Shown: piece after piece, positions 1-64,000 of the stretch
How the letters are laid out: every line of letters starts with the position of its first letter
Position numbering within the stretch: position 1 is the first letter of the stretch
NCBI RefSeq assembly: GCF_000374045.1
Contig: NZ_KB893359.1
Location: 186,001-250,000 of the forward strand
From: Segetibacter koreensis DSM 18137
GTDB lineage: Bacteria; Bacteroidota; Bacteroidia; Chitinophagales; Chitinophagaceae
Direction: 5' to 3'
DNA length: 64,000 nucleotides
Notes under the pieces: generated by a model
Told to the model about the DNA's origin: nothing
The model's database searches: none
The model's input: the letters and a program-made list of their open reading frames with translations, nothing else
Program-made: the position numbers and the translations under genes

Positions 1-65
1 TTTGCCTTTTTGACTCCGGGGCCTTTCTTATGATGACCGCCACCGGAGGTATCCATTTCTGCCAT
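1..65 (-). CDS. ExbD-like biopolymer transporter, N-terminal fragment (cut by window edge)
   Basis: Only the first 21 codons are visible, reading leftward off the window edge. They encode MAEMDTSGGGHHKKGPGVKK, a Gly/His/Lys-rich cytoplasmic tail of the kind found at the start of one of the two ExbD paralogues in Bacteroidota, just before the TPMVD-type membrane anchor. The start lies 28 bp past the stop of a complete exbD, in the same direction and behind exbB, which supports a second ExbD subunit of the same proton-driven energy-transduction complex. The TM segment and periplasmic domain lie outside the window, so the family call rests on context and the tail only. An in-frame Met at residue 4 is an alternative start. 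Confidence 0.7.
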   Translation of the reverse strand, partial: MAEMDTSGGGHHKKGPGVKKA

Positions 66-93
66 TTCTGATATTTTTTTAAGTTATAAAATC

Positions 94-759
94 TTATTCC
101 TCTGATATGCTTTGCCCACTCTTGAACTTTTTCCAAAGATCAGTGCCTTCAGGAACGCCTTCTGCATTGGTTACCATTTGAAATTTGAACTGGTCATTCT
201 TTTTCAATGCAGTCAGTATATTTTTAAAAGACGGATATTTCGCTAAATTATCTCCCTTAAACAAAATATTTATTTTTGTACCTGTAGCTGAATGAGCTGC
301 TACTATTGCTCGCATCCACGCAACCATTTCGTTATGAGCCGTATCCTGCGTAGGTATTCCCGGTAACGATTCTGCTTTCAACTTATCTGTAGGAATCTGT
401 AGAACAGATTTTAGTTGAGAAATAGGTGTTCCGAAAAAGTTGGCTTTTTTGAAAGCGGCAATATCAGACGGAGAAAGATTTGCTCCGTTATTTGCATTTA
501 ACTGGTTTGCAACTTCCCCTTTTACTTCTTCGTTATCCAAAGAAACATAAGTTTTTCCGTCTTTAGTAATGCTTATCAAAGTCACATCTTTTTCAGGTGC
601 TACTTTAGAAGAGACGGAGCTGGGAGTTTCTACAGTAATAGCTTCCGCGGGTTTAAACTTAGTTGTAAGGATGAAAAAGGACAATAAAAGGAAAGCAACA
701 TCACACATCGCCGTCATGTCAACTGCTGTGCTCTTCCTTGCTATTTTAGGTCTTGCCAT
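94..759 (-). CDS. exbD: ExbD/TolR family biopolymer transport protein
   Basis: A 221-residue inner-membrane protein with a short basic N-terminus, one TM helix (about residues 19-34) and a periplasmic domain. The motif DMTAMCDVAFLLLSFF contains the membrane-embedded Asp (D20) that matches the proton-carrying Asp25 of E. coli ExbD. With ExbB it converts proton-motive force into movement of TonB, which opens outer-membrane TonB-dependent receptors such as those at 8.9-11.7, 19.8-23.3 and 30.6-34.0 kb. The periplasmic part (about 35-221) is longer than in enterobacterial ExbD (about 140 residues in all), as is common in Bacteroidota. It follows exbB by 63 bp on the same strand and is followed by a second exbD-like gene, so the three are probably one operon. 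Confidence 0.9.
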   Translation of the reverse strand: MARPKIARKSTAVDMTAMCDVAFLLLSFFILTTKFKPAEAITVETPSSVSSKVAPEKDVTLISITKDGKTYVSLDNEEVKGEVANQLNANNGANLSPSDIAAFKKANFFGTPISQLKSVLQIPTDKLKAESLPGIPTQDTAHNEMVAWMRAIVAAHSATGTKINILFKGDNLAKYPSFKNILTALKKNDQFKFQMVTNAEGVPEGTDLWKKFKSGQSISEE

Positions 760-822
760 TATTTTTAATTTAATTCAATTATAGAGATGCAGAATTTTAT
801 ATTTTCCACAAAAATATTACTA

Positions 823-1689
823 CTATTTGTAATTAGCAGCAAAGCTTTGTGTTAGCGTAAATCCTGATTCATCAATACCGTATGTAATTCCGTCAATTCT
901 TGTTGTGAAAACGTTGTACATGATAATAGCAATGGCTGAAGTACCAATTCCAAGAGCCGTGTTATACAAAGCTTCAGAAATACCCTGAGATAATTTTTGC
1001 GCTGCTTCACCACCACCGCTTTCGCCAAGTGCAGAGAATGAACGAATCATACCTAATACCGTTCCTAACAGACCTAATAACGTTGCTACTGATGCAATCG
1101 TCGATAAGAATACAAGGTTTTTTTCCAACATAGGCAACTCAAGAGCTGTAGCTTCTTCTACCTCTTTTTGAATGTTCAGGATTTTTTGATCCGTCTCCAG
1201 TTCTGTGTTGACTATCATTTCTTTGTATTTACGCAGACCGGCTTTCATAACATTTCCTACAGAACCTTTTTGTCTATCACATTCTGCAATGGCTTTATCA
1301 ACGTCTTTATTAGCCAAATGAAATTGAACTTTTCTGATAAATTCGGTAATGCTGCCACTGCCTGCAGCTTTTGACACTGTAAGCATTCTTTCAATAACAA
1401 AAGTCAGAACAATTAAGAAAAGACCAATAAGAATAGGTACGATAATTCCTCCTTCGTACATACGTGATAGATTTCCTTTAGGACCCTGGTGGTTAGGCCA
1501 AAAACCACCTGTCTTATCAGGAGCTGTGAAATTAGCATCTGCCCCAATTACAAACCGCCATAAACAATACCCTAAAATAATACAAGCCAGGGGAGCAATC
1601 CATGAAATGGAATTTCCTGATTTTTTTGCATGCGCCGCCGAAGTCGTTGTTGTGCTTTTAACTGTAGCAGTTGGTTTAATTTCCGCCAT
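823..1689 (-). CDS. exbB: MotA/TolQ/ExbB proton channel family protein
   Basis: A 288-residue polytopic inner-membrane protein, first gene of the exbB-exbD-exbD run. Predicted TM segments are at about 30-50, 80-102, 187-218 and 243-263. The last two carry the family signature (LLGLLGTVLGMIRSF, then ALGIGTSAIAIIMYN). The cytoplasmic loop between TM2 and TM3 is helical and charged, as in ExbB. The first TM, near residue 40, is additional to the three of enterobacterial ExbB and is usual in Bacteroidota members. The likely role is the stator channel that powers TonB. The start MAEIKPTATVK sits just inside an AT-rich, 351-bp divergent intergenic region. MotA or TolQ is less likely because two ExbD-type genes follow. 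Confidence 0.92.
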   Translation of the reverse strand: MAEIKPTATVKSTTTTSAAHAKKSGNSISWIAPLACIILGYCLWRFVIGADANFTAPDKTGGFWPNHQGPKGNLSRMYEGGIIVPILIGLFLIVLTFVIERMLTVSKAAGSGSITEFIRKVQFHLANKDVDKAIAECDRQKGSVGNVMKAGLRKYKEMIVNTELETDQKILNIQKEVEEATALELPMLEKNLVFLSTIASVATLLGLLGTVLGMIRSFSALGESGGGEAAQKLSQGISEALYNTALGIGTSAIAIIMYNVFTTRIDGITYGIDESGFTLTQSFAANYK

Positions 1690-2041
1690 GATTCGAATTT
1701 TTGTGTTTAATAATTTGTTTAAAGAAAATAATTAAGAATTGTTATGCAATTCTAAGGAAAAAATAACTTAATGATGAAAGGTTACCACAAATATTTTTTT
1801 ATGAGGCACAAAATACAAAATTTCTTTGGAAGTAGTTAACATCAATAAATATCTGCTTTATAATGCCACAGCAAGTTTCAGGCCAGCCATTAACTATTTT
1901 TTATCATAAAATTAAATAAAAATAAATTTAAAATAAATCTCAATTTTTAATACTGACTAGGCCTTGTTTTACGATTTTTAACGATTTAAACCTATATCCT
2001 TCCATTAACTTCATAACTCTTTTAAAAAAGATAACTGTAAG
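1690..2041. promoter_or_regulatory. Divergent AT-rich intergenic region between exbB and the metalloprotease gene
   Basis: No convincing gene is seen here. It must hold the promoters of exbB (leftward) and of the protease gene (rightward). The one repeated structure I can point to is a near-perfect tandem 10-mer, TTTTACGATT then TTTAACGATT, at 1967-1986, ending 55 bp before the protease start codon. I found no clear -33/-7 promoter match. Confidence 0.4.
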
Positions 2042-4612
2042 ATGAAGAAAATTGTATTTATGTTGCTTATAATAATATCTGCAACGACTGCAATAGCCCA
2101 AAAAAAAATTAAAACTCCACCTGCTGTTGTAAAGCCTCCTGTTACAACTTCTGCTCCTGCCGGTTTGTTTACAGGGCTAAAAGCCGGACCAAAAAGTTAT
2201 AACGACATAATAACTGATAAGGCGGTTACGCAAAAAGGTTTATTTACGGTACATAAGGTAGAAGATAAATATTATTTTGAAATTGGTGACAGCGTAATGA
2301 ATCGTGAAATTATGACCGTTACCCGTTTTGTGAAGGTACCTGCCAGCAAGGGCGTAGGACGTGGAGCGTACGGAGGCGAACTAACTAACCAGCAAACAAT
2401 TGCGTTTGAAAAAGGTCCGAGCGATAATGTTTTCATGAGAGTTATTACATTGGTTAATGTTGCAGACACCAGTAACGCCATTTACAAAGCTGTCACCAAT
2501 TCTAATCTGAATGCTATAGCAGCTGCGTTTCCCATTGCCGCTTACAGTAAAGACTCCTCGGGAGTAGTAATAGACGTTACAGAGTTTTTTAAAGGAGATA
2601 ACCAGGTGGTGAGCGTTAATCCTACGGTTAAAAGAAATTTTAACCTGTCGTCACTTGCTTACGACAGGTCTTATATTCAAAATATTAGTTCCTTTCCGCT
2701 AAATACAGAAATAAGAACAGTAAAAACTTTTAATTCTTCACCGTCATTTGGATTGTTTTCTTCGGTAGCTCCTTCCTCCAATATTCCAGCCGCCAATGCC
2801 GCTGGGGTAGTAACCATAGAATTAAACACGTCTATGATACTATTGCCAGAAAAACCAATGGAAATAAGATACTGGGACCGTCGTGTTGGTTTTTTTCCTG
2901 AAGATTTTACCACTTTTAGCGACAACCAGCAAAGAACTGAAAGCAACATTTTTGCTGTTCGGTGGAGGTTAGAGCCTAAAGATGAAGATATTAAAAAATG
3001 GCAACGAGGCGAATTAGTTGAACCTAAAAAACCTATTATTTACTATATAGATCCCGCCACGCCCCCTAAATGGAGAAAATTTCTTATTGCGGGTATCAAC
3101 GATTGGCAGGTTGCTTTTGAAAAAGCAGGCTTTAAAAATGCTATCATAGGAAAAGAATGGCCGCAAAACGAGCCCTCTATGAGCATGGAAGATGCAAGAT
3201 ATTCGGTGATAAGATATTTTGCTTCTGATATAGGCAATGCTTACGGACCTAACGTACATGATCCGCGAAGCGGTGAAATACTGGAAAGCCACATTGGTTG
3301 GTACCACAATGTGATGAAACTGGTGCACGACTGGTACATGGTTCAAGCTGCTGCAGTAGACCCGAAAGCAAGAAAAATGAAGTTTGATGATAGCCTGATG
3401 GGACAACTGATTCGTTTTGTATCTTCTCACGAGGTGGGGCATACACTAGGACTATTGCATAATATGGGCAACAGTAGCAAAACACCTGTAGAAAAATTAA
3501 GAGACAAAACATGGGTTGAGGAAAATGGCCATACAGCCTCTATAATGGACTATGCTCGTTTCAATTATGTAGCGCAACCCGAAGATAGTATTTCAGAAAA
3601 AGGATTATTTCCGCGAATAGGTGATTACGATAAATGGGCGATACGTTGGGGATATGGCTACATTGCGGGAAATACAAGTGAAGCGCAAAAGGCGGAAAGT
3701 AATAAGCTTATTATTAAGACCCTTCGCGAAAATCCCCGCACCTACTTTGGGACTTTTGAATTGGGAAACTCAAATGACCCGCGAAACCAGGCAGAAGACC
3801 TGGGCGATAATGCTATGAAGGCAAGTGCATATGGAATCAAAAACCTAAAATACGTTTTAAAAAATCTTCCGGCGTGGACAAAAGAAGAAACCGACCAGAA
3901 TCAGAATATTGATGAAATGTATACCCAATTAGTAGAGCAGTTCCGCAGGTATATGGCAAACGTAACAGCCGATGTTGGCGGAGTGACTGAAACTATACAA
4001 ACATCTGAACTGGGCGGTGCGGTATATGCTCCTACTCCAAAAAGTGACCAGCGTGAAGCTGTGGCATTTTTACACCACCAGCTTTTTACAACCCCAACCT
4101 GGCTTATTGATAAAAATATCTGGGATAAAATTAAAAATCCTGGAGACAGCGATCCTGTAGCTATTTCGCAGGAAATGGTGTTAAATAGCTTGCTAAGCAC
4201 AGAACGATTAAATAGGATGCAGGTATCAACCGATCGTTTTGGGCCATTGAAAGCGTACAGTGCGCTTGAATTATTAAATGATATTCAAAATGGATTTTTT
4301 AGTGAATTAATATCTAAAAAGCCAACTGACAGTTATCGCCGTCGGCTACAAAGAAGTTATGTAGACAAAATCAGCAACATTGTTCATCCATCCTCAGGTA
4401 GTAGCTTTACCATCATTTCGTTTAGCCGTTCCAGTCCTTTATTGCCAACTGATGTAAGCAATACCGATATTCCATCTATTGCAAGAGAGCAGTTAACGCT
4501 GTTAAAAAGCCAGATAGCAAAAGCGATTCCCGTTATAAAAGATAAGATGAGCAAAATACACCTGGTTGATTTGCAACAAAGAATTGAAGAGGCACTCGAG
4601 ACAAAAAAATAA
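2042..4612 (+). CDS. Secreted zinc-dependent metalloprotease (metzincin-type, DUF4953/DUF5117 family)
   Basis: An 856-residue protein with an N-terminal signal peptide (hydrophobic about 3-18, cleavage near IAQ-KK) followed by a Pro/Lys/Thr-rich linker. The catalytic motif HEVGHTLGLLH is at residues 463-473 and fits HExxHxxGxxH: H463, H467 and H473 as zinc ligands, E464 as base. A downstream SIMDYARFNY segment (about residues 499-508) supplies the Met-turn expected of metzincins. Length and the N-terminal region match the large Bacteroidota family annotated as zinc-dependent metalloprotease with DUF5117/DUF5118/DUF4953 regions. It is probably periplasmic or exported; I see no T9SS sorting tail. 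It is transcribed alone, divergent from exbB, and a hairpin follows its stop. Substrates are unknown. Confidence 0.88.
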   Translation: MKKIVFMLLIIISATTAIAQKKIKTPPAVVKPPVTTSAPAGLFTGLKAGPKSYNDIITDKAVTQKGLFTVHKVEDKYYFEIGDSVMNREIMTVTRFVKVPASKGVGRGAYGGELTNQQTIAFEKGPSDNVFMRVITLVNVADTSNAIYKAVTNSNLNAIAAAFPIAAYSKDSSGVVIDVTEFFKGDNQVVSVNPTVKRNFNLSSLAYDRSYIQNISSFPLNTEIRTVKTFNSSPSFGLFSSVAPSSNIPAANAAGVVTIELNTSMILLPEKPMEIRYWDRRVGFFPEDFTTFSDNQQRTESNIFAVRWRLEPKDEDIKKWQRGELVEPKKPIIYYIDPATPPKWRKFLIAGINDWQVAFEKAGFKNAIIGKEWPQNEPSMSMEDARYSVIRYFASDIGNAYGPNVHDPRSGEILESHIGWYHNVMKLVHDWYMVQAAAVDPKARKMKFDDSLMGQLIRFVSSHEVGHTLGLLHNMGNSSKTPVEKLRDKTWVEENGHTASIMDYARFNYVAQPEDSISEKGLFPRIGDYDKWAIRWGYGYIAGNTSEAQKAESNKLIIKTLRENPRTYFGTFELGNSNDPRNQAEDLGDNAMKASAYGIKNLKYVLKNLPAWTKEETDQNQNIDEMYTQLVEQFRRYMANVTADVGGVTETIQTSELGGAVYAPTPKSDQREAVAFLHHQLFTTPTWLIDKNIWDKIKNPGDSDPVAISQEMVLNSLLSTERLNRMQVSTDRFGPLKAYSALELLNDIQNGFFSELISKKPTDSYRRRLQRSYVDKISNIVHPSSGSSFTIISFSRSSPLLPTDVSNTDIPSIAREQLTLLKSQIAKAIPVIKDKMSKIHLVDLQQRIEEALETKK

Positions 4613-4626
4613 AAAAGAAACTTGGT

Positions 4627-4660
4627 ACAAACATTAAAAGTGCCTATAATGTTTGTTTAA
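4627..4660 (+). terminator. Stem-loop after the metalloprotease gene
   Basis: A perfect 10-bp inverted repeat (ACAAACATTA at 4627-4636, TAATGTTTGT at 4647-4656) with a 10-nt loop starts 14 nt after the stop codon. Only a short T-tract follows, so termination may be weak. It could also slow polymerases arriving from the convergent DUF2851 gene. Confidence 0.5.
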
Positions 4661-4745
4661 AAGGTGATGCTTGTTCCGTATCAAGTTAGGCCACCTTCTA
4701 CGGGATGCAGTGTCTGAAATCTTTCTTGGTTTGCAATTCTTGTTT

Positions 4746-6032
4746 TCAAAACGATTTTGTTTCGCGCTCCTTTAAAATAGCATTGCCAACCGCGCACTCA
4801 AGACAACGTCTCAGGTCGCAGTAATTATTTTTCAATTCAATAAGGGCCTGGCTCTCTAATGCGTTGTCATTTGAAACACCATACGCTGTCCATTTTTTTG
4901 TAATGGTATTTTTTTCTGCCGATAGTTCACTTAACCACCGCAATGCTTTGTCTTTCATTGCTTCATCCTGTTTGTATGAACCATAAGCAAATAAAACAGG
5001 TATGGCAGTGTTTATAATAATATTTTCGGTCATTTGCATTCCCAATTGTTTAGGGTGGTACTCGCTCGCTTCCCCTATCGTGTAATGATAATGCCAGTAA
5101 TCGTTCGCTGTTACATTTAATAATTCTTTTACCTCTGTTGCATTGTCTGTTTCTTTAATTTTTGAAAATAAGTGCGAGGACTTATAGATCAACATTGCCA
5201 ATTGAGCGAGGCGTATGGTAGGAAAACTTGCAGGCCGCATTCTTAAAAAAAACGGTTTTACAGGCACCGGCTTCAGTTGATATTTTTTCTGATAAAAAAG
5301 GTATTCTTTTTTTAAAAGCTTTGGATAATCTTCATCAAAATCCTCGTTAAGCAAACCTGCCTGGCCCAATAAAAATCCTTCAAGCTGGTGTATCTGGTTT
5401 TTATGTTTTGCAAGAATGTTAACAGGAATACTTCTGGCAACAGTCTCGAAAATATCAGCATTTACTTTTATGCCAAAATTACGTGAAAGCAGCCACCAGA
5501 AGACTTCTTCCCAATGCTGATTTGCGTCTGCCAACAAACTCAATATTTGAGAAGATTTACGTTGCAATCTTTCTATAGACATTCGTTCTTTCCAGGCAAG
5601 CCATTTCATTTCGCTAAAGACAGGCAAATATGAATCGCAAGGAACAAATGACTTGTGCAACATCAACTCTTTAAAACGGTCTAATAATAATTTAGGAACA
5701 AGATTTTGAAGAGATAAGATCGGCAACACAGATCCATTCTCAAAATAAATATCGGCGTCATTTTCCCAAACCACATGTAAAATAACGTTTGAATAGTTTT
5801 TATCTGCGGTATGGTTATGCTTATTCCAGTCTGATGATTTATGATGAATTTCTATATTTCCGGCCCACGTAGTATTATTAATGATAATTTTTGCATCAAG
5901 AAAATCTGGCCCCTGGTGAGTGTTATAATGTCCCGTATGAACAATGGTCAAACTTTCACCCCTATCTGTTTGCAACTCTTTTTTATTGAAGTATTGAAAC
6001 TGCCAAATAAATTGAAGAAGGCGTTCATTCAT
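4746..6032 (-). CDS. DUF2851 family protein
   Basis: A 428-residue soluble protein of the DUF2851 family, which is nearly confined to Bacteroidota and has no established biochemical role. The N-terminal region (about 20-85) holds the family pattern: GxYNTHQGPDFLDAKI and then WAGNIEIHHKSSDW, with several His and Asp residues that could bind metal. It ends with a Cys-containing tail (CDLRRCLECAVG near 409-420) that might bind a metal. There is no signal peptide or TM helix, so it is cytoplasmic. It lies 190 bp downstream of maf on the same strand and may be cotranscribed with it. The family call is firm; the function is not known. Confidence 0.88.
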   Translation of the reverse strand: MNERLLQFIWQFQYFNKKELQTDRGESLTIVHTGHYNTHQGPDFLDAKIIINNTTWAGNIEIHHKSSDWNKHNHTADKNYSNVILHVVWENDADIYFENGSVLPILSLQNLVPKLLLDRFKELMLHKSFVPCDSYLPVFSEMKWLAWKERMSIERLQRKSSQILSLLADANQHWEEVFWWLLSRNFGIKVNADIFETVARSIPVNILAKHKNQIHQLEGFLLGQAGLLNEDFDEDYPKLLKKEYLFYQKKYQLKPVPVKPFFLRMRPASFPTIRLAQLAMLIYKSSHLFSKIKETDNATEVKELLNVTANDYWHYHYTIGEASEYHPKQLGMQMTENIIINTAIPVLFAYGSYKQDEAMKDKALRWLSELSAEKNTITKKWTAYGVSNDNALESQALIELKNNYCDLRRCLECAVGNAILKERETKSF

Positions 6033-6222
6033 AAGTGGAAACTTCTTTAGGTACTATATCTTGTCAGCAAAATACATTCCCTGGCAATTTTTTCAATCAC
6101 TCCCCCAACAAACAAAAGTAAAGGCTCCTTAACAATGGTTATGTAATCCATCATTTTTTTTCAGTGAAGAGCAAAAAGAAAAATACGTTTCTAATAAAAA
6201 TCTTAAAAAAATTTGAATACTC

Positions 6223-6816
6223 CTAAAGACTTTCGTTCAACCTGGCAATTTCCTGCACTACCCTGCTAACCGGAAGGCCCATAACGTTGTAAAAATCGCC
6301 AGCCACCGATTTTATACCTGTTACACCAATCCACTCTTGTATTGCGTATGCGCCTGCTTTGTCATAAGGTTTATAGTTGTCTACATAATATTCTATCTGC
6401 TCGGGAGTAAGTGTATGAAACTCTACTGAAGTAATATCAGAAAAAGCAATTTCACCTTTTTCGTGCATCAATACTACACCTGTAATTACGTTGTGAGTTC
6501 TGCCCGATAACGCAGTTAATATACTTATGGCATCTTCCCGGTGTTGCGGCTTTCCGATTATTTGAGAATTCAGTACAACTACAGTATCTGCTGCTAAAAT
6601 TATTTCGTTGTTGAATTTGCCCTGACTTTGTTCATCAATATATTTCTTTACTTCAACGGCTTTTTGCTTTGCTATGTATATTGGAACATCTGCCGTATTC
6701 AATCCTTCAGGATAAGTTTCATCAGTACTTCTTATCACAATTTCGAAAGGAATTTCAGCCCATTCCAATAGTTGTTTTCTTCGGGGAGACTGAGAAGCAA
6801 GTATAATTTTTCGCAT
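6223..6816 (-). CDS. maf: Maf family nucleotide pyrophosphatase
   Basis: I place the start at 6816, giving 197 residues beginning MRKIILASQSPRRKQLLEW, the canonical Maf N-terminus with the phosphate-binding SQSPRR loop. An in-frame upstream extension of 60 codons exists but is hydrophobic and unlike the family, so I treat it as untranslated. AADTVVVLNSQIIGKP supplies the conserved Asp, and the C-terminus (YKPYDKAGAYAIQEW) is also canonical. Maf/YhdE-type enzymes hydrolyse dTTP, UTP or modified nucleoside triphosphates to monophosphates as housecleaning. Which nucleotide is used cannot be read here. The length matches the family (about 190-200). It may be cotranscribed with the DUF2851 gene downstream. 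Confidence 0.93.
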   Translation of the reverse strand: MRKIILASQSPRRKQLLEWAEIPFEIVIRSTDETYPEGLNTADVPIYIAKQKAVEVKKYIDEQSQGKFNNEIILAADTVVVLNSQIIGKPQHREDAISILTALSGRTHNVITGVVLMHEKGEIAFSDITSVEFHTLTPEQIEYYVDNYKPYDKAGAYAIQEWIGVTGIKSVAGDFYNVMGLPVSRVVQEIARLNESL

Positions 6817-7020
6817 CGGTAAATGTACCTGAAAATTTGTTTTTACAGCATTTGTGAAAATAACAAAAACTCTTTTTACATGAGAATTATAAAATAATTG
6901 TTTGTACCCATAGAGTAAGAATTTGATAACAATTGCATAACCGCCAGTTAATAAAAGAATAACATAAAATAATAACTTTTGAAATTCTGTTATCAACAGT
7001 TATTTATATCCTAACTATAT

Positions 7021-7326
7021 ATGAAACCACATATAACGAATGTTAAACATAAAAAATTTTCTATGCTAATGGAAGATACCATTCAAAAACTGGAAGACAT
7101 ACCGGACCTGGAGAAAAAGCAGGTATCAGAAAAAATAAAAGAACTTAAAAACAATAAAAATGCATTAGAAGAAATATACGCAAATTACCAGGTTAAATTA
7201 AAAGAAGTCAGCAACCTGTTAGATAACTATGAGAGAACGCAACAAACATCGAGAATACAATTGCGCAAAATGCAATTGTGGCTAAAGTACACGCATACTA
7301 AACTGATGAAATACTTATTTCAATAA
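7021..7326 (+). CDS. Small coiled-coil protein, function unknown
   Basis: A 101-residue, highly charged Lys/Glu-rich protein with no signal peptide or TM helix. Residues 17-75 look like a continuous amphipathic helix or coiled coil (Leu/Ile spaced by 3-4 through DTIQKLEDIPDLEKKQ and ALEEIYANYQVKLKEV). I do not recognise a family. It stands alone between the divergent maf gene and a strong bidirectional terminator that begins about 30 nt after its stop. That isolated transcription unit with normal codon use supports a real gene. Start choice is uncertain because Met15 and Met17 are also possible. Confidence 0.5.
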   Translation: MKPHITNVKHKKFSMLMEDTIQKLEDIPDLEKKQVSEKIKELKNNKNALEEIYANYQVKLKEVSNLLDNYERTQQTSRIQLRKMQLWLKYTHTKLMKYLFQ

Positions 7327-7357
7327 ATAAAGGCTGTAAAAAAAACGATATAAAAAT

Positions 7358-7394
7358 AAAAACCGTCTTCACAAATGCGAGACGGTTTTTTAAT
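7358..7394. terminator. Bidirectional Rho-independent terminator
   Basis: An 11-bp stem (AAAAACCGTCT at 7358-7368 with AGACGGTTTTT at 7380-7390) and an 11-nt loop, with an A-tract on one side and a T-tract on the other. It lies between the convergent coiled-coil gene and the beta-helix lipoprotein gene and can serve both. Confidence 0.85.
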
Positions 7395-7418
7395 TATATA
7401 GGAAAGTCTGAAGAAAGA

Positions 7419-8798
7419 TTATCTACCCCAAACCGCCCATTGAGCAGTCCAGTCATTTGAAGCATCCATTGCTCCTATAAAAGTAACCTTGTCAAAAAAA
7501 GCATCATTTAAAGTGCCCACGTCAAATTTTGCTTCTGTTGCAACAGCAGGCGAAGTAGCTTGTGGCTTCAGGTTTGGAGCAGCATTGTTAAAGGGATCAG
7601 TCAGCTTTATATCATCGGCATTTGCAAACAACTGACTTTTGTAAGTAGTAAGCGTTAGGCTCGATAATGTTGCAGAGTCAAGAAAAGTACCAACGTTGGC
7701 TACGCGGAAAGGACTTGCATAAGCATGTAAAAAGCTGTTATAAAAACGGCTTACGCCCTGCACATAGTACGAAGCTGTAGAGTCTTGTTCAATATCTAAC
7801 CCTGCTTTTTGTCCCCCCATCACTATAGAGTTAGCAAGTACAAATTTACTACCTCTTCTCCAACGCATTCCAAAACCATAATCTGCACTGGTATTAGCTG
7901 CATTGTTTGGGCCGATAGCTGTGAAGTTAGATAAAACAGGATAAGTAACAGGCGCTTTACTTAAAAGGAAACCATTGGAAGGGTTCACATTATCAACCTC
8001 AAAGTTGTTTGAGATATCACCTGTAGTACCTTTAGGATCAGTGAATGCAGGGTCTTTTACTGAAATAGCATATTGAATTTTTCCAGAAAAACCGTCATCC
8101 ATATCAAAATCGTCATCAGCAGAGTTATAAGCAATCAAATGCTTACAGTTTACAGTTCCACCAAAAAATTCGAAAGCATCATCAAGACCTCTTACCACCT
8201 GTACATAGTCAATAGTGGTTCCTGAACCTACACCGTACAGAGACAGGCCATTTACTTCATCACCCGGATTAACAGCTTTACCTGCATATTCAATTCTTAC
8301 ATATTTTAAAACTCCTGAATTATCTGCATCATTTGTTCCGCCGAAAACACTAAACTGCGGATCCACTCCGCCTTCTATTACAGAATGGTTACCATTTCCC
8401 TTTGCCTGTCCTACAAGAACAACACCTCCAAAATCACCAGGCGATGGAGCTGTTTCATTGGAGGTAAAAACGATAGGATCGGCAGCAGTACCTTGAGCCA
8501 TTATTTTTGCAGTCCGATATATAATAAGTACCCCTGCAGAGTCTTTATTAGAAACAATTTTGGTTCCCGGATCGATTGTAAGTGTAGCTCCGTTGGTGAC
8601 GTATACGTAACCCCGTAACCGATAAACCTTGTCTTTGGTCCAGTGTTGGTCGGTCGATATTACCCCCCTTATTTCTCCGGAAGAACTGGTGGTATCTGTC
8701 GGGTTTGTAACTGTTCCCGGATCCAACATGTCATCGCTCTTTTTACAAGAAGCAAAAAATATTGCTCCTAAACAAAACATAGCTGTTAGCTTTTTCAT
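7419..8798 (-). CDS. Outer-membrane/surface lipoprotein with right-handed beta-helix
   Basis: A 459-residue lipoprotein with signal MKKLTAMFCLGAIFFASC (Cys18 lipidated, followed by Lys-Lys as is typical for Bacteroidota). After a Thr/Ser linker, residues about 45-300 form short repeating strands rich in Gly, Asp and Asn (VYVTNGATLTIDPGTKI, PIVFTSNETAP, VLKYVRIEYAGKA, LDDAFEFFGGTVNCKH), the appearance of a parallel beta-helix. The Asp-rich segment SADDDFDMDDGFSG near 225 could bind calcium. It lies 104 bp downstream of a TonB-dependent receptor, and this pairing recurs in Bacteroidota, so it may act as a surface partner of that receptor. It has its own upstream TTAAC array, so it is not simply cotranscribed. 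Ligand unknown. Confidence 0.75.
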   Translation of the reverse strand: MKKLTAMFCLGAIFFASCKKSDDMLDPGTVTNPTDTTSSSGEIRGVISTDQHWTKDKVYRLRGYVYVTNGATLTIDPGTKIVSNKDSAGVLIIYRTAKIMAQGTAADPIVFTSNETAPSPGDFGGVVLVGQAKGNGNHSVIEGGVDPQFSVFGGTNDADNSGVLKYVRIEYAGKAVNPGDEVNGLSLYGVGSGTTIDYVQVVRGLDDAFEFFGGTVNCKHLIAYNSADDDFDMDDGFSGKIQYAISVKDPAFTDPKGTTGDISNNFEVDNVNPSNGFLLSKAPVTYPVLSNFTAIGPNNAANTSADYGFGMRWRRGSKFVLANSIVMGGQKAGLDIEQDSTASYYVQGVSRFYNSFLHAYASPFRVANVGTFLDSATLSSLTLTTYKSQLFANADDIKLTDPFNNAAPNLKPQATSPAVATEAKFDVGTLNDAFFDKVTFIGAMDASNDWTAQWAVWGR

Positions 8799-8841
8799 TT
8801 TTTCCTTAAAATTTTATTGAAACAAAACTCAATTTGTAATG

Positions 8842-8868
8842 TTAACCCAGCATTAAGCAATGGTTAAC
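8842..8868 (-). promoter_or_regulatory. 11-bp-phased TTAAC repeats upstream of the beta-helix lipoprotein gene (Pho-box-like)
   Basis: Three pentamers, TTAAC (8842), TTAAG (8853) and TTAAC (8864), sit exactly 11 bp apart, one helical turn each. The outer two are embedded in GTTAAC palindromes. The array ends 44 nt before the start codon at 8798. The spacing and core resemble B. subtilis PhoP sites (TTAACA repeats, 11-bp period). A matching array precedes the neighbouring receptor gene at the same distance. That a PhoB/PhoP-type regulator binds here is inference. Confidence 0.55.
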
Positions 8869-8902
8869 AATTGATGAATTAATAACCGGTGATAATAACT
8901 TC

Positions 8903-11710
8903 TTACTTGAAATTGTATTTAAATGAAACTGTGGTAGTGGTTCCGTATTTATACGAATTAATTATTCTGTCTTCGCCTGCTTTAAAGTTGATATTGGTTG
9001 CCTTCGGATCAAATTTGTAGTACCAGCTATAAGACTGTGCAAGTATATCACTGATGGTAAGCTTTATTTCAAACTTGTTTTTGGCAAGTTTTTTTGTTAT
9101 CTGCACATCAAACATATCTCTTGGCTTTTCATATATATTTAGACCCGCACCAAGTATTGATCTGAACCGCAATCTCGGTCCTATTTTATTATACAATGCA
9201 TTTACAACAAAATCATCTTCAGATGAAGAGTAAGTCAATCCACCATTTACAAGATATGGCGATTGGCCTTGTAGAGGATTGCTGCTGCTGATACCTCCAA
9301 ATGTTACCCCGCCTTTTATATAAGCAGCATTTGCATAAGCTGTTAGACGGCTAAAAAAAGCAGTATTAATAAAATCCATTTTTTTTCTTGCCTCCACTTC
9401 TATACCATATGCACTTGCATGATCTGCGTTGCTGTAAGAAAACTTATCGTTACCCAGGTTTACCTGCTCTATGGGCTTATCGAAATATTTATAAAACAAA
9501 CTTGCTGACAATATTTCTCCTGCCGCTGGAAACCATTCGTATTTCAGATCGGCATTGGTATTCTTAGCTCTTACCAGGTCAGGATTTCCGAGAACGGAAA
9601 TATAATTTTCGTAATCGTAAGTTTCATAAGAAGCGAGCTCCCTGAACTCTGGCCTGTTAACCGCCTGAGAACCGGCTAAACGCAAATTAGCTTTATTACT
9701 GAGAGAGTAAGTTAACAGTAATGAAGGCAACACGTCTGTATTGTCTTTTTCAATATTCTTCTTATTGGCGGCTGTTACTTTCTGGTTGTATTTCTCAACT
9801 CTTGCGCCCCAGGTCAGTTTCACCTTGTCTGAAAACTTATTATCAAGCATTACATAACCCGCGTTAGAAATCACCTGCCCTTTGTAATCAATAGATTGGG
9901 AAGGAATGTTGGCAAGTGATAAATTGTACTGATTAATTGTTTGTGGTTGTAACACATTTGAGAAATTTAATCCTTTTGAAATTTCAATAGGAGTCGATAC
10001 ACTGTTAAGTGTGCCATAGCCTAAAGCATCTACCTGTACATTTCTATCCCGGAAATAATTATAAGTGCCAAATTTTAACTTCTGCTGTTTTCCAAAAAGG
10101 TTGAATTGTTTGGTAAGGTTAAGATTTGCGGCATAAATTCCTTCGGATAAAAAAGAATAAATTCTACCCGCATTTCTTATTTCAGGCGAATTTTCGTAAC
10201 CGACTTTAAGATAATAAGTTGAAGGCGTACCGCTATTGGTAACAAACGTGAGTATTTTTTGATCAGGCTGATTTCTATAGGTTAAACCATAAGAGGTAGC
10301 CCAATCGACTGTCCAGCCTTTATTGAGACTATGCAAACCCTCGAGCACCGAGTTGAAAAGGCCATTGTTCATAGCCTCGGTGTTGGTACTCTTATAATAA
10401 AACACTTCGGGATTGTTCACCTCGTTGCGCCCGTTTCTTAATGCTACCGTTTTGGTAAATTCATTATTAAAAATATTTTTCCACGATAGCTTACTTTTTC
10501 CATAAGTGTAGGTAAGATTTAGCAAAGCTGACAAGTTCTTTCTTTCATCATAATTGGTGGTTCCATACTCATACTGAAAAAGCTTATCACTGGTGGCTAA
10601 GTATTCGTCCCTTACACGGTTTACAACTCTTCTGCCTGCACCATAATTAACAGAATAAATAAAACCTAACTTATTATTACCAATAATTTTGGTATCGCCG
10701 CCTGTATAGGAAAAACTTACATTAGGCATACTTTTATAAGCAGGATCAAAGCCAAAAGTATTGGGGAAAAGCTTGGTGACTTCTCTTTTAAAGTGAGGAG
10801 AAGTGTTGAAGAAAGCAGCGCCTCTTCTTCTATAATATGCACCAGGAATAAGCCGTGATTTGTTATCAAAAAAACCTGCCCAATCAAGATTGCCGTTATC
10901 CCTGCTTTTATAAAAATCTTTAAAAGTCGTTAGTGTATTAAAACCGACTGATAAAGACAATTCGTTTAACTGATTTGCAGGAAAATCTTTGGTGGAAACT
11001 TTAATCGCGCCGCCAGAGAAATCTCCTGGCAAGTCTGGTGTAGACGATTTATAGATTACCAGGTTATCTATTAAGGATGAGGGAATAATGTCAAATGAAA
11101 AAGCTTTTTTATCAGGTTCTGTGCTGGGCAATACGGAGTTATTGAGCAAGGAAGTATTATACCTTTCACTCAATCCCCTGATGACTACAAATTTATTATC
11201 CTGCACAGAAGCCCCGCTTACTCTTTTCAAAACCTCCCCGGTGCTTCTGTCTGGCGATCTCTTGATGGCCTCAGCAGAAATACCATCCGAAATAGATGAA
11301 CTGTTTTTTTGCTGAAGATATAATGATGAAACTGTTTCTTTTCGCGTACTTGCTGACCTTACCGTAACATTACTTAATTGGCTGCTGGTCCTTTGCAGGG
11401 CAATCGTGAACGTTTGACCTGCCGTTGCTGCAGAAATATTTTTTAATGTTTTAGATGTAAAACCGATGCTGCTTACGGAAATATTAAACTTACCATCTTG
11501 AGGTATCACTAAAAAAAAACCTCCTTCCGCATCTGAATTTGTACCTTTTTTATTTTGTTCTATTACTATAGAAGCTCCTACAATAGGGCTGTTACTTTCT
11601 ACATCTACTACTTTACCTGAAATTCTGTTAGTTTGCGCAGACCCAACTGAAACAATTTGAATAAGAAATAAGAAAATAAAAATTTTCTTTAGCGCTTTAT
11701 TAGCAGCCAT
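8903..11710 (-). CDS. TonB-dependent outer-membrane receptor with carboxypeptidase-regulatory-like N-terminal domain
   Basis: A 935-residue outer-membrane receptor. The signal peptide (about 1-25, SVGSAQ) is followed by a CarboxypepD_reg-like beta-sandwich (about 28-115, with the RISGKVVDVESNSPIVGAS start). A plug domain (about 140-240) contains VQDNKFVVIRGLSERYN and TPDLPGDFSGGAIKVSTK, and a long beta-barrel ends in aromatic/basic YNFK. No STN signalling domain is present, unlike the two SusC proteins in this window. It depends on the ExbB/ExbD system for energy. The paired lipoprotein lies just downstream. Regulation is suggested by the 11-bp-phased TTAAC array at 11760-11786. A phosphate-related substrate is a guess based only on that array; siderophore or peptide uptake is equally possible. 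Confidence 0.9.
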   Translation of the reverse strand: MAANKALKKIFIFLFLIQIVSVGSAQTNRISGKVVDVESNSPIVGASIVIEQNKKGTNSDAEGGFFLVIPQDGKFNISVSSIGFTSKTLKNISAATAGQTFTIALQRTSSQLSNVTVRSASTRKETVSSLYLQQKNSSSISDGISAEAIKRSPDRSTGEVLKRVSGASVQDNKFVVIRGLSERYNTSLLNNSVLPSTEPDKKAFSFDIIPSSLIDNLVIYKSSTPDLPGDFSGGAIKVSTKDFPANQLNELSLSVGFNTLTTFKDFYKSRDNGNLDWAGFFDNKSRLIPGAYYRRRGAAFFNTSPHFKREVTKLFPNTFGFDPAYKSMPNVSFSYTGGDTKIIGNNKLGFIYSVNYGAGRRVVNRVRDEYLATSDKLFQYEYGTTNYDERKNLSALLNLTYTYGKSKLSWKNIFNNEFTKTVALRNGRNEVNNPEVFYYKSTNTEAMNNGLFNSVLEGLHSLNKGWTVDWATSYGLTYRNQPDQKILTFVTNSGTPSTYYLKVGYENSPEIRNAGRIYSFLSEGIYAANLNLTKQFNLFGKQQKLKFGTYNYFRDRNVQVDALGYGTLNSVSTPIEISKGLNFSNVLQPQTINQYNLSLANIPSQSIDYKGQVISNAGYVMLDNKFSDKVKLTWGARVEKYNQKVTAANKKNIEKDNTDVLPSLLLTYSLSNKANLRLAGSQAVNRPEFRELASYETYDYENYISVLGNPDLVRAKNTNADLKYEWFPAAGEILSASLFYKYFDKPIEQVNLGNDKFSYSNADHASAYGIEVEARKKMDFINTAFFSRLTAYANAAYIKGGVTFGGISSSNPLQGQSPYLVNGGLTYSSSEDDFVVNALYNKIGPRLRFRSILGAGLNIYEKPRDMFDVQITKKLAKNKFEIKLTISDILAQSYSWYYKFDPKATNINFKAGEDRIINSYKYGTTTTVSFKYNFK

Positions 11711-11759
11711 GGTTTTTATAATTTGAGGACGAAATTCTACCTCTACTATTATTGAATTG

Positions 11760-11786
11760 TTAACTAAAAATTACTTTACCGTTAAC
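11760..11786 (-). promoter_or_regulatory. 11-bp-phased TTAAC repeats upstream of the TonB-dependent receptor gene (Pho-box-like)
   Basis: TTAAC (11760), TTACT (11771) and TTAAC (11782) are spaced exactly 11 bp. The flanks form an inverted repeat, TTGTTAAC ... GTTAACAA, with a 16-nt spacer. A fourth weaker unit, TTATT, lies at 11749. The array ends 50 nt before the start codon at 11710. Architecture, core sequence and distance all match the array in front of the lipoprotein gene, pointing to shared control by one dimeric or tandem-binding regulator. Confidence 0.55.
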
Positions 11787-11992
11787 AAAGTCGTTCGTAT
11801 AAAATTTTAATATTAATAATAGTACGCATCGAATTCATTTAGGAGTTTAATGCCATAGAGGTAAAGTCAAATGCAATTCATTTTATTTTTTAAATTCTTG
11901 TTTTTAGTCTTCTTACAGAACTTCCCTACCCAAACAACAAATAAAATTTATTTTCGTAGATTGCTTACAGAACGATCAATAACTAAAAATGA

Positions 11993-14905
11993 ATGGCGGA
12001 CATAGATGTTTTACAATACTTACAGGAACAATTTTCATCAAAGCAAGAAAAGTTTATACCTGATACAAAAAATGCAGCACAAAATGAGAAGCTGGTTGTA
12101 GTATTGAAGCAGCATAGGTTTTACAAGCAATTGTGTATAGAATTGTATAAAGCAACTGCTACGCTGGCGGGGAAAATAAAAAATCCGCTAACACCTGTCA
12201 ACCCTTTAGACGTTGTATGGAAAACAAATGATCCTCGTGAACTTCAATTTTTTTCAGCTATTGCCCGCTTTCAGAATAATGCCACAGCAAATAAATCAGC
12301 AGCGGACATAGACGCGTTAAGAGCCCTTATAAAAAATCCACTAAATCTTTCTTTTTTGTATCACAACCCAGAATTTTCAGAAAATGTTGTTGCTGGTTCA
12401 CTCGCCCCTGTAACTGTAGGATCGGTTGCAGATGACGTAATGCTTTTCGTTGATAAGAAAGTGAATGAATATGAAGTTACACTTGAGATTAAAATAAAAG
12501 GCTTCCAATACAATCTAAAAGATGTTGAGATCAAGTATGATTTTTTTGTTTTGATAAATGATGCCATTCATTTAATTGCCAATTTTCAAATTCTGCACGT
12601 AGTTCAGTCCTTTAAGCAAAACAAGGGCGGTTTATCTTTTAATGAAACCAAATTCAAGGAGTTCCGGCAAAACATACTTTCAAAACTGGAAGATATAATG
12701 AGTGTATATTATTCATATATAGAAGTTGGCACCCAGAAGCAAATAGAGAATAGTGAAGTGAATGTGCGGGAAGAAAAATATATTTTTTTATCTGATCTTG
12801 ATAATTATGTTTTAATAGACCCCGTAATGAAATATGGAACTGCAGAGATTCCGGTCCGAACAAAAAGGCCGGTCTATGCAACGGATAATAAGGGAAATAC
12901 ATTTACTATAAAACGTAATGAGGAAGCTGAGATCAAGTTCATAGCATTGTTAATAAAGCAACATCCTGACTTTAATGAACAACTTGATAATTACCTCCCC
13001 TATTTCTATTTGCATAAAAAACGATTTTTAAATGAAGACTGGTTTTTAAATGCGTTTGAAGAATGGGAAAATCACGGCATTTCGGTATTTGGCTTTAACC
13101 AATTGAAAGGAAACAAACTGAATGCACATAAAGCAAAGATCACTATTCGTGTTACCAGTGGTACCAATTGGTTTAATACCGACATACAAGTTCGTTTTGG
13201 AAGAAAGAAAGCGCCGCTAAAACAGTTGCAGCAATCGGTACGCAATAAAAATAAATATGTCCACCTCCACGATGGGACACTGGGCATTCTTCCTGACGAA
13301 TGGATTGAAAAATTTTCGAGCTATTTTAATGCAGGAGAAATTATACATGATGAATTGATTACGCCTAAAATAAATTTTTCAGCAATTTCTCAATTGTATG
13401 AAACTGAATTACTCGATGAGCAAGTGAAGAGTGAATTGTTGATGTTTCATTCAACATTTGAAAATTTTGATTCTATACCCTATATAGAAGTTCCTGCTGA
13501 GTTAAACGCTACCCTTCGTGATTACCAGAAGCATGGACTATACTGGCTAAACTTTTTGGATGACTACAACTTCGGAGGCTGCCTTGCAGATGATATGGGC
13601 CTGGGTAAATCAATTCAAATAATTGCCTTTATTTTATCCCAAAGAAAAAAAAGGAAACATAATACCAATCTTATTGTAGTACCAACCTCGCTTATTTTTA
13701 ACTGGCAGGCAGAAGTTGAAAAGTTTGCACCGTCGATTAAAATATATATCATAAATGGCTTAGGTAAAGCAAAAGACGTACAGCAATTTAACAATTATGA
13801 GATCGTTCTTATCTCTTATGGAACCTTACTGGCAACTGTTACTTACTTAAGAAAGTATGAGTTCAATTATGTTTTTTTGGATGAATCGCAAAACATTAAA
13901 AACATCGACTCACAGCGCTACCAGGCAGCAAGGCTTTTACAAGCAAGAAATAAAATTGCCATAACAGGTACGCCTGTTGAAAACAATGTATTTGATTTGT
14001 TTGCGCAGACGTCTTTTGCATGCCCGGGATTACTAGGCAATAAACAACATTTTAGAGATATTTATTCTATTCCTATTGATAAGTTTAAAAGCAGCAAAAG
14101 GGCTATTGAACTACAGCAAAAAGTTGCGCCATTTATTTTAAGAAGAACAAAAAAACAGGTCGCAACAGAATTACCAGAAAAGACAGAAATGGTACTGTAT
14201 TGCCCAATGGACACTGTACAACGCAAAGTGTACGATGCCTATGAAAAAGAGTTTCGTGAATTTATTACAGCAGAAAGCAACGAAGAAATCAAAAAAAATT
14301 CAATGCATGTTTTAAGAGGATTAACGAGGCTGCGACAAATTTGCAATTCACTGGCGTTATTGGTAGATGAAAAACTGTATGGAGACGCATCTGCCAAAAT
14401 AGACCTGCTTGTGGAACAAATTGAAAACAAATCTGACCAACATAAAATATTAATCTTCTCACAGTTTGTTACAATGCTCGACCTGGTAAAAAAAGAATTA
14501 AAAACAAGAAACATTAGGTATGAGTATCTTACCGGGAGTACAAAAAACAGGGAGGCTGTAGTTAATAACTTCCGGGAGAATACAAATGTGCGAGTGTTTC
14601 TCATCAGCCTGAAAGCCGGGGGTACGGGTTTAAATTTGATTGAAGCCGATTATGTTTACCTTTTAGATCCCTGGTGGAACCCTGCAGTGGAAAACCAGGC
14701 TATTGACCGCAGTTACCGGATAGGGCAAAACAAACACGTAGTGGCCATCCGGCTGATCTGCCCTGATACAATTGAAGAAAAGATTATGAAGCTGCAAGCC
14801 TCTAAAAGAGATCTATCGGATGAGGTGGTTAAAACAGACGCCTCAATTTTAAAGTCCATTACAAAAAATGATTTGCTCGAGTTGGTGAAGTCCCGGACAC
14901 TATAG
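11993..14905 (+). CDS. SNF2/Rad54-family DEAD/DEAH-box helicase
   Basis: A 970-residue ATP-dependent DNA translocase. The N-terminal half (about 1-500) is a bacterial SNF2-associated region that I cannot assign finely. The ATPase core starts near residue 505. Motif I is DDMGLGKS (533-540). Motif II is DESQ (630-633) instead of the usual DEAH or DEAQ; the Asp-Glu pair that handles Mg-ATP is kept. Motif III is ITGTPVENN. Lobe 2 has ISLKAGGTGLNL and a motif VI, DRSYRIGQ (R909). Bacterial homologues act in nucleoprotein remodelling or RNA polymerase recycling (RapA-like), but the precise role is unknown. It is monocistronic, divergent from the receptor gene and convergent with a small lipoprotein gene. 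The start at 11993 gives MADIDVLQYLQEQF. Confidence 0.9.
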   Translation: MADIDVLQYLQEQFSSKQEKFIPDTKNAAQNEKLVVVLKQHRFYKQLCIELYKATATLAGKIKNPLTPVNPLDVVWKTNDPRELQFFSAIARFQNNATANKSAADIDALRALIKNPLNLSFLYHNPEFSENVVAGSLAPVTVGSVADDVMLFVDKKVNEYEVTLEIKIKGFQYNLKDVEIKYDFFVLINDAIHLIANFQILHVVQSFKQNKGGLSFNETKFKEFRQNILSKLEDIMSVYYSYIEVGTQKQIENSEVNVREEKYIFLSDLDNYVLIDPVMKYGTAEIPVRTKRPVYATDNKGNTFTIKRNEEAEIKFIALLIKQHPDFNEQLDNYLPYFYLHKKRFLNEDWFLNAFEEWENHGISVFGFNQLKGNKLNAHKAKITIRVTSGTNWFNTDIQVRFGRKKAPLKQLQQSVRNKNKYVHLHDGTLGILPDEWIEKFSSYFNAGEIIHDELITPKINFSAISQLYETELLDEQVKSELLMFHSTFENFDSIPYIEVPAELNATLRDYQKHGLYWLNFLDDYNFGGCLADDMGLGKSIQIIAFILSQRKKRKHNTNLIVVPTSLIFNWQAEVEKFAPSIKIYIINGLGKAKDVQQFNNYEIVLISYGTLLATVTYLRKYEFNYVFLDESQNIKNIDSQRYQAARLLQARNKIAITGTPVENNVFDLFAQTSFACPGLLGNKQHFRDIYSIPIDKFKSSKRAIELQQKVAPFILRRTKKQVATELPEKTEMVLYCPMDTVQRKVYDAYEKEFREFITAESNEEIKKNSMHVLRGLTRLRQICNSLALLVDEKLYGDASAKIDLLVEQIENKSDQHKILIFSQFVTMLDLVKKELKTRNIRYEYLTGSTKNREAVVNNFRENTNVRVFLISLKAGGTGLNLIEADYVYLLDPWWNPAVENQAIDRSYRIGQNKHVVAIRLICPDTIEEKIMKLQASKRDLSDEVVKTDASILKSITKNDLLELVKSRTL

Positions 14906-15008
14906 CTAATAAGAAGCCGTTGATGGAGGAGACGGAAATACGAGATGCAAAGATTTCTGCTCCTTTTGGTTCGATGCGCCTTTTTATTTATTCAGATATT
15001 TTTTTCAC

Positions 15009-15437
15009 TTATTCTAACAACTCAACACGACTCACTTTATCAAGAGGTATAGTATGAGGTTCATCGAAAGTATAACTGGTTGAGTCTTTCATATAAAGAT
15101 AGATTTTTGACAATACTGAATCTTCCCCTTTCTTAAGCTGATATCCGTTAGTTTCTACGTTTTTTACATTTACAAGACGAGATGAGTCCACTTTATCAAG
15201 GGTAACCGTCATTTCTTTTTTTGCCTTATCCAGATCCACAGAAGTAATATTATATACGTTTATACCGGACTGCAGAATGAAGTACCGTTGATCCTTCTTT
15301 GCCCGCTCTATAACGCCCGGATATTTAGATTGGGAGGTAACCGTCTTTGCATTTAAATAACCATTAGAACAACTTGAGAAAGCAAATGAGAAAATAAAGG
15401 CAAAAATGGCAATACTGTAGAACGGGGAAGTCTTCAT
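15009..15437 (-). CDS. Small hypothetical lipoprotein
   Basis: A 142-residue protein with a long hydrophobic signal and lipobox FAFSSC (Cys23), so it is probably an outer-membrane-anchored lipoprotein. The mature part has alternating beta-type segments (YFILQSGINVYNITSVDLD, KKEMTVTLDKVDS, PHTIPLDKVSRVELLE) and no Cys. I do not recognise a family. It is transcribed convergently with the SNF2 gene and divergently from the phosphoesterase gene, apparently alone. Confidence 0.65.
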   Translation of the reverse strand: MKTSPFYSIAIFAFIFSFAFSSCSNGYLNAKTVTSQSKYPGVIERAKKDQRYFILQSGINVYNITSVDLDKAKKEMTVTLDKVDSSRLVNVKNVETNGYQLKKGEDSVLSKIYLYMKDSTSYTFDEPHTIPLDKVSRVELLE

Positions 15438-15677
15438 AGAAGTTTTTTTTGGTAAAAGAAGGCTAATTTTATTGAAAGTAAAAACATTTCCAGATGTGTA
15501 AACTTACTTATTTTTCTAATTGTCTTTCAGTTTTTTGCCATTGCAGCATGGCACCCGTTCGTTTATCAAGTAAAAACTACTAAATCCCGTAATTAGGAAT
15601 AATATAATTAATCATCTCTCATATAACATTTGATTTTTTTATTATATATTGAAGGATAATCTCATCAAAAAATTGTA

Positions 15678-16613
15678 ATGAAGAAAGTAGAAATGTTTAT
15701 CCTTTTAATACTAATAATATTATTTGGATGTAAAAAACAAGCAGAGCAACTTTTACAAGTAGATAATAATTCTACTATAGTTAAAGAAACAGGCTCATAT
15801 GGTACTGCTGCGATTCCAAACTCAACAGCAACCGTCCCTCACGTGCCAAGTCATATAATTTTTGTCTGGTTTGAGAATAAGGACTACAATGCAATCATAG
15901 GAAACCGGGCTGCACCTTACATAAACTCTTTGATTACCCGGGGTACGCTGTTCACTAACACTTATGGATTAACACATCCAAGTTATCCAAATTATATTCG
16001 TTTTTTTTCGGGGCAATCCAATGGTGTAGTTGATGACAACTGTATAAGTGGCAGCCCCTTTAAAACCAGTACAATGTATAACTCTTTAAAGGGCAAAGGT
16101 GTTTCCTTTAAATGGTTTAGTGAAGGTTTGCCATATGCAGGTAGTCGCACATGTAGTTCAGGTTATTATAAAGAGAAACATAATCCCACTACAGTATTTA
16201 CCCAGGTTCCTGATACAATAAATCAACCTATCACTGCTATGAATTTAACCGACACATCAAAATATAAATACTTACCGAGAGTTGCCTGTGTTACACCTAA
16301 CATGATTAATGATATGCACGACGGAACGATTAACCAGGGTGACACCTGGTTTAAAAAGAATTTTAGCAAACTAATTGACTGGAGTATTAAGCATAACTCA
16401 ATTGTGGTGGTTTATTTTGACGAAAGTGAAAGTGGAATTAATAACAGAATTCCGGTAATCGCGGTTGGACAATATGTTGCTGCCAATTTAAAATTAGTTA
16501 CAAAATATGACCATTACAATTGGACAAAAACAGTCTGCGCTATGTTTGGCGCGAATAACACGTGGACTTCAAACTTAAACAGCAGACAACTTATTACCGG
16601 ATGTTGGAAATAA
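15678..16613 (+). CDS. Phosphoesterase family lipoprotein (PF04185, acid phosphatase-like)
   Basis: A 311-residue lipoprotein: signal MKKVEMFILLILIILFGC with Cys18 at the lipobox and Lys-Lys after it. The catalytic domain (about 55-310) has PF04185 landmarks: IIFVWFENKDYNAIIG, then the THPSYPNYIRFFSG block that typifies acid phosphatase and phospholipase C-like members, VVVYFDESE (metal-binding Asp), and a His-containing YDHYNW near the end. The expected activity is hydrolysis of phosphate esters at the cell surface. It is shorter than classical bacterial phospholipase C (about 700 residues) and closer to single-domain acid phosphatases. The gene ends 22 bp from the convergent J-KTSC gene. 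Substrate unknown; no TTAAC array is seen upstream. Confidence 0.82.
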   Translation: MKKVEMFILLILIILFGCKKQAEQLLQVDNNSTIVKETGSYGTAAIPNSTATVPHVPSHIIFVWFENKDYNAIIGNRAAPYINSLITRGTLFTNTYGLTHPSYPNYIRFFSGQSNGVVDDNCISGSPFKTSTMYNSLKGKGVSFKWFSEGLPYAGSRTCSSGYYKEKHNPTTVFTQVPDTINQPITAMNLTDTSKYKYLPRVACVTPNMINDMHDGTINQGDTWFKKNFSKLIDWSIKHNSIVVVYFDESESGINNRIPVIAVGQYVAANLKLVTKYDHYNWTKTVCAMFGANNTWTSNLNSRQLITGCWK

Positions 16614-16635
16614 CCCTTACCTAAGAAATTTTGGC

Positions 16636-17082
16636 CTAAACAATAGAAGTGGCTTTACTAATTTCCCTGTAAATAAATGAGCCACAAATATGCCTGCGTG
16701 CAAACCTACCGGGAGTATCAGCATTAACCAATTTGATGTAGAGAGATCTTGGCACATCAAAATATTCATAGCAGTTGCCTTCCGCATAGGTTATCTGAAG
16801 GTTTGCTCCTTTATAATTATAATCTACAATTATAGAAGAGGTTATAATATTTGTATATTCCTCTAAAGACGAGGCATGTGTCTCAGGAGAAATGCTAACT
16901 AAAAAATGATAAGCTTCAATTACCTTCTTGCTTTTTTCCTGCGCCGCCTCCAGTTCACTACTATCCTGGAATTTATCCGGGTGCCATTCTTTCATCAAAT
17001 TCCTGTAAACTGTCTTTAATTCCTTTAAACCTGCCTTTTCATCAACACCCAGCATTTTTCTGTAACCAATGATCTTCTTCAA
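16636..17082 (-). CDS. J-domain protein fused to a KTSC domain
   Basis: A 148-residue cytoplasmic protein with two parts. Residues 1-65 form a J-domain with the HPD tripeptide at 34-36 (MKEWHPDKF), which stimulates DnaK ATPase. Residues about 75-140 match the KTSC domain (SSIIVDYNYKGANLQITYAEG, then YEYFDVPRSLYIKL and IYREI), a small fold proposed to bind nucleic acid or act with RNA-processing systems. There is no Gly/Phe-rich or zinc-finger region, so it is not a general DnaJ. It may direct DnaK to a particular client. It sits between the phosphoesterase and the sigma factor gene, divergent from the latter. Confidence 0.85.
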   Translation of the reverse strand: MKKIIGYRKMLGVDEKAGLKELKTVYRNLMKEWHPDKFQDSSELEAAQEKSKKVIEAYHFLVSISPETHASSLEEYTNIITSSIIVDYNYKGANLQITYAEGNCYEYFDVPRSLYIKLVNADTPGRFARRHICGSFIYREISKATSIV

Positions 17083-17306
17083 TTTCCTTAAATTTCTGCA
17101 ATGCTACGCTCTTTTAGTGTTTAAACGCCAAGAACTATCAAATATAACATTCTACTATGATCTCTTTTGCGCGATAGTAGCGCGAAGTATCTGCATCTCG
17201 CTCACTTCACACCTCTATCTTACTCAATATTTACACCTCTCATTCATTAATAATTATTTAACGTAACTTCCAAAAATAATTAAATATCTATCTTAGTAAT
17301 CCTTAG

Positions 17307-17834
17307 ATGTTCGAAAGCAAACATTGGAAAGACATTGAGTGTGGAGACCTTAACGCATATTCCAAGGCTTATGTTTTCTACTATAATAAATTATTTAATT
17401 ATGGTAGAAATTTTACCGATAACACGGCAATTATAGAAGATGCTATACAAAGTGTTTTCATTATGGTTTGGAAAAACCGGGAAAAACTCAATGCTATTCA
17501 CTCTCCTCACACGTACATTTTTTCTGCTTTTCGAAATCATATTTTTAAAGAAAAAAAGAATTTACTTGAAACAAGTTTGTTTAAAATAAAACAAGACGAA
17601 GATTTTGAGTTTGGGATTGATGCGATCTTAATCAGTAAGGATACAAGTGCGGAATTGAGCAATCGAATTCAACAAGCTTTAAATAAACTTACGGCGAGGC
17701 AAAAAGAAGCTATTTTTCTAAGATTTTATGAAGCCTTATCGTATGAGGAAGTTGCGCAGGTAATGCATATCTCTGTAAAAGCAACTTACAAACTAATGGC
17801 CAGATCTTTATTACAACTAAAAGAACTTATGTAA
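17307..17834 (+). CDS. ECF RNA polymerase sigma factor (sigma-70 family)
   Basis: A 175-residue extracytoplasmic-function sigma factor. Region 2 is at about 20-85 (YYNKLFNYGRNFTDN, then IEDAIQSVFIMVWKNREKL, binding core polymerase and -10 DNA). Region 4 is at about 118-172 (ALNKLTARQKEAIFLRFYE, then LSYEEVAQVMHISVKATYKL, the -35 helix-turn-helix). This type in Bacteroidota normally pairs with a FecR anti-sigma next to a SusC gene. Here FecR lies 16 kb away at the other end of a minus-strand SusCD locus, and this gene is convergent with that locus's last SusD gene. It is the only ECF sigma gene in the window and so the best candidate partner for FecR. A terminator overlaps its last codons. Confidence 0.92.
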   Translation: MFESKHWKDIECGDLNAYSKAYVFYYNKLFNYGRNFTDNTAIIEDAIQSVFIMVWKNREKLNAIHSPHTYIFSAFRNHIFKEKKNLLETSLFKIKQDEDFEFGIDAILISKDTSAELSNRIQQALNKLTARQKEAIFLRFYEALSYEEVAQVMHISVKATYKLMARSLLQLKELM

Positions 17835-17858
17835 ATCAGATTTACACAAGTTCTTTTT
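17819..17858. terminator. Bidirectional terminator overlapping the sigma factor stop codon
   Basis: The outer stem AAAAGAACTT (17819-17828) pairs with AAGTTCTTTT (17848-17857). After one mismatch an inner stem TGTAAA/TTTACA (17830-17835 with 17841-17846) closes a TCAGA loop. The TAA stop at 17832-17834 lies inside the stem. T-runs on both strands let it end both the sigma transcript and the long SusCD transcript arriving from the right. Confidence 0.8.
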
Positions 17859-17930
17859 ATTTATAACATTCGGGGGAGGTGAAAAGATAGGAGTCTTATT
17901 TAAAAAACTTTGAAATTTTCACTCGAATAT

Positions 17931-19751
17931 TTAATATCCAGGATTCTGTATCAAAGTAGCATTGCCATTTTGCATGCTTAAATCTATCTGAGCTTGCGGA
18001 ATTGGGTACAGCTCGTTTTTCCCTTTTGTAAACCTGGCCCCGTTCATGTATTGAAAAGTGTATCCGGGAATATGAGTTTCATGCTGGATGTAAGCGTTCA
18101 ATACATTGGCCATATAACCTGTACCATTATCATAGCGTTGTAAATCAAAAAAGCGATGCCCTTCCATTGCCAATTCTATTTTTCTTTCAAAACGAACAGC
18201 TTTTCGTGCATAATCCTGTCCCTGTTGGGAAAATTGCCCTGTATAAACACCGATCTTATAGTTAGCAGCAGGAGTATTGGTAAATCCTTTTGAAGGATCA
18301 TTATTATCTACGTAAGTATGTACCCATCCTTCAGGATTAGCTGCGCGGGCTCTAACCATGTTTACATATGCTTCTGCCTGCGAAAGGCTTCCTGCTTCCA
18401 CTTCACATTCTGCTGCCCATAGTAAAACATCTGCATAACGGATCATTACATAATTGTTAGAAGTTACCTCATTTACGGCCCAGCCCTCGTAGGTATCACT
18501 GGTTGCGGCCTGGTCTGCTCTATAATACACATTTTTAATAGAAATATAAGGTCCCATTGCATCCTGCGAAACAATCCATATTCTTCCAGGCATTAAACCC
18601 CAGTCAAGGTATGGAATACCTCTTCTTCCTGCTGTATAATCGAGTCTTGGGTCAAGGGTTCCTGTATAAGGTGTAAAAGGAGCATCGCTGGCTATACCCT
18701 GATCATTTTTTACATCGAAATCATTCCAGGTATCAAGCAAAGGCAAACCAGTAACCGGATCAGTTTTAAAGGAATTTACAAGGCTAAAAGATGGCTGGTA
18801 GAACCCACAGCAGGTAGCAGGGCCACCGCTGGAGAAATTAAGAACATCACCTGCATTTCCGTTGGCTCCGTTTGCGTTATCGTGCACTGTCATCTGCACA
18901 GAAAATACCGCTTCTGAATTATTTTTTTTGGAGGGATTGAAGTTGTCAGCAAACTTTTGTAAAAGTGCATATTTTGCACCCGAAGACGTTACTCCTTTGG
19001 TTATAATATCTGTCAGCAAAGTTCTTGCGTCAGCAAATTTTTGTTGAAACATGTATGCTTTTGCCAAAAATGCTTTCGCTGCCCAACTGTTTGCACGTGC
19101 GATCTCACTTTTTGTATCTGTTAAGTTTGTTGCTGCAAACTCAAGATCCTCTTCTATTTTTGGCCAGATGGGCGTGGTGTTAGGAACATTATAATTATTA
19201 TTTACAAAACCTATCGTTTCATCTACGTAAGGAACGTTCCTCCATATTTTTGCCGCCTCAAAATGATAAACTGCCCGTAAAAACCTTGCTTCTGCCGTAA
19301 TTTGTTTTGCTTCTTCATCTGATATTGAACCATCTGTTACCTTCGCCAATATCCTAAGCACATCATTAGCCCGCTGTACACCGGCATACAAGGCTGTCCA
19401 TTTCTCATTAAAAGGAAGAATTACAGGCGTTTCTGTATAATTTTCAATTTGCTGGTATTCTGATATGTCACCATATTCAGAACCTTTATGTGCGTCGTCC
19501 GATGCTATACCACCAAGCACCCAGTTGCTTACAGGAGTGTAGAAAGGAGCGCCGGTACCGCTTTGTCCTACTCCATCGAGTAAGGAATAAGCTCCGATCA
19601 ATAAACCTTCTACTCCGGCTTTGTTGGCGAGTGTAGTTTCGCTTAGCGAACCTAACGGTTGTTTTTCAAGATAGTCTTTTTTACAAGCATACAGTAATAA
19701 CAGGCAAGTAAAACAGGTAGCAATTATGAATTTATAATTAGATGGTTTCAT
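17931..19751 (-). CDS. SusD/RagB family nutrient-binding outer-membrane lipoprotein
   Basis: A 606-residue lipoprotein with signal MKPSNYKFIIATCFTCLLLLYAC (Cys23 lipobox, then Lys-Lys). It has the SusD layout: the N-terminal YLEKQPLGSLSETTLANKAG motif, TPR-like helices (ANDVLRILAKVTDG, AEARFLRAVYHFEAAKIW), and a C-terminal RagB region (RKAVRFERKIELAMEGHRFFDLQRY, then ELYPIPQAQIDL). SusD lids the extracellular face of its SusC channel and binds the incoming oligomer. It starts 29 bp after the SusC gene in the same direction, so they are certainly cotranscribed. It is the last gene of the minus-strand locus. Confidence 0.95.
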   Translation of the reverse strand: MKPSNYKFIIATCFTCLLLLYACKKDYLEKQPLGSLSETTLANKAGVEGLLIGAYSLLDGVGQSGTGAPFYTPVSNWVLGGIASDDAHKGSEYGDISEYQQIENYTETPVILPFNEKWTALYAGVQRANDVLRILAKVTDGSISDEEAKQITAEARFLRAVYHFEAAKIWRNVPYVDETIGFVNNNYNVPNTTPIWPKIEEDLEFAATNLTDTKSEIARANSWAAKAFLAKAYMFQQKFADARTLLTDIITKGVTSSGAKYALLQKFADNFNPSKKNNSEAVFSVQMTVHDNANGANGNAGDVLNFSSGGPATCCGFYQPSFSLVNSFKTDPVTGLPLLDTWNDFDVKNDQGIASDAPFTPYTGTLDPRLDYTAGRRGIPYLDWGLMPGRIWIVSQDAMGPYISIKNVYYRADQAATSDTYEGWAVNEVTSNNYVMIRYADVLLWAAECEVEAGSLSQAEAYVNMVRARAANPEGWVHTYVDNNDPSKGFTNTPAANYKIGVYTGQFSQQGQDYARKAVRFERKIELAMEGHRFFDLQRYDNGTGYMANVLNAYIQHETHIPGYTFQYMNGARFTKGKNELYPIPQAQIDLSMQNGNATLIQNPGY

Positions 19752-19780
19752 GATTTTTTAAATTTTAAGAACGAATACTA

Positions 19781-22700
19781 TTAAAAGGTAACATTTACTC
19801 CGACCAAAAAATTCTTCTGATTATTTGGATAATTACCGTAATCTATTCCGAAAGCAGAACTGGCCTGAGTACCACCCAGGCTTCCGGCAAGTTCAGGATC
19901 TAGCCCGGTATATTTGGTGATCGTAAATAAATTAGCGGCTTGCAAGTATACCCTGATCTTGCTAACGTTATATCTTTTTAGTATCGCAGGATTAATGCTA
20001 TATCCCAGCATTAAAGATCTCAATTTAAGAAACGAACCATTTTCTTTATAGTAAGAATTGAAGACCCCGTTAGTGCTGAAGGTACTTGCATACTCCGCTA
20101 TAGGAGTTTTAGCGTTTGGGTTCTGGGGAGTCCATGCATTCTTTAACACGTTACTTTTTCCCTTGCCTTCTGACGTGCCAAAGAAATCAGTATAATAACG
20201 TACAAAGTTAATAACATCATTACCTTGCGATCCGTAAAAGATGGTTGAAAAGTCAAAACCTTTATAGGTTGCACTGAGGTTTACGCCATAAGTAAAGTCT
20301 GGGTTAGGATTACCAAAAAATGTACGGTCCTCCGGGTTTATCTGACCATCCCCATTCACATCTCTGTACCTGAAACGACCCGGCGCCGCATCTGTTTGTG
20401 TCGGAGATTTTGATACTTCAGCATCGTTTTGGAATAGACCTACCACTTCATAACCATAGAAAGAGCCTACAGGGTGACCAACCTGGTTGCGAACCAGATT
20501 ACCTATGCGTGAACCTGAAACATCAAAATAACCGGGATCAGGAATTGTAACCACTGAATTTTTATAAGTAGTAAGGTTTACTCCTATATTGTACTTAAAA
20601 TTATTAGTTCCATTGCCATGATAGTTAGCAGAGAAATCCCACCCTTTATTTTGAATATCGCCGATGTTTATGGTTGGGGGATCAGCATTGCCAGTAGTTG
20701 CGGGCAAAGGCTGGGGAAATAATAAGCCATTGACAGACTTTTTATACCACTCTACAGAAAGATCTACTTTGTAATTAAGAATGGTAGCATCTACTCCTGC
20801 GTTTGAAATAATATCCTGCTCCCACCCGGTGTTGGGGTTTCCATTTCTTGACTGAAAAAATCCTTGGCGTGTAGAGCCGGAGCCAGTCATGTCATAATAG
20901 GAAGTGCCAAACCCGGAACCAAACAGAGTGAATGCATTAGAAGCACCTACGTTTGCCTGTGATCCCAAAATGCCATAACTGCCTCTGACTTTTAGGTCAT
21001 TTATGAAAGCCACACTTTTCATGAATTCCTCATTAGATACTCTCCATCCTAATGAAAATGATGGGAATATACCGTATCGTTTGTTTGAACCAAATACAGA
21101 AGATCCATCTCTTCGAATTGTAGCTCCCAGTAAATATTTGTCATTGAAAGAATAATCCAGGCGACTAAAGAGAGAAAATAAAGTATTTACGTAAGCATTA
21201 CTATAATTTGTAACGTTACTTGTCCCGTTATTTAGAAAAAGGTAATTAGGATCGGTCGAGAAAAAACCATTAGAACTTCCTCCCAATGCTTCACCATAAT
21301 TTTTAACCGCTTCAGAGCCCGCTAATACTTTAATACTGTGTTTACCAAATGTATTATTATAGTTTAGCGTATTCGTAAAGGTGTAACTACTATTAAAAAA
21401 AGCATTCTCGTTATAGCTATTCTGACTGGTATGGCCTTGCTTGTCATTATAAGCATTAAAGGTAAAATTATGTGTGCTTTGGTGATCAACAGTGCCTCCA
21501 AAACTGCTGCGGGCAGTAAAGTGATTAAGAAAACTTACTTCAGCATATACGTTACCTATTACATCCCATGCATTGTTTTTGTTATTGGCGGTCCGTTGCT
21601 GCACCGCCACAGCATTTTCTACTGTACCGAGTTCAGGCCCTAACCATGTACCTCCATAATTTCCTTTTATATCATATACCGGTATTACGGGCAATGTGCG
21701 GAAAGCTAAAGAAACCGCATTACCTTCCTGCTGATTACTAAAGCCAGGATTTTGCTTGTAAAATAAATAAACGTTTTCTCCGATTTTTATATTTTTGTTT
21801 ATCTTCAGTTCGGTATTAACCCTTGCAGAATATCTTTTTAAATAGGTATTTATTAATGTTCCCTGCTGATCTAAATAACCCAGCGAAAACAAGTAATTAG
21901 ACTTATCTGTTCCGCCGCTACCAGTGATAGTATGGCTTTGCATGGGTGCCGGCTTAAAAATTTCATGAAACCAGTCGGTGCCGGATTTATTTATTCGTTG
22001 AATCAGGTAGTCGCTTCCCGGGTTTGATGCATCAAAATTATAATTTGCAGGATCAACGGCCGCGTCTCCCTCCATAGCTGTACCCGCACTCGAGGGGCCT
22101 GCATATGTATAATCAGGAAGTCCATTTGCAAATAATACAGTTCCTGGATTTACCTGCTTGAAAAGTGTAGCGTAATCCTGGGAGTTTAATAAATTAAATA
22201 CGTTGCCTTTGGAGGGAGTTTGAACGCCATAATAGGAATCTAATGAAATAGTTGGTTGACCAGACTTTCCTTTTTTTGTGGTTATTACAATTACCCCATT
22301 GGAACCTCGCACACCATAAATAGAAGCAGCACCTGCATCTTTTAATACCTGCATGGAGGCTATGTCATTTATATTCAGGTCTGATAAGCTTCCCTGGACA
22401 CCATCGACAATAATTAAAGGTTGAGAATTTCCGAATGAAGTCACCCCGCGGATAAAAATGTCATTTCGTCCGCCCGGGGCACCGGAGCCAATTACAGTTA
22501 CTCCTGAAGCTTGCCCCTGCAGTGCCTGCTCGGCAGAACCTGTTGGAATAGATTTTAAAGCATTCACATCCACAACCGCTACTGAGCCGGTTATATCCTT
22601 TTTCCTTTGAATGGAGTATCCTGTCATGACAACTTCATTCAATACTTTTGTCTCTTCTGAAAGGTTTACATTAATGATACTTTGTCCACCAACCGGTATT

Positions 22701-23299
22701 TCTTTTATGATATAGCCAATTGAACTAAATACTAAAGTGCCATTATCAGCTACATTAATTGAATATTCGCCGTTAGCGTTAGTGGAAGTGCCGGTTTCTG
22801 TTCCTTTTACGTGCACAGTTACTGCAGCAATCGGCTTTCCGGCACTGTCAGCTACTTTACCTTTAACGATCTGATCTTTGATTACATCCTTTAAGACTTT
22901 CAAAGACGCATAACTTACCTCACTATTAACCCTGTTGCTTTCTTTGTTTTCATTAATCTTTTCTTTAGATACTATGGTGTAATAGTTTTCTTTTACATAA
23001 AGGAACACTAATCCATTGGGGTAAAGAATGGCTTTTAGTACCTCCTCTAACGACTTACCTTTTATAAGCTCCTCCTTGTAAGACGTTGTCTTACCATCCA
23101 GCAACGATTTTTCATACACAAACTTTGAATTAAATACATCACTTACGTTTTTCAGTGCCGTTGCAAGCGATATCACTTTCTCTTTTTCGTCATGGCCAAA
23201 TTGTAATTGTCCCGGTTGCGCATAGATACTTTCCCCTGCTGAACACAGGAAAAGAACTAAACTTGTCCAGCCGATAAACTTGAAAAAAATTTTCATCAT
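19781..23299 (-). CDS. SusC/RagA TonB-linked outer-membrane protein with STN signalling domain (locus copy 1)
   Basis: A 1172-residue outer-membrane importer. After the signal peptide, residues about 40-112 form an STN domain (NSKFVYEKSLLDGK, then ILYPNGLVFLYVKENYYTIV) that contacts a FecR-type anti-sigma factor. A CarboxypepD_reg-like domain follows (about 142-225, IVKGKVADSAGKPIAAVTVH). The plug carries SusC signatures (NDIFIRGVTSF, PLIIVDGVQG, IASMQVLKDAGAASIYG, VIVITTKKG). The barrel ends NFLVGVNVTF with a terminal Phe. Together with the SusD 29 bp downstream it imports an unknown oligomer using TonB energy. The STN region is very like that of the second SusC, and both genes share a leader motif. 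The start codon is doubled (Met-Met). Confidence 0.95.
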   Translation of the reverse strand: MMKIFFKFIGWTSLVLFLCSAGESIYAQPGQLQFGHDEKEKVISLATALKNVSDVFNSKFVYEKSLLDGKTTSYKEELIKGKSLEEVLKAILYPNGLVFLYVKENYYTIVSKEKINENKESNRVNSEVSYASLKVLKDVIKDQIVKGKVADSAGKPIAAVTVHVKGTETGTSTNANGEYSINVADNGTLVFSSIGYIIKEIPVGGQSIINVNLSEETKVLNEVVMTGYSIQRKKDITGSVAVVDVNALKSIPTGSAEQALQGQASGVTVIGSGAPGGRNDIFIRGVTSFGNSQPLIIVDGVQGSLSDLNINDIASMQVLKDAGAASIYGVRGSNGVIVITTKKGKSGQPTISLDSYYGVQTPSKGNVFNLLNSQDYATLFKQVNPGTVLFANGLPDYTYAGPSSAGTAMEGDAAVDPANYNFDASNPGSDYLIQRINKSGTDWFHEIFKPAPMQSHTITGSGGTDKSNYLFSLGYLDQQGTLINTYLKRYSARVNTELKINKNIKIGENVYLFYKQNPGFSNQQEGNAVSLAFRTLPVIPVYDIKGNYGGTWLGPELGTVENAVAVQQRTANNKNNAWDVIGNVYAEVSFLNHFTARSSFGGTVDHQSTHNFTFNAYNDKQGHTSQNSYNENAFFNSSYTFTNTLNYNNTFGKHSIKVLAGSEAVKNYGEALGGSSNGFFSTDPNYLFLNNGTSNVTNYSNAYVNTLFSLFSRLDYSFNDKYLLGATIRRDGSSVFGSNKRYGIFPSFSLGWRVSNEEFMKSVAFINDLKVRGSYGILGSQANVGASNAFTLFGSGFGTSYYDMTGSGSTRQGFFQSRNGNPNTGWEQDIISNAGVDATILNYKVDLSVEWYKKSVNGLLFPQPLPATTGNADPPTINIGDIQNKGWDFSANYHGNGTNNFKYNIGVNLTTYKNSVVTIPDPGYFDVSGSRIGNLVRNQVGHPVGSFYGYEVVGLFQNDAEVSKSPTQTDAAPGRFRYRDVNGDGQINPEDRTFFGNPNPDFTYGVNLSATYKGFDFSTIFYGSQGNDVINFVRYYTDFFGTSEGKGKSNVLKNAWTPQNPNAKTPIAEYASTFSTNGVFNSYYKENGSFLKLRSLMLGYSINPAILKRYNVSKIRVYLQAANLFTITKYTGLDPELAGSLGGTQASSAFGIDYGNYPNNQKNFLVGVNVTF

Positions 23300-23305
23300 A
23301 AGACT

Positions 23306-23324
23306 AATGTTAGTTGGTTAGAAA
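23306..23324 (-). promoter_or_regulatory. 19-nt leader element shared by both susC genes (copy 1)
   Basis: The plus-strand sequence AATGTTAGTTGGTTAGAAA is identical to 34037-34055 in front of the other susC. In both cases it begins exactly 7 nt before the ATG on the coding strand. Flanking sequence is less conserved. It lies in the untranslated leader and could influence translation or be a regulator site; its role is unknown. Confidence 0.5.
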
Positions 23325-23375
23325 TTAGAAGTATATAAGTTCGAATTACACTAATGGGAATATTATTAAACCACG

Positions 23376-24236
23376 TTACTTTCTCTGTTTTTTGATATAC
23401 TCGGCTACATTTTCTACAGGCGCTATCCAAACACCGTTAGCAGGGTTTTGTGCATATTCTATTAATTGTTTAAGCATTGCCAGCCGGGTAGTTTGCTGCC
23501 CAGAGTCACCCATCTCATGTCCCGCAAGTACCAGCCACTTTCCGGTCTCTTTTGCAGATTGAATCAACGGAAGCACCTGGTCAAAATCCTTTCCGTCCAT
23601 TTCCATTCCTGTTAGTTGAGCAAAGTCGCAAAAAGTGGGGTCATTTGGACCTTCATCAAGCCAGCCACGGCCGCTGACAAATAACCTGGCAACGATGGGA
23701 ACGTAGCTTTTTGTATTAACTCCCCGACCAACAAAAGTCTGTCCGCAAGGGAAAGCAAAATTTTTAGGTGTCACGCCTAATAAATACTGAATGCTATCGT
23801 TTGTAACTATTAATTCGCGTTGCATCTTATCCAGTGTATAATCTTCCAATGCTTTTTGCCTTGACCAGGGAAAATTTCCTGTACATGGATGATGAAGAGA
23901 ATGATTTCCTATTTCATGTCCGCTGGCGACTGCTTTTTTCCATCCTTCAAGCCGCTGCTTTACTGCGGACGGAACAACATAAAAAGTAGCCTTAACTCCG
24001 TACTGATCAAGCAACGCGGTGCCGGCATCGACCTGGCTTGTACGACCATCGTCAAAAGTCAGGCTTATCGCTACCTGTTTACCATCAGGCCATGAGAAGG
24101 CAGCAGAATTTTGCTGGGCTTTTGCAACACCACCTAAAAGAATAATAAAGAAAAGCATAATCAAGTGAGGAAAAACAGTAACGACACCTTGTTTGTGTTT
24201 ACAACCGAATTGGAAAGCTTGCGTATTTAATTTCAT
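23376..24236 (-). CDS. Secreted polysaccharide deacetylase (NodB homology)
   Basis: A 286-residue protein with a signal peptide ending VAKA-QQ near residue 40. The carbohydrate esterase 4 motifs are clear: motif 1 SLTFDDGRTS with D62-D63, the first as catalytic base and the second as metal ligand; motif 2 HSLHH with metal ligands H112 and H116. Later PKNFAFPCGQTF and WLVLAGHEMGDSG supply the remaining pocket. The expected activity is zinc-dependent removal of N- or O-acetyl groups from a glycan. It lies between a SusC gene (76 bp) and a ceramidase-like gene (82 bp) on the same strand, so it should act on the substrate of this locus in the periplasm. Met27 is an alternative start. Confidence 0.9.
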   Translation of the reverse strand: MKLNTQAFQFGCKHKQGVVTVFPHLIMLFFIILLGGVAKAQQNSAAFSWPDGKQVAISLTFDDGRTSQVDAGTALLDQYGVKATFYVVPSAVKQRLEGWKKAVASGHEIGNHSLHHPCTGNFPWSRQKALEDYTLDKMQRELIVTNDSIQYLLGVTPKNFAFPCGQTFVGRGVNTKSYVPIVARLFVSGRGWLDEGPNDPTFCDFAQLTGMEMDGKDFDQVLPLIQSAKETGKWLVLAGHEMGDSGQQTTRLAMLKQLIEYAQNPANGVWIAPVENVAEYIKKQRK

Positions 24237-24318
24237 AAATAATCATTTTTTAATATGGAAGAATAGCGTTTAATTTTTTTATACCTAATTTTTAAATAAG
24301 AATTCTTTACGCACCACT

Positions 24319-25722
24319 TCACTCTTTTACTCTATCGGAAGGGATGCTTTTCATTTCACCTGTAAGGTATCCTATTACCGACTCTGTAACATCCTTTGCA
24401 GCAGCGGGTGTATAGGGAGATACAGTTGTTTCATAGCCACCATGTTCCCATGCAGACTCTGTCGGCAAGTAACCCAGCCAACCGTTTGCATAGCCAAAAT
24501 AAAAAGTGTAGGGGAAAGGTGACCGGTCACGTATTTCATTAGCGATTTCACAGAACAACTCGACCGGCGAGCTCCAGATAGCTATGTTATCATTGATCTT
24601 TAAAAAACGCAGAGGGAGCCGTACCATATTGACCCCTTTCCTGGTGCTCGTATACTTATTCAAATCGGATGACCATTGCATTTCGGCTTTCCGCGGAGTT
24701 TCAATTATTAATTCTCCGGCGTTTAACTGTACATCTTCCGTTGTTGAAACAATTCTTTTATTTGCATCTACAATTTTATCACCTAATAAAACCTTGAATT
24801 GACCTAAATGACCTTGTTGCGCACTTGGGTACACACTGTAAATCGGAGCCAGGTTACCTGCAGCTCCATTTATAAACAGAACGGGGGCACCTGTCTGCTC
24901 AACATATTCTGAAACAATTCCAGGTGCGTCGCCACTAATCTGTAAATTTTTTTCGCCTAATACAGTTCCATGAATTGGGTAGTTTGCGATCAAAGCAAGA
25001 GGTTTACCATCGTCCTTATCAATTCGCAATAATCCTATGCGGCGATCTACTGCCCCATCTGGATTGAGACCAAGAGAAGCTTTACCATCAATATCTATAG
25101 CACGACGGTTAATATTTGCCTGTGAAAATCCCCACCCTACCCCGAGATGCGCAGGTACTAGTTTTTTTCGCGCCTCTACAATTCCTTCAATTAATTTTTG
25201 TACTACCAGAGCTGTATAATTAGAATCGACTGTGTGTTGAAAACGGTTGCCAAGAAAAACAGCATCTAAACCCGGAGAACCTACTTCTGGCGCTGAATGA
25301 GTATGGGTTACAGTCCACCAGAAATTGACAGGTTTAATTTTATATAGAGTATTCAACTTTGAAGCTATCTCATCATATAAGCCGGGAGAAATTTCGCATA
25401 TGTCAGATGAAACCAGGAAGAATTGATTGCGCCCATCATCAAGAGCCACAATCCGGTGAAAAATATGATCAAGAACTCCTGTTGATTTGCGCGCATCATA
25501 GCCCAGCAACATTTGGGCGTCAGCCGGTGTAATATCTTCCTTTACTACCGCTGCTCTAAACTTCCCTGAACGTGTACTTATTCCCCGGTCATTTTTTTGA
25601 GCAAATAGAAATCCATCAAAAAGCAACAGAGTTAACAATACAACAAACCTGAGAGACTTATCTGACCCCTTAACTTTCTTCCCAAAATTCACTTCATTAG
25701 ATTTTTTGTTTATTTCCATCAT
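24319..25722 (-). CDS. Neutral/alkaline ceramidase-like amidohydrolase (N-terminal domain family, PF04734)
   Basis: A 467-residue exported protein; the signal segment is FVVLLTLLLFDGFLFAQ, preceded by an unusually long basic N-region. The PF04734 fold is indicated by FRAAVVKEDITPADAQMLLG, by THTHSAPE with H140 and H142 as likely zinc ligands, by NYPIHGTVLG with H251, and by INGAAGNLAP. The C-terminal beta-sandwich of full-length neutral ceramidases (about 650-780 residues) is missing. This short form is common in Bacteroidota and Planctomycetota carbohydrate loci, where real ceramide hydrolysis has seldom been shown. An amide-bond hydrolase acting on an N-acyl group is a reasonable reading. 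It is embedded in the SusCD locus, 80 bp behind the cytochrome gene. Confidence 0.85.
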   Translation of the reverse strand: MMEINKKSNEVNFGKKVKGSDKSLRFVVLLTLLLFDGFLFAQKNDRGISTRSGKFRAAVVKEDITPADAQMLLGYDARKSTGVLDHIFHRIVALDDGRNQFFLVSSDICEISPGLYDEIASKLNTLYKIKPVNFWWTVTHTHSAPEVGSPGLDAVFLGNRFQHTVDSNYTALVVQKLIEGIVEARKKLVPAHLGVGWGFSQANINRRAIDIDGKASLGLNPDGAVDRRIGLLRIDKDDGKPLALIANYPIHGTVLGEKNLQISGDAPGIVSEYVEQTGAPVLFINGAAGNLAPIYSVYPSAQQGHLGQFKVLLGDKIVDANKRIVSTTEDVQLNAGELIIETPRKAEMQWSSDLNKYTSTRKGVNMVRLPLRFLKINDNIAIWSSPVELFCEIANEIRDRSPFPYTFYFGYANGWLGYLPTESAWEHGGYETTVSPYTPAAAKDVTESVIGYLTGEMKSIPSDRVKE

Positions 25723-25802
25723 TAGAGGTTTATTATAAAAAATATAGAAGTTGCTTTTCTTATTCAGAGCAAAAATTTTATTTAGAAATAATCCTTTAAA
25801 AA

Positions 25803-28800
25803 TTATTTGTTCTCTTTCAGGTATGCGATCAAGTCGGCCATTTGCTGCTGGTTGATTTGCTTTTCTAAACCAGTAGGCATAGATGACATGTTAAGCGCTT
25901 TTAAAGATTTAATATCTGCACGTCTAATCGTTTTTTCTTCTCTTCCGGCATTTTTTACGGTGATGGCTGTCGGAGTCTCTGTAGATATTATTCCCTGGAA
26001 CGAACCTCCATCTTTTAGCTCAACCGACCAGAGATCAAAACCGCTTGATATGGAAAGATTGGGCGCTAATATATTTGCCATAATAGCATCGGGCGACCAA
26101 TTATGAATGGTACCGAGATCTGGCCCGAAACTCACGCCCAGGTCACCTCGTATCTGATGACAGCTCGAACAGTTTTTAAAGAAGATATTTTTGCCATTTG
26201 CCACATCGCCTTTTAAAGTAAGTGCATGTTGATACTCTTTATTAACCTTTACGCGCTCTGTTTCATCTTTTGTAAGAAGTTTTCTTGCCCGCTCACGCAG
26301 CTTTAGATCTGATTGTGCCATAAGTCTTACGCTTCGCGGCCAACCAATGGCGGCAGGCTGAATCTTTGATGATTCAATTGCATCTAACAGAATTGAAATT
26401 CGCCCTGGATTTACCATAAAAGTATTTATCGCTTCATCACGGATCTCAGGAGTCAGATCAGACCATTTGTTTAAAAGATACTGAGATACAGTATTGTCAG
26501 GAATGGCACTTAGTGTCTGCAAAGAAGCCACCTGGATCGACGATTGTTCGGTCGGGGAAATCAGTTTTTCCAATTCGACCGCATAAGGAGCAGGATTTCC
26601 AAGAGCAATAAAATCGATAGCTTCCACCCTTTTATCTTCTGGCTGTTGATCGTTTGAGGCAATAGCTGCAGCTTGTTCCCTGGCTTTTTTAACCGAAGGG
26701 TCATTTGACAGACCGATCACCTTTAGCATGTCTAAAGAAGCCTCACGTACCTCCTTTGAAGGATTTTCAAACAAGTTTTTGATTAGCAGATTTTGTTCTT
26801 TTTTAAAAGGAGAGGTTGACTTTTGAGTTTTCAGTCCCCGGGCAATACCTTGTAGCAACGGCCCCTGCCAGCCTGCCTGCTGATTTACAACAGGGGCAAC
26901 AGACTTTTCAATAAGCTGATGAATTACCTCCGGCTTTTCGCTCGCACCAATCATTGTGCTTAAACGGGTAACAAGAGATGCATAAGCAGGAACGTCATGC
27001 TTAAAGCTGTCAATCACCACTTTCAATAATTGTGCAGATTGTGAAGAAGAAGCAGATAAAGCGGCTATTTGCACCCAGGTTTCATTTAAGTCTCTAAACA
27101 ACAGTTCATTTCGAACTTGTGAAGCTTCCGGGGTATTTACTGAACCTAATGAACAAAGGAGCTGGTATCTGACTTTTGGATTTGAATCTGCTTTTAATGA
27201 TAAAAGTGCATTTTGTAAATTTGGAGAAGTTGAGAAATGAAGCTCTGCCAGTTTAATGGCATTTTCCCGAACTCCTGCAACAGGATCTTTTAAAGCTTGT
27301 TCAATCACTTGCGGTGTCAGTTCCCCAATGCCTTCCAGCGTCCACAGTGCGTGCAAACGGCCTAAAGGAGATGAGGTATTTTGAGCCATTTTAATTAATG
27401 AAGGAACAACTTGCTTATTAGCATGGTCTACCAACAAGCGCTGCGCATTTAGTCTCCACCAAATGTTAGCATTTGACAATTCATTTACCAATTGTTCATC
27501 AGTTGCATTACCTAACTGAAGACCTTTTATCCAGTCTGCTGATTTTGCATTGTTTGGTGAGATACGATAAATACGACCTTTATCCGAACCATTATATAGT
27601 TTGCCTGATTTTACGACCTCTTCTCCCATCCACTCAGGATGCTCAATAATCTGCCTGTAATAATCTACCACATACAGTGCCCCGTCAGGACCAATATACA
27701 TATTTACAGGACGGAACCAGGGATCCGTAGAAGCAAGAAACTCTTTATTAGGATGAATACGGCTGGCGGTAAAAGTTGTGCCATTTTCTTTAATTCTGTC
27801 TACGTGAACAAGATTGCTTACCGGCTCGGCGACAAAAGTCACACTATCGAAGGGGGCAGGGAAAGCGCCGCCCAGATAGTCGGTAATTCCGCAGGCTGAT
27901 GTGATGACGCCAACGTCAGTAAGAAGTTGATTTTCCGGGTTTTTAGTAATTGGAAAAACCTCAGCAGCGTCTTTATGATCCGACAGCGATTGGGTGGCAT
28001 TGGAGACAAGTAGCTCGGGGTTTCGTTTAAGATAAGAGGCAGCGATGACCTCCTGGAAAATGTGATTGGCATTACTGACAAGAAAATGATGTCCCCAGGC
28101 ATCAAAGGTATGTCCAAACTGAGTATTACTTGAAGTAGCCTCCAGCAGCTTCTGATCAGGACGGAAACGAACGGACCGACCACTCGCATTTTTTGCTAAA
28201 CGGGGACTGTCAGGATGAGCCGGATAGTAAATTTCCTTTCCCGGATCTCCAAATTCGTTTTTATACGTTTGAGTTGCAACCGCTCCTTCATGTCCGAGGT
28301 AAATCCAATTATCTATTCCAAGAACAGGGTTATTAAGGTTATGTTGAGGATTAGATAATGCAAAGCCTGTAAGCATGGTATCTTTGATATCTGCACGACC
28401 ATCTTTATTGGTATCTTCAAAATAAAACACGTAAGGTGCGTCTGTTACCAACACACCTTTTTTCCACCGCATAATGCTGTTTGGCAATGTTAACCCATCG
28501 GCAAAAACAGTACTCTTATCCATTCTTCCGTCGCCATTAGAATCGGTTATCAGTTTTATTTTGCCTGAACCTGTTTTATCAAGCGGATAGCCGTGCATTT
28601 CCACTACGTACATACGGCCAAATTCATCGATCTCCATATCAACAGGGTCTGAAATGAGGGGTTCATCTGCAACCAGCTCAATCTTAAAACCGGGCTCAAG
28701 TTCGAAAGTTGAAAGCGCGTCTTTAGTTCCTGCCTGCGAGCGACCAGTGTCGGAATTATTCTTACAACTGACAATAATAGCCATTGCAATAATTAATAAA

Positions 28801-28841
28801 TAAGAAGTACGACATAGCCAAGGCGAAAAAAATTCTCTCAT
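25803..28841 (-). CDS. PVC-type heme-binding protein: beta-propeller dehydrogenase, HEAT repeats and cytochrome c
   Basis: I choose the start at 28841 (MREFFSPWLCRTSYLL), because it gives a clean lipoprotein signal with lipobox IIVSC; a 25-codon upstream extension is less likely. The product is 1012 residues. A six-bladed beta-propeller or membrane-bound dehydrogenase-like domain comes first (about 45-440, with DEFGRMYVVEMHGYP and VYFDGPDGALYVVDYYRQ-like turns). HEAT repeats follow (about 470-840). The C-terminus is a c-type cytochrome with heme motif CSSCH at residues 891-895 and a likely Met ligand in NMSSMP. Such proteins may oxidise sugars and pass electrons to the respiratory chain. It lies between SusD and the ceramidase-like gene on the same strand. 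Substrate unknown. Confidence 0.88.
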   Translation of the reverse strand: MREFFSPWLCRTSYLLIIAMAIIVSCKNNSDTGRSQAGTKDALSTFELEPGFKIELVADEPLISDPVDMEIDEFGRMYVVEMHGYPLDKTGSGKIKLITDSNGDGRMDKSTVFADGLTLPNSIMRWKKGVLVTDAPYVFYFEDTNKDGRADIKDTMLTGFALSNPQHNLNNPVLGIDNWIYLGHEGAVATQTYKNEFGDPGKEIYYPAHPDSPRLAKNASGRSVRFRPDQKLLEATSSNTQFGHTFDAWGHHFLVSNANHIFQEVIAASYLKRNPELLVSNATQSLSDHKDAAEVFPITKNPENQLLTDVGVITSACGITDYLGGAFPAPFDSVTFVAEPVSNLVHVDRIKENGTTFTASRIHPNKEFLASTDPWFRPVNMYIGPDGALYVVDYYRQIIEHPEWMGEEVVKSGKLYNGSDKGRIYRISPNNAKSADWIKGLQLGNATDEQLVNELSNANIWWRLNAQRLLVDHANKQVVPSLIKMAQNTSSPLGRLHALWTLEGIGELTPQVIEQALKDPVAGVRENAIKLAELHFSTSPNLQNALLSLKADSNPKVRYQLLCSLGSVNTPEASQVRNELLFRDLNETWVQIAALSASSSQSAQLLKVVIDSFKHDVPAYASLVTRLSTMIGASEKPEVIHQLIEKSVAPVVNQQAGWQGPLLQGIARGLKTQKSTSPFKKEQNLLIKNLFENPSKEVREASLDMLKVIGLSNDPSVKKAREQAAAIASNDQQPEDKRVEAIDFIALGNPAPYAVELEKLISPTEQSSIQVASLQTLSAIPDNTVSQYLLNKWSDLTPEIRDEAINTFMVNPGRISILLDAIESSKIQPAAIGWPRSVRLMAQSDLKLRERARKLLTKDETERVKVNKEYQHALTLKGDVANGKNIFFKNCSSCHQIRGDLGVSFGPDLGTIHNWSPDAIMANILAPNLSISSGFDLWSVELKDGGSFQGIISTETPTAITVKNAGREEKTIRRADIKSLKALNMSSMPTGLEKQINQQQMADLIAYLKENK

Positions 28842-28949
28842 GTTTGTTTTCTGGTTTTTTATTTTAAAATCTTGTTTGTTAATAATATAAATTTCGTAGG
28901 TCAACAGAAAAGCCAATGAACTTTTTATTATATAAATATCTTTTTAAAT

Positions 28950-30533
28950 TTAATGAACATCCCACCATATGGGCGTAAACAACTTATCTTTTCCATCAAG
29001 AAATTTACTTACAGCTTCTGCTGTAGCAGCGGCACTGGCATTAGTTATAGAAGTAGGATAAGTTATGCGTTTAATAAATTCTCCATTGGGAATATCGCCC
29101 CTGCTGTTATTAACCATTACAGGATAAAGTTTAGGATAACCGGTTCTCCGGAACTCAGACCAGGCTTCCTGCCCTTCAGGATACATTGATATCCATTTCT
29201 GGGTAATTATACGCTCCAGTTTTTGCTCCATTGTAGCACCTTCTTCCCATTTTATCGTTAAGGAAGTCAAAGGACCTGCGTTATTCGCAGGGTTTTTAGG
29301 ATCGACGTAAGCTTTTGGTGTAGAGGTCGTATTATTTATATACTCATCTTCTCCCCCTACTCCATTTTCTTTAAAAGATGCTCTTATACCTTGTTCGTAA
29401 AAATCTTTTGCGGCGCCCCCCATGTTCCATCCTCTTAGATCACCTTCTGCTCTCAAAAAATAGCTTTCTGCAACATCCATAAGCTTTACCGGGGGGTTAC
29501 CTTCAAACTTTACCTGGGAAAAACCGATGTAATCATCGTTAGAAGGAAAGGATATTCCTTGCCTCATTCCTTTGATTTCGTTATTAAGTGCAGGATCAGT
29601 TGATGGCAAGGCGTATTTTGATAATCTTGGATCATTATAACCGCCTAAAATAGTTTCTACGGGAGCACCTAACCTTGTTTCCTGCCAGGAAGACGTTATA
29701 GTTGCGAGGGGGTGACCATTACTGGCTGTTATTGTAAATGAACCCTCAGCGTCTGAAAGAACACCGTCACTAACAGCGGCTTCTGCCTCGGTGCGGGCCT
29801 TTGCGGGATCAATATAAGAAAGGCGCATAGCAAGACGAAGCCTTAGGGTATTTGCGAGTTTTATCCACTTTGCATAATCTCCACCGTACTGCGATTTATC
29901 AAATTTTGCAAAACGAATTTTATCAGCATCAGGATTATCCGCCTCAGCTTTTTTCAAACCCTCTACAGCTTGTCTCAGGTCAGAAAAAAATACATCATAT
30001 GCTTCTTGCTCAGAATCAAATTTAACATCACTTGAGCTACCATATTGGGAGTAAGGAATGGGGCCAAAAGTATCAACAAGCCTGTGGCCTACAAAAGTTT
30101 TGAGTATTAAACCGATTGAATACAAATCAGGATATTTTGTATCAAAACCTTTTTTCTTCATCACTACCCACTGATCTAAAACACGTGTAGCAGGAACAGA
30201 CCATATACCCGCATTCCAACTGTCGATCATAAAGTAGGTGAAGTTATTTATATCAGCGAAGTAAGGTTGAGGAAGTGCCATGTATCCGCTATAATAATCA
30301 GCATTGAGGTTTTGCTGAAATTCGTAGTTCCATGGCTCATCTACCTGCAGTATATTCTTCATCATACCAGGAAGAAGAATTCCTCCTTCATTAGCATCCT
30401 GTTCAAGCATTTTATCTGTAATAAGCTTTTCATCTATGTTAGGTGCTTTTGTACATGAAGCGAATAAGAAGACCACCGCACTTATATTTATTAAAAATTT
30501 ATAACTAACCTTTTTACTCTTTAAGCATTTCAT
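28950..30533 (-). CDS. SusD/RagB family lipoprotein (SusD-like_2 type)
   Basis: I start at 30533 (MKCLKSKKVSYKFL), because this places the lipobox VFLFASC at a normal distance; the reading frame continues 22 codons further upstream. The 527-residue product belongs to the SusD-like_2 branch: ANEGGILLPGMMKNILQV near the mature N-terminus, YSIGLILKTFVGHRLVDTFG, KWIKLANTLRLRLAMRLSYI, and RIITQKWISMYPEGQEAWSEFRRTG near the end. It differs clearly from the other SusD in this locus (RagB type), so the two SusCD pairs are not a recent duplication as a unit. It starts 74 bp after its SusC gene. Its role is capture of the incoming ligand at the cell surface. Confidence 0.93.
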   Translation of the reverse strand: MKCLKSKKVSYKFLINISAVVFLFASCTKAPNIDEKLITDKMLEQDANEGGILLPGMMKNILQVDEPWNYEFQQNLNADYYSGYMALPQPYFADINNFTYFMIDSWNAGIWSVPATRVLDQWVVMKKKGFDTKYPDLYSIGLILKTFVGHRLVDTFGPIPYSQYGSSSDVKFDSEQEAYDVFFSDLRQAVEGLKKAEADNPDADKIRFAKFDKSQYGGDYAKWIKLANTLRLRLAMRLSYIDPAKARTEAEAAVSDGVLSDAEGSFTITASNGHPLATITSSWQETRLGAPVETILGGYNDPRLSKYALPSTDPALNNEIKGMRQGISFPSNDDYIGFSQVKFEGNPPVKLMDVAESYFLRAEGDLRGWNMGGAAKDFYEQGIRASFKENGVGGEDEYINNTTSTPKAYVDPKNPANNAGPLTSLTIKWEEGATMEQKLERIITQKWISMYPEGQEAWSEFRRTGYPKLYPVMVNNSRGDIPNGEFIKRITYPTSITNASAAATAEAVSKFLDGKDKLFTPIWWDVH

Positions 30534-30607
30534 ATTCTTAATGTTTTTAGGATGATTTATAGCGATCAATTTTTTATGTAACCAGTATCTACTGATCACT
30601 TTTCAAA

Positions 30608-33600
30608 TTAAAGGGTTACCCGTATTGAAATGCCATAAGAACGGGTAGATGGAAGGTTATACGCCTCTATACCCTGTAAACTATTTGAAGCATTAATGCT
30701 TACTTCAGGATCAAAAGGCGCTTTTTTGTAAAAGAAGAATACATTTCTTCCCACCAGTGAAAGTGTTAATTCTTTAATTACACTATTTACTTTGGGGAAA
30801 GTATAGCCTAACGCAAGCTCTCTCAAACGGACATTAGTTGCATCAAAGAAATATTCTGAAACGGCTCCCTGGCTGCCAGCTCCGGTTTGGTTATAATAAT
30901 AAGCTTTTGCATCAATTAGCTTTCCATTTACCATCACCCCGCCATTATCCCTGGCTATTGCTGTTCTTTTCGACAATCCCTTGTAATCAAGCCATCGCTC
31001 TGTTGCAGAAGCTACTCCACCCCCAAATCTTCCATCAATCAAAAACGAGAGTGAAATGTTTTTGTAATTAAACTTATTATTAAAACCTATTAAAAATTTA
31101 GGATTTGCATTCCCAATGTATTGATCAGCAGCAGCAGACAGCAATGGCAAACCGGTACTATCCGTTACCATATTACCCTTTTCATCTTTGAGATATGTTT
31201 TGCCAAACATATCTCCATACGAACCATACTTACCATCTTTTGGCTTGGTTAAGAAAAGAGCAACTAATCTTGTTGAGTTATAGTCGGTCAAAACAAACCG
31301 ATCAGCTTTTAGAAGACTGCTTAATTCACGTATTTGGTTGTTGTTTTGGGAAAAAGTTATAGTAGGCGTCCACTTTACTTTTCCGAAATTTGAATTGTAA
31401 CTTAAAACTGCTTCAATTCCTTTATTTAAAATAGTTCCCCCATTGATCCAAAAGTTAGAAGCACCGGCACCGGCAGGAGCCTGAATTTGAAATACCTGGT
31501 CGTAGGTTGTGGCGTTATAATAAGTGAGACTTAAACTTAATTTATTTTGTAGAAATCTAAAATCACCTCCTACCTCAAATGATTTTGTACGCTCCGGTTT
31601 TAATTGTGCAGTGTCAGTACCATTAAAGAAAGGCAACGCATTTCTTCCATTAACATTCCCGTTATTATCCAATGAATAAGGCGGAGCAAAGTTGGCTACT
31701 CCAAAAGGCAAACTATTTCCTACCTGTGCGTAAGATCCTCTTATTTTAGCGAAGGATAAATTTGAATTAGCAGGTTGATTAATCAATACATAAGACAAAC
31801 CGAAGGAAGGATAAAAGAAGGACTGGGCTACTGTAGAACTCCATTCGTTTCTTGCCGTTACATCTACATACAACTTTTCTTTGTACCCGATAGTTAGGTT
31901 GCCAAATACAGCCTGGTTGGTGATTTTAGTTAAAGATTCTGATTTATTAAATTGCCCGTTTAAAGCATATATAGAAAAGAAATTGGGGTAAGACAAGGAA
32001 GTAGCAAGTGTACTTGACAACGCAATGTTAGAATAATCATTTTGTGTATTACTAAAACCAACGGTTCCTGATAGAGACACATTTTTATTTAGGTCTTTGT
32101 TACCTACCAGCAATACATCTGAATACAGTTGATTTGTATTCGTTCTGCTTTTTGCATAACCTCCATTAATGCCCGATTCAATTGGATCTGTCGAAGCACT
32201 GATTCGTTGTTCGTAAGTATCTTCAACTTTATCATACGTTGTTCTTCCTTGCAGATTTAGCCAATCAAAAATTCTATATTTTGCGGTGAAGGAGAAAATG
32301 GTACGATCACGAAAAAGATCATTCTGATCTCTTTTCTGTATCCAATATGGGTTTTGACTGTTAAGGGTTTCATTTCTTATGTAGGGCCAGTTTTGAACAT
32401 ACATTTGTCTTACAGGATCCCATACTTCGAAATTTTTACCGCTATATTTTGACCAATCATCGCCTGTAGGAAATGAATAAAGCGGAAAAATAGGGCTAAA
32501 GTTAAAACCAGCCTGCGGGCGGTTATAGACTTTTTGATTGATGTAATTTACAGAAGCATCAAGAGATAATCTATCATTCAGTAACTGGGTGGTGGCCCTT
32601 AGGTTAAGATTATGTTTATTAAGATGGTTTTCAGGAACAATTCCATTAACCTCGGTATTAGCATAAGACACATAAAACTGCCCCAGGTCATTACCATTCG
32701 ATACAGAAACAGCGTTGATAAAGTTTTTACCTGTTTGAAAAAATTCCTTCAGATGCCTGTCACTGCCGTTAGTAATTTTAGGTCCCCAGCTATCATTCAA
32801 AGTCGGGTCGCTTTGCCCATAGGTAGTTTGTAATTGAGGTAATCCAATAGGCTCTTCTAAGATAGTTGTAGAAGAAAAATCAATTTTGGCAACTCCTTTT
32901 CTTCCCTTTTTGGTAGTTATTAAAATGACACCGTTGGCTGCCTGGCTACCATATAAGGCGGCAGCAGATGCTCCTTGCAATATTTGCACACTTTGTATAT
33001 CCTCAGGATTGATATTAGAAATTGCATCACCACCATCAAATGCTCCGTACAAGCCTCCGGTCTGGCTGCCGGTTGCATTATTCATGGGAACGCCGTCTAT
33101 AACATATAACGGAGAATTATTGCCGGTTATTGATTTATTACCACGAAGTATAATCCTTGAAGAACTGCCGGGACCACCGCCGCCTTTTGTTATAACCACC
33201 CCCGCTGCTTTCCCCGCAAGGGTGTTCATAAAATTAGCGTCTTTCACCTTGTTCACTTCTTCTCCCGAAACATTTTGAGTAGCATATGTTATGCTTTTTG
33301 CACTTTTCTCTATACCTAATGCTGAAACAACTACGGTTTCCAATTGGTTTCTTTGAGAAGACAGCTGAACGTTAATAACATCCCTTCCATTTATTTTTTC
33401 TGTAAGGGTTTCCATTCCTACATATGTAAAAATTAGGTTTGAAACATTATCAGGAACTCTGATAGAATATTCGCCTTCACTGTTAGTAATGGTACCCCTT
33501 GATCCGTTAACGCTAACGCTTACACCAGCGATACCTTTTTGGGTACTATCCGTGACCCTACCTTTAATAATTCTATCTTCTTTAATATCATTTGAAGTAA

Positions 33601-34030
33601 CAGATGAATAATTAACGTGCCTGTTTTCAGCAAACGTCATTGTGTTATCTGTACCTGTATTATCATTTACAAAACCCTTATTATCATAAATTTGTTCTTT
33701 TGCGATAATGGTGAAATAATTTTCTTTTACGTAAAGAAAAACTAAACCATTAGGATATAAAATGCCTTTTAACACATCTTCCAGGTGCATTCCTTTTTTG
33801 TAATTTTCATCATAAAAACACGTTTTACCTTCTATTATAGATTTATCGTAAACAAATTTTGTATCGAATATTCTATTTACATTTCTTAATGCATCAGTAA
33901 GCGGAATAACGTTATTTTTTTTTACAGGCTTTTGTGATGAGTAGGTCTGGGCAAAGCCAAAATTTACTGTCAAATAAAACGTAACAGTTAAAAATGTGCA
34001 GGCAAGACATTTCAAGTGATTTTTAATCAT
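30608..34030 (-). CDS. SusC/RagA TonB-linked outer-membrane protein with STN signalling domain (locus copy 2)
   Basis: A 1140-residue importer built like the first SusC: signal peptide (about 1-28), STN domain (about 42-112, with TKFVYDKSIIEGK and ILYPNGLVFLYVKENYFTII), CarboxypepD_reg-like domain (about 152-230, RIIKGRVTDSTQKGIAGVSV), plug with SRIILRGNKSI, PLYVIDGVPMNNA and SVQILQGASAAALYGSQAAN, and a barrel ending YGISIRVTL. The STN segment is nearly the same as in the other SusC, while plug and barrel differ, which fits different ligands and common signalling. The FecR gene is immediately upstream (150 bp), the usual position for its regulated SusC. The same 19-nt leader motif lies 7 nt from the start. 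Confidence 0.95.
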   Translation of the reverse strand: MIKNHLKCLACTFLTVTFYLTVNFGFAQTYSSQKPVKKNNVIPLTDALRNVNRIFDTKFVYDKSIIEGKTCFYDENYKKGMHLEDVLKGILYPNGLVFLYVKENYFTIIAKEQIYDNKGFVNDNTGTDNTMTFAENRHVNYSSVTSNDIKEDRIIKGRVTDSTQKGIAGVSVSVNGSRGTITNSEGEYSIRVPDNVSNLIFTYVGMETLTEKINGRDVINVQLSSQRNQLETVVVSALGIEKSAKSITYATQNVSGEEVNKVKDANFMNTLAGKAAGVVITKGGGGPGSSSRIILRGNKSITGNNSPLYVIDGVPMNNATGSQTGGLYGAFDGGDAISNINPEDIQSVQILQGASAAALYGSQAANGVILITTKKGRKGVAKIDFSSTTILEEPIGLPQLQTTYGQSDPTLNDSWGPKITNGSDRHLKEFFQTGKNFINAVSVSNGNDLGQFYVSYANTEVNGIVPENHLNKHNLNLRATTQLLNDRLSLDASVNYINQKVYNRPQAGFNFSPIFPLYSFPTGDDWSKYSGKNFEVWDPVRQMYVQNWPYIRNETLNSQNPYWIQKRDQNDLFRDRTIFSFTAKYRIFDWLNLQGRTTYDKVEDTYEQRISASTDPIESGINGGYAKSRTNTNQLYSDVLLVGNKDLNKNVSLSGTVGFSNTQNDYSNIALSSTLATSLSYPNFFSIYALNGQFNKSESLTKITNQAVFGNLTIGYKEKLYVDVTARNEWSSTVAQSFFYPSFGLSYVLINQPANSNLSFAKIRGSYAQVGNSLPFGVANFAPPYSLDNNGNVNGRNALPFFNGTDTAQLKPERTKSFEVGGDFRFLQNKLSLSLTYYNATTYDQVFQIQAPAGAGASNFWINGGTILNKGIEAVLSYNSNFGKVKWTPTITFSQNNNQIRELSSLLKADRFVLTDYNSTRLVALFLTKPKDGKYGSYGDMFGKTYLKDEKGNMVTDSTGLPLLSAAADQYIGNANPKFLIGFNNKFNYKNISLSFLIDGRFGGGVASATERWLDYKGLSKRTAIARDNGGVMVNGKLIDAKAYYYNQTGAGSQGAVSEYFFDATNVRLRELALGYTFPKVNSVIKELTLSLVGRNVFFFYKKAPFDPEVSINASNSLQGIEAYNLPSTRSYGISIRVTL

Positions 34031-34036
34031 AAGAAA

Positions 34037-34055
34037 AATGTTAGTTGGTTAGAAA
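34037..34055 (-). promoter_or_regulatory. 19-nt leader element shared by both susC genes (copy 2)
   Basis: Identical to the element at 23306-23324 and placed at the same 7-nt distance from the ATG. The two leaders are otherwise diverged, so the match is unlikely to be simple leftover similarity from an old duplication. Function not known. Confidence 0.5.
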
Positions 34056-34180
34056 ATTCGAACAGTATGATAATATTATTCAATACTATAGCAGGACAAT
34101 TTTTATACTTTTAAAAATTATCGTAACTACTACTTGTGTTTTGAGAATTACATCAACCTTTTGACGTAAGACGGAGAAAG

Positions 34181-35215
34181 CTATTTCCTGGTCTTAAAGT
34201 AAAGTTTATTGTCCTTTTTTGTAATTTCTACATGTAAAGTATTAGACAAAACAAACAGTACATCTTGCAAATCATCTAACATCAGTGTCCCTTCCATTTT
34301 CCTATTTCCAATTGCAGTATCTTCCAGTACCACCTGATACCCATAAATTTCCTGCAAATATTCTCCGATTTCATTTACAGATATGTCTTGTAAAACAAGT
34401 TCGTTCTTAGTCCAGGCAGTATAAATTGCAGGATCATTAACAGATTTTATTGATGGCCCATTAACAGGATCATAGGCTATCACCTGGCCAGGAGTCATGA
34501 TTGAATTTGGCCGATCGTGATTATTATATGAAAGCTTTATTTTTCCTGTTTCTAAAATAACTTTTGTTGATTGTGCTCTTTTTTTAATATCGAAAGATGT
34601 TCCAAGTACCTCTATGTTTACATCTTTTGTATAAACAATAAATCGCTCTGCATCTTTAATATTATTTTCATCTTTGTTGAGGTGCTTTACATTAAAATAC
34701 CCTTCACCTTCCAATCGCACATTTCGTATTTGATCGTTCCACCTGTTCCTTGAATAAGAAATTGTGGAATGTGCATTTAAAATAACAAGAGAACTATCTG
34801 GCAAAACAATTTTTTTTATTTCCCCATACCTGGTAGAAACTGTAATTTTCTCATTCAGGTAATAATAATAAAAGCCTCCTCCCATTAAAGATATCATAAC
34901 AAAAACAGCGGCTATCCTTGCTATTTGTCTTAAACTAATAATCGAAAATACCTTATCTCTTCTTTCATCAAGAGCATTTATCACAGCCAGGTTTTTTTGC
35001 AACGACTTTTCAACCCGCTCGTCTGTCGGAAAATTTTCTTTAAATTTTATTTTAAAAAAAAACTCTCTTGCTTCTTCAACCGCTGCCCTTTTTTCGGGAT
35101 GTTCCAATAGCCATTTATTCCAAAATTCATTTGTTTGTTCATCTGGTTGTATTAACCATTTTTGAAAAAATTCATCACAAATGAAATCTGAGGATGAGAA
35201 ATTTGAATAATCCAT
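34181..35215 (-). CDS. FecR-family anti-sigma factor
   Basis: A 344-residue single-pass inner-membrane protein. The cytoplasmic N-terminus (about 1-95) would bind the sigma factor. One TM helix lies at about 98-120 (IARIAAVFVMISLMGGGFYYYYL). The periplasmic FecR domain (about 125-220) contains RYGEIKKIVLPDSSLVILNA and VRLEGEGYFNVKH. A C-terminal DUF4974-type domain (about 270-344) contains ISVNEIGEYLQEIYGYQVVLED and MEGTLMLDDLQDVLFVLSNT. It would release its ECF sigma factor when the SusC STN domain reports ligand. No sigma gene is adjacent; a glycosidase gene lies upstream and the only ECF sigma gene is at 17.3 kb, convergent with the end of this locus. Confidence 0.94.
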   Translation of the reverse strand: MDYSNFSSSDFICDEFFQKWLIQPDEQTNEFWNKWLLEHPEKRAAVEEAREFFFKIKFKENFPTDERVEKSLQKNLAVINALDERRDKVFSIISLRQIARIAAVFVMISLMGGGFYYYYLNEKITVSTRYGEIKKIVLPDSSLVILNAHSTISYSRNRWNDQIRNVRLEGEGYFNVKHLNKDENNIKDAERFIVYTKDVNIEVLGTSFDIKKRAQSTKVILETGKIKLSYNNHDRPNSIMTPGQVIAYDPVNGPSIKSVNDPAIYTAWTKNELVLQDISVNEIGEYLQEIYGYQVVLEDTAIGNRKMEGTLMLDDLQDVLFVLSNTLHVEITKKDNKLYFKTRK

Positions 35216-35361
35216 TTACTTTTTTTCCCTAATATTAATTAGAGTTTTAAAAAGTACTTTTTTACCCCATGAAAAGAAAAAATATTTTAAATAAATTATT
35301 TAAAGCGTTGTGAAGAAAAGCCCGCTATCATTTTTTTGATTTATTCAGGCAAGTATTGCTA

Positions 35362-36990
35362 TTATTTCAACCGTTCAAAATAGGGCAAACGATCGAGGGG
35401 AACTTGTATAACTACTTTAGAAGGGCCTTTTATAATTTGCCCATCATCTGCTTTCCATTTGCCTTTGGGAACCAGTACCTCACGTGAGGTTTTGCCTTTG
35501 ACCAACATAGGTGCCACCATGATGTTATTTCCCAACATAAACTGGTCTTTTACATCCGCATACCCCTGCATTGGAAACACATATTCAAGGGGCCTCATTA
35601 TAGGCTCACCGGTATGTGCAGCTTGTAAAACCAGTTGCATAATAATGCCTGTTTTTTGCTGGCGTAACGATACTGCTTTTTTAATAGCCGCTAAATGTAC
35701 TTCATCCAACACCCTCCAGGGCGCCACTGAAAACTGCATCATAGGCATCAGAGCATGACACTGTGCTGACCTGACAATGAGATCCTGATCTAATGTGGTT
35801 CTGTTTAAAAAAGAAACATAATCGCCTCCTCCTATCATATCAGGACAAGTAAAGGAATAACCTTCTAAACCTTGTACAGCTACCTGTGGAATTAATTTTT
35901 GCAGATCTTCCCAATTATGATTTTTATCAGCTATTCGTTCTGCTAAAGGTTGTCCTCCCATCTTCCACATAGCGCGGTACTCATTTAAAGGATATGCTAA
36001 ACCAATCTGTCCAAATAACTCCGTATGGTGATTGGGTAATGTTTTTTCAAAAGAAATAGTATTAGATGGATAAAAATAGCTGTCGCCTGCATCGAACTTA
36101 AAACCATCAACACCATAGGTTTTCTGCAAATAGTTTAATTGATCTTTAAACCATTTCACAGCAACAGGATTCGTAAAATCGAGTACAGCGCTGGCTCCAT
36201 TCCACCAGCGAATGATAGCTGGTTCTGTTTTTGCTTTCTGCCACGTCATGGTTGTATCGCCACCACTTTCTAACAGCAAAGCTTTTTGACTTTTTAATGT
36301 ACGATAAGGTGGAGCATCGGCACTAATAAAAGGGCAAATCCAAAGCATTACTTTAAAACCCATCTGATGCAATTTATTCATCATACCCTTCGGATCAGGA
36401 AAGCGGCCAGGATGAAAATTCCAAATACCATAATCTTCCTGCCATGTATCATCAATCATCAAAACACCAGGTTTAAAGCCATTTTCTATTATACTTTGTG
36501 CATATTTTAAAATATCCTGCTGATTTTGATTATAGGTCAATTCGATCCAGGTGTTCCACTGCGGCTGTGTGAAAAGTAAAGTGTCAGGGTGTTTTCCAGT
36601 TGCAGGAAAGTAATTTTGACTTACATACCGGTAAACTTCACCCAAAGTATTCCCTGCCTTTCCTTGTTGCATAGAATCACAAGCCTGATCAATTAGTAAC
36701 GAATCGTGCAGGAATGAAAAAGCAAAAGGTTGATTACACCAAACATAACGGCCATGGTTAGAAATCAGTAGCGGTTGTGCCTGGTTGCCTTTGTTATCGC
36801 CTATCAAATTTACCCCATAAGGAAAAGCGCCAAATGGTCCTTTATCGGCTTCTGATACAGCTCCTCCCCACCATCTCTCACCCGGTTGCAGTTTGATGGC
36901 TACATTAGTGCTTACAGCATTAGACTGGCTAAATGTTTTAATGAACGCACAACAACATAAAAGAAAACAAAAGGTAAAATTTTTTATCAT
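35362..36990 (-). CDS. Glycoside hydrolase family 31 (alpha-galactosidase/MYORG-like subgroup)
   Basis: A 542-residue secreted enzyme; signal MIKNFTFCFLLCCCAFIKTFSQ. The GH31 (beta/alpha)8 barrel spans about 160-460. The nucleophile lies in DGFKFDAGD (D300), and the acid/base is probably D384 in CPDMIGGGDYV. LMIDDTWQEDYG and MLWICPFISAD match the MYORG/KIAA1161-type branch, where alpha-galactoside-specific activity is known for the human protein. A small C-terminal beta-domain follows (QFMLGNNIMVAPMLVKGKTS). It is shorter than classic GH31 alpha-glucosidases (700-900). It lies 146 bp upstream of FecR on the same strand and is probably the first gene of the locus. It should remove a terminal alpha-linked sugar; the exact sugar is not readable. 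Confidence 0.87.
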   Translation of the reverse strand: MIKNFTFCFLLCCCAFIKTFSQSNAVSTNVAIKLQPGERWWGGAVSEADKGPFGAFPYGVNLIGDNKGNQAQPLLISNHGRYVWCNQPFAFSFLHDSLLIDQACDSMQQGKAGNTLGEVYRYVSQNYFPATGKHPDTLLFTQPQWNTWIELTYNQNQQDILKYAQSIIENGFKPGVLMIDDTWQEDYGIWNFHPGRFPDPKGMMNKLHQMGFKVMLWICPFISADAPPYRTLKSQKALLLESGGDTTMTWQKAKTEPAIIRWWNGASAVLDFTNPVAVKWFKDQLNYLQKTYGVDGFKFDAGDSYFYPSNTISFEKTLPNHHTELFGQIGLAYPLNEYRAMWKMGGQPLAERIADKNHNWEDLQKLIPQVAVQGLEGYSFTCPDMIGGGDYVSFLNRTTLDQDLIVRSAQCHALMPMMQFSVAPWRVLDEVHLAAIKKAVSLRQQKTGIIMQLVLQAAHTGEPIMRPLEYVFPMQGYADVKDQFMLGNNIMVAPMLVKGKTSREVLVPKGKWKADDGQIIKGPSKVVIQVPLDRLPYFERLK

Positions 36991-37360
36991 GGCTTGTCAA
37001 TCGTAGATGTATAAATATGATATTGGTTCATAAAAAAACAGATAATAAATGAAATAGAAATTCTACAAACATTTATTCTTTTTTCCATTTTTTTACCTGT
37101 AAAAGAAAATATTCTTCAAATGTAATTGAATAAGCAATTCATGAATTTAAATGAATGAACAAGGCTAGTCATTACGGAACATTACCTCTTATCCGCCCAA
37201 TAAGTTTGAATTGGCTCTTGCTGAAACCATAAAAATAATGGAGATTAAAGCAGGGCGAGCATATACAATTCATCCATCTACAACATTTTGCATCTTTTAC
37301 TCGTCTTTAAATGTTATGGGCCTTACTACAATTGAATTTATAAATGCCGGATCGAAACAA
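36991..37360. other. Intergenic region between the GH31 gene and a small secreted-protein gene
   Basis: A 370-bp AT-rich divergent region that should hold the promoter of the minus-strand GH31-FecR-SusCD run. An in-frame extension of the downstream small gene runs from 37211, but that segment has no protein-like features. I see no clear promoter, repeat or RNA. Confidence 0.35.
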
Positions 37361-37561
37361 ATGAAAACAATATTAATTATGTTGTTTATTATAACAACAG
37401 CAAAAGTTAACGCGCAGGATTACAAAAAAATATATTGGAAATACGCCGACAGCATGTGGATGAAGCATTTTCAGAGAGACACGATAGCAAAGAACAGGTA
37501 TATCGACAGTATGGCTAAGTATAGCAGGTTTGACGCAATATCAGGAAAAAGGCTGAAATAA
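37361..37561 (+). CDS. Small secreted protein, function unknown
   Basis: The start at 37361 is chosen because it yields a textbook signal peptide, MKTILIMLFIITTAKVNAQ, at the N-terminus; the frame is open for 50 more codons upstream but those carry no export signal. The mature part is only about 46 residues, basic and aromatic (YKKIYWKYADSMWMKHF, then RYIDSMAKYSRFDAI), with no Cys. I recognise no family. A terminator-like hairpin overlaps the end of the gene, which supports it as a real transcription unit. It is convergent with the DUF72 gene. Confidence 0.5.
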   Translation: MKTILIMLFIITTAKVNAQDYKKIYWKYADSMWMKHFQRDTIAKNRYIDSMAKYSRFDAISGKRLK

Positions 37562-37582
37562 TGTGCTTTCAGCTTCTTTCTT
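37548..37582 (+). terminator. Terminator overlapping the stop codon of the small secreted-protein gene
   Basis: GCTGAAA (37552-37558) pairs with TTTCAGC (37567-37573) around an 8-nt loop. The stem can extend through a G-T pair and further A-T pairs. A T-rich run follows, and A's precede the stem, so it may also work for the convergent DUF72 gene. The TAA stop (37559-37561) falls in the loop. Confidence 0.65.
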
Positions 37583-37611
37583 TAGCTCATTATGTCTCAA
37601 AAGTCTATTTC

Positions 37612-38367
37612 CTAATTACCCACCATTGCTTTTAGACTCATTGCATTTGCAAAAGCATCACCCATTGTATTATTGAAGTATGCATAGACATCTTTGCCCT
37701 CGTTAAGCCATCCCAATATCTTTGCCGACTGTTCTTTTAGGAAGTCATTACTGTAGCTACCTCTATAATCTCCCTGAGGTCCATGATACCTGCAATAGAT
37801 AAATGTTGCCTCTTTGTTTATCTCAAAATTCTTCGATTTTGGCATATCGTGTAAAACCATTGATGCGCCATACATATCAAGAAGTTGATAAGTTTGGCTA
37901 CTGTACCAGGTTACACTTCTAAACTCTATTGCTTTTCGCCATTTATTTTCCTGATCCAGTTTTTGAAGTCTTAGTAAAATTTGTTCAACCTGCGTGCTAT
38001 ATTCGGCTGTAATGCTTCCGGGAAATTGAACAAGCAGGCACCCTTTCTTATTTCCAATGCAATTTGCTGCATTGATAAAAGTGTCAATATTTTCAACATC
38101 GAAATTCAACTGTTTTACATGCGTGATTTCCCGGCACAGCTTTACTGTGAATTGAAACTCTTCAGGAACATCCTGCGACCACTTTTCAAAAGTTGACAGC
38201 ATAGGAATTTTCTGAAAAGTGCTGTTTATTTCAACTGTGTTAAACAACGAGCTGTAGTAGTTAAGACGGCTTTTGAGCCGAAATTCAGCAGGGAAAGAGT
38301 GCTTTGTTCCCGGTACAACTATACCGCTTGTTCCAATCCTTAAAATCCCGCTGCTTTGGTTAATCAT
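37612..38367 (-). CDS. DUF72 domain-containing protein
   Basis: A 251-residue cytoplasmic protein of the DUF72 (YecE) family with a TIM-barrel fold. Typical segments are RIGTSGIVVPGTKHSFPAEF at the N-terminus, YSSLFNTVEINSTFQKIP, FQFTVKLCREITH, KGCLLVQFPGSI, and near the end FIYCRYHGPQGDYRGSYS and DVYAYFNNTMGDAFANAMSL. All are normal for the family and the length is usual (about 240-300). No catalytic activity has been firmly established for DUF72. It is transcribed divergently from purU and convergently with the small secreted-protein gene, so it appears monocistronic. Confidence 0.9.
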   Translation of the reverse strand: MINQSSGILRIGTSGIVVPGTKHSFPAEFRLKSRLNYYSSLFNTVEINSTFQKIPMLSTFEKWSQDVPEEFQFTVKLCREITHVKQLNFDVENIDTFINAANCIGNKKGCLLVQFPGSITAEYSTQVEQILLRLQKLDQENKWRKAIEFRSVTWYSSQTYQLLDMYGASMVLHDMPKSKNFEINKEATFIYCRYHGPQGDYRGSYSNDFLKEQSAKILGWLNEGKDVYAYFNNTMGDAFANAMSLKAMVGN

Positions 38368-38605
38368 TATTTCATTTGCAACACCATTGTTGCATCCTGC
38401 TTTTATAGGGCAAATCTAAGTTAGGTAAAAACAATAATGCTTTAAAAAATATCGCTTAGGAATTCTTTAAGTTCAAAATATAGATGAGCAATAACATATA
38501 GTGATGTATACTTATAGTCGCACGGGAGAAGATATGCGTTACAACTTAAGACGTCACCTTTAATACTTATTTTTATACTACTTAAAAACGTCGTATTGTT
38601 GAGTT

Positions 38606-39442
38606 ATGAATACTCATATTCTTACCATTCATTGTCCTGATGAAAGAGGACTGATCTATAAAATAACGAACGTTATTTTTAATTATAACCTTAATATTAT
38701 CAGGAATGATGAATTTGTAGAAAAAGATTTTAACCAGTTTTTTATGAGGACGGAGTTTTCGGGTGAGTTTCAAAATGATGCGTTTATTAACGAGCTCACT
38801 TCAATATTGCCTGCTACATCTAAGATAAAACTGACCAGTAACCATAAAAAGAATATCGTAGTAATGGCAACTAAAGAGTATCATTGTTTAAGTGATCTTT
38901 TAGTTCGTCATAAGTTCAATGATCTTCACGCTAACATTGTAGCAGTGATAAGTAATCATTCAGTATTGGAAGAGCTAACCAGTAAATTTGATATTCCTTA
39001 CTATAATGTTGATAGTACCGGAAGGTCAAGAGAGGATCATGAAGAAGATATCATCAAACTATTAGACAAATTTAACCCCGACTTTATAGTACTGGCAAAA
39101 TACATGAAGATATTGTCGCCTTCTTTTATAGCCCGTTACCCTAACAGGATCATCAATATTCATCATTCTTTTTTACCTGCTTTTGTTGGAGCAAAGCCTT
39201 ATCATAAAGCTTACGAAAGAGGCGTGAAAATAATAGGAGCAACGGCTCATTTTGTAAATGAAGATCTTGATGAAGGTCCCATTATTGCACAAAGTGTAAT
39301 TGCTGTTGACCATACCGATAGTGCCAGCGAAATGGCCCAGGCGGGCAGAGATGTTGAGAAGAGTGTTCTCGCAAACTCCTTAAAATTAGTATTTAATGAA
39401 CAGGTTTTCGTTTTTAGAAACAAGACTATTATTTTCGATTAA
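38606..39442 (+). CDS. purU: Formyltetrahydrofolate deformylase
   Basis: A 278-residue cytoplasmic enzyme that hydrolyses 10-formyltetrahydrofolate to formate and tetrahydrofolate, balancing one-carbon pools and supplying formate for PurT-dependent purine synthesis. Residues 1-80 form an ACT domain (HILTIHCPDERGLIYKITN). Residues about 84-278 are the formyltransferase-type catalytic domain, with the triad N184-H186 in NIHHSFLP and D222 in NEDLDEGPII; the 36-residue spacing from His to Asp is canonical. The C-terminal SAFVGAKPYH-like loop is present as PAFVGAKPYHKAYERG. Full length for the family. Monocistronic, and divergent from DUF72. Confidence 0.95.
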   Translation: MNTHILTIHCPDERGLIYKITNVIFNYNLNIIRNDEFVEKDFNQFFMRTEFSGEFQNDAFINELTSILPATSKIKLTSNHKKNIVVMATKEYHCLSDLLVRHKFNDLHANIVAVISNHSVLEELTSKFDIPYYNVDSTGRSREDHEEDIIKLLDKFNPDFIVLAKYMKILSPSFIARYPNRIINIHHSFLPAFVGAKPYHKAYERGVKIIGATAHFVNEDLDEGPIIAQSVIAVDHTDSASEMAQAGRDVEKSVLANSLKLVFNEQVFVFRNKTIIFD

Positions 39443-39619
39443 TACTATTAGAAAGTGAAAACTACGTAGTGTATTTCCTTTTCGCTCATGAAGCCCAGCA
39501 ACAGGCAGACTGGTATTTATAGGCGTTGAAAAGACGCTTAAACATTTAGTAAGATTTTAGAAACATCATTAGGATTTTCGTAGATACAGCCAACCGCTAA
39601 AATCAGTAATTTTAGTATA

Positions 39620-40402
39620 ATGAACAAAAAGTTTATTATAGCTTATTTTATTTGTGTTAGCCCCTTTTTTGTTATTGCCCAGGACATTGCCGGATTTTGG
39701 AAAGGAACTTTAGATATGTTTAATGGTTGTTTTACGAATAATAATATTGAACTTCAGATTACATTAAAAGGAGACAGCATTTACGGTAATTCATATCATT
39801 ACCTGGATGTGAATAATTACGTTAAAAAGAAATTTACTGGTTTTTACGACGCAGAAGCCAAAAAAATATTTTTACAGGAAGGAGTAGTAACTACATATAA
39901 GATTCCGTCGCAATGCAAGGTTTGCATAAAAAAATATGAGTTATTGTATAGCAGCAATGCTAATCAGGAGTCATTGAAAGGCGACTGGAGCAGTGTTGTT
40001 ACAGGAAACTACATTAATTGCGAGAGCGGCGCAATCACCCTCTCACGAATAAGGGAATCAGCTTTTAAAGATATACCGGAAATAATTGTTGATACCGGAG
40101 AAATACGTTTAGATTTTTATGATAACGGAGAAATAGATGATGACTCTATATCGGTACGGGTAAATGATAAAACGGTACTGACTCACCAGAAACTGGGTGC
40201 GGAACCGATAACAACTCTTATAAGGATGGATGTAACCAATACGTTCCAGGAAGTCGAGATGATTGCTGAAAACGTTGGTACCATCCCTCCCAATACCGCC
40301 CTTCTTGTTATTACTGCGGGCAAAAAACGGTACGAACTTTTTTTGACCTCTTCTAACCAAAAATCAGCAAAAGTTCGATTTTTATACGAAAAAGACAATT
40401 AG
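39620..40402 (+). CDS. Hypothetical secreted protein
   Basis: A 260-residue protein with signal MNKKFIIAYFICVSPFFVIAQ. Two regions can be seen. Residues about 22-140 read as a beta-rich lipocalin-like or avidin-like segment (IAGFWKGTLDMFNG, IELQITLKGDSIYGNSYHYL, FTGFYDAEAKKIFLQEG), a pattern often seen in Bacteroidota secreted proteins of unknown role. Residues about 155-258 form a second beta-domain (VDTGEIRLDFYDNGEIDDDSISVRVNDKTVL) with repeated Asp residues that may bind calcium. Four Cys in the first half could form disulfides. No T9SS tail is seen. Function unknown. Confidence 0.65.
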   Translation: MNKKFIIAYFICVSPFFVIAQDIAGFWKGTLDMFNGCFTNNNIELQITLKGDSIYGNSYHYLDVNNYVKKKFTGFYDAEAKKIFLQEGVVTTYKIPSQCKVCIKKYELLYSSNANQESLKGDWSSVVTGNYINCESGAITLSRIRESAFKDIPEIIVDTGEIRLDFYDNGEIDDDSISVRVNDKTVLTHQKLGAEPITTLIRMDVTNTFQEVEMIAENVGTIPPNTALLVITAGKKRYELFLTSSNQKSAKVRFLYEKDN

Positions 40403-40524
40403 GAATAATTCTCAAATTATGATCAACATCTTTCAGAGGTAGTTATCATAAACATCATCATTGAATTGCAGTTACAATAGAATGGTTGATCCTAATCTCT
40501 TCGATAACAAACTATATTTTAATA

Positions 40525-43500
40525 TTATTCTACTAAAAGCTTTTTAATAAAAACATGATTTTTATTAGTATTAATATTTAAAAAATAAACTCCTTTTTCT
40601 AACTGACTTACATCTATCAGTTGAGTGGTAGCATTAACATTAATAGGGACAGTTTTTCGTAATCTACCTGCCAGGTCAAACAATTGAATCAAACCACTTT
40701 TAACTGGGGTTCCAAAATCAACAGTTAAATTTCTATTAAAAACAGGGTTTGGATATATTCTTACCGAATCTAATTCTACCTGTTCCTTATCAATTTTCAT
40801 ACGTACTGTTTTTGTAGAGCTGTTGGCAATTAAAACAAACCCTATAATAGATTGACGCATGTTTTCTGGCACAGTTACCATAGGCTTTTCAGCTACACCC
40901 GATGCTCTCTTATATCCTGCCACTACATCTCCCCACGACTGACTTTGCTCGCCCAACCTTTTTTCAAAGCCGTTATTGACTACGTAGTCGGAAGTATTGG
41001 TTTCAGCTGTCGCAGCCACAATTATCATGTCTCCTGTTGCAGTTGCCAAAGACCTTGTAGAAACAGAGGCAGAATTATTATTGCCACCACTTGCTTTTTC
41101 GCCGACCATTGTTGATTGATCCACATTTGAAAAAAATGCGCTTATAACTGCCGTTCCTCCTGGAGGAGCCTTCGTCCAGGTTATGGCAATGCCGGTATCT
41201 TGTGCTGCTTTTATCCCGGTTTCATCCAGAATAAAAGCACTTGTATAAGAACTTTTACCAGAGTTTTGGTTTTTTTGAAGTATAGGTTTCATTCTTTGAC
41301 CTCCATACTTAACAGAATTTATTGACATCGTTGAAGAATCTTCGGCATATATAAAAACGATGAGCGCCCGATTTTCACCACTTTCTGCACCATGGGAAGT
41401 TCCCGCAACCCATGGCCCAAGTAATCGCACTTCTTTTTTCCTACTATTTGTTACGTTTACAGTACAAGTAGCAGTCTTTTCGCCATCTAAGGTTGTTGCA
41501 GTTATAGTAGCGCTACCAGAAACAATACCTCTTACCAGCCCATTTGCATTTACTATTGCAACAGCAGGATTACTTGAACTCCACCGCACATTTTTGTTTG
41601 TGGCAATTGCAGGAGTTACCAAGGCAATTAATTGTTGTGTATCGCGGATGCCAATATTTACTGCTGACGGACTTACTGTTACCCCTGTTACCGCCACTCT
41701 GTTGATGGAGCCCCCGATCCGGAATATATCCTTATCAACATCTTCCTGTATGGCTTTTATATCTACCGTTTGCTGCATTCGTGTTAACCATTGAGGAGCA
41801 TACGCACTACTTATTTGACTGGCGTAGTTTCTCCAACATTCTGCAGCAGAACGAAGATTCAATATAGCTCTGTTCTTATAAAACTCCTTTTTTCGCGCGT
41901 CTATAGCTTTATCAGAGATGCTCTTATATGTCGCTCCTAAGATTTTCCTTGAGTAGTATTGACCAAGATATGCCATTGCTGTTATATCTGACACTGTATG
42001 TCGCAGCTCCTTATCGGCACTTGCTATATCTGCAACCAACATAAGGGCTTCGTCACTAAGTGCGTCTAAATTATTAGCAACTCGCCTTGGGGTAGTTCCT
42101 GTCATTGGTGTTCCATTTAAAAAAGCATCTGAATACTCAGGAATACTCATCATTCCTTCACCGGTTTGTGGTTCTACATTAATAAATCTATAGATGTTAT
42201 GAAACCCGCTATTACTAAAACAAGCCTCGGGATACCATTGATAATCCAATTGGCAGTCTTTGTTGTGAAATCTATTAACCAGGGGAATTACCCGAGAAGC
42301 TTTAGACCAGGCAAGAAAAAGATTTTTAGCATTCACTTTTGGAAAACGGATCTTCAAAACATTTATAAAAAAAGAATCTGACAGTTTAGGGTCATACGCC
42401 AGTTCTCCCCAAATTTTAAAACTGTACCATCGTTTATTCAAAATCAACTGGCCAGCAGAATGTCGGTCTTTGCTAACGCAGTCTTTTCCCCAGGTGTAAC
42501 CATCAGGACCTAAAAAAAAACCACTAAAATTAGTATTGGGGATATTCTTTATAAAATTTCTTGCGAATGCAGGATCACTGCCACCTCTTAGATAATACCA
42601 GTCATCGTCGCGTAAGGTTAAAAAGAAATGAGAGTTGCCTATATTATTTAGAAAGTGAGATTTCTTTATATAATCAGGAGCAACGGAAGAATATAGATGA
42701 GCCTGTGAATATTTAAAGCTGAAATTGAGGCGACAACGAGAATTCAGGCGTGAAAAGGAAGATTTTATTAATTTAACACTCGTTTGATGAACCCGGTGAA
42801 CTAAGTTAAATGTACGCTTCGGATTAGTTTCTAAAGCATCATTTATACCCTGCCCGTATGTATCATACAAAAAGGCTTCTTTTTGGAGATCCGTTCCTTT
42901 TAAATTTTCTCCCGCGGTAATTCCTATTCCTTTTAACAAAGGATATGTATTGATAAGTGCTTTGGTGGCTTTTCTGAAATAGTCCTTTGTTCTTGAATCG
43001 CGTAAAGCCGGCGTAAATCTGTAACCTGAATTCTCAGTTCCGTACGTAAATGTATTCCAGGTAAAAATATAGCAATCTATTCCTCTGTCACTTGCATATT
43101 GCATTACATCCTGCCAGAATTTTATTTTGTCTGAAAGAGATATCTTTTTTACCGTTACAAGATTCGCCAAAACATTTTCGTTTGACATGTTGGTTCCATT
43201 AAGGCTCTTAAATCCGCTTAACGGATACGTTGTCTTCTTAACATCATTTATTCCAATGTTCTTGTATTCCGGCACATCAACCATTGAAGGAAAGGGTGCA
43301 AGGCTCCACAGGGAAAGTGTATTGAAACGGTTTCTGGCCATATCATCAAGGAATTGGTGCCAGAAATTAATGTCCCACATATTTATTATATTCTCCTGAG
43401 CAATATCACTGTTATCAGAATATCCGGGAGTACGTGCATCAAGAGGAATATTAAACTTAATTCCTCTGTTAGTAATGTAAGGCCTCTTATCCTTCTCGCT

Positions 43501-43974
43501 TACAGAGTCAAGACCGTACATTTTCACCGACCTTCCAAAATCCTGTCCGCCATAGATCGCGCCGTTTTTGTCAGCTCCTATAATGTACCAATCTGTATTG
43601 GCTCCTTCAGTTTTTTTACGAAAAGAATACCCCTCTGCACTTAGGGAAGGGAGAGAAGAAACTCCGGGTTGCCTTAAAAAACTATTTGCTTCATCAGTTC
43701 CTCTCATTGTTATAATAACGCGATTTTTAACAATTACCTTTGCAAGGTTTCCTACATCCTCCAGCTTTACCACGTAGCCCGCGTCTTCCAATAAAGCTTT
43801 CGTCTCATCAGCAGCGAAGCTAATTGCCTTATTATTTTGAGGATAAATAACTGCTACTGTCTCTGCAGCAGACGCCGCACTAATCGAAATGAAAATGAAC
43901 AGCAAATAAAAAATCACATGCCTGATACTCTTGGTTTTCAAAAGCATATAAAAAGCCCTTTTGTTTAACATCAT
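40525..43974 (-). CDS. Large secreted T9SS protein with alpha-glucuronidase-like (GH67 N-terminal type) and Ig-like domains
   Basis: A 1149-residue exported protein. After the signal peptide (about 15-37, ISAASA) comes a GH67/GH115-type N-terminal domain (about 38-165, IYPQNNKAISFAADETKALL, then WYIIGADKNGAIYGGQDFG). The next region (about 165-600) looks like a TIM barrel related to alpha-glucuronidases (FLDDMARNRFNTLSLWSL, CYIFTWNTFTYG, GIGITAGENL). A Big_2-type Ig domain lies at about 765-840 (VTGVTVSPSAVNIGI, then SSSNPAVAIVNANGLV). A further beta-domain follows. The last 75 or so residues are a T9SS type A sorting domain (VRIYPNPVFNRNLTVDF, GVYFLNINTNKNHVFIKKL). It is probably surface-attached and acts on xylan-like or uronic-acid glycans; activity unproven. 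Monocistronic. Confidence 0.8.
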   Translation of the reverse strand: MMLNKRAFYMLLKTKSIRHVIFYLLFIFISISAASAAETVAVIYPQNNKAISFAADETKALLEDAGYVVKLEDVGNLAKVIVKNRVIITMRGTDEANSFLRQPGVSSLPSLSAEGYSFRKKTEGANTDWYIIGADKNGAIYGGQDFGRSVKMYGLDSVSEKDKRPYITNRGIKFNIPLDARTPGYSDNSDIAQENIINMWDINFWHQFLDDMARNRFNTLSLWSLAPFPSMVDVPEYKNIGINDVKKTTYPLSGFKSLNGTNMSNENVLANLVTVKKISLSDKIKFWQDVMQYASDRGIDCYIFTWNTFTYGTENSGYRFTPALRDSRTKDYFRKATKALINTYPLLKGIGITAGENLKGTDLQKEAFLYDTYGQGINDALETNPKRTFNLVHRVHQTSVKLIKSSFSRLNSRCRLNFSFKYSQAHLYSSVAPDYIKKSHFLNNIGNSHFFLTLRDDDWYYLRGGSDPAFARNFIKNIPNTNFSGFFLGPDGYTWGKDCVSKDRHSAGQLILNKRWYSFKIWGELAYDPKLSDSFFINVLKIRFPKVNAKNLFLAWSKASRVIPLVNRFHNKDCQLDYQWYPEACFSNSGFHNIYRFINVEPQTGEGMMSIPEYSDAFLNGTPMTGTTPRRVANNLDALSDEALMLVADIASADKELRHTVSDITAMAYLGQYYSRKILGATYKSISDKAIDARKKEFYKNRAILNLRSAAECWRNYASQISSAYAPQWLTRMQQTVDIKAIQEDVDKDIFRIGGSINRVAVTGVTVSPSAVNIGIRDTQQLIALVTPAIATNKNVRWSSSNPAVAIVNANGLVRGIVSGSATITATTLDGEKTATCTVNVTNSRKKEVRLLGPWVAGTSHGAESGENRALIVFIYAEDSSTMSINSVKYGGQRMKPILQKNQNSGKSSYTSAFILDETGIKAAQDTGIAITWTKAPPGGTAVISAFFSNVDQSTMVGEKASGGNNNSASVSTRSLATATGDMIIVAATAETNTSDYVVNNGFEKRLGEQSQSWGDVVAGYKRASGVAEKPMVTVPENMRQSIIGFVLIANSSTKTVRMKIDKEQVELDSVRIYPNPVFNRNLTVDFGTPVKSGLIQLFDLAGRLRKTVPINVNATTQLIDVSQLEKGVYFLNINTNKNHVFIKKLLVE

Positions 43975-44316
43975 ACTGGATTAAAGAAAAATAAAGCTGT
44001 TTTCACTAATAAACTATTAGGAAAACAATACTATAAATCGGGCAAATTTAATAGCTTTCAACAATAGTTTAACTGCACGCCCTAGTGAACAAAGCATGAG
44101 GATATTACGAAAAATGTGTTTTAGAGTATGGAAAAAGGTAAATAGTGAACGTTCCCTTTGGTAAAACAATTGATGCAAACGTTGAGGAAAAAAATTATTT
44201 TCTATGGTAAATTGCGCATTGGAAACAGGAGTATTAATTTGTCATTCTTGCCTCATTAAGCTAACATGGAGGCAAGGCCAATAAGAAGTGAAGATTAGTT
44301 TTGAATGTCATAAATA
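43975..44316. other. Intergenic region with one inverted repeat
   Basis: A 342-bp stretch without a gene between two minus-strand genes. The only structure I see is a perfect 8-bp inverted repeat at 44247-44276 (CTTGCCTC ... GAGGCAAG, 14-nt loop), 40 nt past the stop of the PD-(D/E)XK-like gene. It lacks a T-run, so it is not a clear terminator. Confidence 0.4.
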
Positions 44317-44841
44317 CTAAAGGCTTTCATTTAAATTGGATACTTTAACAGAACCATCCTGGTTAACTAAATACAATTTTAAAGAAAGACCGTTTGTAAT
44401 AAAGTAATCCTGAACCTTTTCAATTATAGCAGCATACCTTTCAACATTTGGAAGTCCCATTGCAGCCTCTGCATTTTCATTTGAATAATATCTTCCAAAG
44501 TTTACAAGGTAACTGAACAACAAATCGGCAAAAGAATTATTAGATGATCTTGAAGGATTTATATTATTTGCAGCTTCATTTAGAAGTTTACTGCGGTTAC
44601 TTTGAGCAATCAAACCCTTTACTTCAATTATTTCTTTTGTAAAAAACTTTGAAGTTATTATAACCTTTTCTCCCCTTTCAAATCTTTTACTTAAATCTTC
44701 TTTGTGAATTTTGTATCCGTTGTCTAATAAGTATTTAATAATACTATTGCTTACAAAATTTTCTGTATACCAGTCAGGGGTATCACTTACTTTGACTTCA
44801 TTGTCAAAATATTGGTTTCTCATTACACTTGGTGTTTGCAA
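44317..44841 (-). CDS. PD-(D/E)XK nuclease-like protein, possibly inactive
   Basis: A 174-residue soluble protein. WYTENFVSNSIIKYLLDNGYKI at about 24-45 resembles the first helix of restriction-endonuclease-like folds. EIIEVKG (E73, K75) matches the E-x-K half of the PD-(D/E)XK site. The segment FADLLFSYLVNFGRYYSNENAEAAMGLPNVERY and the tail LYLVNQDGSV follow the layout of a widespread small family in which the catalytic Asp lies in a G-x-D-I motif ahead of E-x-K. Here the aligned position reads GEKVII, so that acidic residue seems missing. I therefore call the fold with moderate confidence and doubt catalysis. No partner genes are adjacent. Confidence 0.5.
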   Translation of the reverse strand: MQTPSVMRNQYFDNEVKVSDTPDWYTENFVSNSIIKYLLDNGYKIHKEDLSKRFERGEKVIITSKFFTKEIIEVKGLIAQSNRSKLLNEAANNINPSRSSNNSFADLLFSYLVNFGRYYSNENAEAAMGLPNVERYAAIIEKVQDYFITNGLSLKLYLVNQDGSVKVSNLNESL

Positions 44842-45073
44842 AGTTTAGCGGAATTGGATTTGCTAATCTAGTAGTAATCTATGAAAAAATATTATTCAGT
44901 TTTCCACATCATCAGGAAAAATTAATATGATGGGCTATTTTTTTCCTTTTTAATAATTCACAGCTATTGCATTTACAGGACGGCATACTGGCTGATCTGT
45001 CATCTTTTTAAAGGTACAACAAGTTTAATGAAGTCTATAACTGCCGCTCCTCAACTCATTTTTTTTTCGTTTC

Positions 45074-46396
45074 TTAAAAAGCTTCATTTAAACCAAGGAA
45101 AAAACCTTTTCTTCCATACTTACCAAACGCGTAATCAAGGCACAAATTGGTACGGGTGCTCTTATTAAATAACACTCTTAATCCGCCGCCACCGCCGGGT
45201 TGCCATTGTTGAAATAATTTAGTGCCTAATTCATCATTAGCCGTTTGTAAATTAAAAAAAGTAACGCCGCTTAAAAACTTGTTTCTTGTTAGAGGAAAAC
45301 GGTATTCTATTTCTGTATCATTATATTTTGTGCCTTTAAAGTAAGTCACAGTATACCCTCTTCCACTACGGAAACCCCCATCCCGACCTGTGCCAGGCAA
45401 TTCGAGGTAAGGCAATGCGCCAGTGAGTAAATACGAACCCCAATTCCAAAATGCGATGACGTGCTCAGGGTTTCGTTTCGAAAGGCTGACATATTTTCGA
45501 AAGTCAGTGGTGAACTGTATGGCGTTTTTTGTACTTCCCATCCAGGTTTGATTTACCCTAAAACCGGCATCGGCATAAATACCCTTATAAGCGCGGTTTT
45601 GATTATCACGCGTAGTATATTGTATACTAAACAGAAGACCGTTTGAACTATACTGATTGCGGTCAAAACCATAGCGGTCACTGTAGATTTTATACGGAGT
45701 TAGCTTATTTGCCGCTGTTATTCGGTCTTCGATTTTTCTTCTTATATCAAAAGAAACGCCTGCACCTACAAAAACATTCCTGGCAATATTTTTATACACC
45801 TTTTCCCTAAAATTGAAATAAAGAGAATGAAGGACATAACCTTTACGTCCGGCGTTGGTCAGTACCTTGTCCTGTTCGCTTACTCCAGCATCCTGCCCTA
45901 TGCCCAGTCCAAAATCAGGGGTAACAGTCTTAGCAGCAACTAAACTGCCCTGGAGGTTCCACTTATTGCCACTAGTAAAAAGATTGTGGTTGAGGTAAAA
46001 GTAGATGATTCCTTTAGTAGTAATGGAAGCAGATGTTGCGGCAACCGACATGAGGGTTTTAGGATCATTCCCGAGTTTTAAACCGGCTACTGCTTTGATC
46101 CCTAACTGGAACCCGATACTTGGGTTTGCAGCGATATTGGGTATAATAGTGATACCTGATCTTTTATGAAGCAGGTCAGGCTTCTTGTTTGGATAAAAAA
46201 TGTCATGGGCTAAATCACCAACATCATATTGCATATCCAGGTTATCTCCCCGCTTTTGAATTTTTTCCGAAACAATACGTAAAGAATCCTCCTTTAGAGA
46301 ATCAACGGGTGCGAGTTGGCTATAGCCACACTTATGGATACACACAAATAACAGTAATAACAAGAAAAATCGGTTAAGTCCCTGGCTGTGCTGCAT
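45074..46396 (-). CDS. BamA/TamA-family outer-membrane beta-barrel protein
   Basis: A 440-residue protein with signal peptide (about 8-26, ending CGYSQ). The mature protein is a predicted 16-strand-type barrel of the bacterial surface antigen (D15) family, without room for POTRA domains. Segments such as SIGFQLGIKAVAGLKLG and GVSFDIRRKI alternate as strands. SGRGYTVTYFKGTKYNDTE resembles the conserved RGY/loop-6 region, followed by IEYRFPLTRNKFLSGVTFF and a C-terminal strand ending in Phe. Proteins of this size in Bacteroidota are annotated as BamA/TamA family without known client. It is not the essential BamA, which is much larger. Monocistronic. Confidence 0.82.
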   Translation of the reverse strand: MQHSQGLNRFFLLLLLFVCIHKCGYSQLAPVDSLKEDSLRIVSEKIQKRGDNLDMQYDVGDLAHDIFYPNKKPDLLHKRSGITIIPNIAANPSIGFQLGIKAVAGLKLGNDPKTLMSVAATSASITTKGIIYFYLNHNLFTSGNKWNLQGSLVAAKTVTPDFGLGIGQDAGVSEQDKVLTNAGRKGYVLHSLYFNFREKVYKNIARNVFVGAGVSFDIRRKIEDRITAANKLTPYKIYSDRYGFDRNQYSSNGLLFSIQYTTRDNQNRAYKGIYADAGFRVNQTWMGSTKNAIQFTTDFRKYVSLSKRNPEHVIAFWNWGSYLLTGALPYLELPGTGRDGGFRSGRGYTVTYFKGTKYNDTEIEYRFPLTRNKFLSGVTFFNLQTANDELGTKLFQQWQPGGGGGLRVLFNKSTRTNLCLDYAFGKYGRKGFFLGLNEAF

Positions 46397-46624
46397 TGTC
46401 CGGTGCGATAATTGTTTAAATTCCAGTCTAGTGGTCTGTAATAGTACTGGAAGAGCAAATATTACACCAAGCGATTAAACAAGAGCAGCCCAGATAAGCG
46501 TAAAACAGGGATCAACTATGTCACTATCAGGTATGTTACGAAGGGCAATAGCGAATTAATAAAAAAGTTTTTAACAAATAGTTTATACATTACCGACTTA
46601 TTAGTATAAAAAATTAAAGACTTC

Positions 46625-47350
46625 ATGAAAGGAATAATATTATTGGCTGTGTTGGTTTGTAGCACCTTCACAAGTTGCGATACAGCGAAGCAGGTTTTAG
46701 ATGGCGTAAACTCTGCATATGGAACAGGAGGTTTAACAAACACTGAAATCATAAGTGGTTTAAAGCAGGCGCTTACTATTGGCACTCAAAACAGCACGTC
46801 GCAATTATCAGCATTAGATGGCTTTTTTAAAAATGCAGCAATTAAAATATTAATACCTGAAGATGCAAAAAAAGTTGAAAGTACCTTACGTAGTATTGGC
46901 ATGGGTAGCCTGGTCGATAAAGCAGTTCTTTCAATGAACAGGGCAGCGGAAGACGCAGCAAAGGGGGCAGGAACAATATTCATTAATTCGATTAAACAGA
47001 TGACAATAACAGATGCTGTAAATATTTTAAAAGGAGGTGATTTTGCAGCGACTAATTACTTTAAAGAAAAAACTACGGCAGAATTAAAACAGCAGTTTAA
47101 ACCAGTTATTGATAAAGCGCTTAATAACGTTAATGCCACAAAATACTGGACTGATGTTACAAGTGTGTATAACAAATTTTCAAGCAGCAAAGTAAATACT
47201 GATCTAAGTGCTTATGTAACGCAGAAAGCAATGGATGGCATATTTTACCAGGTAGGCCTAGAAGAACAAAAAATACGCAAAGACCCTGTTGCACGCACAA
47301 CGGAAATATTAAAAAAAGTATTTGGAAGCAAAGCGGCGCAAGGCAGTTAA
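46625..47350 (+). CDS. DUF4197 domain-containing lipoprotein
   Basis: A 241-residue lipoprotein with signal MKGIILLAVLVCSTFTSC (Cys18 lipobox). The whole mature part matches DUF4197: GLTNTEIISGLKQALTIGTQ, LDGFFKNAAIKILIPEDAKKV, MNRAAEDAAKGAGTIFINSI, MTITDAVNILKGGDFAATNYF, and TQKAMDGIFYQVGLEEQKIRKDPVARTT near the end. The family is all-helical, occurs across Proteobacteria and Bacteroidota, and has no assigned role. Full length. It stands alone with an AT-rich region on each side. Confidence 0.92.
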   Translation: MKGIILLAVLVCSTFTSCDTAKQVLDGVNSAYGTGGLTNTEIISGLKQALTIGTQNSTSQLSALDGFFKNAAIKILIPEDAKKVESTLRSIGMGSLVDKAVLSMNRAAEDAAKGAGTIFINSIKQMTITDAVNILKGGDFAATNYFKEKTTAELKQQFKPVIDKALNNVNATKYWTDVTSVYNKFSSSKVNTDLSAYVTQKAMDGIFYQVGLEEQKIRKDPVARTTEILKKVFGSKAAQGS

Positions 47351-47724
47351 AAACATCTTCTAATTCATCTTCGGCATACTCAACATTTAATTTCCTTCAA
47401 ACTTTTCGTTTCTTTTCTGAGTCTGTTTGAAAATAATTCAAATGAAGCAAAAACATTCTTAGAACTACCTTACAAATTTAAATTCTACAACGTCAAGCTT
47501 TAAAGATCAGTCAAAATTTAGACAACGTAAAGAAGATAAATGAATACGAACACAGCTTTTTAAAAAAAAATAAAATTTGAAAAGAAGTTGAGTTAGGTAT
47601 GAATGATGCTTTTATGGATTTTTTATTACTTTTTTCTTTCTCACATTTCTGCGCTTTGATAAAAGGAATAAAATTTTACATTTAAATTCGAAGTTGCATT
47701 GATTAGTTCTTGACTAGGTTCACC
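47351..47724. other. Intergenic region without recognisable content
   Basis: A 374-bp AT-rich region between the convergent DUF4197 and mono-oxygenase-fold genes. It is T-rich around 47615-47645. I see no gene, structured RNA, repeat or clear terminator in it. Confidence 0.4.
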
Positions 47725-47991
47725 TTATACCTCAGCGCTAAAGTTACCTTGTTCAAGCAGTCCTCCAAAAACACTACTAATATTACCGAGGTGAGCAAGT
47801 AAGGCATTTGAATCAGTATATCTTTCTATAATTACGCACTGCGTTTGATCCTGGTTAAAGAACCAGTCATATTGGAGCGTGTCTCGATCCTTTTCATTAA
47901 CGAGTGAAATGCATTCTTTCGCCAGCTTTTTAAACACCGGCAGTTTTCCATCATGAATTTCAAATCGTGCTATAATTTTTAAATTATTCAT
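47725..47991 (-). CDS. Antibiotic biosynthesis monooxygenase (ABM) fold protein
   Basis: An 88-residue protein with the ABM dimeric alpha/beta-barrel pattern: IIARFEIHDGKLPVFKKLAK, then KDRDTLQYDWFFNQDQTQCV, then IIERYTDSNALLAHLGNI. Members include quinol monooxygenases (YgiN) and small ligand-binding or heme-degrading proteins, so the exact chemistry cannot be named. It has no signal peptide. It lies 141 bp upstream of the tandem SGNH gene in the same orientation, though cotranscription is not obvious. Confidence 0.78.
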   Translation of the reverse strand: MNNLKIIARFEIHDGKLPVFKKLAKECISLVNEKDRDTLQYDWFFNQDQTQCVIIERYTDSNALLAHLGNISSVFGGLLEQGNFSAEV

Positions 47992-48132
47992 AATAAGAAC
48001 TATTACTTTTTAATTATTTACGTGATCTAAAACAAGTTTAGGTCTTACAGGGACACTATTATCCAAAATAAGATAAAATTTTTATTTGTGCAATAGGCAA
48101 AACTTAGATGGAAATTAAGAAGTATTACGTTT

Positions 48133-49899
48133 TTACATTTTTGAAAGATTCCTATTGATAAATTCTCCTAATTTTTGGTAACCCTTTTCGTTTGGGTGTA
48201 ATCCATCGGAAAAAAGCGTTTCATCTATTTTTTTATCCTTTTTTAGAAACAGGTAACCTGCATCTGTATAGGTAACGCCTTTGGTAAAATGTTTTGCAGC
48301 AAGCTCGCGATTCAATTTTTCAACCCGTTCTTCCATATTGCGTCTCGGAAGAATGCCCATTAGTAAAATACCAGCAGCAGGTTGTTTTGCTTGTATGGCT
48401 TTAAGTAAAAATTGTAGACCATCAATTATCTCTCCGTCTGAATTAAATCCCAGATTATTCGTTCCGATCATCACCACAATTTGTTTGGGCGATATGCTGT
48501 CCAGTTCTCCATGATATATTCGCCATAAAACGTTTTCAATCCTATCCCAGCCATAACCAAGATTTACGGCATTTTTCGGTTCGAAGTACTTTTTCCATGA
48601 TTCTTGTCCTCGTGCTGGTTGCCCCGCCGGCTCTCCCGCCCAATAATGTGTGATGGAATTACCTATGAAAACAAGTTTAGGCGACTTTGCCTTATTGTAG
48701 GCGAGAACATCGCTATGCCGCTTTTCCCACTCATACATTTTCGGCTCTCTGCGCTGTCTTACCGGTTTTGTGGTGCTGCTATTTCCAACCGGTTCTTTCA
48801 TTATAGTCCTGATCGTTTTCTCGTAAGCGTCTGCATAACGCATCATACCTATATCATTTGGATGAGTGCCATCCACCATTGTTTCAATATCCTGGTTAAT
48901 TTCATTTTTTGCCAGGTAGTAAATATTTCCAACTCCATTAGCAGACAGCGAATCAAATACTTCTCTAAGTGCCTTATTTACCTCCTGGTATTCTTTCTTT
49001 TTTGCAGGATACATTTCTTCATCTGTATAACTATCATGTTCGGTCAGCAGGATGGGGATACCCGGTCTTTTACTTTGCAATTGACGAACAGATTCAGCAA
49101 CTCGTTTTTTCACTTCTGTTGCTGCAATACCTGTAAGGTTAGGCAAACAGTCCAATAAATATATAGATGCATTTAATTCCGTTATCAGGGAAATAACCTC
49201 TTTTTCCAACCTTCCATTCCCTGAAAAGCCGAGGTTAATTACAGGCCGGTCTAATTTGCGGCCTAAAATAGAAGTCCAGGCAAGACCCGGACGGGTGGCA
49301 CATCCCCCCTGTGCAATAGATGTTCCGTACACTACAATTGGCTTTTCTTTCCGTACAGCCAGCGGTGTAAATACACTGTCTTTCGGAACACTTATCGTCA
49401 TCCATTTTACAGTGTTGTATAAGGGTAGGTACAAATTATATTCAAAAGCATTTCCATATTCATCTTTTGTAACTAAATTGGTAAAACGGTACGTAATCGT
49501 ATCTCCGAAAGAATATTTGCCGGCGCACCAAAGCCACTTACCATTACTGTTTTTAGTGTACATATCAATTCCACTTACACCAGTGGCGGGCATGTGTGGC
49601 ATTTGTAAATTGCCGTCCACTGCATACTTCACAACTATTTCGTCAGCATTGGTTCTAAATTTTACAAAAATGCCTGCGGTGTTTTCTGATAAACCCCAGA
49701 CTTCTTTCCTGACGGTTTGTTCTGCCCTTGCAGGCAACCGGTCATAATAATTTTTAATTTCATTCGGCCACCCCTGCCCTTCCAATACTTTTACTGTATC
49801 TGAAGCAGGGTTCCAGGTCTTATACTCTTTTGTGTTTTGAGCACAGGCAACGTTTAAAATAAAGGCAGTGTAAAAAGTCAGAATAATGGTGAGTTTCAT
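48133..49899 (-). CDS. Secreted tandem SGNH/GDSL hydrolase with GxDLY-type N-terminal domain
   Basis: A 588-residue exported protein (signal MKLTIILTFYTAFILNVACA) with three domains. Residues about 25-180 form a beta-sandwich with the GxDLY-like turn GIDMYTKNSNGKWLW. The first SGNH domain (about 187-370) has catalytic Ser194 in VVYGTSIAQGG, Asn227-region SGNGRLE, and D343/H346 in DGTHPND. After an Arg/Lys-rich linker the second SGNH domain (about 405-588) has Ser415 in FIGNSITHYW, MIGTNNLG, and SDGLHPNEKGY. Both active sites look intact. Such enzymes typically remove acetyl or other acyl groups from glycans. Two complete domains in one chain suggest two positions or esters on one substrate. 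No carbohydrate genes are directly adjacent. Confidence 0.88.
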   Translation of the reverse strand: MKLTIILTFYTAFILNVACAQNTKEYKTWNPASDTVKVLEGQGWPNEIKNYYDRLPARAEQTVRKEVWGLSENTAGIFVKFRTNADEIVVKYAVDGNLQMPHMPATGVSGIDMYTKNSNGKWLWCAGKYSFGDTITYRFTNLVTKDEYGNAFEYNLYLPLYNTVKWMTISVPKDSVFTPLAVRKEKPIVVYGTSIAQGGCATRPGLAWTSILGRKLDRPVINLGFSGNGRLEKEVISLITELNASIYLLDCLPNLTGIAATEVKKRVAESVRQLQSKRPGIPILLTEHDSYTDEEMYPAKKKEYQEVNKALREVFDSLSANGVGNIYYLAKNEINQDIETMVDGTHPNDIGMMRYADAYEKTIRTIMKEPVGNSSTTKPVRQRREPKMYEWEKRHSDVLAYNKAKSPKLVFIGNSITHYWAGEPAGQPARGQESWKKYFEPKNAVNLGYGWDRIENVLWRIYHGELDSISPKQIVVMIGTNNLGFNSDGEIIDGLQFLLKAIQAKQPAAGILLMGILPRRNMEERVEKLNRELAAKHFTKGVTYTDAGYLFLKKDKKIDETLFSDGLHPNEKGYQKLGEFINRNLSKM

Positions 49900-50086
49900 A
49901 TTAATCGTTAGAAAGTTTTAAATGAAAAGAATTCACTATTAGTACTAATAGCAAAAGTATGTATTAAGATGTCTCTTATGTCGAAACGACAAACGTCGCT
50001 TACAAAAATCACAAGGTAATCGCGAAATTTCTTTTAAACATATTTTATAAAGAAAAGCATATATGTAAATACATTGCCTAAAAAAG

Positions 50087-50118
50087 TTTGGAGCATTCAA
50101 AATAACATTGTTACTTTG
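50087..50118 (+). promoter_or_regulatory. Possible Bacteroidota-type promoter of the membrane protein/regulator pair
   Basis: TTTG at 50087-50090 and TTACTTTG at 50111-50118 are separated by 20 nt, close to the phylum consensus TTTG-N19-TAnnTTTG with one mismatch in the -7 element. The ATG follows 20 nt later, so the leader would be short. Supported by pattern only. Confidence 0.45.
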
Positions 50119-50137
50119 AAACACAAAGTACTTTAAT

Positions 50138-50788
50138 ATGACCTATAAGAGCGAGCCCCTGAATGACTTGCACGAAATTAAACAAATGATGGAGAGAAGC
50201 AGCCGCTTCATTAGCCTTAGTGGCTGGAGCGGGATAGCTGCAGGCACATGTGCTTTGATTGGTTCATTTTTCGGACATATTGCTTTAAAAGAAAATTATT
50301 ATAGCGTTAGTACTTCAAATCAAAACGATTATACCTATTTCCCCTTTTTACTTAAGCAATTATGGTACGATAAATTATTTCATATAGCCTTAATTACTTT
50401 TATAGCCGCATTTGTTTCTGCTTTCATTTTTACATACGCAAGAAGCCGTAAAAATAATACACCCGTCTGGAGTCCGACTTCACGAAGACTTTTGATTAAT
50501 GTGTGCATTCCTATGATTGTTGGCGGCATTTTTTTATTAAAGCTTATAGAAAATGGAACGTATGGGTTAATAGCGCCGGGATGCCTTATATTTTATGGAT
50601 TGGCACTGATCAATGGCAGTAAGTATACGGTAGGAGAAATAAAATACCTTGGTTACAGTGAAATTTTTTTAGGAGTAGTAAACTGCTGGTTCATTGGCCT
50701 TGGCCTGTACTTTTGGGCAGTGGGCTTTGGAGTATTACATATTATTTACGGCACGCTAATGTTACTTAAGTACGAAAGAAGTGCATAG
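50138..50788 (+). CDS. Multi-pass membrane protein cotranscribed with a winged-helix regulator
   Basis: A 216-residue inner-membrane protein with a cytoplasmic N-terminus (LNDLHEIKQMMERSSRFISL) and about six hydrophobic segments, at about 28-45, 83-103, 125-140, 146-160, 172-190 and 193-208. The opening stretch before TM1 is typical of small Bacteroidota membrane proteins encoded beside a MarR/PadR-like regulator. No catalytic motif is seen. The regulator gene starts 44 bp downstream in the same direction, and a promoter-like sequence precedes this gene, so the two form a likely operon in which the regulator may control the pair. Function unknown. Confidence 0.75.
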   Translation: MTYKSEPLNDLHEIKQMMERSSRFISLSGWSGIAAGTCALIGSFFGHIALKENYYSVSTSNQNDYTYFPFLLKQLWYDKLFHIALITFIAAFVSAFIFTYARSRKNNTPVWSPTSRRLLINVCIPMIVGGIFLLKLIENGTYGLIAPGCLIFYGLALINGSKYTVGEIKYLGYSEIFLGVVNCWFIGLGLYFWAVGFGVLHIIYGTLMLLKYERSA

Positions 50789-50831
50789 GAACCAGGTTTA
50801 ATTTTACTGTAAAAGCGAGAGAAGTGAAAGC

Positions 50832-51131
50832 ATGAAGAACCCTATAGAAAATTTAAATAAAATATTTGACAGCCGGATAAGGTTGGGTATTATGAGTACA
50901 CTTATGGTAAACGATGCGGTTAACTTCAACGAATTGAAAGAATTGATACAGGTCACAGACGGCAACCTGGCAAGTCATTTAAAAACACTGGAAGATAATA
51001 AATATGTAAAAGTGCAAAAAGGCTTTATCGGGCGCAAAACCAATACTACCTATTCTGTTACAAAGGCAGGCGAAAAAGCGTTTAAAGCTCACCTTGAAGC
51101 GTTGGAGCAAATGATAAAATCTATGAATTAA
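50832..51131 (+). CDS. Winged helix-turn-helix transcriptional regulator
   Basis: A 99-residue protein that is almost all one winged-helix domain: IFDSRIRLGIMSTLMVNDAV, then NFNELKELIQVTDGNLASHL (recognition-helix region), wing GFIGRKTNTTYSVTKAGEKA, then a C-terminal dimerisation helix (FKAHLEALEQMIKSMN). It matches the transcriptional regulator group of PF13601/HTH_34, related to MarR and ArsR. No Cys or His cluster for metal sensing is seen. It follows the membrane protein gene by 44 bp and may autoregulate that pair. Signal unknown. Confidence 0.88.
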   Translation: MKNPIENLNKIFDSRIRLGIMSTLMVNDAVNFNELKELIQVTDGNLASHLKTLEDNKYVKVQKGFIGRKTNTTYSVTKAGEKAFKAHLEALEQMIKSMN

Positions 51132-51319
51132 TTTTTTTTAAACTAATCCTTTAAAATACAAATTACTTTTTTTAGGAACATGGTTTATGAATATCATGGA
51201 ACCGGCGATAGATCTTTTTATCGTTCCGATGTTACTTTTGCAACCTTGAGAACTTACCAAAAACACTTCGCCACTTCCGACTATTGCTTAATACATTCTA
51301 ATAAATAAATGATCATATT

Positions 51320-51535
51320 ATGAACTCTGCCTGGTTTAAACGCTTCGGCTGCATTTATATTCCCGTTAACTTGATGGGATTATTAGTAACTACTCTCGCA
51401 ATCATTTTTCTTGTACCTGTTTATCTAGCTATTATAAGAAACGGGCATTCTGTAAGCGATGATCTATATCACATGTTTGTTTATACAACCTCTACTGCAT
51501 TTTGGTGGAAGTGGATAGCGGAAAAAACCAGTTGA
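51320..51535 (+). CDS. Small membrane protein, function unknown
   Basis: A 71-residue protein with a hydrophobic central segment (about 13-41, IPVNLMGLLVTTLAIIFLVPVY) and a Trp-rich C-terminus (TTSTAFWWKWIAEKTS). One or two TM helices are likely. The opening NSAWFKRFG and the TM pattern look like a family of small Bacteroidota membrane proteins, which I cannot name. A TACTTTTG element at 51233-51240 fits a -7 box but has no matching -33 element. It is followed by inverted repeats before the convergent delta-60 gene. Confidence 0.55.
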   Translation: MNSAWFKRFGCIYIPVNLMGLLVTTLAIIFLVPVYLAIIRNGHSVSDDLYHMFVYTTSTAFWWKWIAEKTS

Positions 51536-51573
51536 AATGCGACATTGACAACTGAGTATGTTCGGCGAAGCTG

Positions 51574-51619
51574 TTTTACTTACCTTAAAAAATAAACAAT
51601 TTTATTAAGATAAGTAAAA
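51574..51619. terminator. Long AT-rich inverted repeat downstream of the small membrane protein gene
   Basis: TTTTACTTA (51574-51582) pairs with TAAGTAAAA (51611-51619). After one mismatch CTTAA pairs with TTAAG. A second weaker hairpin with a TTTTTG tail follows at 51622-51657. Either could stop transcription from the small gene upstream; the first is nearly symmetric and may act both ways. Confidence 0.45.
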
Positions 51620-51676
51620 TGTAAAAACGGGTAAAACACCATTTTCACCGCTTTTTGTTCTATAAATTTATCTATG

Positions 51677-51708
51677 AAAAAAAAGGGGCTGAGATACGAT
51701 CTCGCCCC
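51677..51708 (-). terminator. Rho-independent terminator of the delta-60 repeat gene
   Basis: On the minus strand GGGGCGAGAT pairs with ATCTCAGCCCC (one bulged A) around a 3-nt loop, directly followed by eight T's (51684 to 51677). It lies 68 nt after the stop at 51777. A diverged copy of the same structure occurs at 55286-55310. Confidence 0.85.
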
Positions 51709-51776
51709 TAAAAATCAAATATTCAATGAAACAACAATTGTAAGAGCAATTATTGTTAACAAAGGTTGCCGTCACG

Positions 51777-54700
51777 CTACAACTTTAGAAATTGCTTATA
51801 TAAAATCTTATTTCCATTTATAATCTTTATTGTATATACTCCTTTTGTTAGTGATGATACATCAAGTTGTATAACTTTAGTTGAGTTGTTTGATTGAATG
51901 GTTTTTAGCACAACTCCCGATGCAGATATGATGAATATAGTAGTTTGTTTATTCTGTTGTAACTGATCTGCAGAAATATGTAAACTGCTATGTGTAGGAT
52001 TAGGACTTAATGTTAATCTTAATTTACCTGTTTCCTTTCTTTCATGAAATGCCCTGCTGCTTACTATCGTTGCGTCTGTGACTATTATGGTAACAGGTAA
52101 CGAAGTTGTCGACACCCCTTTATCATCATACGCCTTAGCAGTAACAGTATAAGTGCCAGGCTGTACACTAGTCCATGTGTAAGTATAGGGATAAATGTAT
52201 TCCGTTCTTAATAAAACAGATCCATTATAAAACTCTACTTTACTTATTTTATCATTGGGATCTTTTGCTTTAGCTAATAAAAAAATGGTTGCTGGGCCGG
52301 TATAGGTTGTATCAGCGACAGGACTTATAATGCGCACAACAGGTTGTACGTTAAAATCAACTACGGACACTTCTATTTTGTTTGATGTAATTACGTTGCC
52401 TTTAGCATCGTAGGCTTTTGCAGTAAGGTTGTAATTACCTAAGGGAACATTGTCCCACAAAAATCCGTAAGGAGAAATAGTTTCCGTATGAAGTAGGGTT
52501 GCGCCATTGTAAAACCTGACTTTTTTTATAGCTGCCACTTCGTTAGTAACTGTAGCGTTGAGTTTAATTCTTGCAGGTGCAGTGTACTTTACAATATTGT
52601 AAGGCATGGAAAGAGTTACAGTCGGAGTTTTGATGTTATCAAGAAAATACCTGGCAACAACTCCAACAGAACCGGGAGTCTCGGCAGAGCCTACAGCATA
52701 TAATTTATTATTGAAAATTGCAATATCGTTAATAACATCGCTTCCAGCGCTTACGTCTGTTATTTGTTTTCCGGCTTTGCCAAAAGTATTATCCAAACTT
52801 CCGTTTGGGTTGTATCGAGCAAGGGCAAATTTAGAATTAATAAAATTTTGATCAGCAATGCCTGCCACTACAATCTTTCCATCATTTTCAATAGCCACTG
52901 AGTTAGCTTGAGAAGTTACTCCAAAATCAGTCGTTAGCTTTCCATCTCCTGAAAAAGTAGAATCAAGGGTTCCATTAGTATTGTATCGGACAAGAGTAAA
53001 ATCGTAATCATTATTGCCAAGACCTACACCTGCCATTACAATTTTTCCATCACTTTGTATGGCTACAGAGTTGGCCTGATCATAGTACGAATCTAAAAAT
53101 GTAATTTGCTTTCCATCTTTTGAAAAGCTTTTATCCGGTGTGCCGTCAGTATTATACCGGGCGAGCGCAAAAGCAAAACCTGCATGTTCACCAGCATTAC
53201 CGGCTATTACAATCTTTCCATCATTTTGTATCAATACCGAGTTAGCGAAAGAATCAAAACCAAAATCTGTTTCTTGCTTTCCATCCGCAGAAAAAGTTAC
53301 ATCAAAGGAGCCATCAGTATTGTAGCGGGCAACCGCAAATCGAAAATAGTCACCCTTGTCGATAGAGCCTGCAACAACAATCTTTCCATCTCTCTGTATG
53401 GCCACAGCGGACGCCAAATAATTGGTAGTTACCTTTCCATCACCGGAAAAAGTAGTATCAAGGGTGCCATCTACGTTATAGCGGGCAAGAGCGGCAGAAA
53501 AGCCCACCACTACAATCTTTCCATCATTTTGTATAGCCAAAGCACGTCCATTCAAAACAGTTGTTTTCTTTACATTTCGTAAAAAGGCAGAATCAAGGGT
53601 GCCATTGATATTGTAGCGGGCAAGAGCAGTACCCGCTACTACAATTTTTCCATCACTTTGTATGGCTGTAGTTGTATAATTTGTATACCCGGTATGTAAG
53701 CGGTCAATAAATATCCCGGCTGACGAGAAGGTAGTATCAAGATTGCCGTTGGTATTATACCTGGCAAGAGCAAAATCAATTCCACTCGACCCAGCCACCA
53801 CGATCTTTCCGTCACTTTGTACCGCCATCGATCTGACTTCCACATAGCCAGATCCAAAATTTGTAATTTGCTTTCCATCTCCGGAAAAAGTAGAGTCAAT
53901 AGTACCATCCGTATTGTAACGGGCAAGGGCAGAACCAGAATTCAATGTACTTTGATTGCAAATACCTGCCGCCACAATCTTTCCATCACTTTGTATGGAC
54001 ACAGCGTTTGCTTCATCGTCTCCAAATTCGAAATCAGTTGTAAGCTTTCCATCTGTTGAAAAAGTAGTATCAGGGGTGCCATCAGCATTATAGCGTGCAA
54101 GTGCAAAGTCAGGAGTGCCAGAATTTGAATACTTATTAGCGACACCTGCCAGTACAATTTTTCCATCACTTTGTATGGCTACCGAATATGCTTCATCATC
54201 TCCTGAGGAGAAATCAGTCGTTTGTTTACCATTTTGTGCAAAAGCAGAATCAAGGGTGCCATCAGGATTGTATCGCGCAAGGACAAAAGTATGGTTAACA
54301 ACAGGCTGATCACCTCGCCCTGCAATTATAATTTTTCCATCACTTTGTAGAGTTACTGGAAAAACAAAAAAATCGGTCAGTTGCTTTCCATCTGTTGAAA
54401 AAGTAGAATCAAGGGTGCCATCGGTATTGTACCGGACAAGGGCAGTACCTGCCACCAAAATCTTTCCATCATTTTGTATCGCTACAGATCGCGCGACGTC
54501 GAACTGGCCGTCAACGTCTGTTATCTGTACTCCGTCTTGAGAAAACGTAGAATCGAGGGTGCCATTAGTATTATAACGGGCAAGGGCAAAATCTTCGTCC
54601 AAACCTGAGGAAGACGTACCTGCTATTACAACTTTCCCATCGTTTTGTAAAACGGCCGGAACTCCATATGATATGCCGACTCGAATACCAATAGCTTCTG

Positions 54701-54971
54701 TGTAGCCATTGTTACCGTAAGTTGTATCTATAGTACCATTAGCAAGTATGCGGGTAATAACAGTTTGAAGATTTGTTTCAAAAACCAGGTATAGAGTACC
54801 ATTTTTTTGTGTTAAAACCTGTTTGCCAGATGCACCGTAAGGAGAACCAGATCCATCAAACTCTGTGCGAACTATTCCATTTTTACCAAAAGCCGAGTCA
54901 AGAGTACCTGGCTGCAAGTAGCAAATTTTAAAACAACAAGCGGCTGCAATAAATAAAATAAGCTTTTTCAT
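51777..54971 (-). CDS. Delta-60 repeat protein with two Ig-like domains and a T9SS sorting tail
   Basis: A 1064-residue secreted protein. The signal peptide (about 1-19) is followed by 14 delta-60-type repeat units. Each is roughly 45-60 residues with the core G-T-L-D-S-T-F-S-x-D-G-K and the partner strand IQSDGKIVVAG, consistent with a beta-propeller-like array. Two Ig-like domains follow (about 775-865 and 868-960, with KKVRFYNGATLLHTE and SKVEFYNGSVLLRTE). The last 80 residues form a T9SS type A sorting domain (LRLTLSPNPTHSSLHI, then GVYTIKIINGNKILYKQFLKL). It is probably displayed on the surface; adhesion or scaffolding is likely but not shown. A decayed copy of its 3' end lies upstream at 55.3-55.6 kb. 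Confidence 0.9.
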   Translation of the reverse strand: MKKLILFIAAACCFKICYLQPGTLDSAFGKNGIVRTEFDGSGSPYGASGKQVLTQKNGTLYLVFETNLQTVITRILANGTIDTTYGNNGYTEAIGIRVGISYGVPAVLQNDGKVVIAGTSSSGLDEDFALARYNTNGTLDSTFSQDGVQITDVDGQFDVARSVAIQNDGKILVAGTALVRYNTDGTLDSTFSTDGKQLTDFFVFPVTLQSDGKIIIAGRGDQPVVNHTFVLARYNPDGTLDSAFAQNGKQTTDFSSGDDEAYSVAIQSDGKIVLAGVANKYSNSGTPDFALARYNADGTPDTTFSTDGKLTTDFEFGDDEANAVSIQSDGKIVAAGICNQSTLNSGSALARYNTDGTIDSTFSGDGKQITNFGSGYVEVRSMAVQSDGKIVVAGSSGIDFALARYNTNGNLDTTFSSAGIFIDRLHTGYTNYTTTAIQSDGKIVVAGTALARYNINGTLDSAFLRNVKKTTVLNGRALAIQNDGKIVVVGFSAALARYNVDGTLDTTFSGDGKVTTNYLASAVAIQRDGKIVVAGSIDKGDYFRFAVARYNTDGSFDVTFSADGKQETDFGFDSFANSVLIQNDGKIVIAGNAGEHAGFAFALARYNTDGTPDKSFSKDGKQITFLDSYYDQANSVAIQSDGKIVMAGVGLGNNDYDFTLVRYNTNGTLDSTFSGDGKLTTDFGVTSQANSVAIENDGKIVVAGIADQNFINSKFALARYNPNGSLDNTFGKAGKQITDVSAGSDVINDIAIFNNKLYAVGSAETPGSVGVVARYFLDNIKTPTVTLSMPYNIVKYTAPARIKLNATVTNEVAAIKKVRFYNGATLLHTETISPYGFLWDNVPLGNYNLTAKAYDAKGNVITSNKIEVSVVDFNVQPVVRIISPVADTTYTGPATIFLLAKAKDPNDKISKVEFYNGSVLLRTEYIYPYTYTWTSVQPGTYTVTAKAYDDKGVSTTSLPVTIIVTDATIVSSRAFHERKETGKLRLTLSPNPTHSSLHISADQLQQNKQTTIFIISASGVVLKTIQSNNSTKVIQLDVSSLTKGVYTIKIINGNKILYKQFLKL

Positions 54972-55285
54972 ATTTTAAATATTTTTAGGTTCGTTTTGCG
55001 GCGTCTTATTTTTTTGCTATTTCAGCGATAGGGTTAGCGAATGAAAGAGGTGAGCAAGAGACTTTCAAATAGTTACATTACTTACTGCATTCACAATAAG
55101 CGGTCTTTGGGTTAGTTTAAGTAAGAAGAAACCTTGTACTGATCTTGATTGGCGGATCTCTATAAAAACAACTTTAAATTAAGCAATTATATTTTGAAAG
55201 TCAAGCCTTTTCAAAATTGCGGTTATGCCTGTTAGTAACGAGTAGTGTACAGCTATCACCACAAGGCAGCGGTATAATAAGAAAG

Positions 55286-55310
55286 GGGGCTGAGATAGAA
55301 ATCCCGCCCC
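55286..55310 (-). terminator. Diverged duplicate of the delta-60 terminator
   Basis: The minus strand reads GGGGCGGGAT, TTCT loop, ATCTCAGCCCC. It is the same stem with the same bulged A as at 51677-51708, kept by G-U and compensated pairs. It is followed by a shorter T-tract. It lies 3' of the decayed sorting-domain relic and was duplicated with it. It may now serve the upstream gene ending at 55585. Confidence 0.65.
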
Positions 55311-55378
55311 GTTTTTATCCAATATTCTATGAAAAACCAATGGTAAGAGTTATTATTTGAGCTAAAGGTTGCTATGGT

Positions 55379-55560
55379 TTAAAATTTTACCAGTTGCTTA
55401 TGCAAAAAACTTATATCTCGCATAATTTTCAATATCTAAACTACCCATGTTAATGATGATGATACATTAAGCTGTATAACCGTCGGTAAGCTGATTGATT
55501 GAAGGCTTTTCCAGCAACAATTGCCGGTTTGTTTGCGGCTTTTACTCTCATTGTTATATT
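55379..55560 (-). pseudogene. Relic of a T9SS C-terminal domain, decayed copy of the delta-60 gene 3' end
   Basis: The minus strand reads VIQLNVSSSLTWVV, stop, then ILKIMRDISFLHKQLVKF and a terminal stop. It aligns along its length with the end of the delta-60 protein (VIQLDVSSLTKGVYTIKI ... YKQFLKL). An in-frame TAG and small indels break it. Nucleotide similarity continues on both sides: upstream to about 55560, and downstream through the terminator copy at 55286-55310 and the sequence between. No start codon, repeats or Ig domains remain. It is either a leftover of a tandem duplication of the whole gene or a partial copy. Confidence 0.75.
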
Positions 55561-55584
55561 AATCTTTTAAAATCTCCTGACCAC

Positions 55585-56055
55585 TCAATAATTTGACTGA
55601 ACTACTTCATAGAAGACTTGTTCACTGGCAATCGTTTCATGGTACATTTTAATATATTCATCCGCTTTTTGGTCATCGTACATTTTTTTTATTAGGTTTT
55701 CTATTCCATAGTCAGCACTGGAAATTACCGGATCCATAATAAAAAGGTAATTAAAGGTGCCATCCTGTTCAGGCCTAAGGGGATTTAACACGCGAGTTTG
55801 CTTGAAAATTCGTTGCTCATCGGGACTTAATTTTTTAGCCATCGGCCAAAAAATCTCATGAATGAACCGCTCGAACTGCTTTCGTTTATCCGCCTTTATA
55901 TGATTAACAATTACCCATACTGTATCTCCTTCATTTGCCATAGGCCTGATGGTTGCCTTTCGGTTTTTTTCAGAAGGTGAAGTAGTTTGAGCCACGGCTC
56001 TGTTAATTTGAAAGGCAGTCATAAAAACTGAAAGTATAATGATAGAAGGTTTCAT
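55585..56055 (-). CDS. Hypothetical secreted protein
   Basis: A 156-residue protein with signal MKPSIIILSVFMTAFQINRAVAQ. The mature part has the order beta-strand (EGDTVWVIVNHIKADKRKQF), helix (ERFIHEIFWPMAKKL), then FNYLFIMDPVISSADYGIENL and a C-terminal helix. This loosely recalls a dimeric alpha/beta-barrel (ABM-like) fold with a single repeat. I do not recognise a family with confidence. The gene stop is 24 bp from the T9SS relic; transcription would run into the duplicated terminator. Confidence 0.6.
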   Translation of the reverse strand: MKPSIIILSVFMTAFQINRAVAQTTSPSEKNRKATIRPMANEGDTVWVIVNHIKADKRKQFERFIHEIFWPMAKKLSPDEQRIFKQTRVLNPLRPEQDGTFNYLFIMDPVISSADYGIENLIKKMYDDQKADEYIKMYHETIASEQVFYEVVQSNY

Positions 56056-56495
56056 AAAATGTAGTGGAATTTGTTGAGAACATATTTACAGAAATTTAAA
56101 AAATAATCATTATTATTCAAAACATTTAAACGACTTTAAGGAAAGAATGCATTGTAGTAACGTGTTGAGTTCGTTTTAATCCCTTTCCATGTTTTCTACA
56201 ATAATTTACATCTAAGTGAAAGAATAGTTGCATTTGTACGCATTGCCAAACTAAAATGAATATGGGTAGATACTATACGGTTGATGTAGCAGAAGAATTA
56301 ACTTGAAAGAAGTAGCGCGGCCAATTAAAGCAATAAAACGATTTAAAGAGTAAAATAGAAAGCTTTGAGCAAAAGTTAAGTAACGTAACAAAATAATTAT
56401 TTCCTATTAATTCCCCTCCAATTACCAATTTTATTAATGAAGTAATTGATAAAATAAAATCGTCTGGTTGAAGACTGCAATTTCAAAAAAGTAAT
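56056..56495. other. Intergenic region containing a possible gene relic
   Basis: A 440-bp region between two minus-strand genes. No intact gene is seen. Plus-strand frame 56256-56471 reads as a short protein broken by stops (separate entry). The rest is AT-rich and featureless. Confidence 0.4.
56256..56471 (+). pseudogene. Possible decayed short coding sequence
   Basis: From an ATG at 56256 one frame gives MNMGRYYTVDVAEELT, then stops at intervals, with protein-like stretches between (NDLKSKIESFEQKLSNVTK and NSPPITNFINEVIDKIKSSG) before a final TGA at 56469-56471. The charged helical character of the fragments suggests an old coding region. With four internal stops and no recognised family, chance is not excluded. 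Confidence 0.2.
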
Positions 56496-58994
56496 TCAAA
56501 ACTTCCTTTTTATACTTCTGCCTGATTTTAAAGTTTGATGATCAGGATCCATATCGGGTGTTCGCAATCCTGCTACTTCATCCGCCATCAGCATAAATAC
56601 ATTCCAGCACAGCCCTTTTGTAGATGGCCACCAACTATCGGTAGTAGTCCACTTCGTAGGAATAAATTCTTTACTAAAAGGCCATTTCGGATTCAGGTAA
56701 ATCTCGGCCCAGGCTCGGTTTTCCATCAGCTTCGCCGCTTTTTTCCAACCGTGCTTTAAGCCAACAGTGTAAGCACAATATTCAGCACGAAACCAACTGC
56801 CTCCATTATAATAAAAACCGTCGTTTTTGCCGTCGCTATAATTTTTTTCACCAAACTTTTCAAAAGGCTGGTAGCTTCCGCTCAGAAACTCAAATCCCTT
56901 TTCGTTATTGGTTAACCTTATAAGAATAGGGGCTGTTGTGCCATACTCAGGATGTGGAGAATTAGCAACTTTGTTTAGTATGGGTACCTGGCTTAAATGA
57001 TTTTGAACCATTTCATCGGTCAGCAGAGGTTTTTTAAATAACCATAACGACAAGAACTCCGGTTCAAGGTCAGTAAGCGATATAAGATCGGGATATTTTC
57101 GATCGAATATCATATGTTTTCTTCCAACATCATAAAAATTGCGGTACTCCTGCTCAGCTTTGTGAATATATGGTTCATCTATATCGAACCCCAATTCTTT
57201 TATAGTTCGCAGGGCAATTGCCAGCATTCCCTGGTTTACAGAAAGTCGGTCTGTTTTAGGAGTATAATCAATAATATCAATCTGACTTAAAGGAAAATGC
57301 GATTTACATTTTCCGTCTCTGTCTGCATCAAATTCATTTAACACATAATCCACTGCCTTTTTAATTTTTTCCATAGGAAGGGCAATTCCGAATCTGCGTT
57401 TGTTTAGCATGGCCCAGATTAACCATTCAATGGTAGCTTCGTTATCCTTCGCTTCTACTGAGCCCATAAGAGGTGTAATGATCGTACCAATAGCTCCTTT
57501 AGAGGTTTGTGTTTTGCCCCACTGGTTCCATAAGGTGAGGTTCAACTCTTTATTATATGTAGATACAGTTGAAAAATAAGAATCTCTATTATACATGTCA
57601 GGTGCATAATTCATATTGGGAACGTTAAAGGGCGTAAAATCATTTACATCGGTAATCCATGTAAGCATATTAAAATTGGCGTACAACATTTTTTCAAGCA
57701 AAGATCCCTTAAAACCTTTTGCTTCGGCTAATCGTGACTGTGAAGAAATCATAAATTGTTGATGCGAAACCCAAGGCTCAACAAAAACATAGCTAGTTTT
57801 AGCTGCCTCTTCGCCAAGTGAAAGAAAATTATAAGGTTCGTGTTGAGGATCATGTTCTATTAATTGAAGGTTTTTAATATCAAGATGATATTCATCGCCA
57901 GACTGGGATCCCAAAAACAGTGAAACACTATCCTTTTCAATATAAGGCACCAGTATGCTACCCTTAAAAAGTGTCCATTCATTTTTACTTACAGGAAAAT
58001 TATCAATGTATTTTATTCCATCTTCAAGCTCAAGCGTCTTTTTACCGTTTTTAACCCTAAAAAGTTTTAAGGCGAGCGGCGTATTTCCTTTTACCCAAAA
58101 AGAAATGGTATATACCTGCTGATCTTTAAATGGTGTTATAAATTCAAAACCTGAAGTACTTCCTTTATGTCCATTTATAGAAATACTATCTTTATCAATA
58201 TCCACATCTACTTCTCCTATTTTTTTGTACAAAGAAGGTACTGCTAACTGTTGTTGATTACCGGCATCAACGTTGTACAATTCGCCAAATGTTTGACGTA
58301 TATAATGATTTCCCTGTTCCCTTTCGATTATACTGGCAATAGAAAATAAGTTGGGATCAGGCAATCGGCGCATACCAACAAAACCGCCTCCCCTTCCACT
58401 GAAACGACGGCGCGTGTTTCTTGTATATTGATTTTTATAGCCGGCATCGGTTAGAAAGCCAACAACGTTGTTATCAGGAGTAATATACCCTGTAGAAGGA
58501 AACATTTCGTGGACAAAGCCACCCGGAAAACTATCATACTCAAATGTTACATACCGTTTGGGCACCTGCGATGGTCGCGACGTTTGTTGTAAGATATAAT
58601 ACAAGTCCGGCATCGAATGTTGGATCATTCGAACCTGCTTTTTTATAATATTGGAACTGACGACCTGGTATGAAACCGAAACAGACAAATTAGCATCAAA
58701 TTCTTTTATATAAGAATCCCTTTTTAATGTAATATTTTTTTTATCTCCTGTCCATTGCTGTCCCGTCCAGTTTGGCAATACGGCTACCGTACTTAAGTCA
58801 TGATTAAACAGTTGCAGCGAAAGCTCTTCGGTATTATGTATTATTTCGGTTGAGCCATTATAAATAGCAACCCGGAATCCCTCTTTTTCAGTCCCGGTAA
58901 CTTTGAGGGACAGTTGCTGAGCGTTAAGCATTGAAGTGGGTAAGATGCCAGCGAGAAATAACATCAAAAAAAAGAATCGTGATTTTCCTATCAT
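56496..58994 (-). CDS. Large secreted protein, putative six-hairpin glycosidase-like enzyme
   Basis: An 832-residue exported protein (signal about 5-25, ending SMLNAQ). Residues about 26-270 form a beta-sandwich typical of N-terminal domains in large polysaccharide-active enzymes. Residues about 270-385 look like a carbohydrate-binding beta-domain (YTISFWVKGNTPLALKLFRV). The rest (about 420-800) is helical with repeating aromatic and Glu/Asp motifs (WITDVNDFTPFNVPNMNY, DYVLNEFDADRDGKCKSHFP, YNGGSWFRAEYCAYTVGLKH, TTTDSWWPSTKGLCW), consistent with an (alpha/alpha)6 barrel. I cannot assign a numbered GH family. It has no T9SS tail; the basic C-terminus ends SIKRKF. It is transcribed alone. Confidence 0.7.
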   Translation of the reverse strand: MIGKSRFFFLMLFLAGILPTSMLNAQQLSLKVTGTEKEGFRVAIYNGSTEIIHNTEELSLQLFNHDLSTVAVLPNWTGQQWTGDKKNITLKRDSYIKEFDANLSVSVSYQVVSSNIIKKQVRMIQHSMPDLYYILQQTSRPSQVPKRYVTFEYDSFPGGFVHEMFPSTGYITPDNNVVGFLTDAGYKNQYTRNTRRRFSGRGGGFVGMRRLPDPNLFSIASIIEREQGNHYIRQTFGELYNVDAGNQQQLAVPSLYKKIGEVDVDIDKDSISINGHKGSTSGFEFITPFKDQQVYTISFWVKGNTPLALKLFRVKNGKKTLELEDGIKYIDNFPVSKNEWTLFKGSILVPYIEKDSVSLFLGSQSGDEYHLDIKNLQLIEHDPQHEPYNFLSLGEEAAKTSYVFVEPWVSHQQFMISSQSRLAEAKGFKGSLLEKMLYANFNMLTWITDVNDFTPFNVPNMNYAPDMYNRDSYFSTVSTYNKELNLTLWNQWGKTQTSKGAIGTIITPLMGSVEAKDNEATIEWLIWAMLNKRRFGIALPMEKIKKAVDYVLNEFDADRDGKCKSHFPLSQIDIIDYTPKTDRLSVNQGMLAIALRTIKELGFDIDEPYIHKAEQEYRNFYDVGRKHMIFDRKYPDLISLTDLEPEFLSLWLFKKPLLTDEMVQNHLSQVPILNKVANSPHPEYGTTAPILIRLTNNEKGFEFLSGSYQPFEKFGEKNYSDGKNDGFYYNGGSWFRAEYCAYTVGLKHGWKKAAKLMENRAWAEIYLNPKWPFSKEFIPTKWTTTDSWWPSTKGLCWNVFMLMADEVAGLRTPDMDPDHQTLKSGRSIKRKF

Positions 58995-59072
58995 CGTAGC
59001 AGCAATTGAAAACGTAAGATAAGTTTAACTAATGGAGTTTGATGCAAGTGTTGTTTCCTGCGTAAACCAAAT

Positions 59073-59273
59073 CTATGCTGCTTTGCTGTGTTCATTGTAT
59101 TTTGTTTCTACTTCTAGTTCATCTCTGACTAAAATATATTCACTTCTGAGAAATATTAAAATCTCTGTTGCCGCTTTTTTACCATCTGTAAAAAATAATT
59201 CATCTCCATATCGGGAACGATCAATTATTTGTGCAATATGCTCCAGCAAATAGCTTTGATTGAAGTCTTTCAT
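59073..59273 (-). CDS. Small acidic hypothetical protein
   Basis: A 66-residue soluble protein rich in Glu, Leu and Tyr, likely helical (QSYLLEHIAQIIDRSR, then KAATEILIFLRSEYILVRDE). I recognise no family. It lies upstream of the 832-residue gene in the same direction and 71 bp after another small gene on the same strand, so the two may form a unit. An overlapping plus-strand frame looks less protein-like (Ser/Ile-rich). Confidence 0.4.
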   Translation of the reverse strand: MKDFNQSYLLEHIAQIIDRSRYGDELFFTDGKKAATEILIFLRSEYILVRDELEVETKYNEHSKAA

Positions 59274-59344
59274 TATCTTAAAAATTATGCTTTAGTTTGT
59301 ATTGTTACACTGCGTTTTTATTAAAAACGCAGGTATTTCTAATT

Positions 59345-59671
59345 CTAATTCATCATCCATCCAGGTAAAAAAATATTAGAGGCAAGACAAAAGCGTCCTT
59401 CAGGAATAGTAAAGCAACTTCCTATACTTACCCTAACATTACATTCTTTTATCTCAACCTGCCATAGAAAAAGATTCTCGTCACAAAGCGATTTTTGTAT
59501 AATTCCATAAAACAATTCATTCAGCAAGCCATTCCAACAAGCTTCCTCTAATTGCTCATCCGCAGACAAATTAGAGTCACTGTCAAGTGTATTCATTTCA
59601 TGGAGATGGCTATGAAAAAAAGATGATGTTTTAGGAATTACGATTTCGTGTATAATTGCTTCCGGTTTCAC
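59345..59671 (-). CDS. Small hypothetical protein
   Basis: A 108-residue protein without signal peptide. Segments KPEAIIHEIVIPKTSSFFHSH and EQLEEACWNGLLNELFYGI suggest mixed alpha/beta structure, and two Cys (about 84 and 95) flank ECNVRVSIGSCFTIPEGRFC. I recognise no family. It lies ahead of the 66-residue gene on the same strand. Confidence 0.4.
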   Translation of the reverse strand: MKPEAIIHEIVIPKTSSFFHSHLHEMNTLDSDSNLSADEQLEEACWNGLLNELFYGIIQKSLCDENLFLWQVEIKECNVRVSIGSCFTIPEGRFCLASNIFLPGWMMN

Positions 59672-59983
59672 AGTAATTTTATTTAAAAGTTTATCTTAGG
59701 TCTTTGTCTGTTGAAAGAAAAATAATATACGTATAAGTATATCCCGTTTGATATTGTTTTGTTACCTCCATATTTATTTTTTTCAGAAATCTTTGTACAC
59801 ATTGCAGTCATCTTCTCCGCTCAACTCTTCAAATTCCCTTCACCGTACTGGCATTAACTTATTCATTAAATAAACTTGTCAGTTTTTTTTGAGAATGATC
59901 TCCTCGTTGCAATATTTAAAATAAGAAACTATGTAAAAACAGTGTAAATTCAATCCAATTTTAATGATGAAATAAAACAAAAA
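59672..59983. other. Divergent intergenic region
   Basis: A 312-bp AT-rich region between a small minus-strand gene and the DUF1080 gene. It must hold both promoters. I see no convincing -33/-7 pair, repeat or structured RNA. Confidence 0.35.
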
Positions 59984-60820
59984 ATGAAACAAATATTTAC
60001 AACCTGTTTATTGCTAATATCAATTATTTCGTTAGCACAAAGAAAGTCATCGAACAAAGAGTGGATACAACTTTTTAATAAAAAGGACTTGAAAGATTGG
60101 ATAATAAAAATAAAAGATCATCCCTTACGTGAAAATTTTGGTAATACTTTCCGTGTCGAGAATGGGGTGATGAAAGTTAATTATGATCAGTATGATAATT
60201 TCAATGAACAATACGGACATATTTTTTATAAAAAAAAGTTTAGCGCGTATCTTCTTGTGTTGGAATATCGGTTCATTGGTGAACAGGTAAAAGGTGGTCC
60301 CGGTTGGGCTTTCAGGAACAGCGGTGCTATGTTACATTGCCAGTCTCCTGAAAGTATGTTTCTCGATCAGGATTTTCCTATTAGTCTTGAAGACCAATTA
60401 CTGGGTGGTAATGGTACAGATGAAAGACCCACATGTAATCTTTGCACCCCTGGCACTAATGTATTTTTAAAAGGCAAACTTTTTACCCCGCATTGTGTCA
60501 ACTCTTCCTCAAAAACTTTTCACGGAGATCAATGGGTGCATGCAGAAGCACTGGTTTTAGGTGATTCTATTATTAAACATATTGTAAATACAGACACTGT
60601 AATGGTCTATGAAAAGCCACAATATGATGGTAATGATAAATGGGTAAAAAAAGCAGGATTGAAGGATGGCCAATTAATAAAAGAGGGTTATATCTCTTTG
60701 CAAAGTGAAAGCCATCCGTGCGAATTTAGAAAAGTAGAATTATTTAATTTGGAACCGTATATGAATAATCCGATAAAATTAAATTCTGTTTTGCAAAAAC
60801 TTCAGGCAAGAAAAAAGTAG
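59984..60820 (+). CDS. DUF1080 family protein (3-keto-disaccharide hydrolase-type fold)
   Basis: A 278-residue exported protein with signal MKQIFTTCLLLISIISLAQ. The DUF1080 domain spans nearly the whole mature chain: EWIQLFNKKDLKDWIIKI at the start, the core FRVENGVMKVNYDQYDNF, FIGEQVKGGPGWAFRNSGAM, WVHAEALVLGDSIIKHIVN, and the C-terminal GYISLQSESHPCEFRKVELF. The fold is a concanavalin-like jelly roll. Some members hydrolyse 3-keto-glycosides in sugar oxidation pathways. A Cys pair in CNLCTPG is not a heme site because no His follows. It is monocistronic. Whether it works with the PVC-type cytochrome at 26-29 kb is unknown. Confidence 0.9.
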   Translation: MKQIFTTCLLLISIISLAQRKSSNKEWIQLFNKKDLKDWIIKIKDHPLRENFGNTFRVENGVMKVNYDQYDNFNEQYGHIFYKKKFSAYLLVLEYRFIGEQVKGGPGWAFRNSGAMLHCQSPESMFLDQDFPISLEDQLLGGNGTDERPTCNLCTPGTNVFLKGKLFTPHCVNSSSKTFHGDQWVHAEALVLGDSIIKHIVNTDTVMVYEKPQYDGNDKWVKKAGLKDGQLIKEGYISLQSESHPCEFRKVELFNLEPYMNNPIKLNSVLQKLQARKK

Positions 60821-61015
60821 ATGATCAGCGGAGATTTAAGGAACTGCAACCAAAGATTTCAGCCACGGTTTGTATATGCTGTTCATCAGCTTAACACAAA
60901 AACCACTGTCTAATTTCCTTGTATCCATCACCTTATTTCTTGCCGCAGACATGCAAACAATTATTCCAAGACAGGTCGGTATAAATATTGCTTAAGGCTA
61001 GAAAACAAAATTTAA

Positions 61016-62536
61016 ATGGCGCTGTTAGGTGGAGTAATTAAAAAAGCAATAGATTTCAACGGATTTATAAGTCGTGAGCCAAATCCTCACAAAGCACAAA
61101 AGGCAGTTCTTTTGCAACTTCTGAAGAAAGCAAAACTTACTGCCTTCGGTTTAAAACATAATTTTAGCGATATTTTAAATAGTAACGATCCGATCACTGC
61201 TTTCCAGGAAAATATTCCTGTATATGATTATGATGCGATGTACGATGAATGGTGGCACTACCTGCTGAAAGGACACCAAAATATTACGTGGCCTGGAGGG
61301 CAGAAGTACTTCGCTTTGAGTAGCGGTACTACAAGCAATAAAAAGTATATTCCTGTAACCGGTGATATGATTAACGCAATCAAGAATGCAGGCTTACAGC
61401 AAGTGTTAAGCTTAAAAAACTTTGATCTGCCAGCTGATTTTTTTGAAAAGCAAATCCTTATGCTTGGAAGCACCACAAGTTTAATAGAAAAGCAGGATCA
61501 TTTTGAAGGAGAAATAAGCGGGATCAGTGCAGCAAATATCCCGGGATGGTTTAGTAAATTTTACAAGCCGGGTGCAGAAATCGCTTCAATTGAGAACTGG
61601 GACGAAAAGGTAAAGAGAATTGCCGAGGAAGCTCCCGGCTGGGATATTGGAAGCATCTCCGGAATTCCTTCCTGGGTAGAACTGATGCTAAAAGAAATTA
61701 TCAGTCACAACAACCTCAATACCATTCATGACATCTGGCCCAACCTTCATGTATATACTACTGGCGGTGTTGCCTTTGAGCCTTATCGCAAAAGCATGGA
61801 AAAGTTATTGGCAAGACCTTTAATCTATATAGATACTTACCTGGCATCAGAAGGTTACCTGGCTACACAAAAAAGGCCCGATACCAGTTCTATGTCACTT
61901 ATAATCAATAACGGTATTTTTTTCGAATTTGTTCCTTTTATTGATGAAAACATTGATGATGAAGGACGGGTTAAACCGGGAGTAAAAGTCCTCACGCTGG
62001 AACAAGCAACCGAAAACACAGAATATGTTTTGCTTATTTCCACCGTCTCCGGAGCATGGAGATATATGATCGGAGATACAGTAATCATAACTGATAAGAA
62101 AAGATCAGAAATTCAGATCAGCGGACGCACAAAACATTATTTAAATGTTGTTGGTGAGCAACTCTCAGTTCAAAAAATGAACATGGCGATAGAAAAATTA
62201 GGAAATACGTTTGATAGGGAGATCAAAGAGTTTACTGCTGCCACTATTTTTAAAAATGAAGAATATGTGATGAAATGGATCATTGGATCAGACAAGAACA
62301 TTGATTCGGCAAAAGCAGCGGAATTAATTGATAGCGAATTATGCGATAACAACAAAAACTATAAAGTAGCCAGGACAAAAGCATTAAAAGGCGTCGAAGT
62401 TGAAGTAATTCCAGTCGAACACTTTTATAACTGGAGCGAACAATACAAAAAACTTGGCGGACAGGCAAAAATTCCAAGAGTTATGAAGGAAGAATCTTTT
62501 AACGAATTCAGGGATTATATACAACAGCTATCTTAA
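61016..62536 (+). CDS. GH3 auxin-responsive-promoter family acyl-adenylating enzyme
   Basis: A 506-residue cytoplasmic protein of the bacterial GH3 family (adenylate-forming enzymes; plant members conjugate amino acids to jasmonate or auxin). The ATP-binding loop is SSGTTSNKKYIPVT (about 102-115). Other family segments are HVYTTGGVAFEPYRKSMEKL, YLASEGYLATQKRP, FEFVPFIDEN, YMIGDTVIITDKKRSEIQISGR and HYLNVVGEQL. The C-terminal domain ends YKKLGGQAKIPRVM. Length and order are normal for Bacteroidota homologues. Substrate unknown. The last 9 bp overlap the 3' end of a convergent peptidase gene. Start at 61016 gives MALLGGVIKKAIDF. Confidence 0.92.
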   Translation: MALLGGVIKKAIDFNGFISREPNPHKAQKAVLLQLLKKAKLTAFGLKHNFSDILNSNDPITAFQENIPVYDYDAMYDEWWHYLLKGHQNITWPGGQKYFALSSGTTSNKKYIPVTGDMINAIKNAGLQQVLSLKNFDLPADFFEKQILMLGSTTSLIEKQDHFEGEISGISAANIPGWFSKFYKPGAEIASIENWDEKVKRIAEEAPGWDIGSISGIPSWVELMLKEIISHNNLNTIHDIWPNLHVYTTGGVAFEPYRKSMEKLLARPLIYIDTYLASEGYLATQKRPDTSSMSLIINNGIFFEFVPFIDENIDDEGRVKPGVKVLTLEQATENTEYVLLISTVSGAWRYMIGDTVIITDKKRSEIQISGRTKHYLNVVGEQLSVQKMNMAIEKLGNTFDREIKEFTAATIFKNEEYVMKWIIGSDKNIDSAKAAELIDSELCDNNKNYKVARTKALKGVEVEVIPVEHFYNWSEQYKKLGGQAKIPRVMKEESFNEFRDYIQQLS

Positions 62537-63166
62537 GGCTGTTTGTTGCTGTTCCTGCTTCTTTTCTTCCAGCTTTCTTACCTGCTCTACAATAACATCC
62601 GGCGAAAGATAGAGCCTTGCAATTTTATCCTTATAGGCCTGGGGCAGTTCTGCATGATTTAAAATAAACCGCTTTGTGGCAATGATATAATTTCCCATTC
62701 CACGTTCAACGGCATAGGAATCTGCAACCATCTCTGCCTGTTTCACGTAGGTGGGTGAAAAGTAATAGCGATAACCAAAAGAAATCATTCCGGCATTACT
62801 TCTGCCTTCGTAGTCAAGTATATGGCCGAGTTCGTGACCTATCCATCCTATCATAACATCATCCGGAATATGTTGAATAGGCATTTGGGCATTTATAAGC
62901 TTGAAATGTGCACTGATATTTATCCTGTAACGCCTGTTCTTTCTCTTACTGAGCAGTGTCGTAAATACGGGCTGCGCCTGCATTACTGACGTTTTGATGT
63001 TTGTTTTAAAAATAAAGCTGATGGTAGCATTTTTTAATTCAGGGTAAAAAGACAAGGCTTTAAGTATGTTATTTTCTAATAAAGCTGGTATCTGCTTATT
63101 CTGCCCGAACTGCAAAAGGTCGGTATTGTCCTGTCCATTCGTGTTCATGGTGGGTGATAATGTCAT
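62528..63166 (-). CDS. Gluzincin-like zinc peptidase of unknown family
   Basis: A 212-residue protein with HELGH at 111-115 (H111, H115 and base E112) and the downstream KQAEMVADSYAVERG, where E145 is the probable third zinc ligand and D149 supports it, as in M48-type gluzincins. It has no obvious signal peptide or TM helix, so it may be cytoplasmic unless the true start differs (Met7 is an alternative). The C-terminus is a Glu/Lys/Gln-rich helix. It is much smaller than HtpX or Ste24. The convergent GH3 gene overlaps its stop by 9 bp, and an inverted repeat lies 46-73 nt upstream of its start. Confidence 0.7.
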   Translation of the reverse strand: MTLSPTMNTNGQDNTDLLQFGQNKQIPALLENNILKALSFYPELKNATISFIFKTNIKTSVMQAQPVFTTLLSKRKNRRYRINISAHFKLINAQMPIQHIPDDVMIGWIGHELGHILDYEGRSNAGMISFGYRYYFSPTYVKQAEMVADSYAVERGMGNYIIATKRFILNHAELPQAYKDKIARLYLSPDVIVEQVRKLEEKKQEQQQTALR

Positions 63167-63650
63167 AAAACTAATAGCAAATTTATTAATACAACTAAAA
63201 TTTAAATACCAGTCAGGTAAAGGAATTAGTTTACCTGACCGTTAAAGAGTATTTACACTTCATTAAATGAAATGCTCAACTATTGATCCCAATACGTGGA
63301 ATAATTTCTGCTTTCAGTGTCTTGCCCCACTTTTACAAAGAAAAAATCACACGTTTCTATAGAACAAATAAAACTGTTTATCATCTCATGCAAGTATAGA
63401 ACCTGCAAATGCATTGAAGTCACCGCATTAAATTACATCGGCTTCCTCTTGTCAGTTAATGATTAACGTTCCATTAAGAGGCCAGAAAATCGTTTTTGCC
63501 GTAATACCAGCTATCGCCGACATATCAATACCAATACCTCGCCATACCTCTGACTTTTTTCTATATCTGCTTCTAAAATGCTACGTAATATTTACAGGTG
63601 TAACTGAAGTCATCCGTTTAAAACCATTTCAATCAATAAAAGAGAAAACA
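63167..63650. other. Intergenic region upstream of the peptidase gene
   Basis: A 484-bp region between the peptidase and the partial dehydrogenase, both on the minus strand. It contains the perfect inverted repeat listed separately at 63212-63239. A plus-strand frame from 63459 overlaps the dehydrogenase antisense and looks non-coding. Nothing else is recognised. Confidence 0.4.
63212..63239. repeat. Perfect inverted repeat upstream of the peptidase gene
   Basis: GTCAGGTAAA (63212-63221) and TTTACCTGAC (63230-63239) form a 10-bp perfect stem with an 8-nt loop. No T-run follows on either strand. It could be an operator for the peptidase gene or an inefficient terminator for the dehydrogenase transcript. 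Confidence 0.5.
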
Positions 63651-64000
63651 TTACGGCTGTCCACCTCCACCCGCAGCCCCATAAATTTGTCCTGTTGCAT
63701 AACTTGCATCACTTGCAGCAAGTTGCACATAAATTGATGCAAGCTCCGCGGGTTGGCCTGGTCGTCCCATAGGAGTTTGACCGCCAAACTGTTTTAATTT
63801 TTCCTGTGTGGCTCCTCCGCTTACTTGCAATGGCGTCCAGATCGGACCAGGTGCTACCCCATTAACCCTGATACCTTTAGGCGCCAGCTGTTTAGCAAGA
63901 GATTTTACGTAATTTGTGGTAGCAGCTTTTGTTTGGGCATAGTCGTACAAGTCGGCAGATGGATCAGTTGCTTGCTCAGATGATGTTCCAATGATCGCTG
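63651..64000 (-). CDS. SDR-family oxidoreductase, C-terminal part (start outside the window)
   Basis: The frame is open to the window edge; 116 residues are visible. [25 protein letters not shown] includes the catalytic Ser region and the Y-x-x-x-K pair (Tyr and Lys in YAQTK). The rest ([21 protein letters not shown], then [20 protein letters not shown] and [13 protein letters not shown]) is the classical SDR C-terminus. This subgroup (YhdF/GRDH-like) includes glucose/ribitol dehydrogenase homologues of spore formers and stress proteins. The N-terminal Rossmann TGxxxGIG motif lies beyond the edge. Substrate unknown. Confidence 0.9.

Follow-up and report, generated by a model that had tools for sequence, protein, structure and literature searches.

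The repeats that precede a TonB-dependent receptor gene and its lipoprotein neighbour in Segetibacter koreensis DSM 18137 are very probably, on comparative grounds, sites of the phosphate-starvation switch PhoB. They lie within a window (the whole stretch of DNA that was analysed) of 64,000 nucleotides, and we hold the following account of them with high confidence. The arrays would be Pho boxes, that is, tandem 11-bp direct-repeat sites for PhoB, a member of the OmpR family. When phosphate is scarce, we infer that phosphorylated PhoB would bind head-to-tail, with approximately one molecule per 11-bp unit, along one face of the DNA; bound beside a Bacteroidota -7 element, it would replace the -33 contact and recruit RNA polymerase (class II activation), turning on the receptor and its beta-helix lipoprotein partner along with the pst-phoU operon. 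The pair would then probably take up an extracellular phosphorus-containing ligand, the lipoprotein acting in surface capture or cleavage and the receptor in TonB-driven import; the Flavobacterium FI/FII clusters have been predicted to work in this way. Similar repeats are found before phosphate-uptake genes in many relatives, so that genes of phosphate hunger could be predicted from sequence: a rule combining array and promoter register would allow such prediction from genomes, and testing in culturable strains. The features involved are the following.

8903..11710, minus strand: TonB-dependent receptor of 935 aa with a CarboxypepD_reg-type N-terminal domain (Pfam TonB_dep_Rec_b-barrel, CarbopepD_reg_2, Plug)
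11742..11785, minus strand: Pho-box-like array of the receptor gene, four 11-bp units TTAACGGTAAA GTAATTTTTAG TTAACAATTCA ATAATAGTAGA, the last three scoring 14.7 with the held-out matrix
11730..11737, minus strand: candidate -7 element of the receptor gene, GAATTTCG, a weak match to TAnnTTTG; the last unit starts 23 bp from its TTCG end
7419..8798, minus strand: lipoprotein of 459 aa, predicted parallel beta-helix, with a lipobox-like stretch ending at Cys18
8835..8867, minus strand: Pho-box-like array of the lipoprotein gene, 11-bp units TTAACCATTGC TTAATGCTGGG TTAACATTACA, with the top score of the window, 24.2
8823..8830, minus strand: candidate -7 element of the lipoprotein gene, GAGTTTTG; the last unit begins 23 bp from its TTTG end
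6915..6969, plus strand: third array, five units GTAAGAATTTG ATAACAATTGC ATAACCGCCAG TTAATAAAAGA ATAACATAAAA, ranking third among the distinct window sites under the held-out matrix
6974..6981, plus strand: candidate -7 element of the third array, AACTTTTG, in the identical 23-bp register
7021..7326, plus strand: ORF of 101 aa downstream of the third array, without Pfam match

The arrays are real, and re-reading the sequence confirmed most of what had been said of them: the coordinates and 11-bp spacing of the pentamers, the GTTAAC pairs 22 bp apart (8841/8863 and 11759/11781), and the distance from the gene-nearest pentamer to the start codon, 44 nt for the start at 8798 and 50 nt for that at 11710. 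The original prediction counted three TTAAC in each array; this holds for the outer units but not for the middle ones, which read TTAAG at 8853 and TTACT at 11771 on the plus strand. Both genes lie on the minus strand, and the coding-strand units, TTAAC/TTAAT/TTAAC for the lipoprotein and TTAAC/GTAAT/TTAAC/ATAAT for the receptor, form a more regular direct repeat, to which the receptor array adds a fourth unit. The GTTAAC palindromes are present but incidental, and their reading as GTTAAC-N16-GTTAAC gave way to one as direct repeats because no such spaced pair occurs in any of the 29 loci of lipoprotein relatives. That absence also bears on the proposal that the pair is the dyad operator of a local repressor for receptor and lipoprotein, with accidental middle units. 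This proposal could draw on the fact that the 6.1-Mb genome has no occurrence of the pattern beyond these two arrays (the reversed control pattern also has two); it is nevertheless very improbable, as it is the 11-bp units in coding orientation, often with the promoter register too, that are kept before the receptor.

Fortuitous spacing of TTAAC in AT-rich intergenic DNA is a further explanation, and the raw counts in the genome itself, near or below those of reversed controls, would be compatible with it: degenerate patterns gave 2/2, 2/1, 6/5 and 20/30 sites over controls, the 2/1 being for KTAAY repeated three times, both sites of which are the window arrays. With no clear excess, such counts are uninformative, and it is the comparative evidence, through held-out matrix scores, that places the arrays above chance. 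A unit matrix, kTAACATTnnn, was trained on 11 other genomes only, the window genome being held out; its information is concentrated in TAACAnT, and the repeats have the form of 11-nt tandem direct repeats with some seven conserved and four less conserved positions. Its top three sites in the window are the lipoprotein array, the receptor array and the third array. Markov sequence yields 0.05 matches of at least 14 per 64-kb strand, and no match of at least 16 in 20 runs. Among the 20 sites of the genome that combine two units with TTYG, the matrix ranks the lipoprotein (24.2), the pst operon (22.3) and the receptor (14.7) ahead of the next (9.5); the third window array reaches 12.2 on four units, and the other 15 have a three-unit score of -3 or lower. 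Across 147 genomes of the family, the perfect three-unit pattern occurs at five sites against one in the control, and two units with the -7 element at 12 against none. These scores, together with conservation among orthologues, the promoter register and the pst operon, already contradict the chance explanation, which is scarcely credible.

Two other TonB-receptor genes of the window, at 19781-23299 and 30608-34030, a small set of negative controls, have no array of at least 14; the gene at 51777-54971, also tried as a control receptor, in fact encodes a DUF5122 beta-propeller/T9SS protein. Neither does the phosphoesterase gene 15678-16613 (PF04185), already noted as lacking an array, stand among the top matrix sites. 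Upstream of ORFs of at least 150 aa in 24 fetched loci and the window, 23 of 315 regions score at least 14, in a set that is not a random sample because the loci were picked for receptor or phosphate genes. Twelve of these regions belong to receptors (10 from training loci), five to genes before pstS, two to lipoproteins, and four to an outer-membrane beta-barrel, a metallophosphoesterase, a DUF5690 protein and a Porin_O_P protein.

The Bacteroidota -7 consensus is TAnnTTTG. In all three window arrays, the last unit starts 23 bp from a TTTG or TTCG end; their position relative to the candidate core promoter is fixed, the -7 elements themselves fitting the consensus only partly. The 23-bp TTTG register recurs in 26 of 38 arrays at 30 receptor loci, with five more exactly one 11-bp step off; in four of six arrays of the pst set, with two more one step off; in four of 14 at loci of lipoprotein relatives (four more one step off); and in 18 of 39 at 26 array-selected loci, hand-picked from 41 Bacteroidota loci (again four more one step off).

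The original prediction would have been refuted by a lack of enrichment of the array near phosphate genes; arrays do stand at such genes, though not at every pst locus. In the genome itself, one lies at the head of an operon in which a 411-aa gene comes first and pstS, two permeases, an ATPase and phoU come after it. A DUF47/PhoU-like gene of the same genome has an array in opposite orientation, and the PHO4 locus has none. Four other genomes have an array in front of the gene that comes ahead of a PstS-type one; altogether, of 11 loci around a PstS-type gene, five have an array of at least 20 in that place, two a weak one (12.5 and 13.9), and four (L108, L109, L111, L116) none of at least 12. 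Here, PstS was sought with TIGR02136, which mostly gave PstS-like matches below cut-off, five of 59 genomes having one above it. Elsewhere, arrays precede some Pit, PhoU-like and Porin O/P genes. Before the receptor, an array is kept in 16 of 17 evaluable held-out relatives: out of 18 loci, 16 score at least 14 and one 11.1, and the last (L286) is truncated within the gene by the end of its contig.

A search restricted to perfect arrays covered 84,980 species genomes, and all its counts are among the matches listed. These comprise 80 titled loci, 49 assigned to Bacteroidota by title (including one Ignavibacteriales) and 31 to other phyla; 37 untitled loci were left out of the classification. 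Eight Paludibacteraceae/Colicola loci were removed from the 49 as interspersed tandem repeats, and seven of the remaining 41 lack a downstream ORF. Among the 34 downstream Bacteroidota genes listed, at least eight are Porin_O_P, at least two PHO4 and at least one PhoU-like, and 23 carry no phosphate label. In the other phyla, 21 of the 31 listed loci have a downstream gene: two ABC permeases, one PstS-type, one PHO4 and one Na/Pi cotransporter are among them.

OmpR-family regulators commonly use tandem half-sites of about 11 bp. Another member with a similar preference might therefore bind here, in which case the phosphate genes would be common targets in some other stress response. The 12 two-unit, promoter-phased sites of the family would suit this idea, lying mostly before genes without obvious phosphate role (some ECF sigma factor-like) as judged by eye, and so would the region of the genome's own phoB, which has no array (best three-unit score -0.3, on the phoB strand). 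We consider it improbable: the strong three-unit arrays of the fetched loci stand mostly at the receptor, at the gene ahead of pstS and at further genes with a phosphate label, and only one of the eight OmpR-type regulators compared in the genome is a PhoB orthologue, with 54.6% identity to the phoR-linked PhoB of Flavobacterium laiguense against 37% or less for the seven others. This clear orthologue, as sequence comparison places it (G000:C11:102207-102863), adjoins a PhoR-like kinase and scores 221.5 bits against TIGR02154, below the cut-off of 296.2. Moreover, phoB and phoR lie inside an array-bearing cluster in two flavobacteria.

F. fluvii and F. laiguense each have a single cluster that unites relatives of the window receptor and lipoprotein with phoB, phoR and a porin (by Pfam for F. 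fluvii), the same genes as are listed for the phoBR cluster of F. johnsoniae (PMC8115612); in F. laiguense, only the porin has an array of at least 12. The same source describes the F. johnsoniae pair corresponding to that of the window as strongly induced by phosphate depletion, with transcriptome FC entries of 8.02 and 9.91 for Fjoh_0545/0546, and the gene for OprP, in the phoBR cluster, as not induced. PUSIII and PUSIV of that organism, a TBDT with an FI/FII lipoprotein induced by phosphate depletion, are gene pairs of the same type (PMC8115612). The surmise that the pair answers phosphate starvation thus gains support from arrays at phosphate genes, phoB-phoR neighbours and induction in F. 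johnsoniae. Unlike the Flavobacterium clusters, the window pair does not adjoin phoBR, and each gene has a separate array, which for the lipoprotein is the case in five of 29 relatives.

The receptor matches NCBIfam TIGR01782 below cut-off. The lipoprotein has no Pfam match and no sequence match in the PDB; it is predicted to be a parallel beta-helix related to the FI/FII lipoproteins. Its AlphaFold model has a mean pLDDT of 61.6, most ten-residue blocks of 41-250 exceeding 80 and the C-terminal part being of low confidence; alignment to beta-helix proteins gives Z of about 19-23, and Foldseek one match below 0.001, from which we assign no enzymatic identity. By tblastn it is related to phoBR-linked Flavobacterium lipoproteins, at 35% in L183 (residues 5-224) and 34% in L171 (residues 1-204), both adjoining a TBDT and phoB. 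ElpS (CC_0171) of Caulobacter crescentus, a surface lipoprotein induced by phosphate starvation, is likewise encoded beside a TonB-dependent receptor (PMC2996285); its receptor is reported as constitutive and its own release as dependent on type II secretion (PMC2996285), and the link of ElpS to the window protein runs via FI/FII, as stated in PMC8115612.

The Pho box of PhoB/PhoP consists of tandem 11-nt direct repeats with about seven conserved and four less conserved positions (PMC4415409). The arrays resemble those of E. coli, Bacillus and Streptomyces in their tandem 11-nt repeats, their place before pst genes and their orthologous two-component regulator (PMC4415409). They differ in the unit, kTAACATTnnn against CTGTCAT in E. 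coli and GTTCACC in Streptomyces (PMC4415409), in that many have at least three units, and in their common register to the Bacteroidota -7 element. Bacteroidota are described as answering phosphate loss via PhoB; in Bacteroides fragilis, of the same phylum, PhoB binds the pst promoter by EMSA on a 512-bp fragment, and we saw no box mapped there (PMC3547664). Phosphate-induced receptors and lipoproteins with unknown ligand have already been described (PMC8115612), in a main text where the terms 'pho box', 'motif', 'promoter' and 'binding site' do not occur. Pho boxes have been predicted at plcP clusters of marine bacteria, with no mention seen of whether any is in Bacteroidota (PMC4796936), and our literature search found no published mapped Pho box (PhoB operator) for Bacteroidota.

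We may tentatively go further, and see here a phosphate promoter code common to the phylum, in which several head-to-tail kTAACATTnnn units would end in the 23-bp register with a -7 element; because of that register, the row of PhoB would replace the -33 contact. Promoter strength may depend on the number and quality of units, and such a code would reveal unannotated members of the regulon such as the 101-aa ORF, a possible third target, whose sequence has no homologue below E 0.07 in the fetched loci except itself. The third array, which went unmentioned in the original prediction, scores 14.0 for units 1-3 and 15.2 for units 1-4 in the window scan.

The tandem 11-bp units found in front of the receptor gene and the lipoprotein gene very probably constitute a set of Pho boxes, as judged from sequence comparison. 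The window, bases 186001-250000 of contig C46 in a genome of 6.1 Mb, has a GC content of 37%, probably belongs to the Bacteroidota, judging from its proteins, and carries both genes on its minus strand; checked against its sequence, the array coordinates of the original prediction were correct. The relevant features are these:

8835-8867, minus strand: lipoprotein array, upstream of the lipoprotein gene; direct repeats in gene direction, TTAACCATTGC TTAATGCTGGG TTAACATTACA
11742-11785, minus strand: receptor array, upstream of the receptor gene; direct repeats in gene direction, TTAACGGTAAA GTAATTTTTAG TTAACAATTCA ATAATAGTAGA
6915-6969, plus strand: third array, Pho-box-like, with the -7 register, flanked by maf on one side and the lipoprotein gene's end on the other
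7021-7326: lysine-rich ORF of 101 aa, preceded by the third array, with no homologues detected

GTTAAC-N16-GTTAAC occurs at two places in the whole genome, both of them these window arrays, but the reversed control pattern also occurs at two, so that the raw count is not probative by itself.

Conservation is more telling. Lipoprotein homologues are present in 67 of 79 relatives, and in all 11 of the best loci fetched a receptor homologue adjoins, with the 11-bp tandem unit visible upstream of every one of these receptors. A single 11-column unit matrix was trained on those 11 upstreams only, the window being held out (consensus TTAACATTGCG, best-conserved core TAACAnT). The best distinct sites that it finds in the window are the lipoprotein array (score 24.2) and the receptor array (14.7), followed by the third array (14.0 over three units, 15.2 over four), while a Markov sequence background yields 0.05 matches of at least 14 per strand of the window. 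Among 30 receptor loci, 18 belong neither to the source genome nor to the training set; 16 of these score at least 14, one scores 11.1 and in the last the gene is cut off by the end of its contig, and no Markov resample of the receptor-locus upstreams rose above 14.5.

A phosphate-starvation role had been proposed for the receptor pair, and an array does lie near pstS and phoU in the same genome: it scores 22.3 and directly precedes a gene for a 411-aa protein, after which come pstS, two genes for permeases, one for an ABC ATPase, and phoU. A Pfam search of the 411-aa protein gave no match; genes in the equivalent place elsewhere match Porin_O_P. Across 11 PstS-type loci, the gene preceding pstS has an array of at least 20 in five (the source genome, L110, L113, L114, L115), a weak one in two (L117, 12.5; L118, 13.9) and none of at least 12 in four (L108, L109, L111, L116). 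In several relatives the receptor adjoins Pit and DUF47/PhoU-like genes; in the source genome an array (L120, G000:C6:28186-28215) sits ahead of a DUF47/PhoU-like gene at a distance of 50 bp, on the opposite strand, and the PHO4 locus has no array. Arrays similar to that of L120 were seen in the PHO4 loci of members of the same genus (L090, L092, L093). Two units plus TTYG give 20 sites in this genome against 30 for the control; ranked by the matrix, the lipoprotein, pst operon and receptor sites come on top, followed by a promoter-phased, moderate array before a small lipoprotein gene (L338, G000:C68:253351; 9.5); the third array here scores 12.2 over four units, and the remaining 15 score -3 or lower. 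Elsewhere, a calcineurin-like phosphoesterase gene (L042:10775-11626) has an array of 26.4 and a phosphoesterase-looking gene, judged by eye (L087:1-539), one of 16.8; both are possible members of the regulon, with a role in lipid remodelling.

Many of the arrays also keep a fixed distance to the candidate promoter. Although no promoters went into training the matrix, a common register emerges: a TTTG whose end falls 23 bp from where the last unit starts. It is found in 26 of 38 arrays of the receptor loci, training loci included (a further five TTTGs are displaced by exactly one 11-bp step), in 4/6 of the pst set (two more one step off), in 4/14 at loci of lipoprotein relatives (four more) and in 18/39 at 26 hand-picked, array-selected Bacteroidota loci (four more). 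All three window arrays are in register, with TTCG at the receptor and TTTG at the other two. The Bacteroidota -7 consensus is TAnnTTTG, which the window elements match only in part. Such phasing is consistent with an activator that would bind directly upstream of the -7 element.

When a perfect three-unit pattern was searched across 84,980 species genomes, at least 117 loci were found. Among the matches listed, the 34 downstream Bacteroidota genes include eight Porin_O_P, two PHO4 and one PhoU-like, 23 being without a phosphate label (a few CarboxypepD/TonB-type among them); the 21 genes listed from other phyla include two ABC permeases, PstC-like by eye, and one each of PstS-type, PHO4 and Na/Pi cotransporter. 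Lipoprotein homologues occur in 6/117 array loci among the matches listed. In Flavobacterium fluvii (L171, with Pfam assignments) and F. laiguense (L183) the lipoprotein homologue and receptor adjoin phoB-phoR and a porin; the former has arrays at porin (26.1), pstS (26.6) and receptor (14.9), the latter at the porin only. Across the 147 genomes searched in the family, 12 promoter-phased sites of two units turn up, against none for the control, mostly before genes judged by eye to be without obvious phosphate role; either the regulon is therefore broad or two units are unspecific. Near-identical 11-bp repeat runs, C/G-TCATAACATT, stand at several places in genomes of Paludibacteraceae and Candidatus Colicola (L129, L130, L150, L168, L178, L194, L198, L201), and a similar TGCTAC motif comes after most of them; either they form a family of repeats, or a promoter array has expanded.

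A candidate regulator is at hand. The best PhoB match in the genome reaches 221.5 bits (next, 177.5), and a histidine kinase gene follows it. This PhoB is 54.6% identical to that of F. laiguense, as against at most 37% for seven other OmpR-type regulators of the genome that were compared; between the kinase and the PhoR adjoining the F. laiguense PhoB, identity is 43.8%. The recognition-helix region of the regulator reads DRTIDVHIRKIR, that of Escherichia coli PhoB DRTVDVHIRRLR, and its PDB matches include chains of the E. coli PhoB DNA-binding domain, 1gxp among them. The phoB gene itself has no array. Binding of Bacteroides fragilis PhoB to the pst promoter is described in PMC3547664.

As for the targets, the receptor is of the CarboxypepD type of TonB-dependent receptors, and the lipoprotein is predicted to be a parallel beta-helix, the model being confident mainly for residues 41-250. 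In the 11 fetched loci the lipoprotein gene comes 3' of the receptor gene, either overlapping it or separated from it by no more than about 90 bp; few relatives (5/29) have an array of its own for the lipoprotein gene. Pontibacter mangrovi (L185) resembles the window in that receptor (17.3) and lipoprotein (24.4) each have an array, as does its porin (22.6). In the phoBR cluster of F. johnsoniae, the table of PMC8115612 gives fold changes of 8.02 for the receptor and 9.91 for the FII lipoprotein under phosphate depletion, and the same source gives -1.3, not significant, for OprP. ExbD- and ExbB-like genes, encoding TonB energizers, lie at 94-1689 of the window, some 7 kb from the receptor gene.
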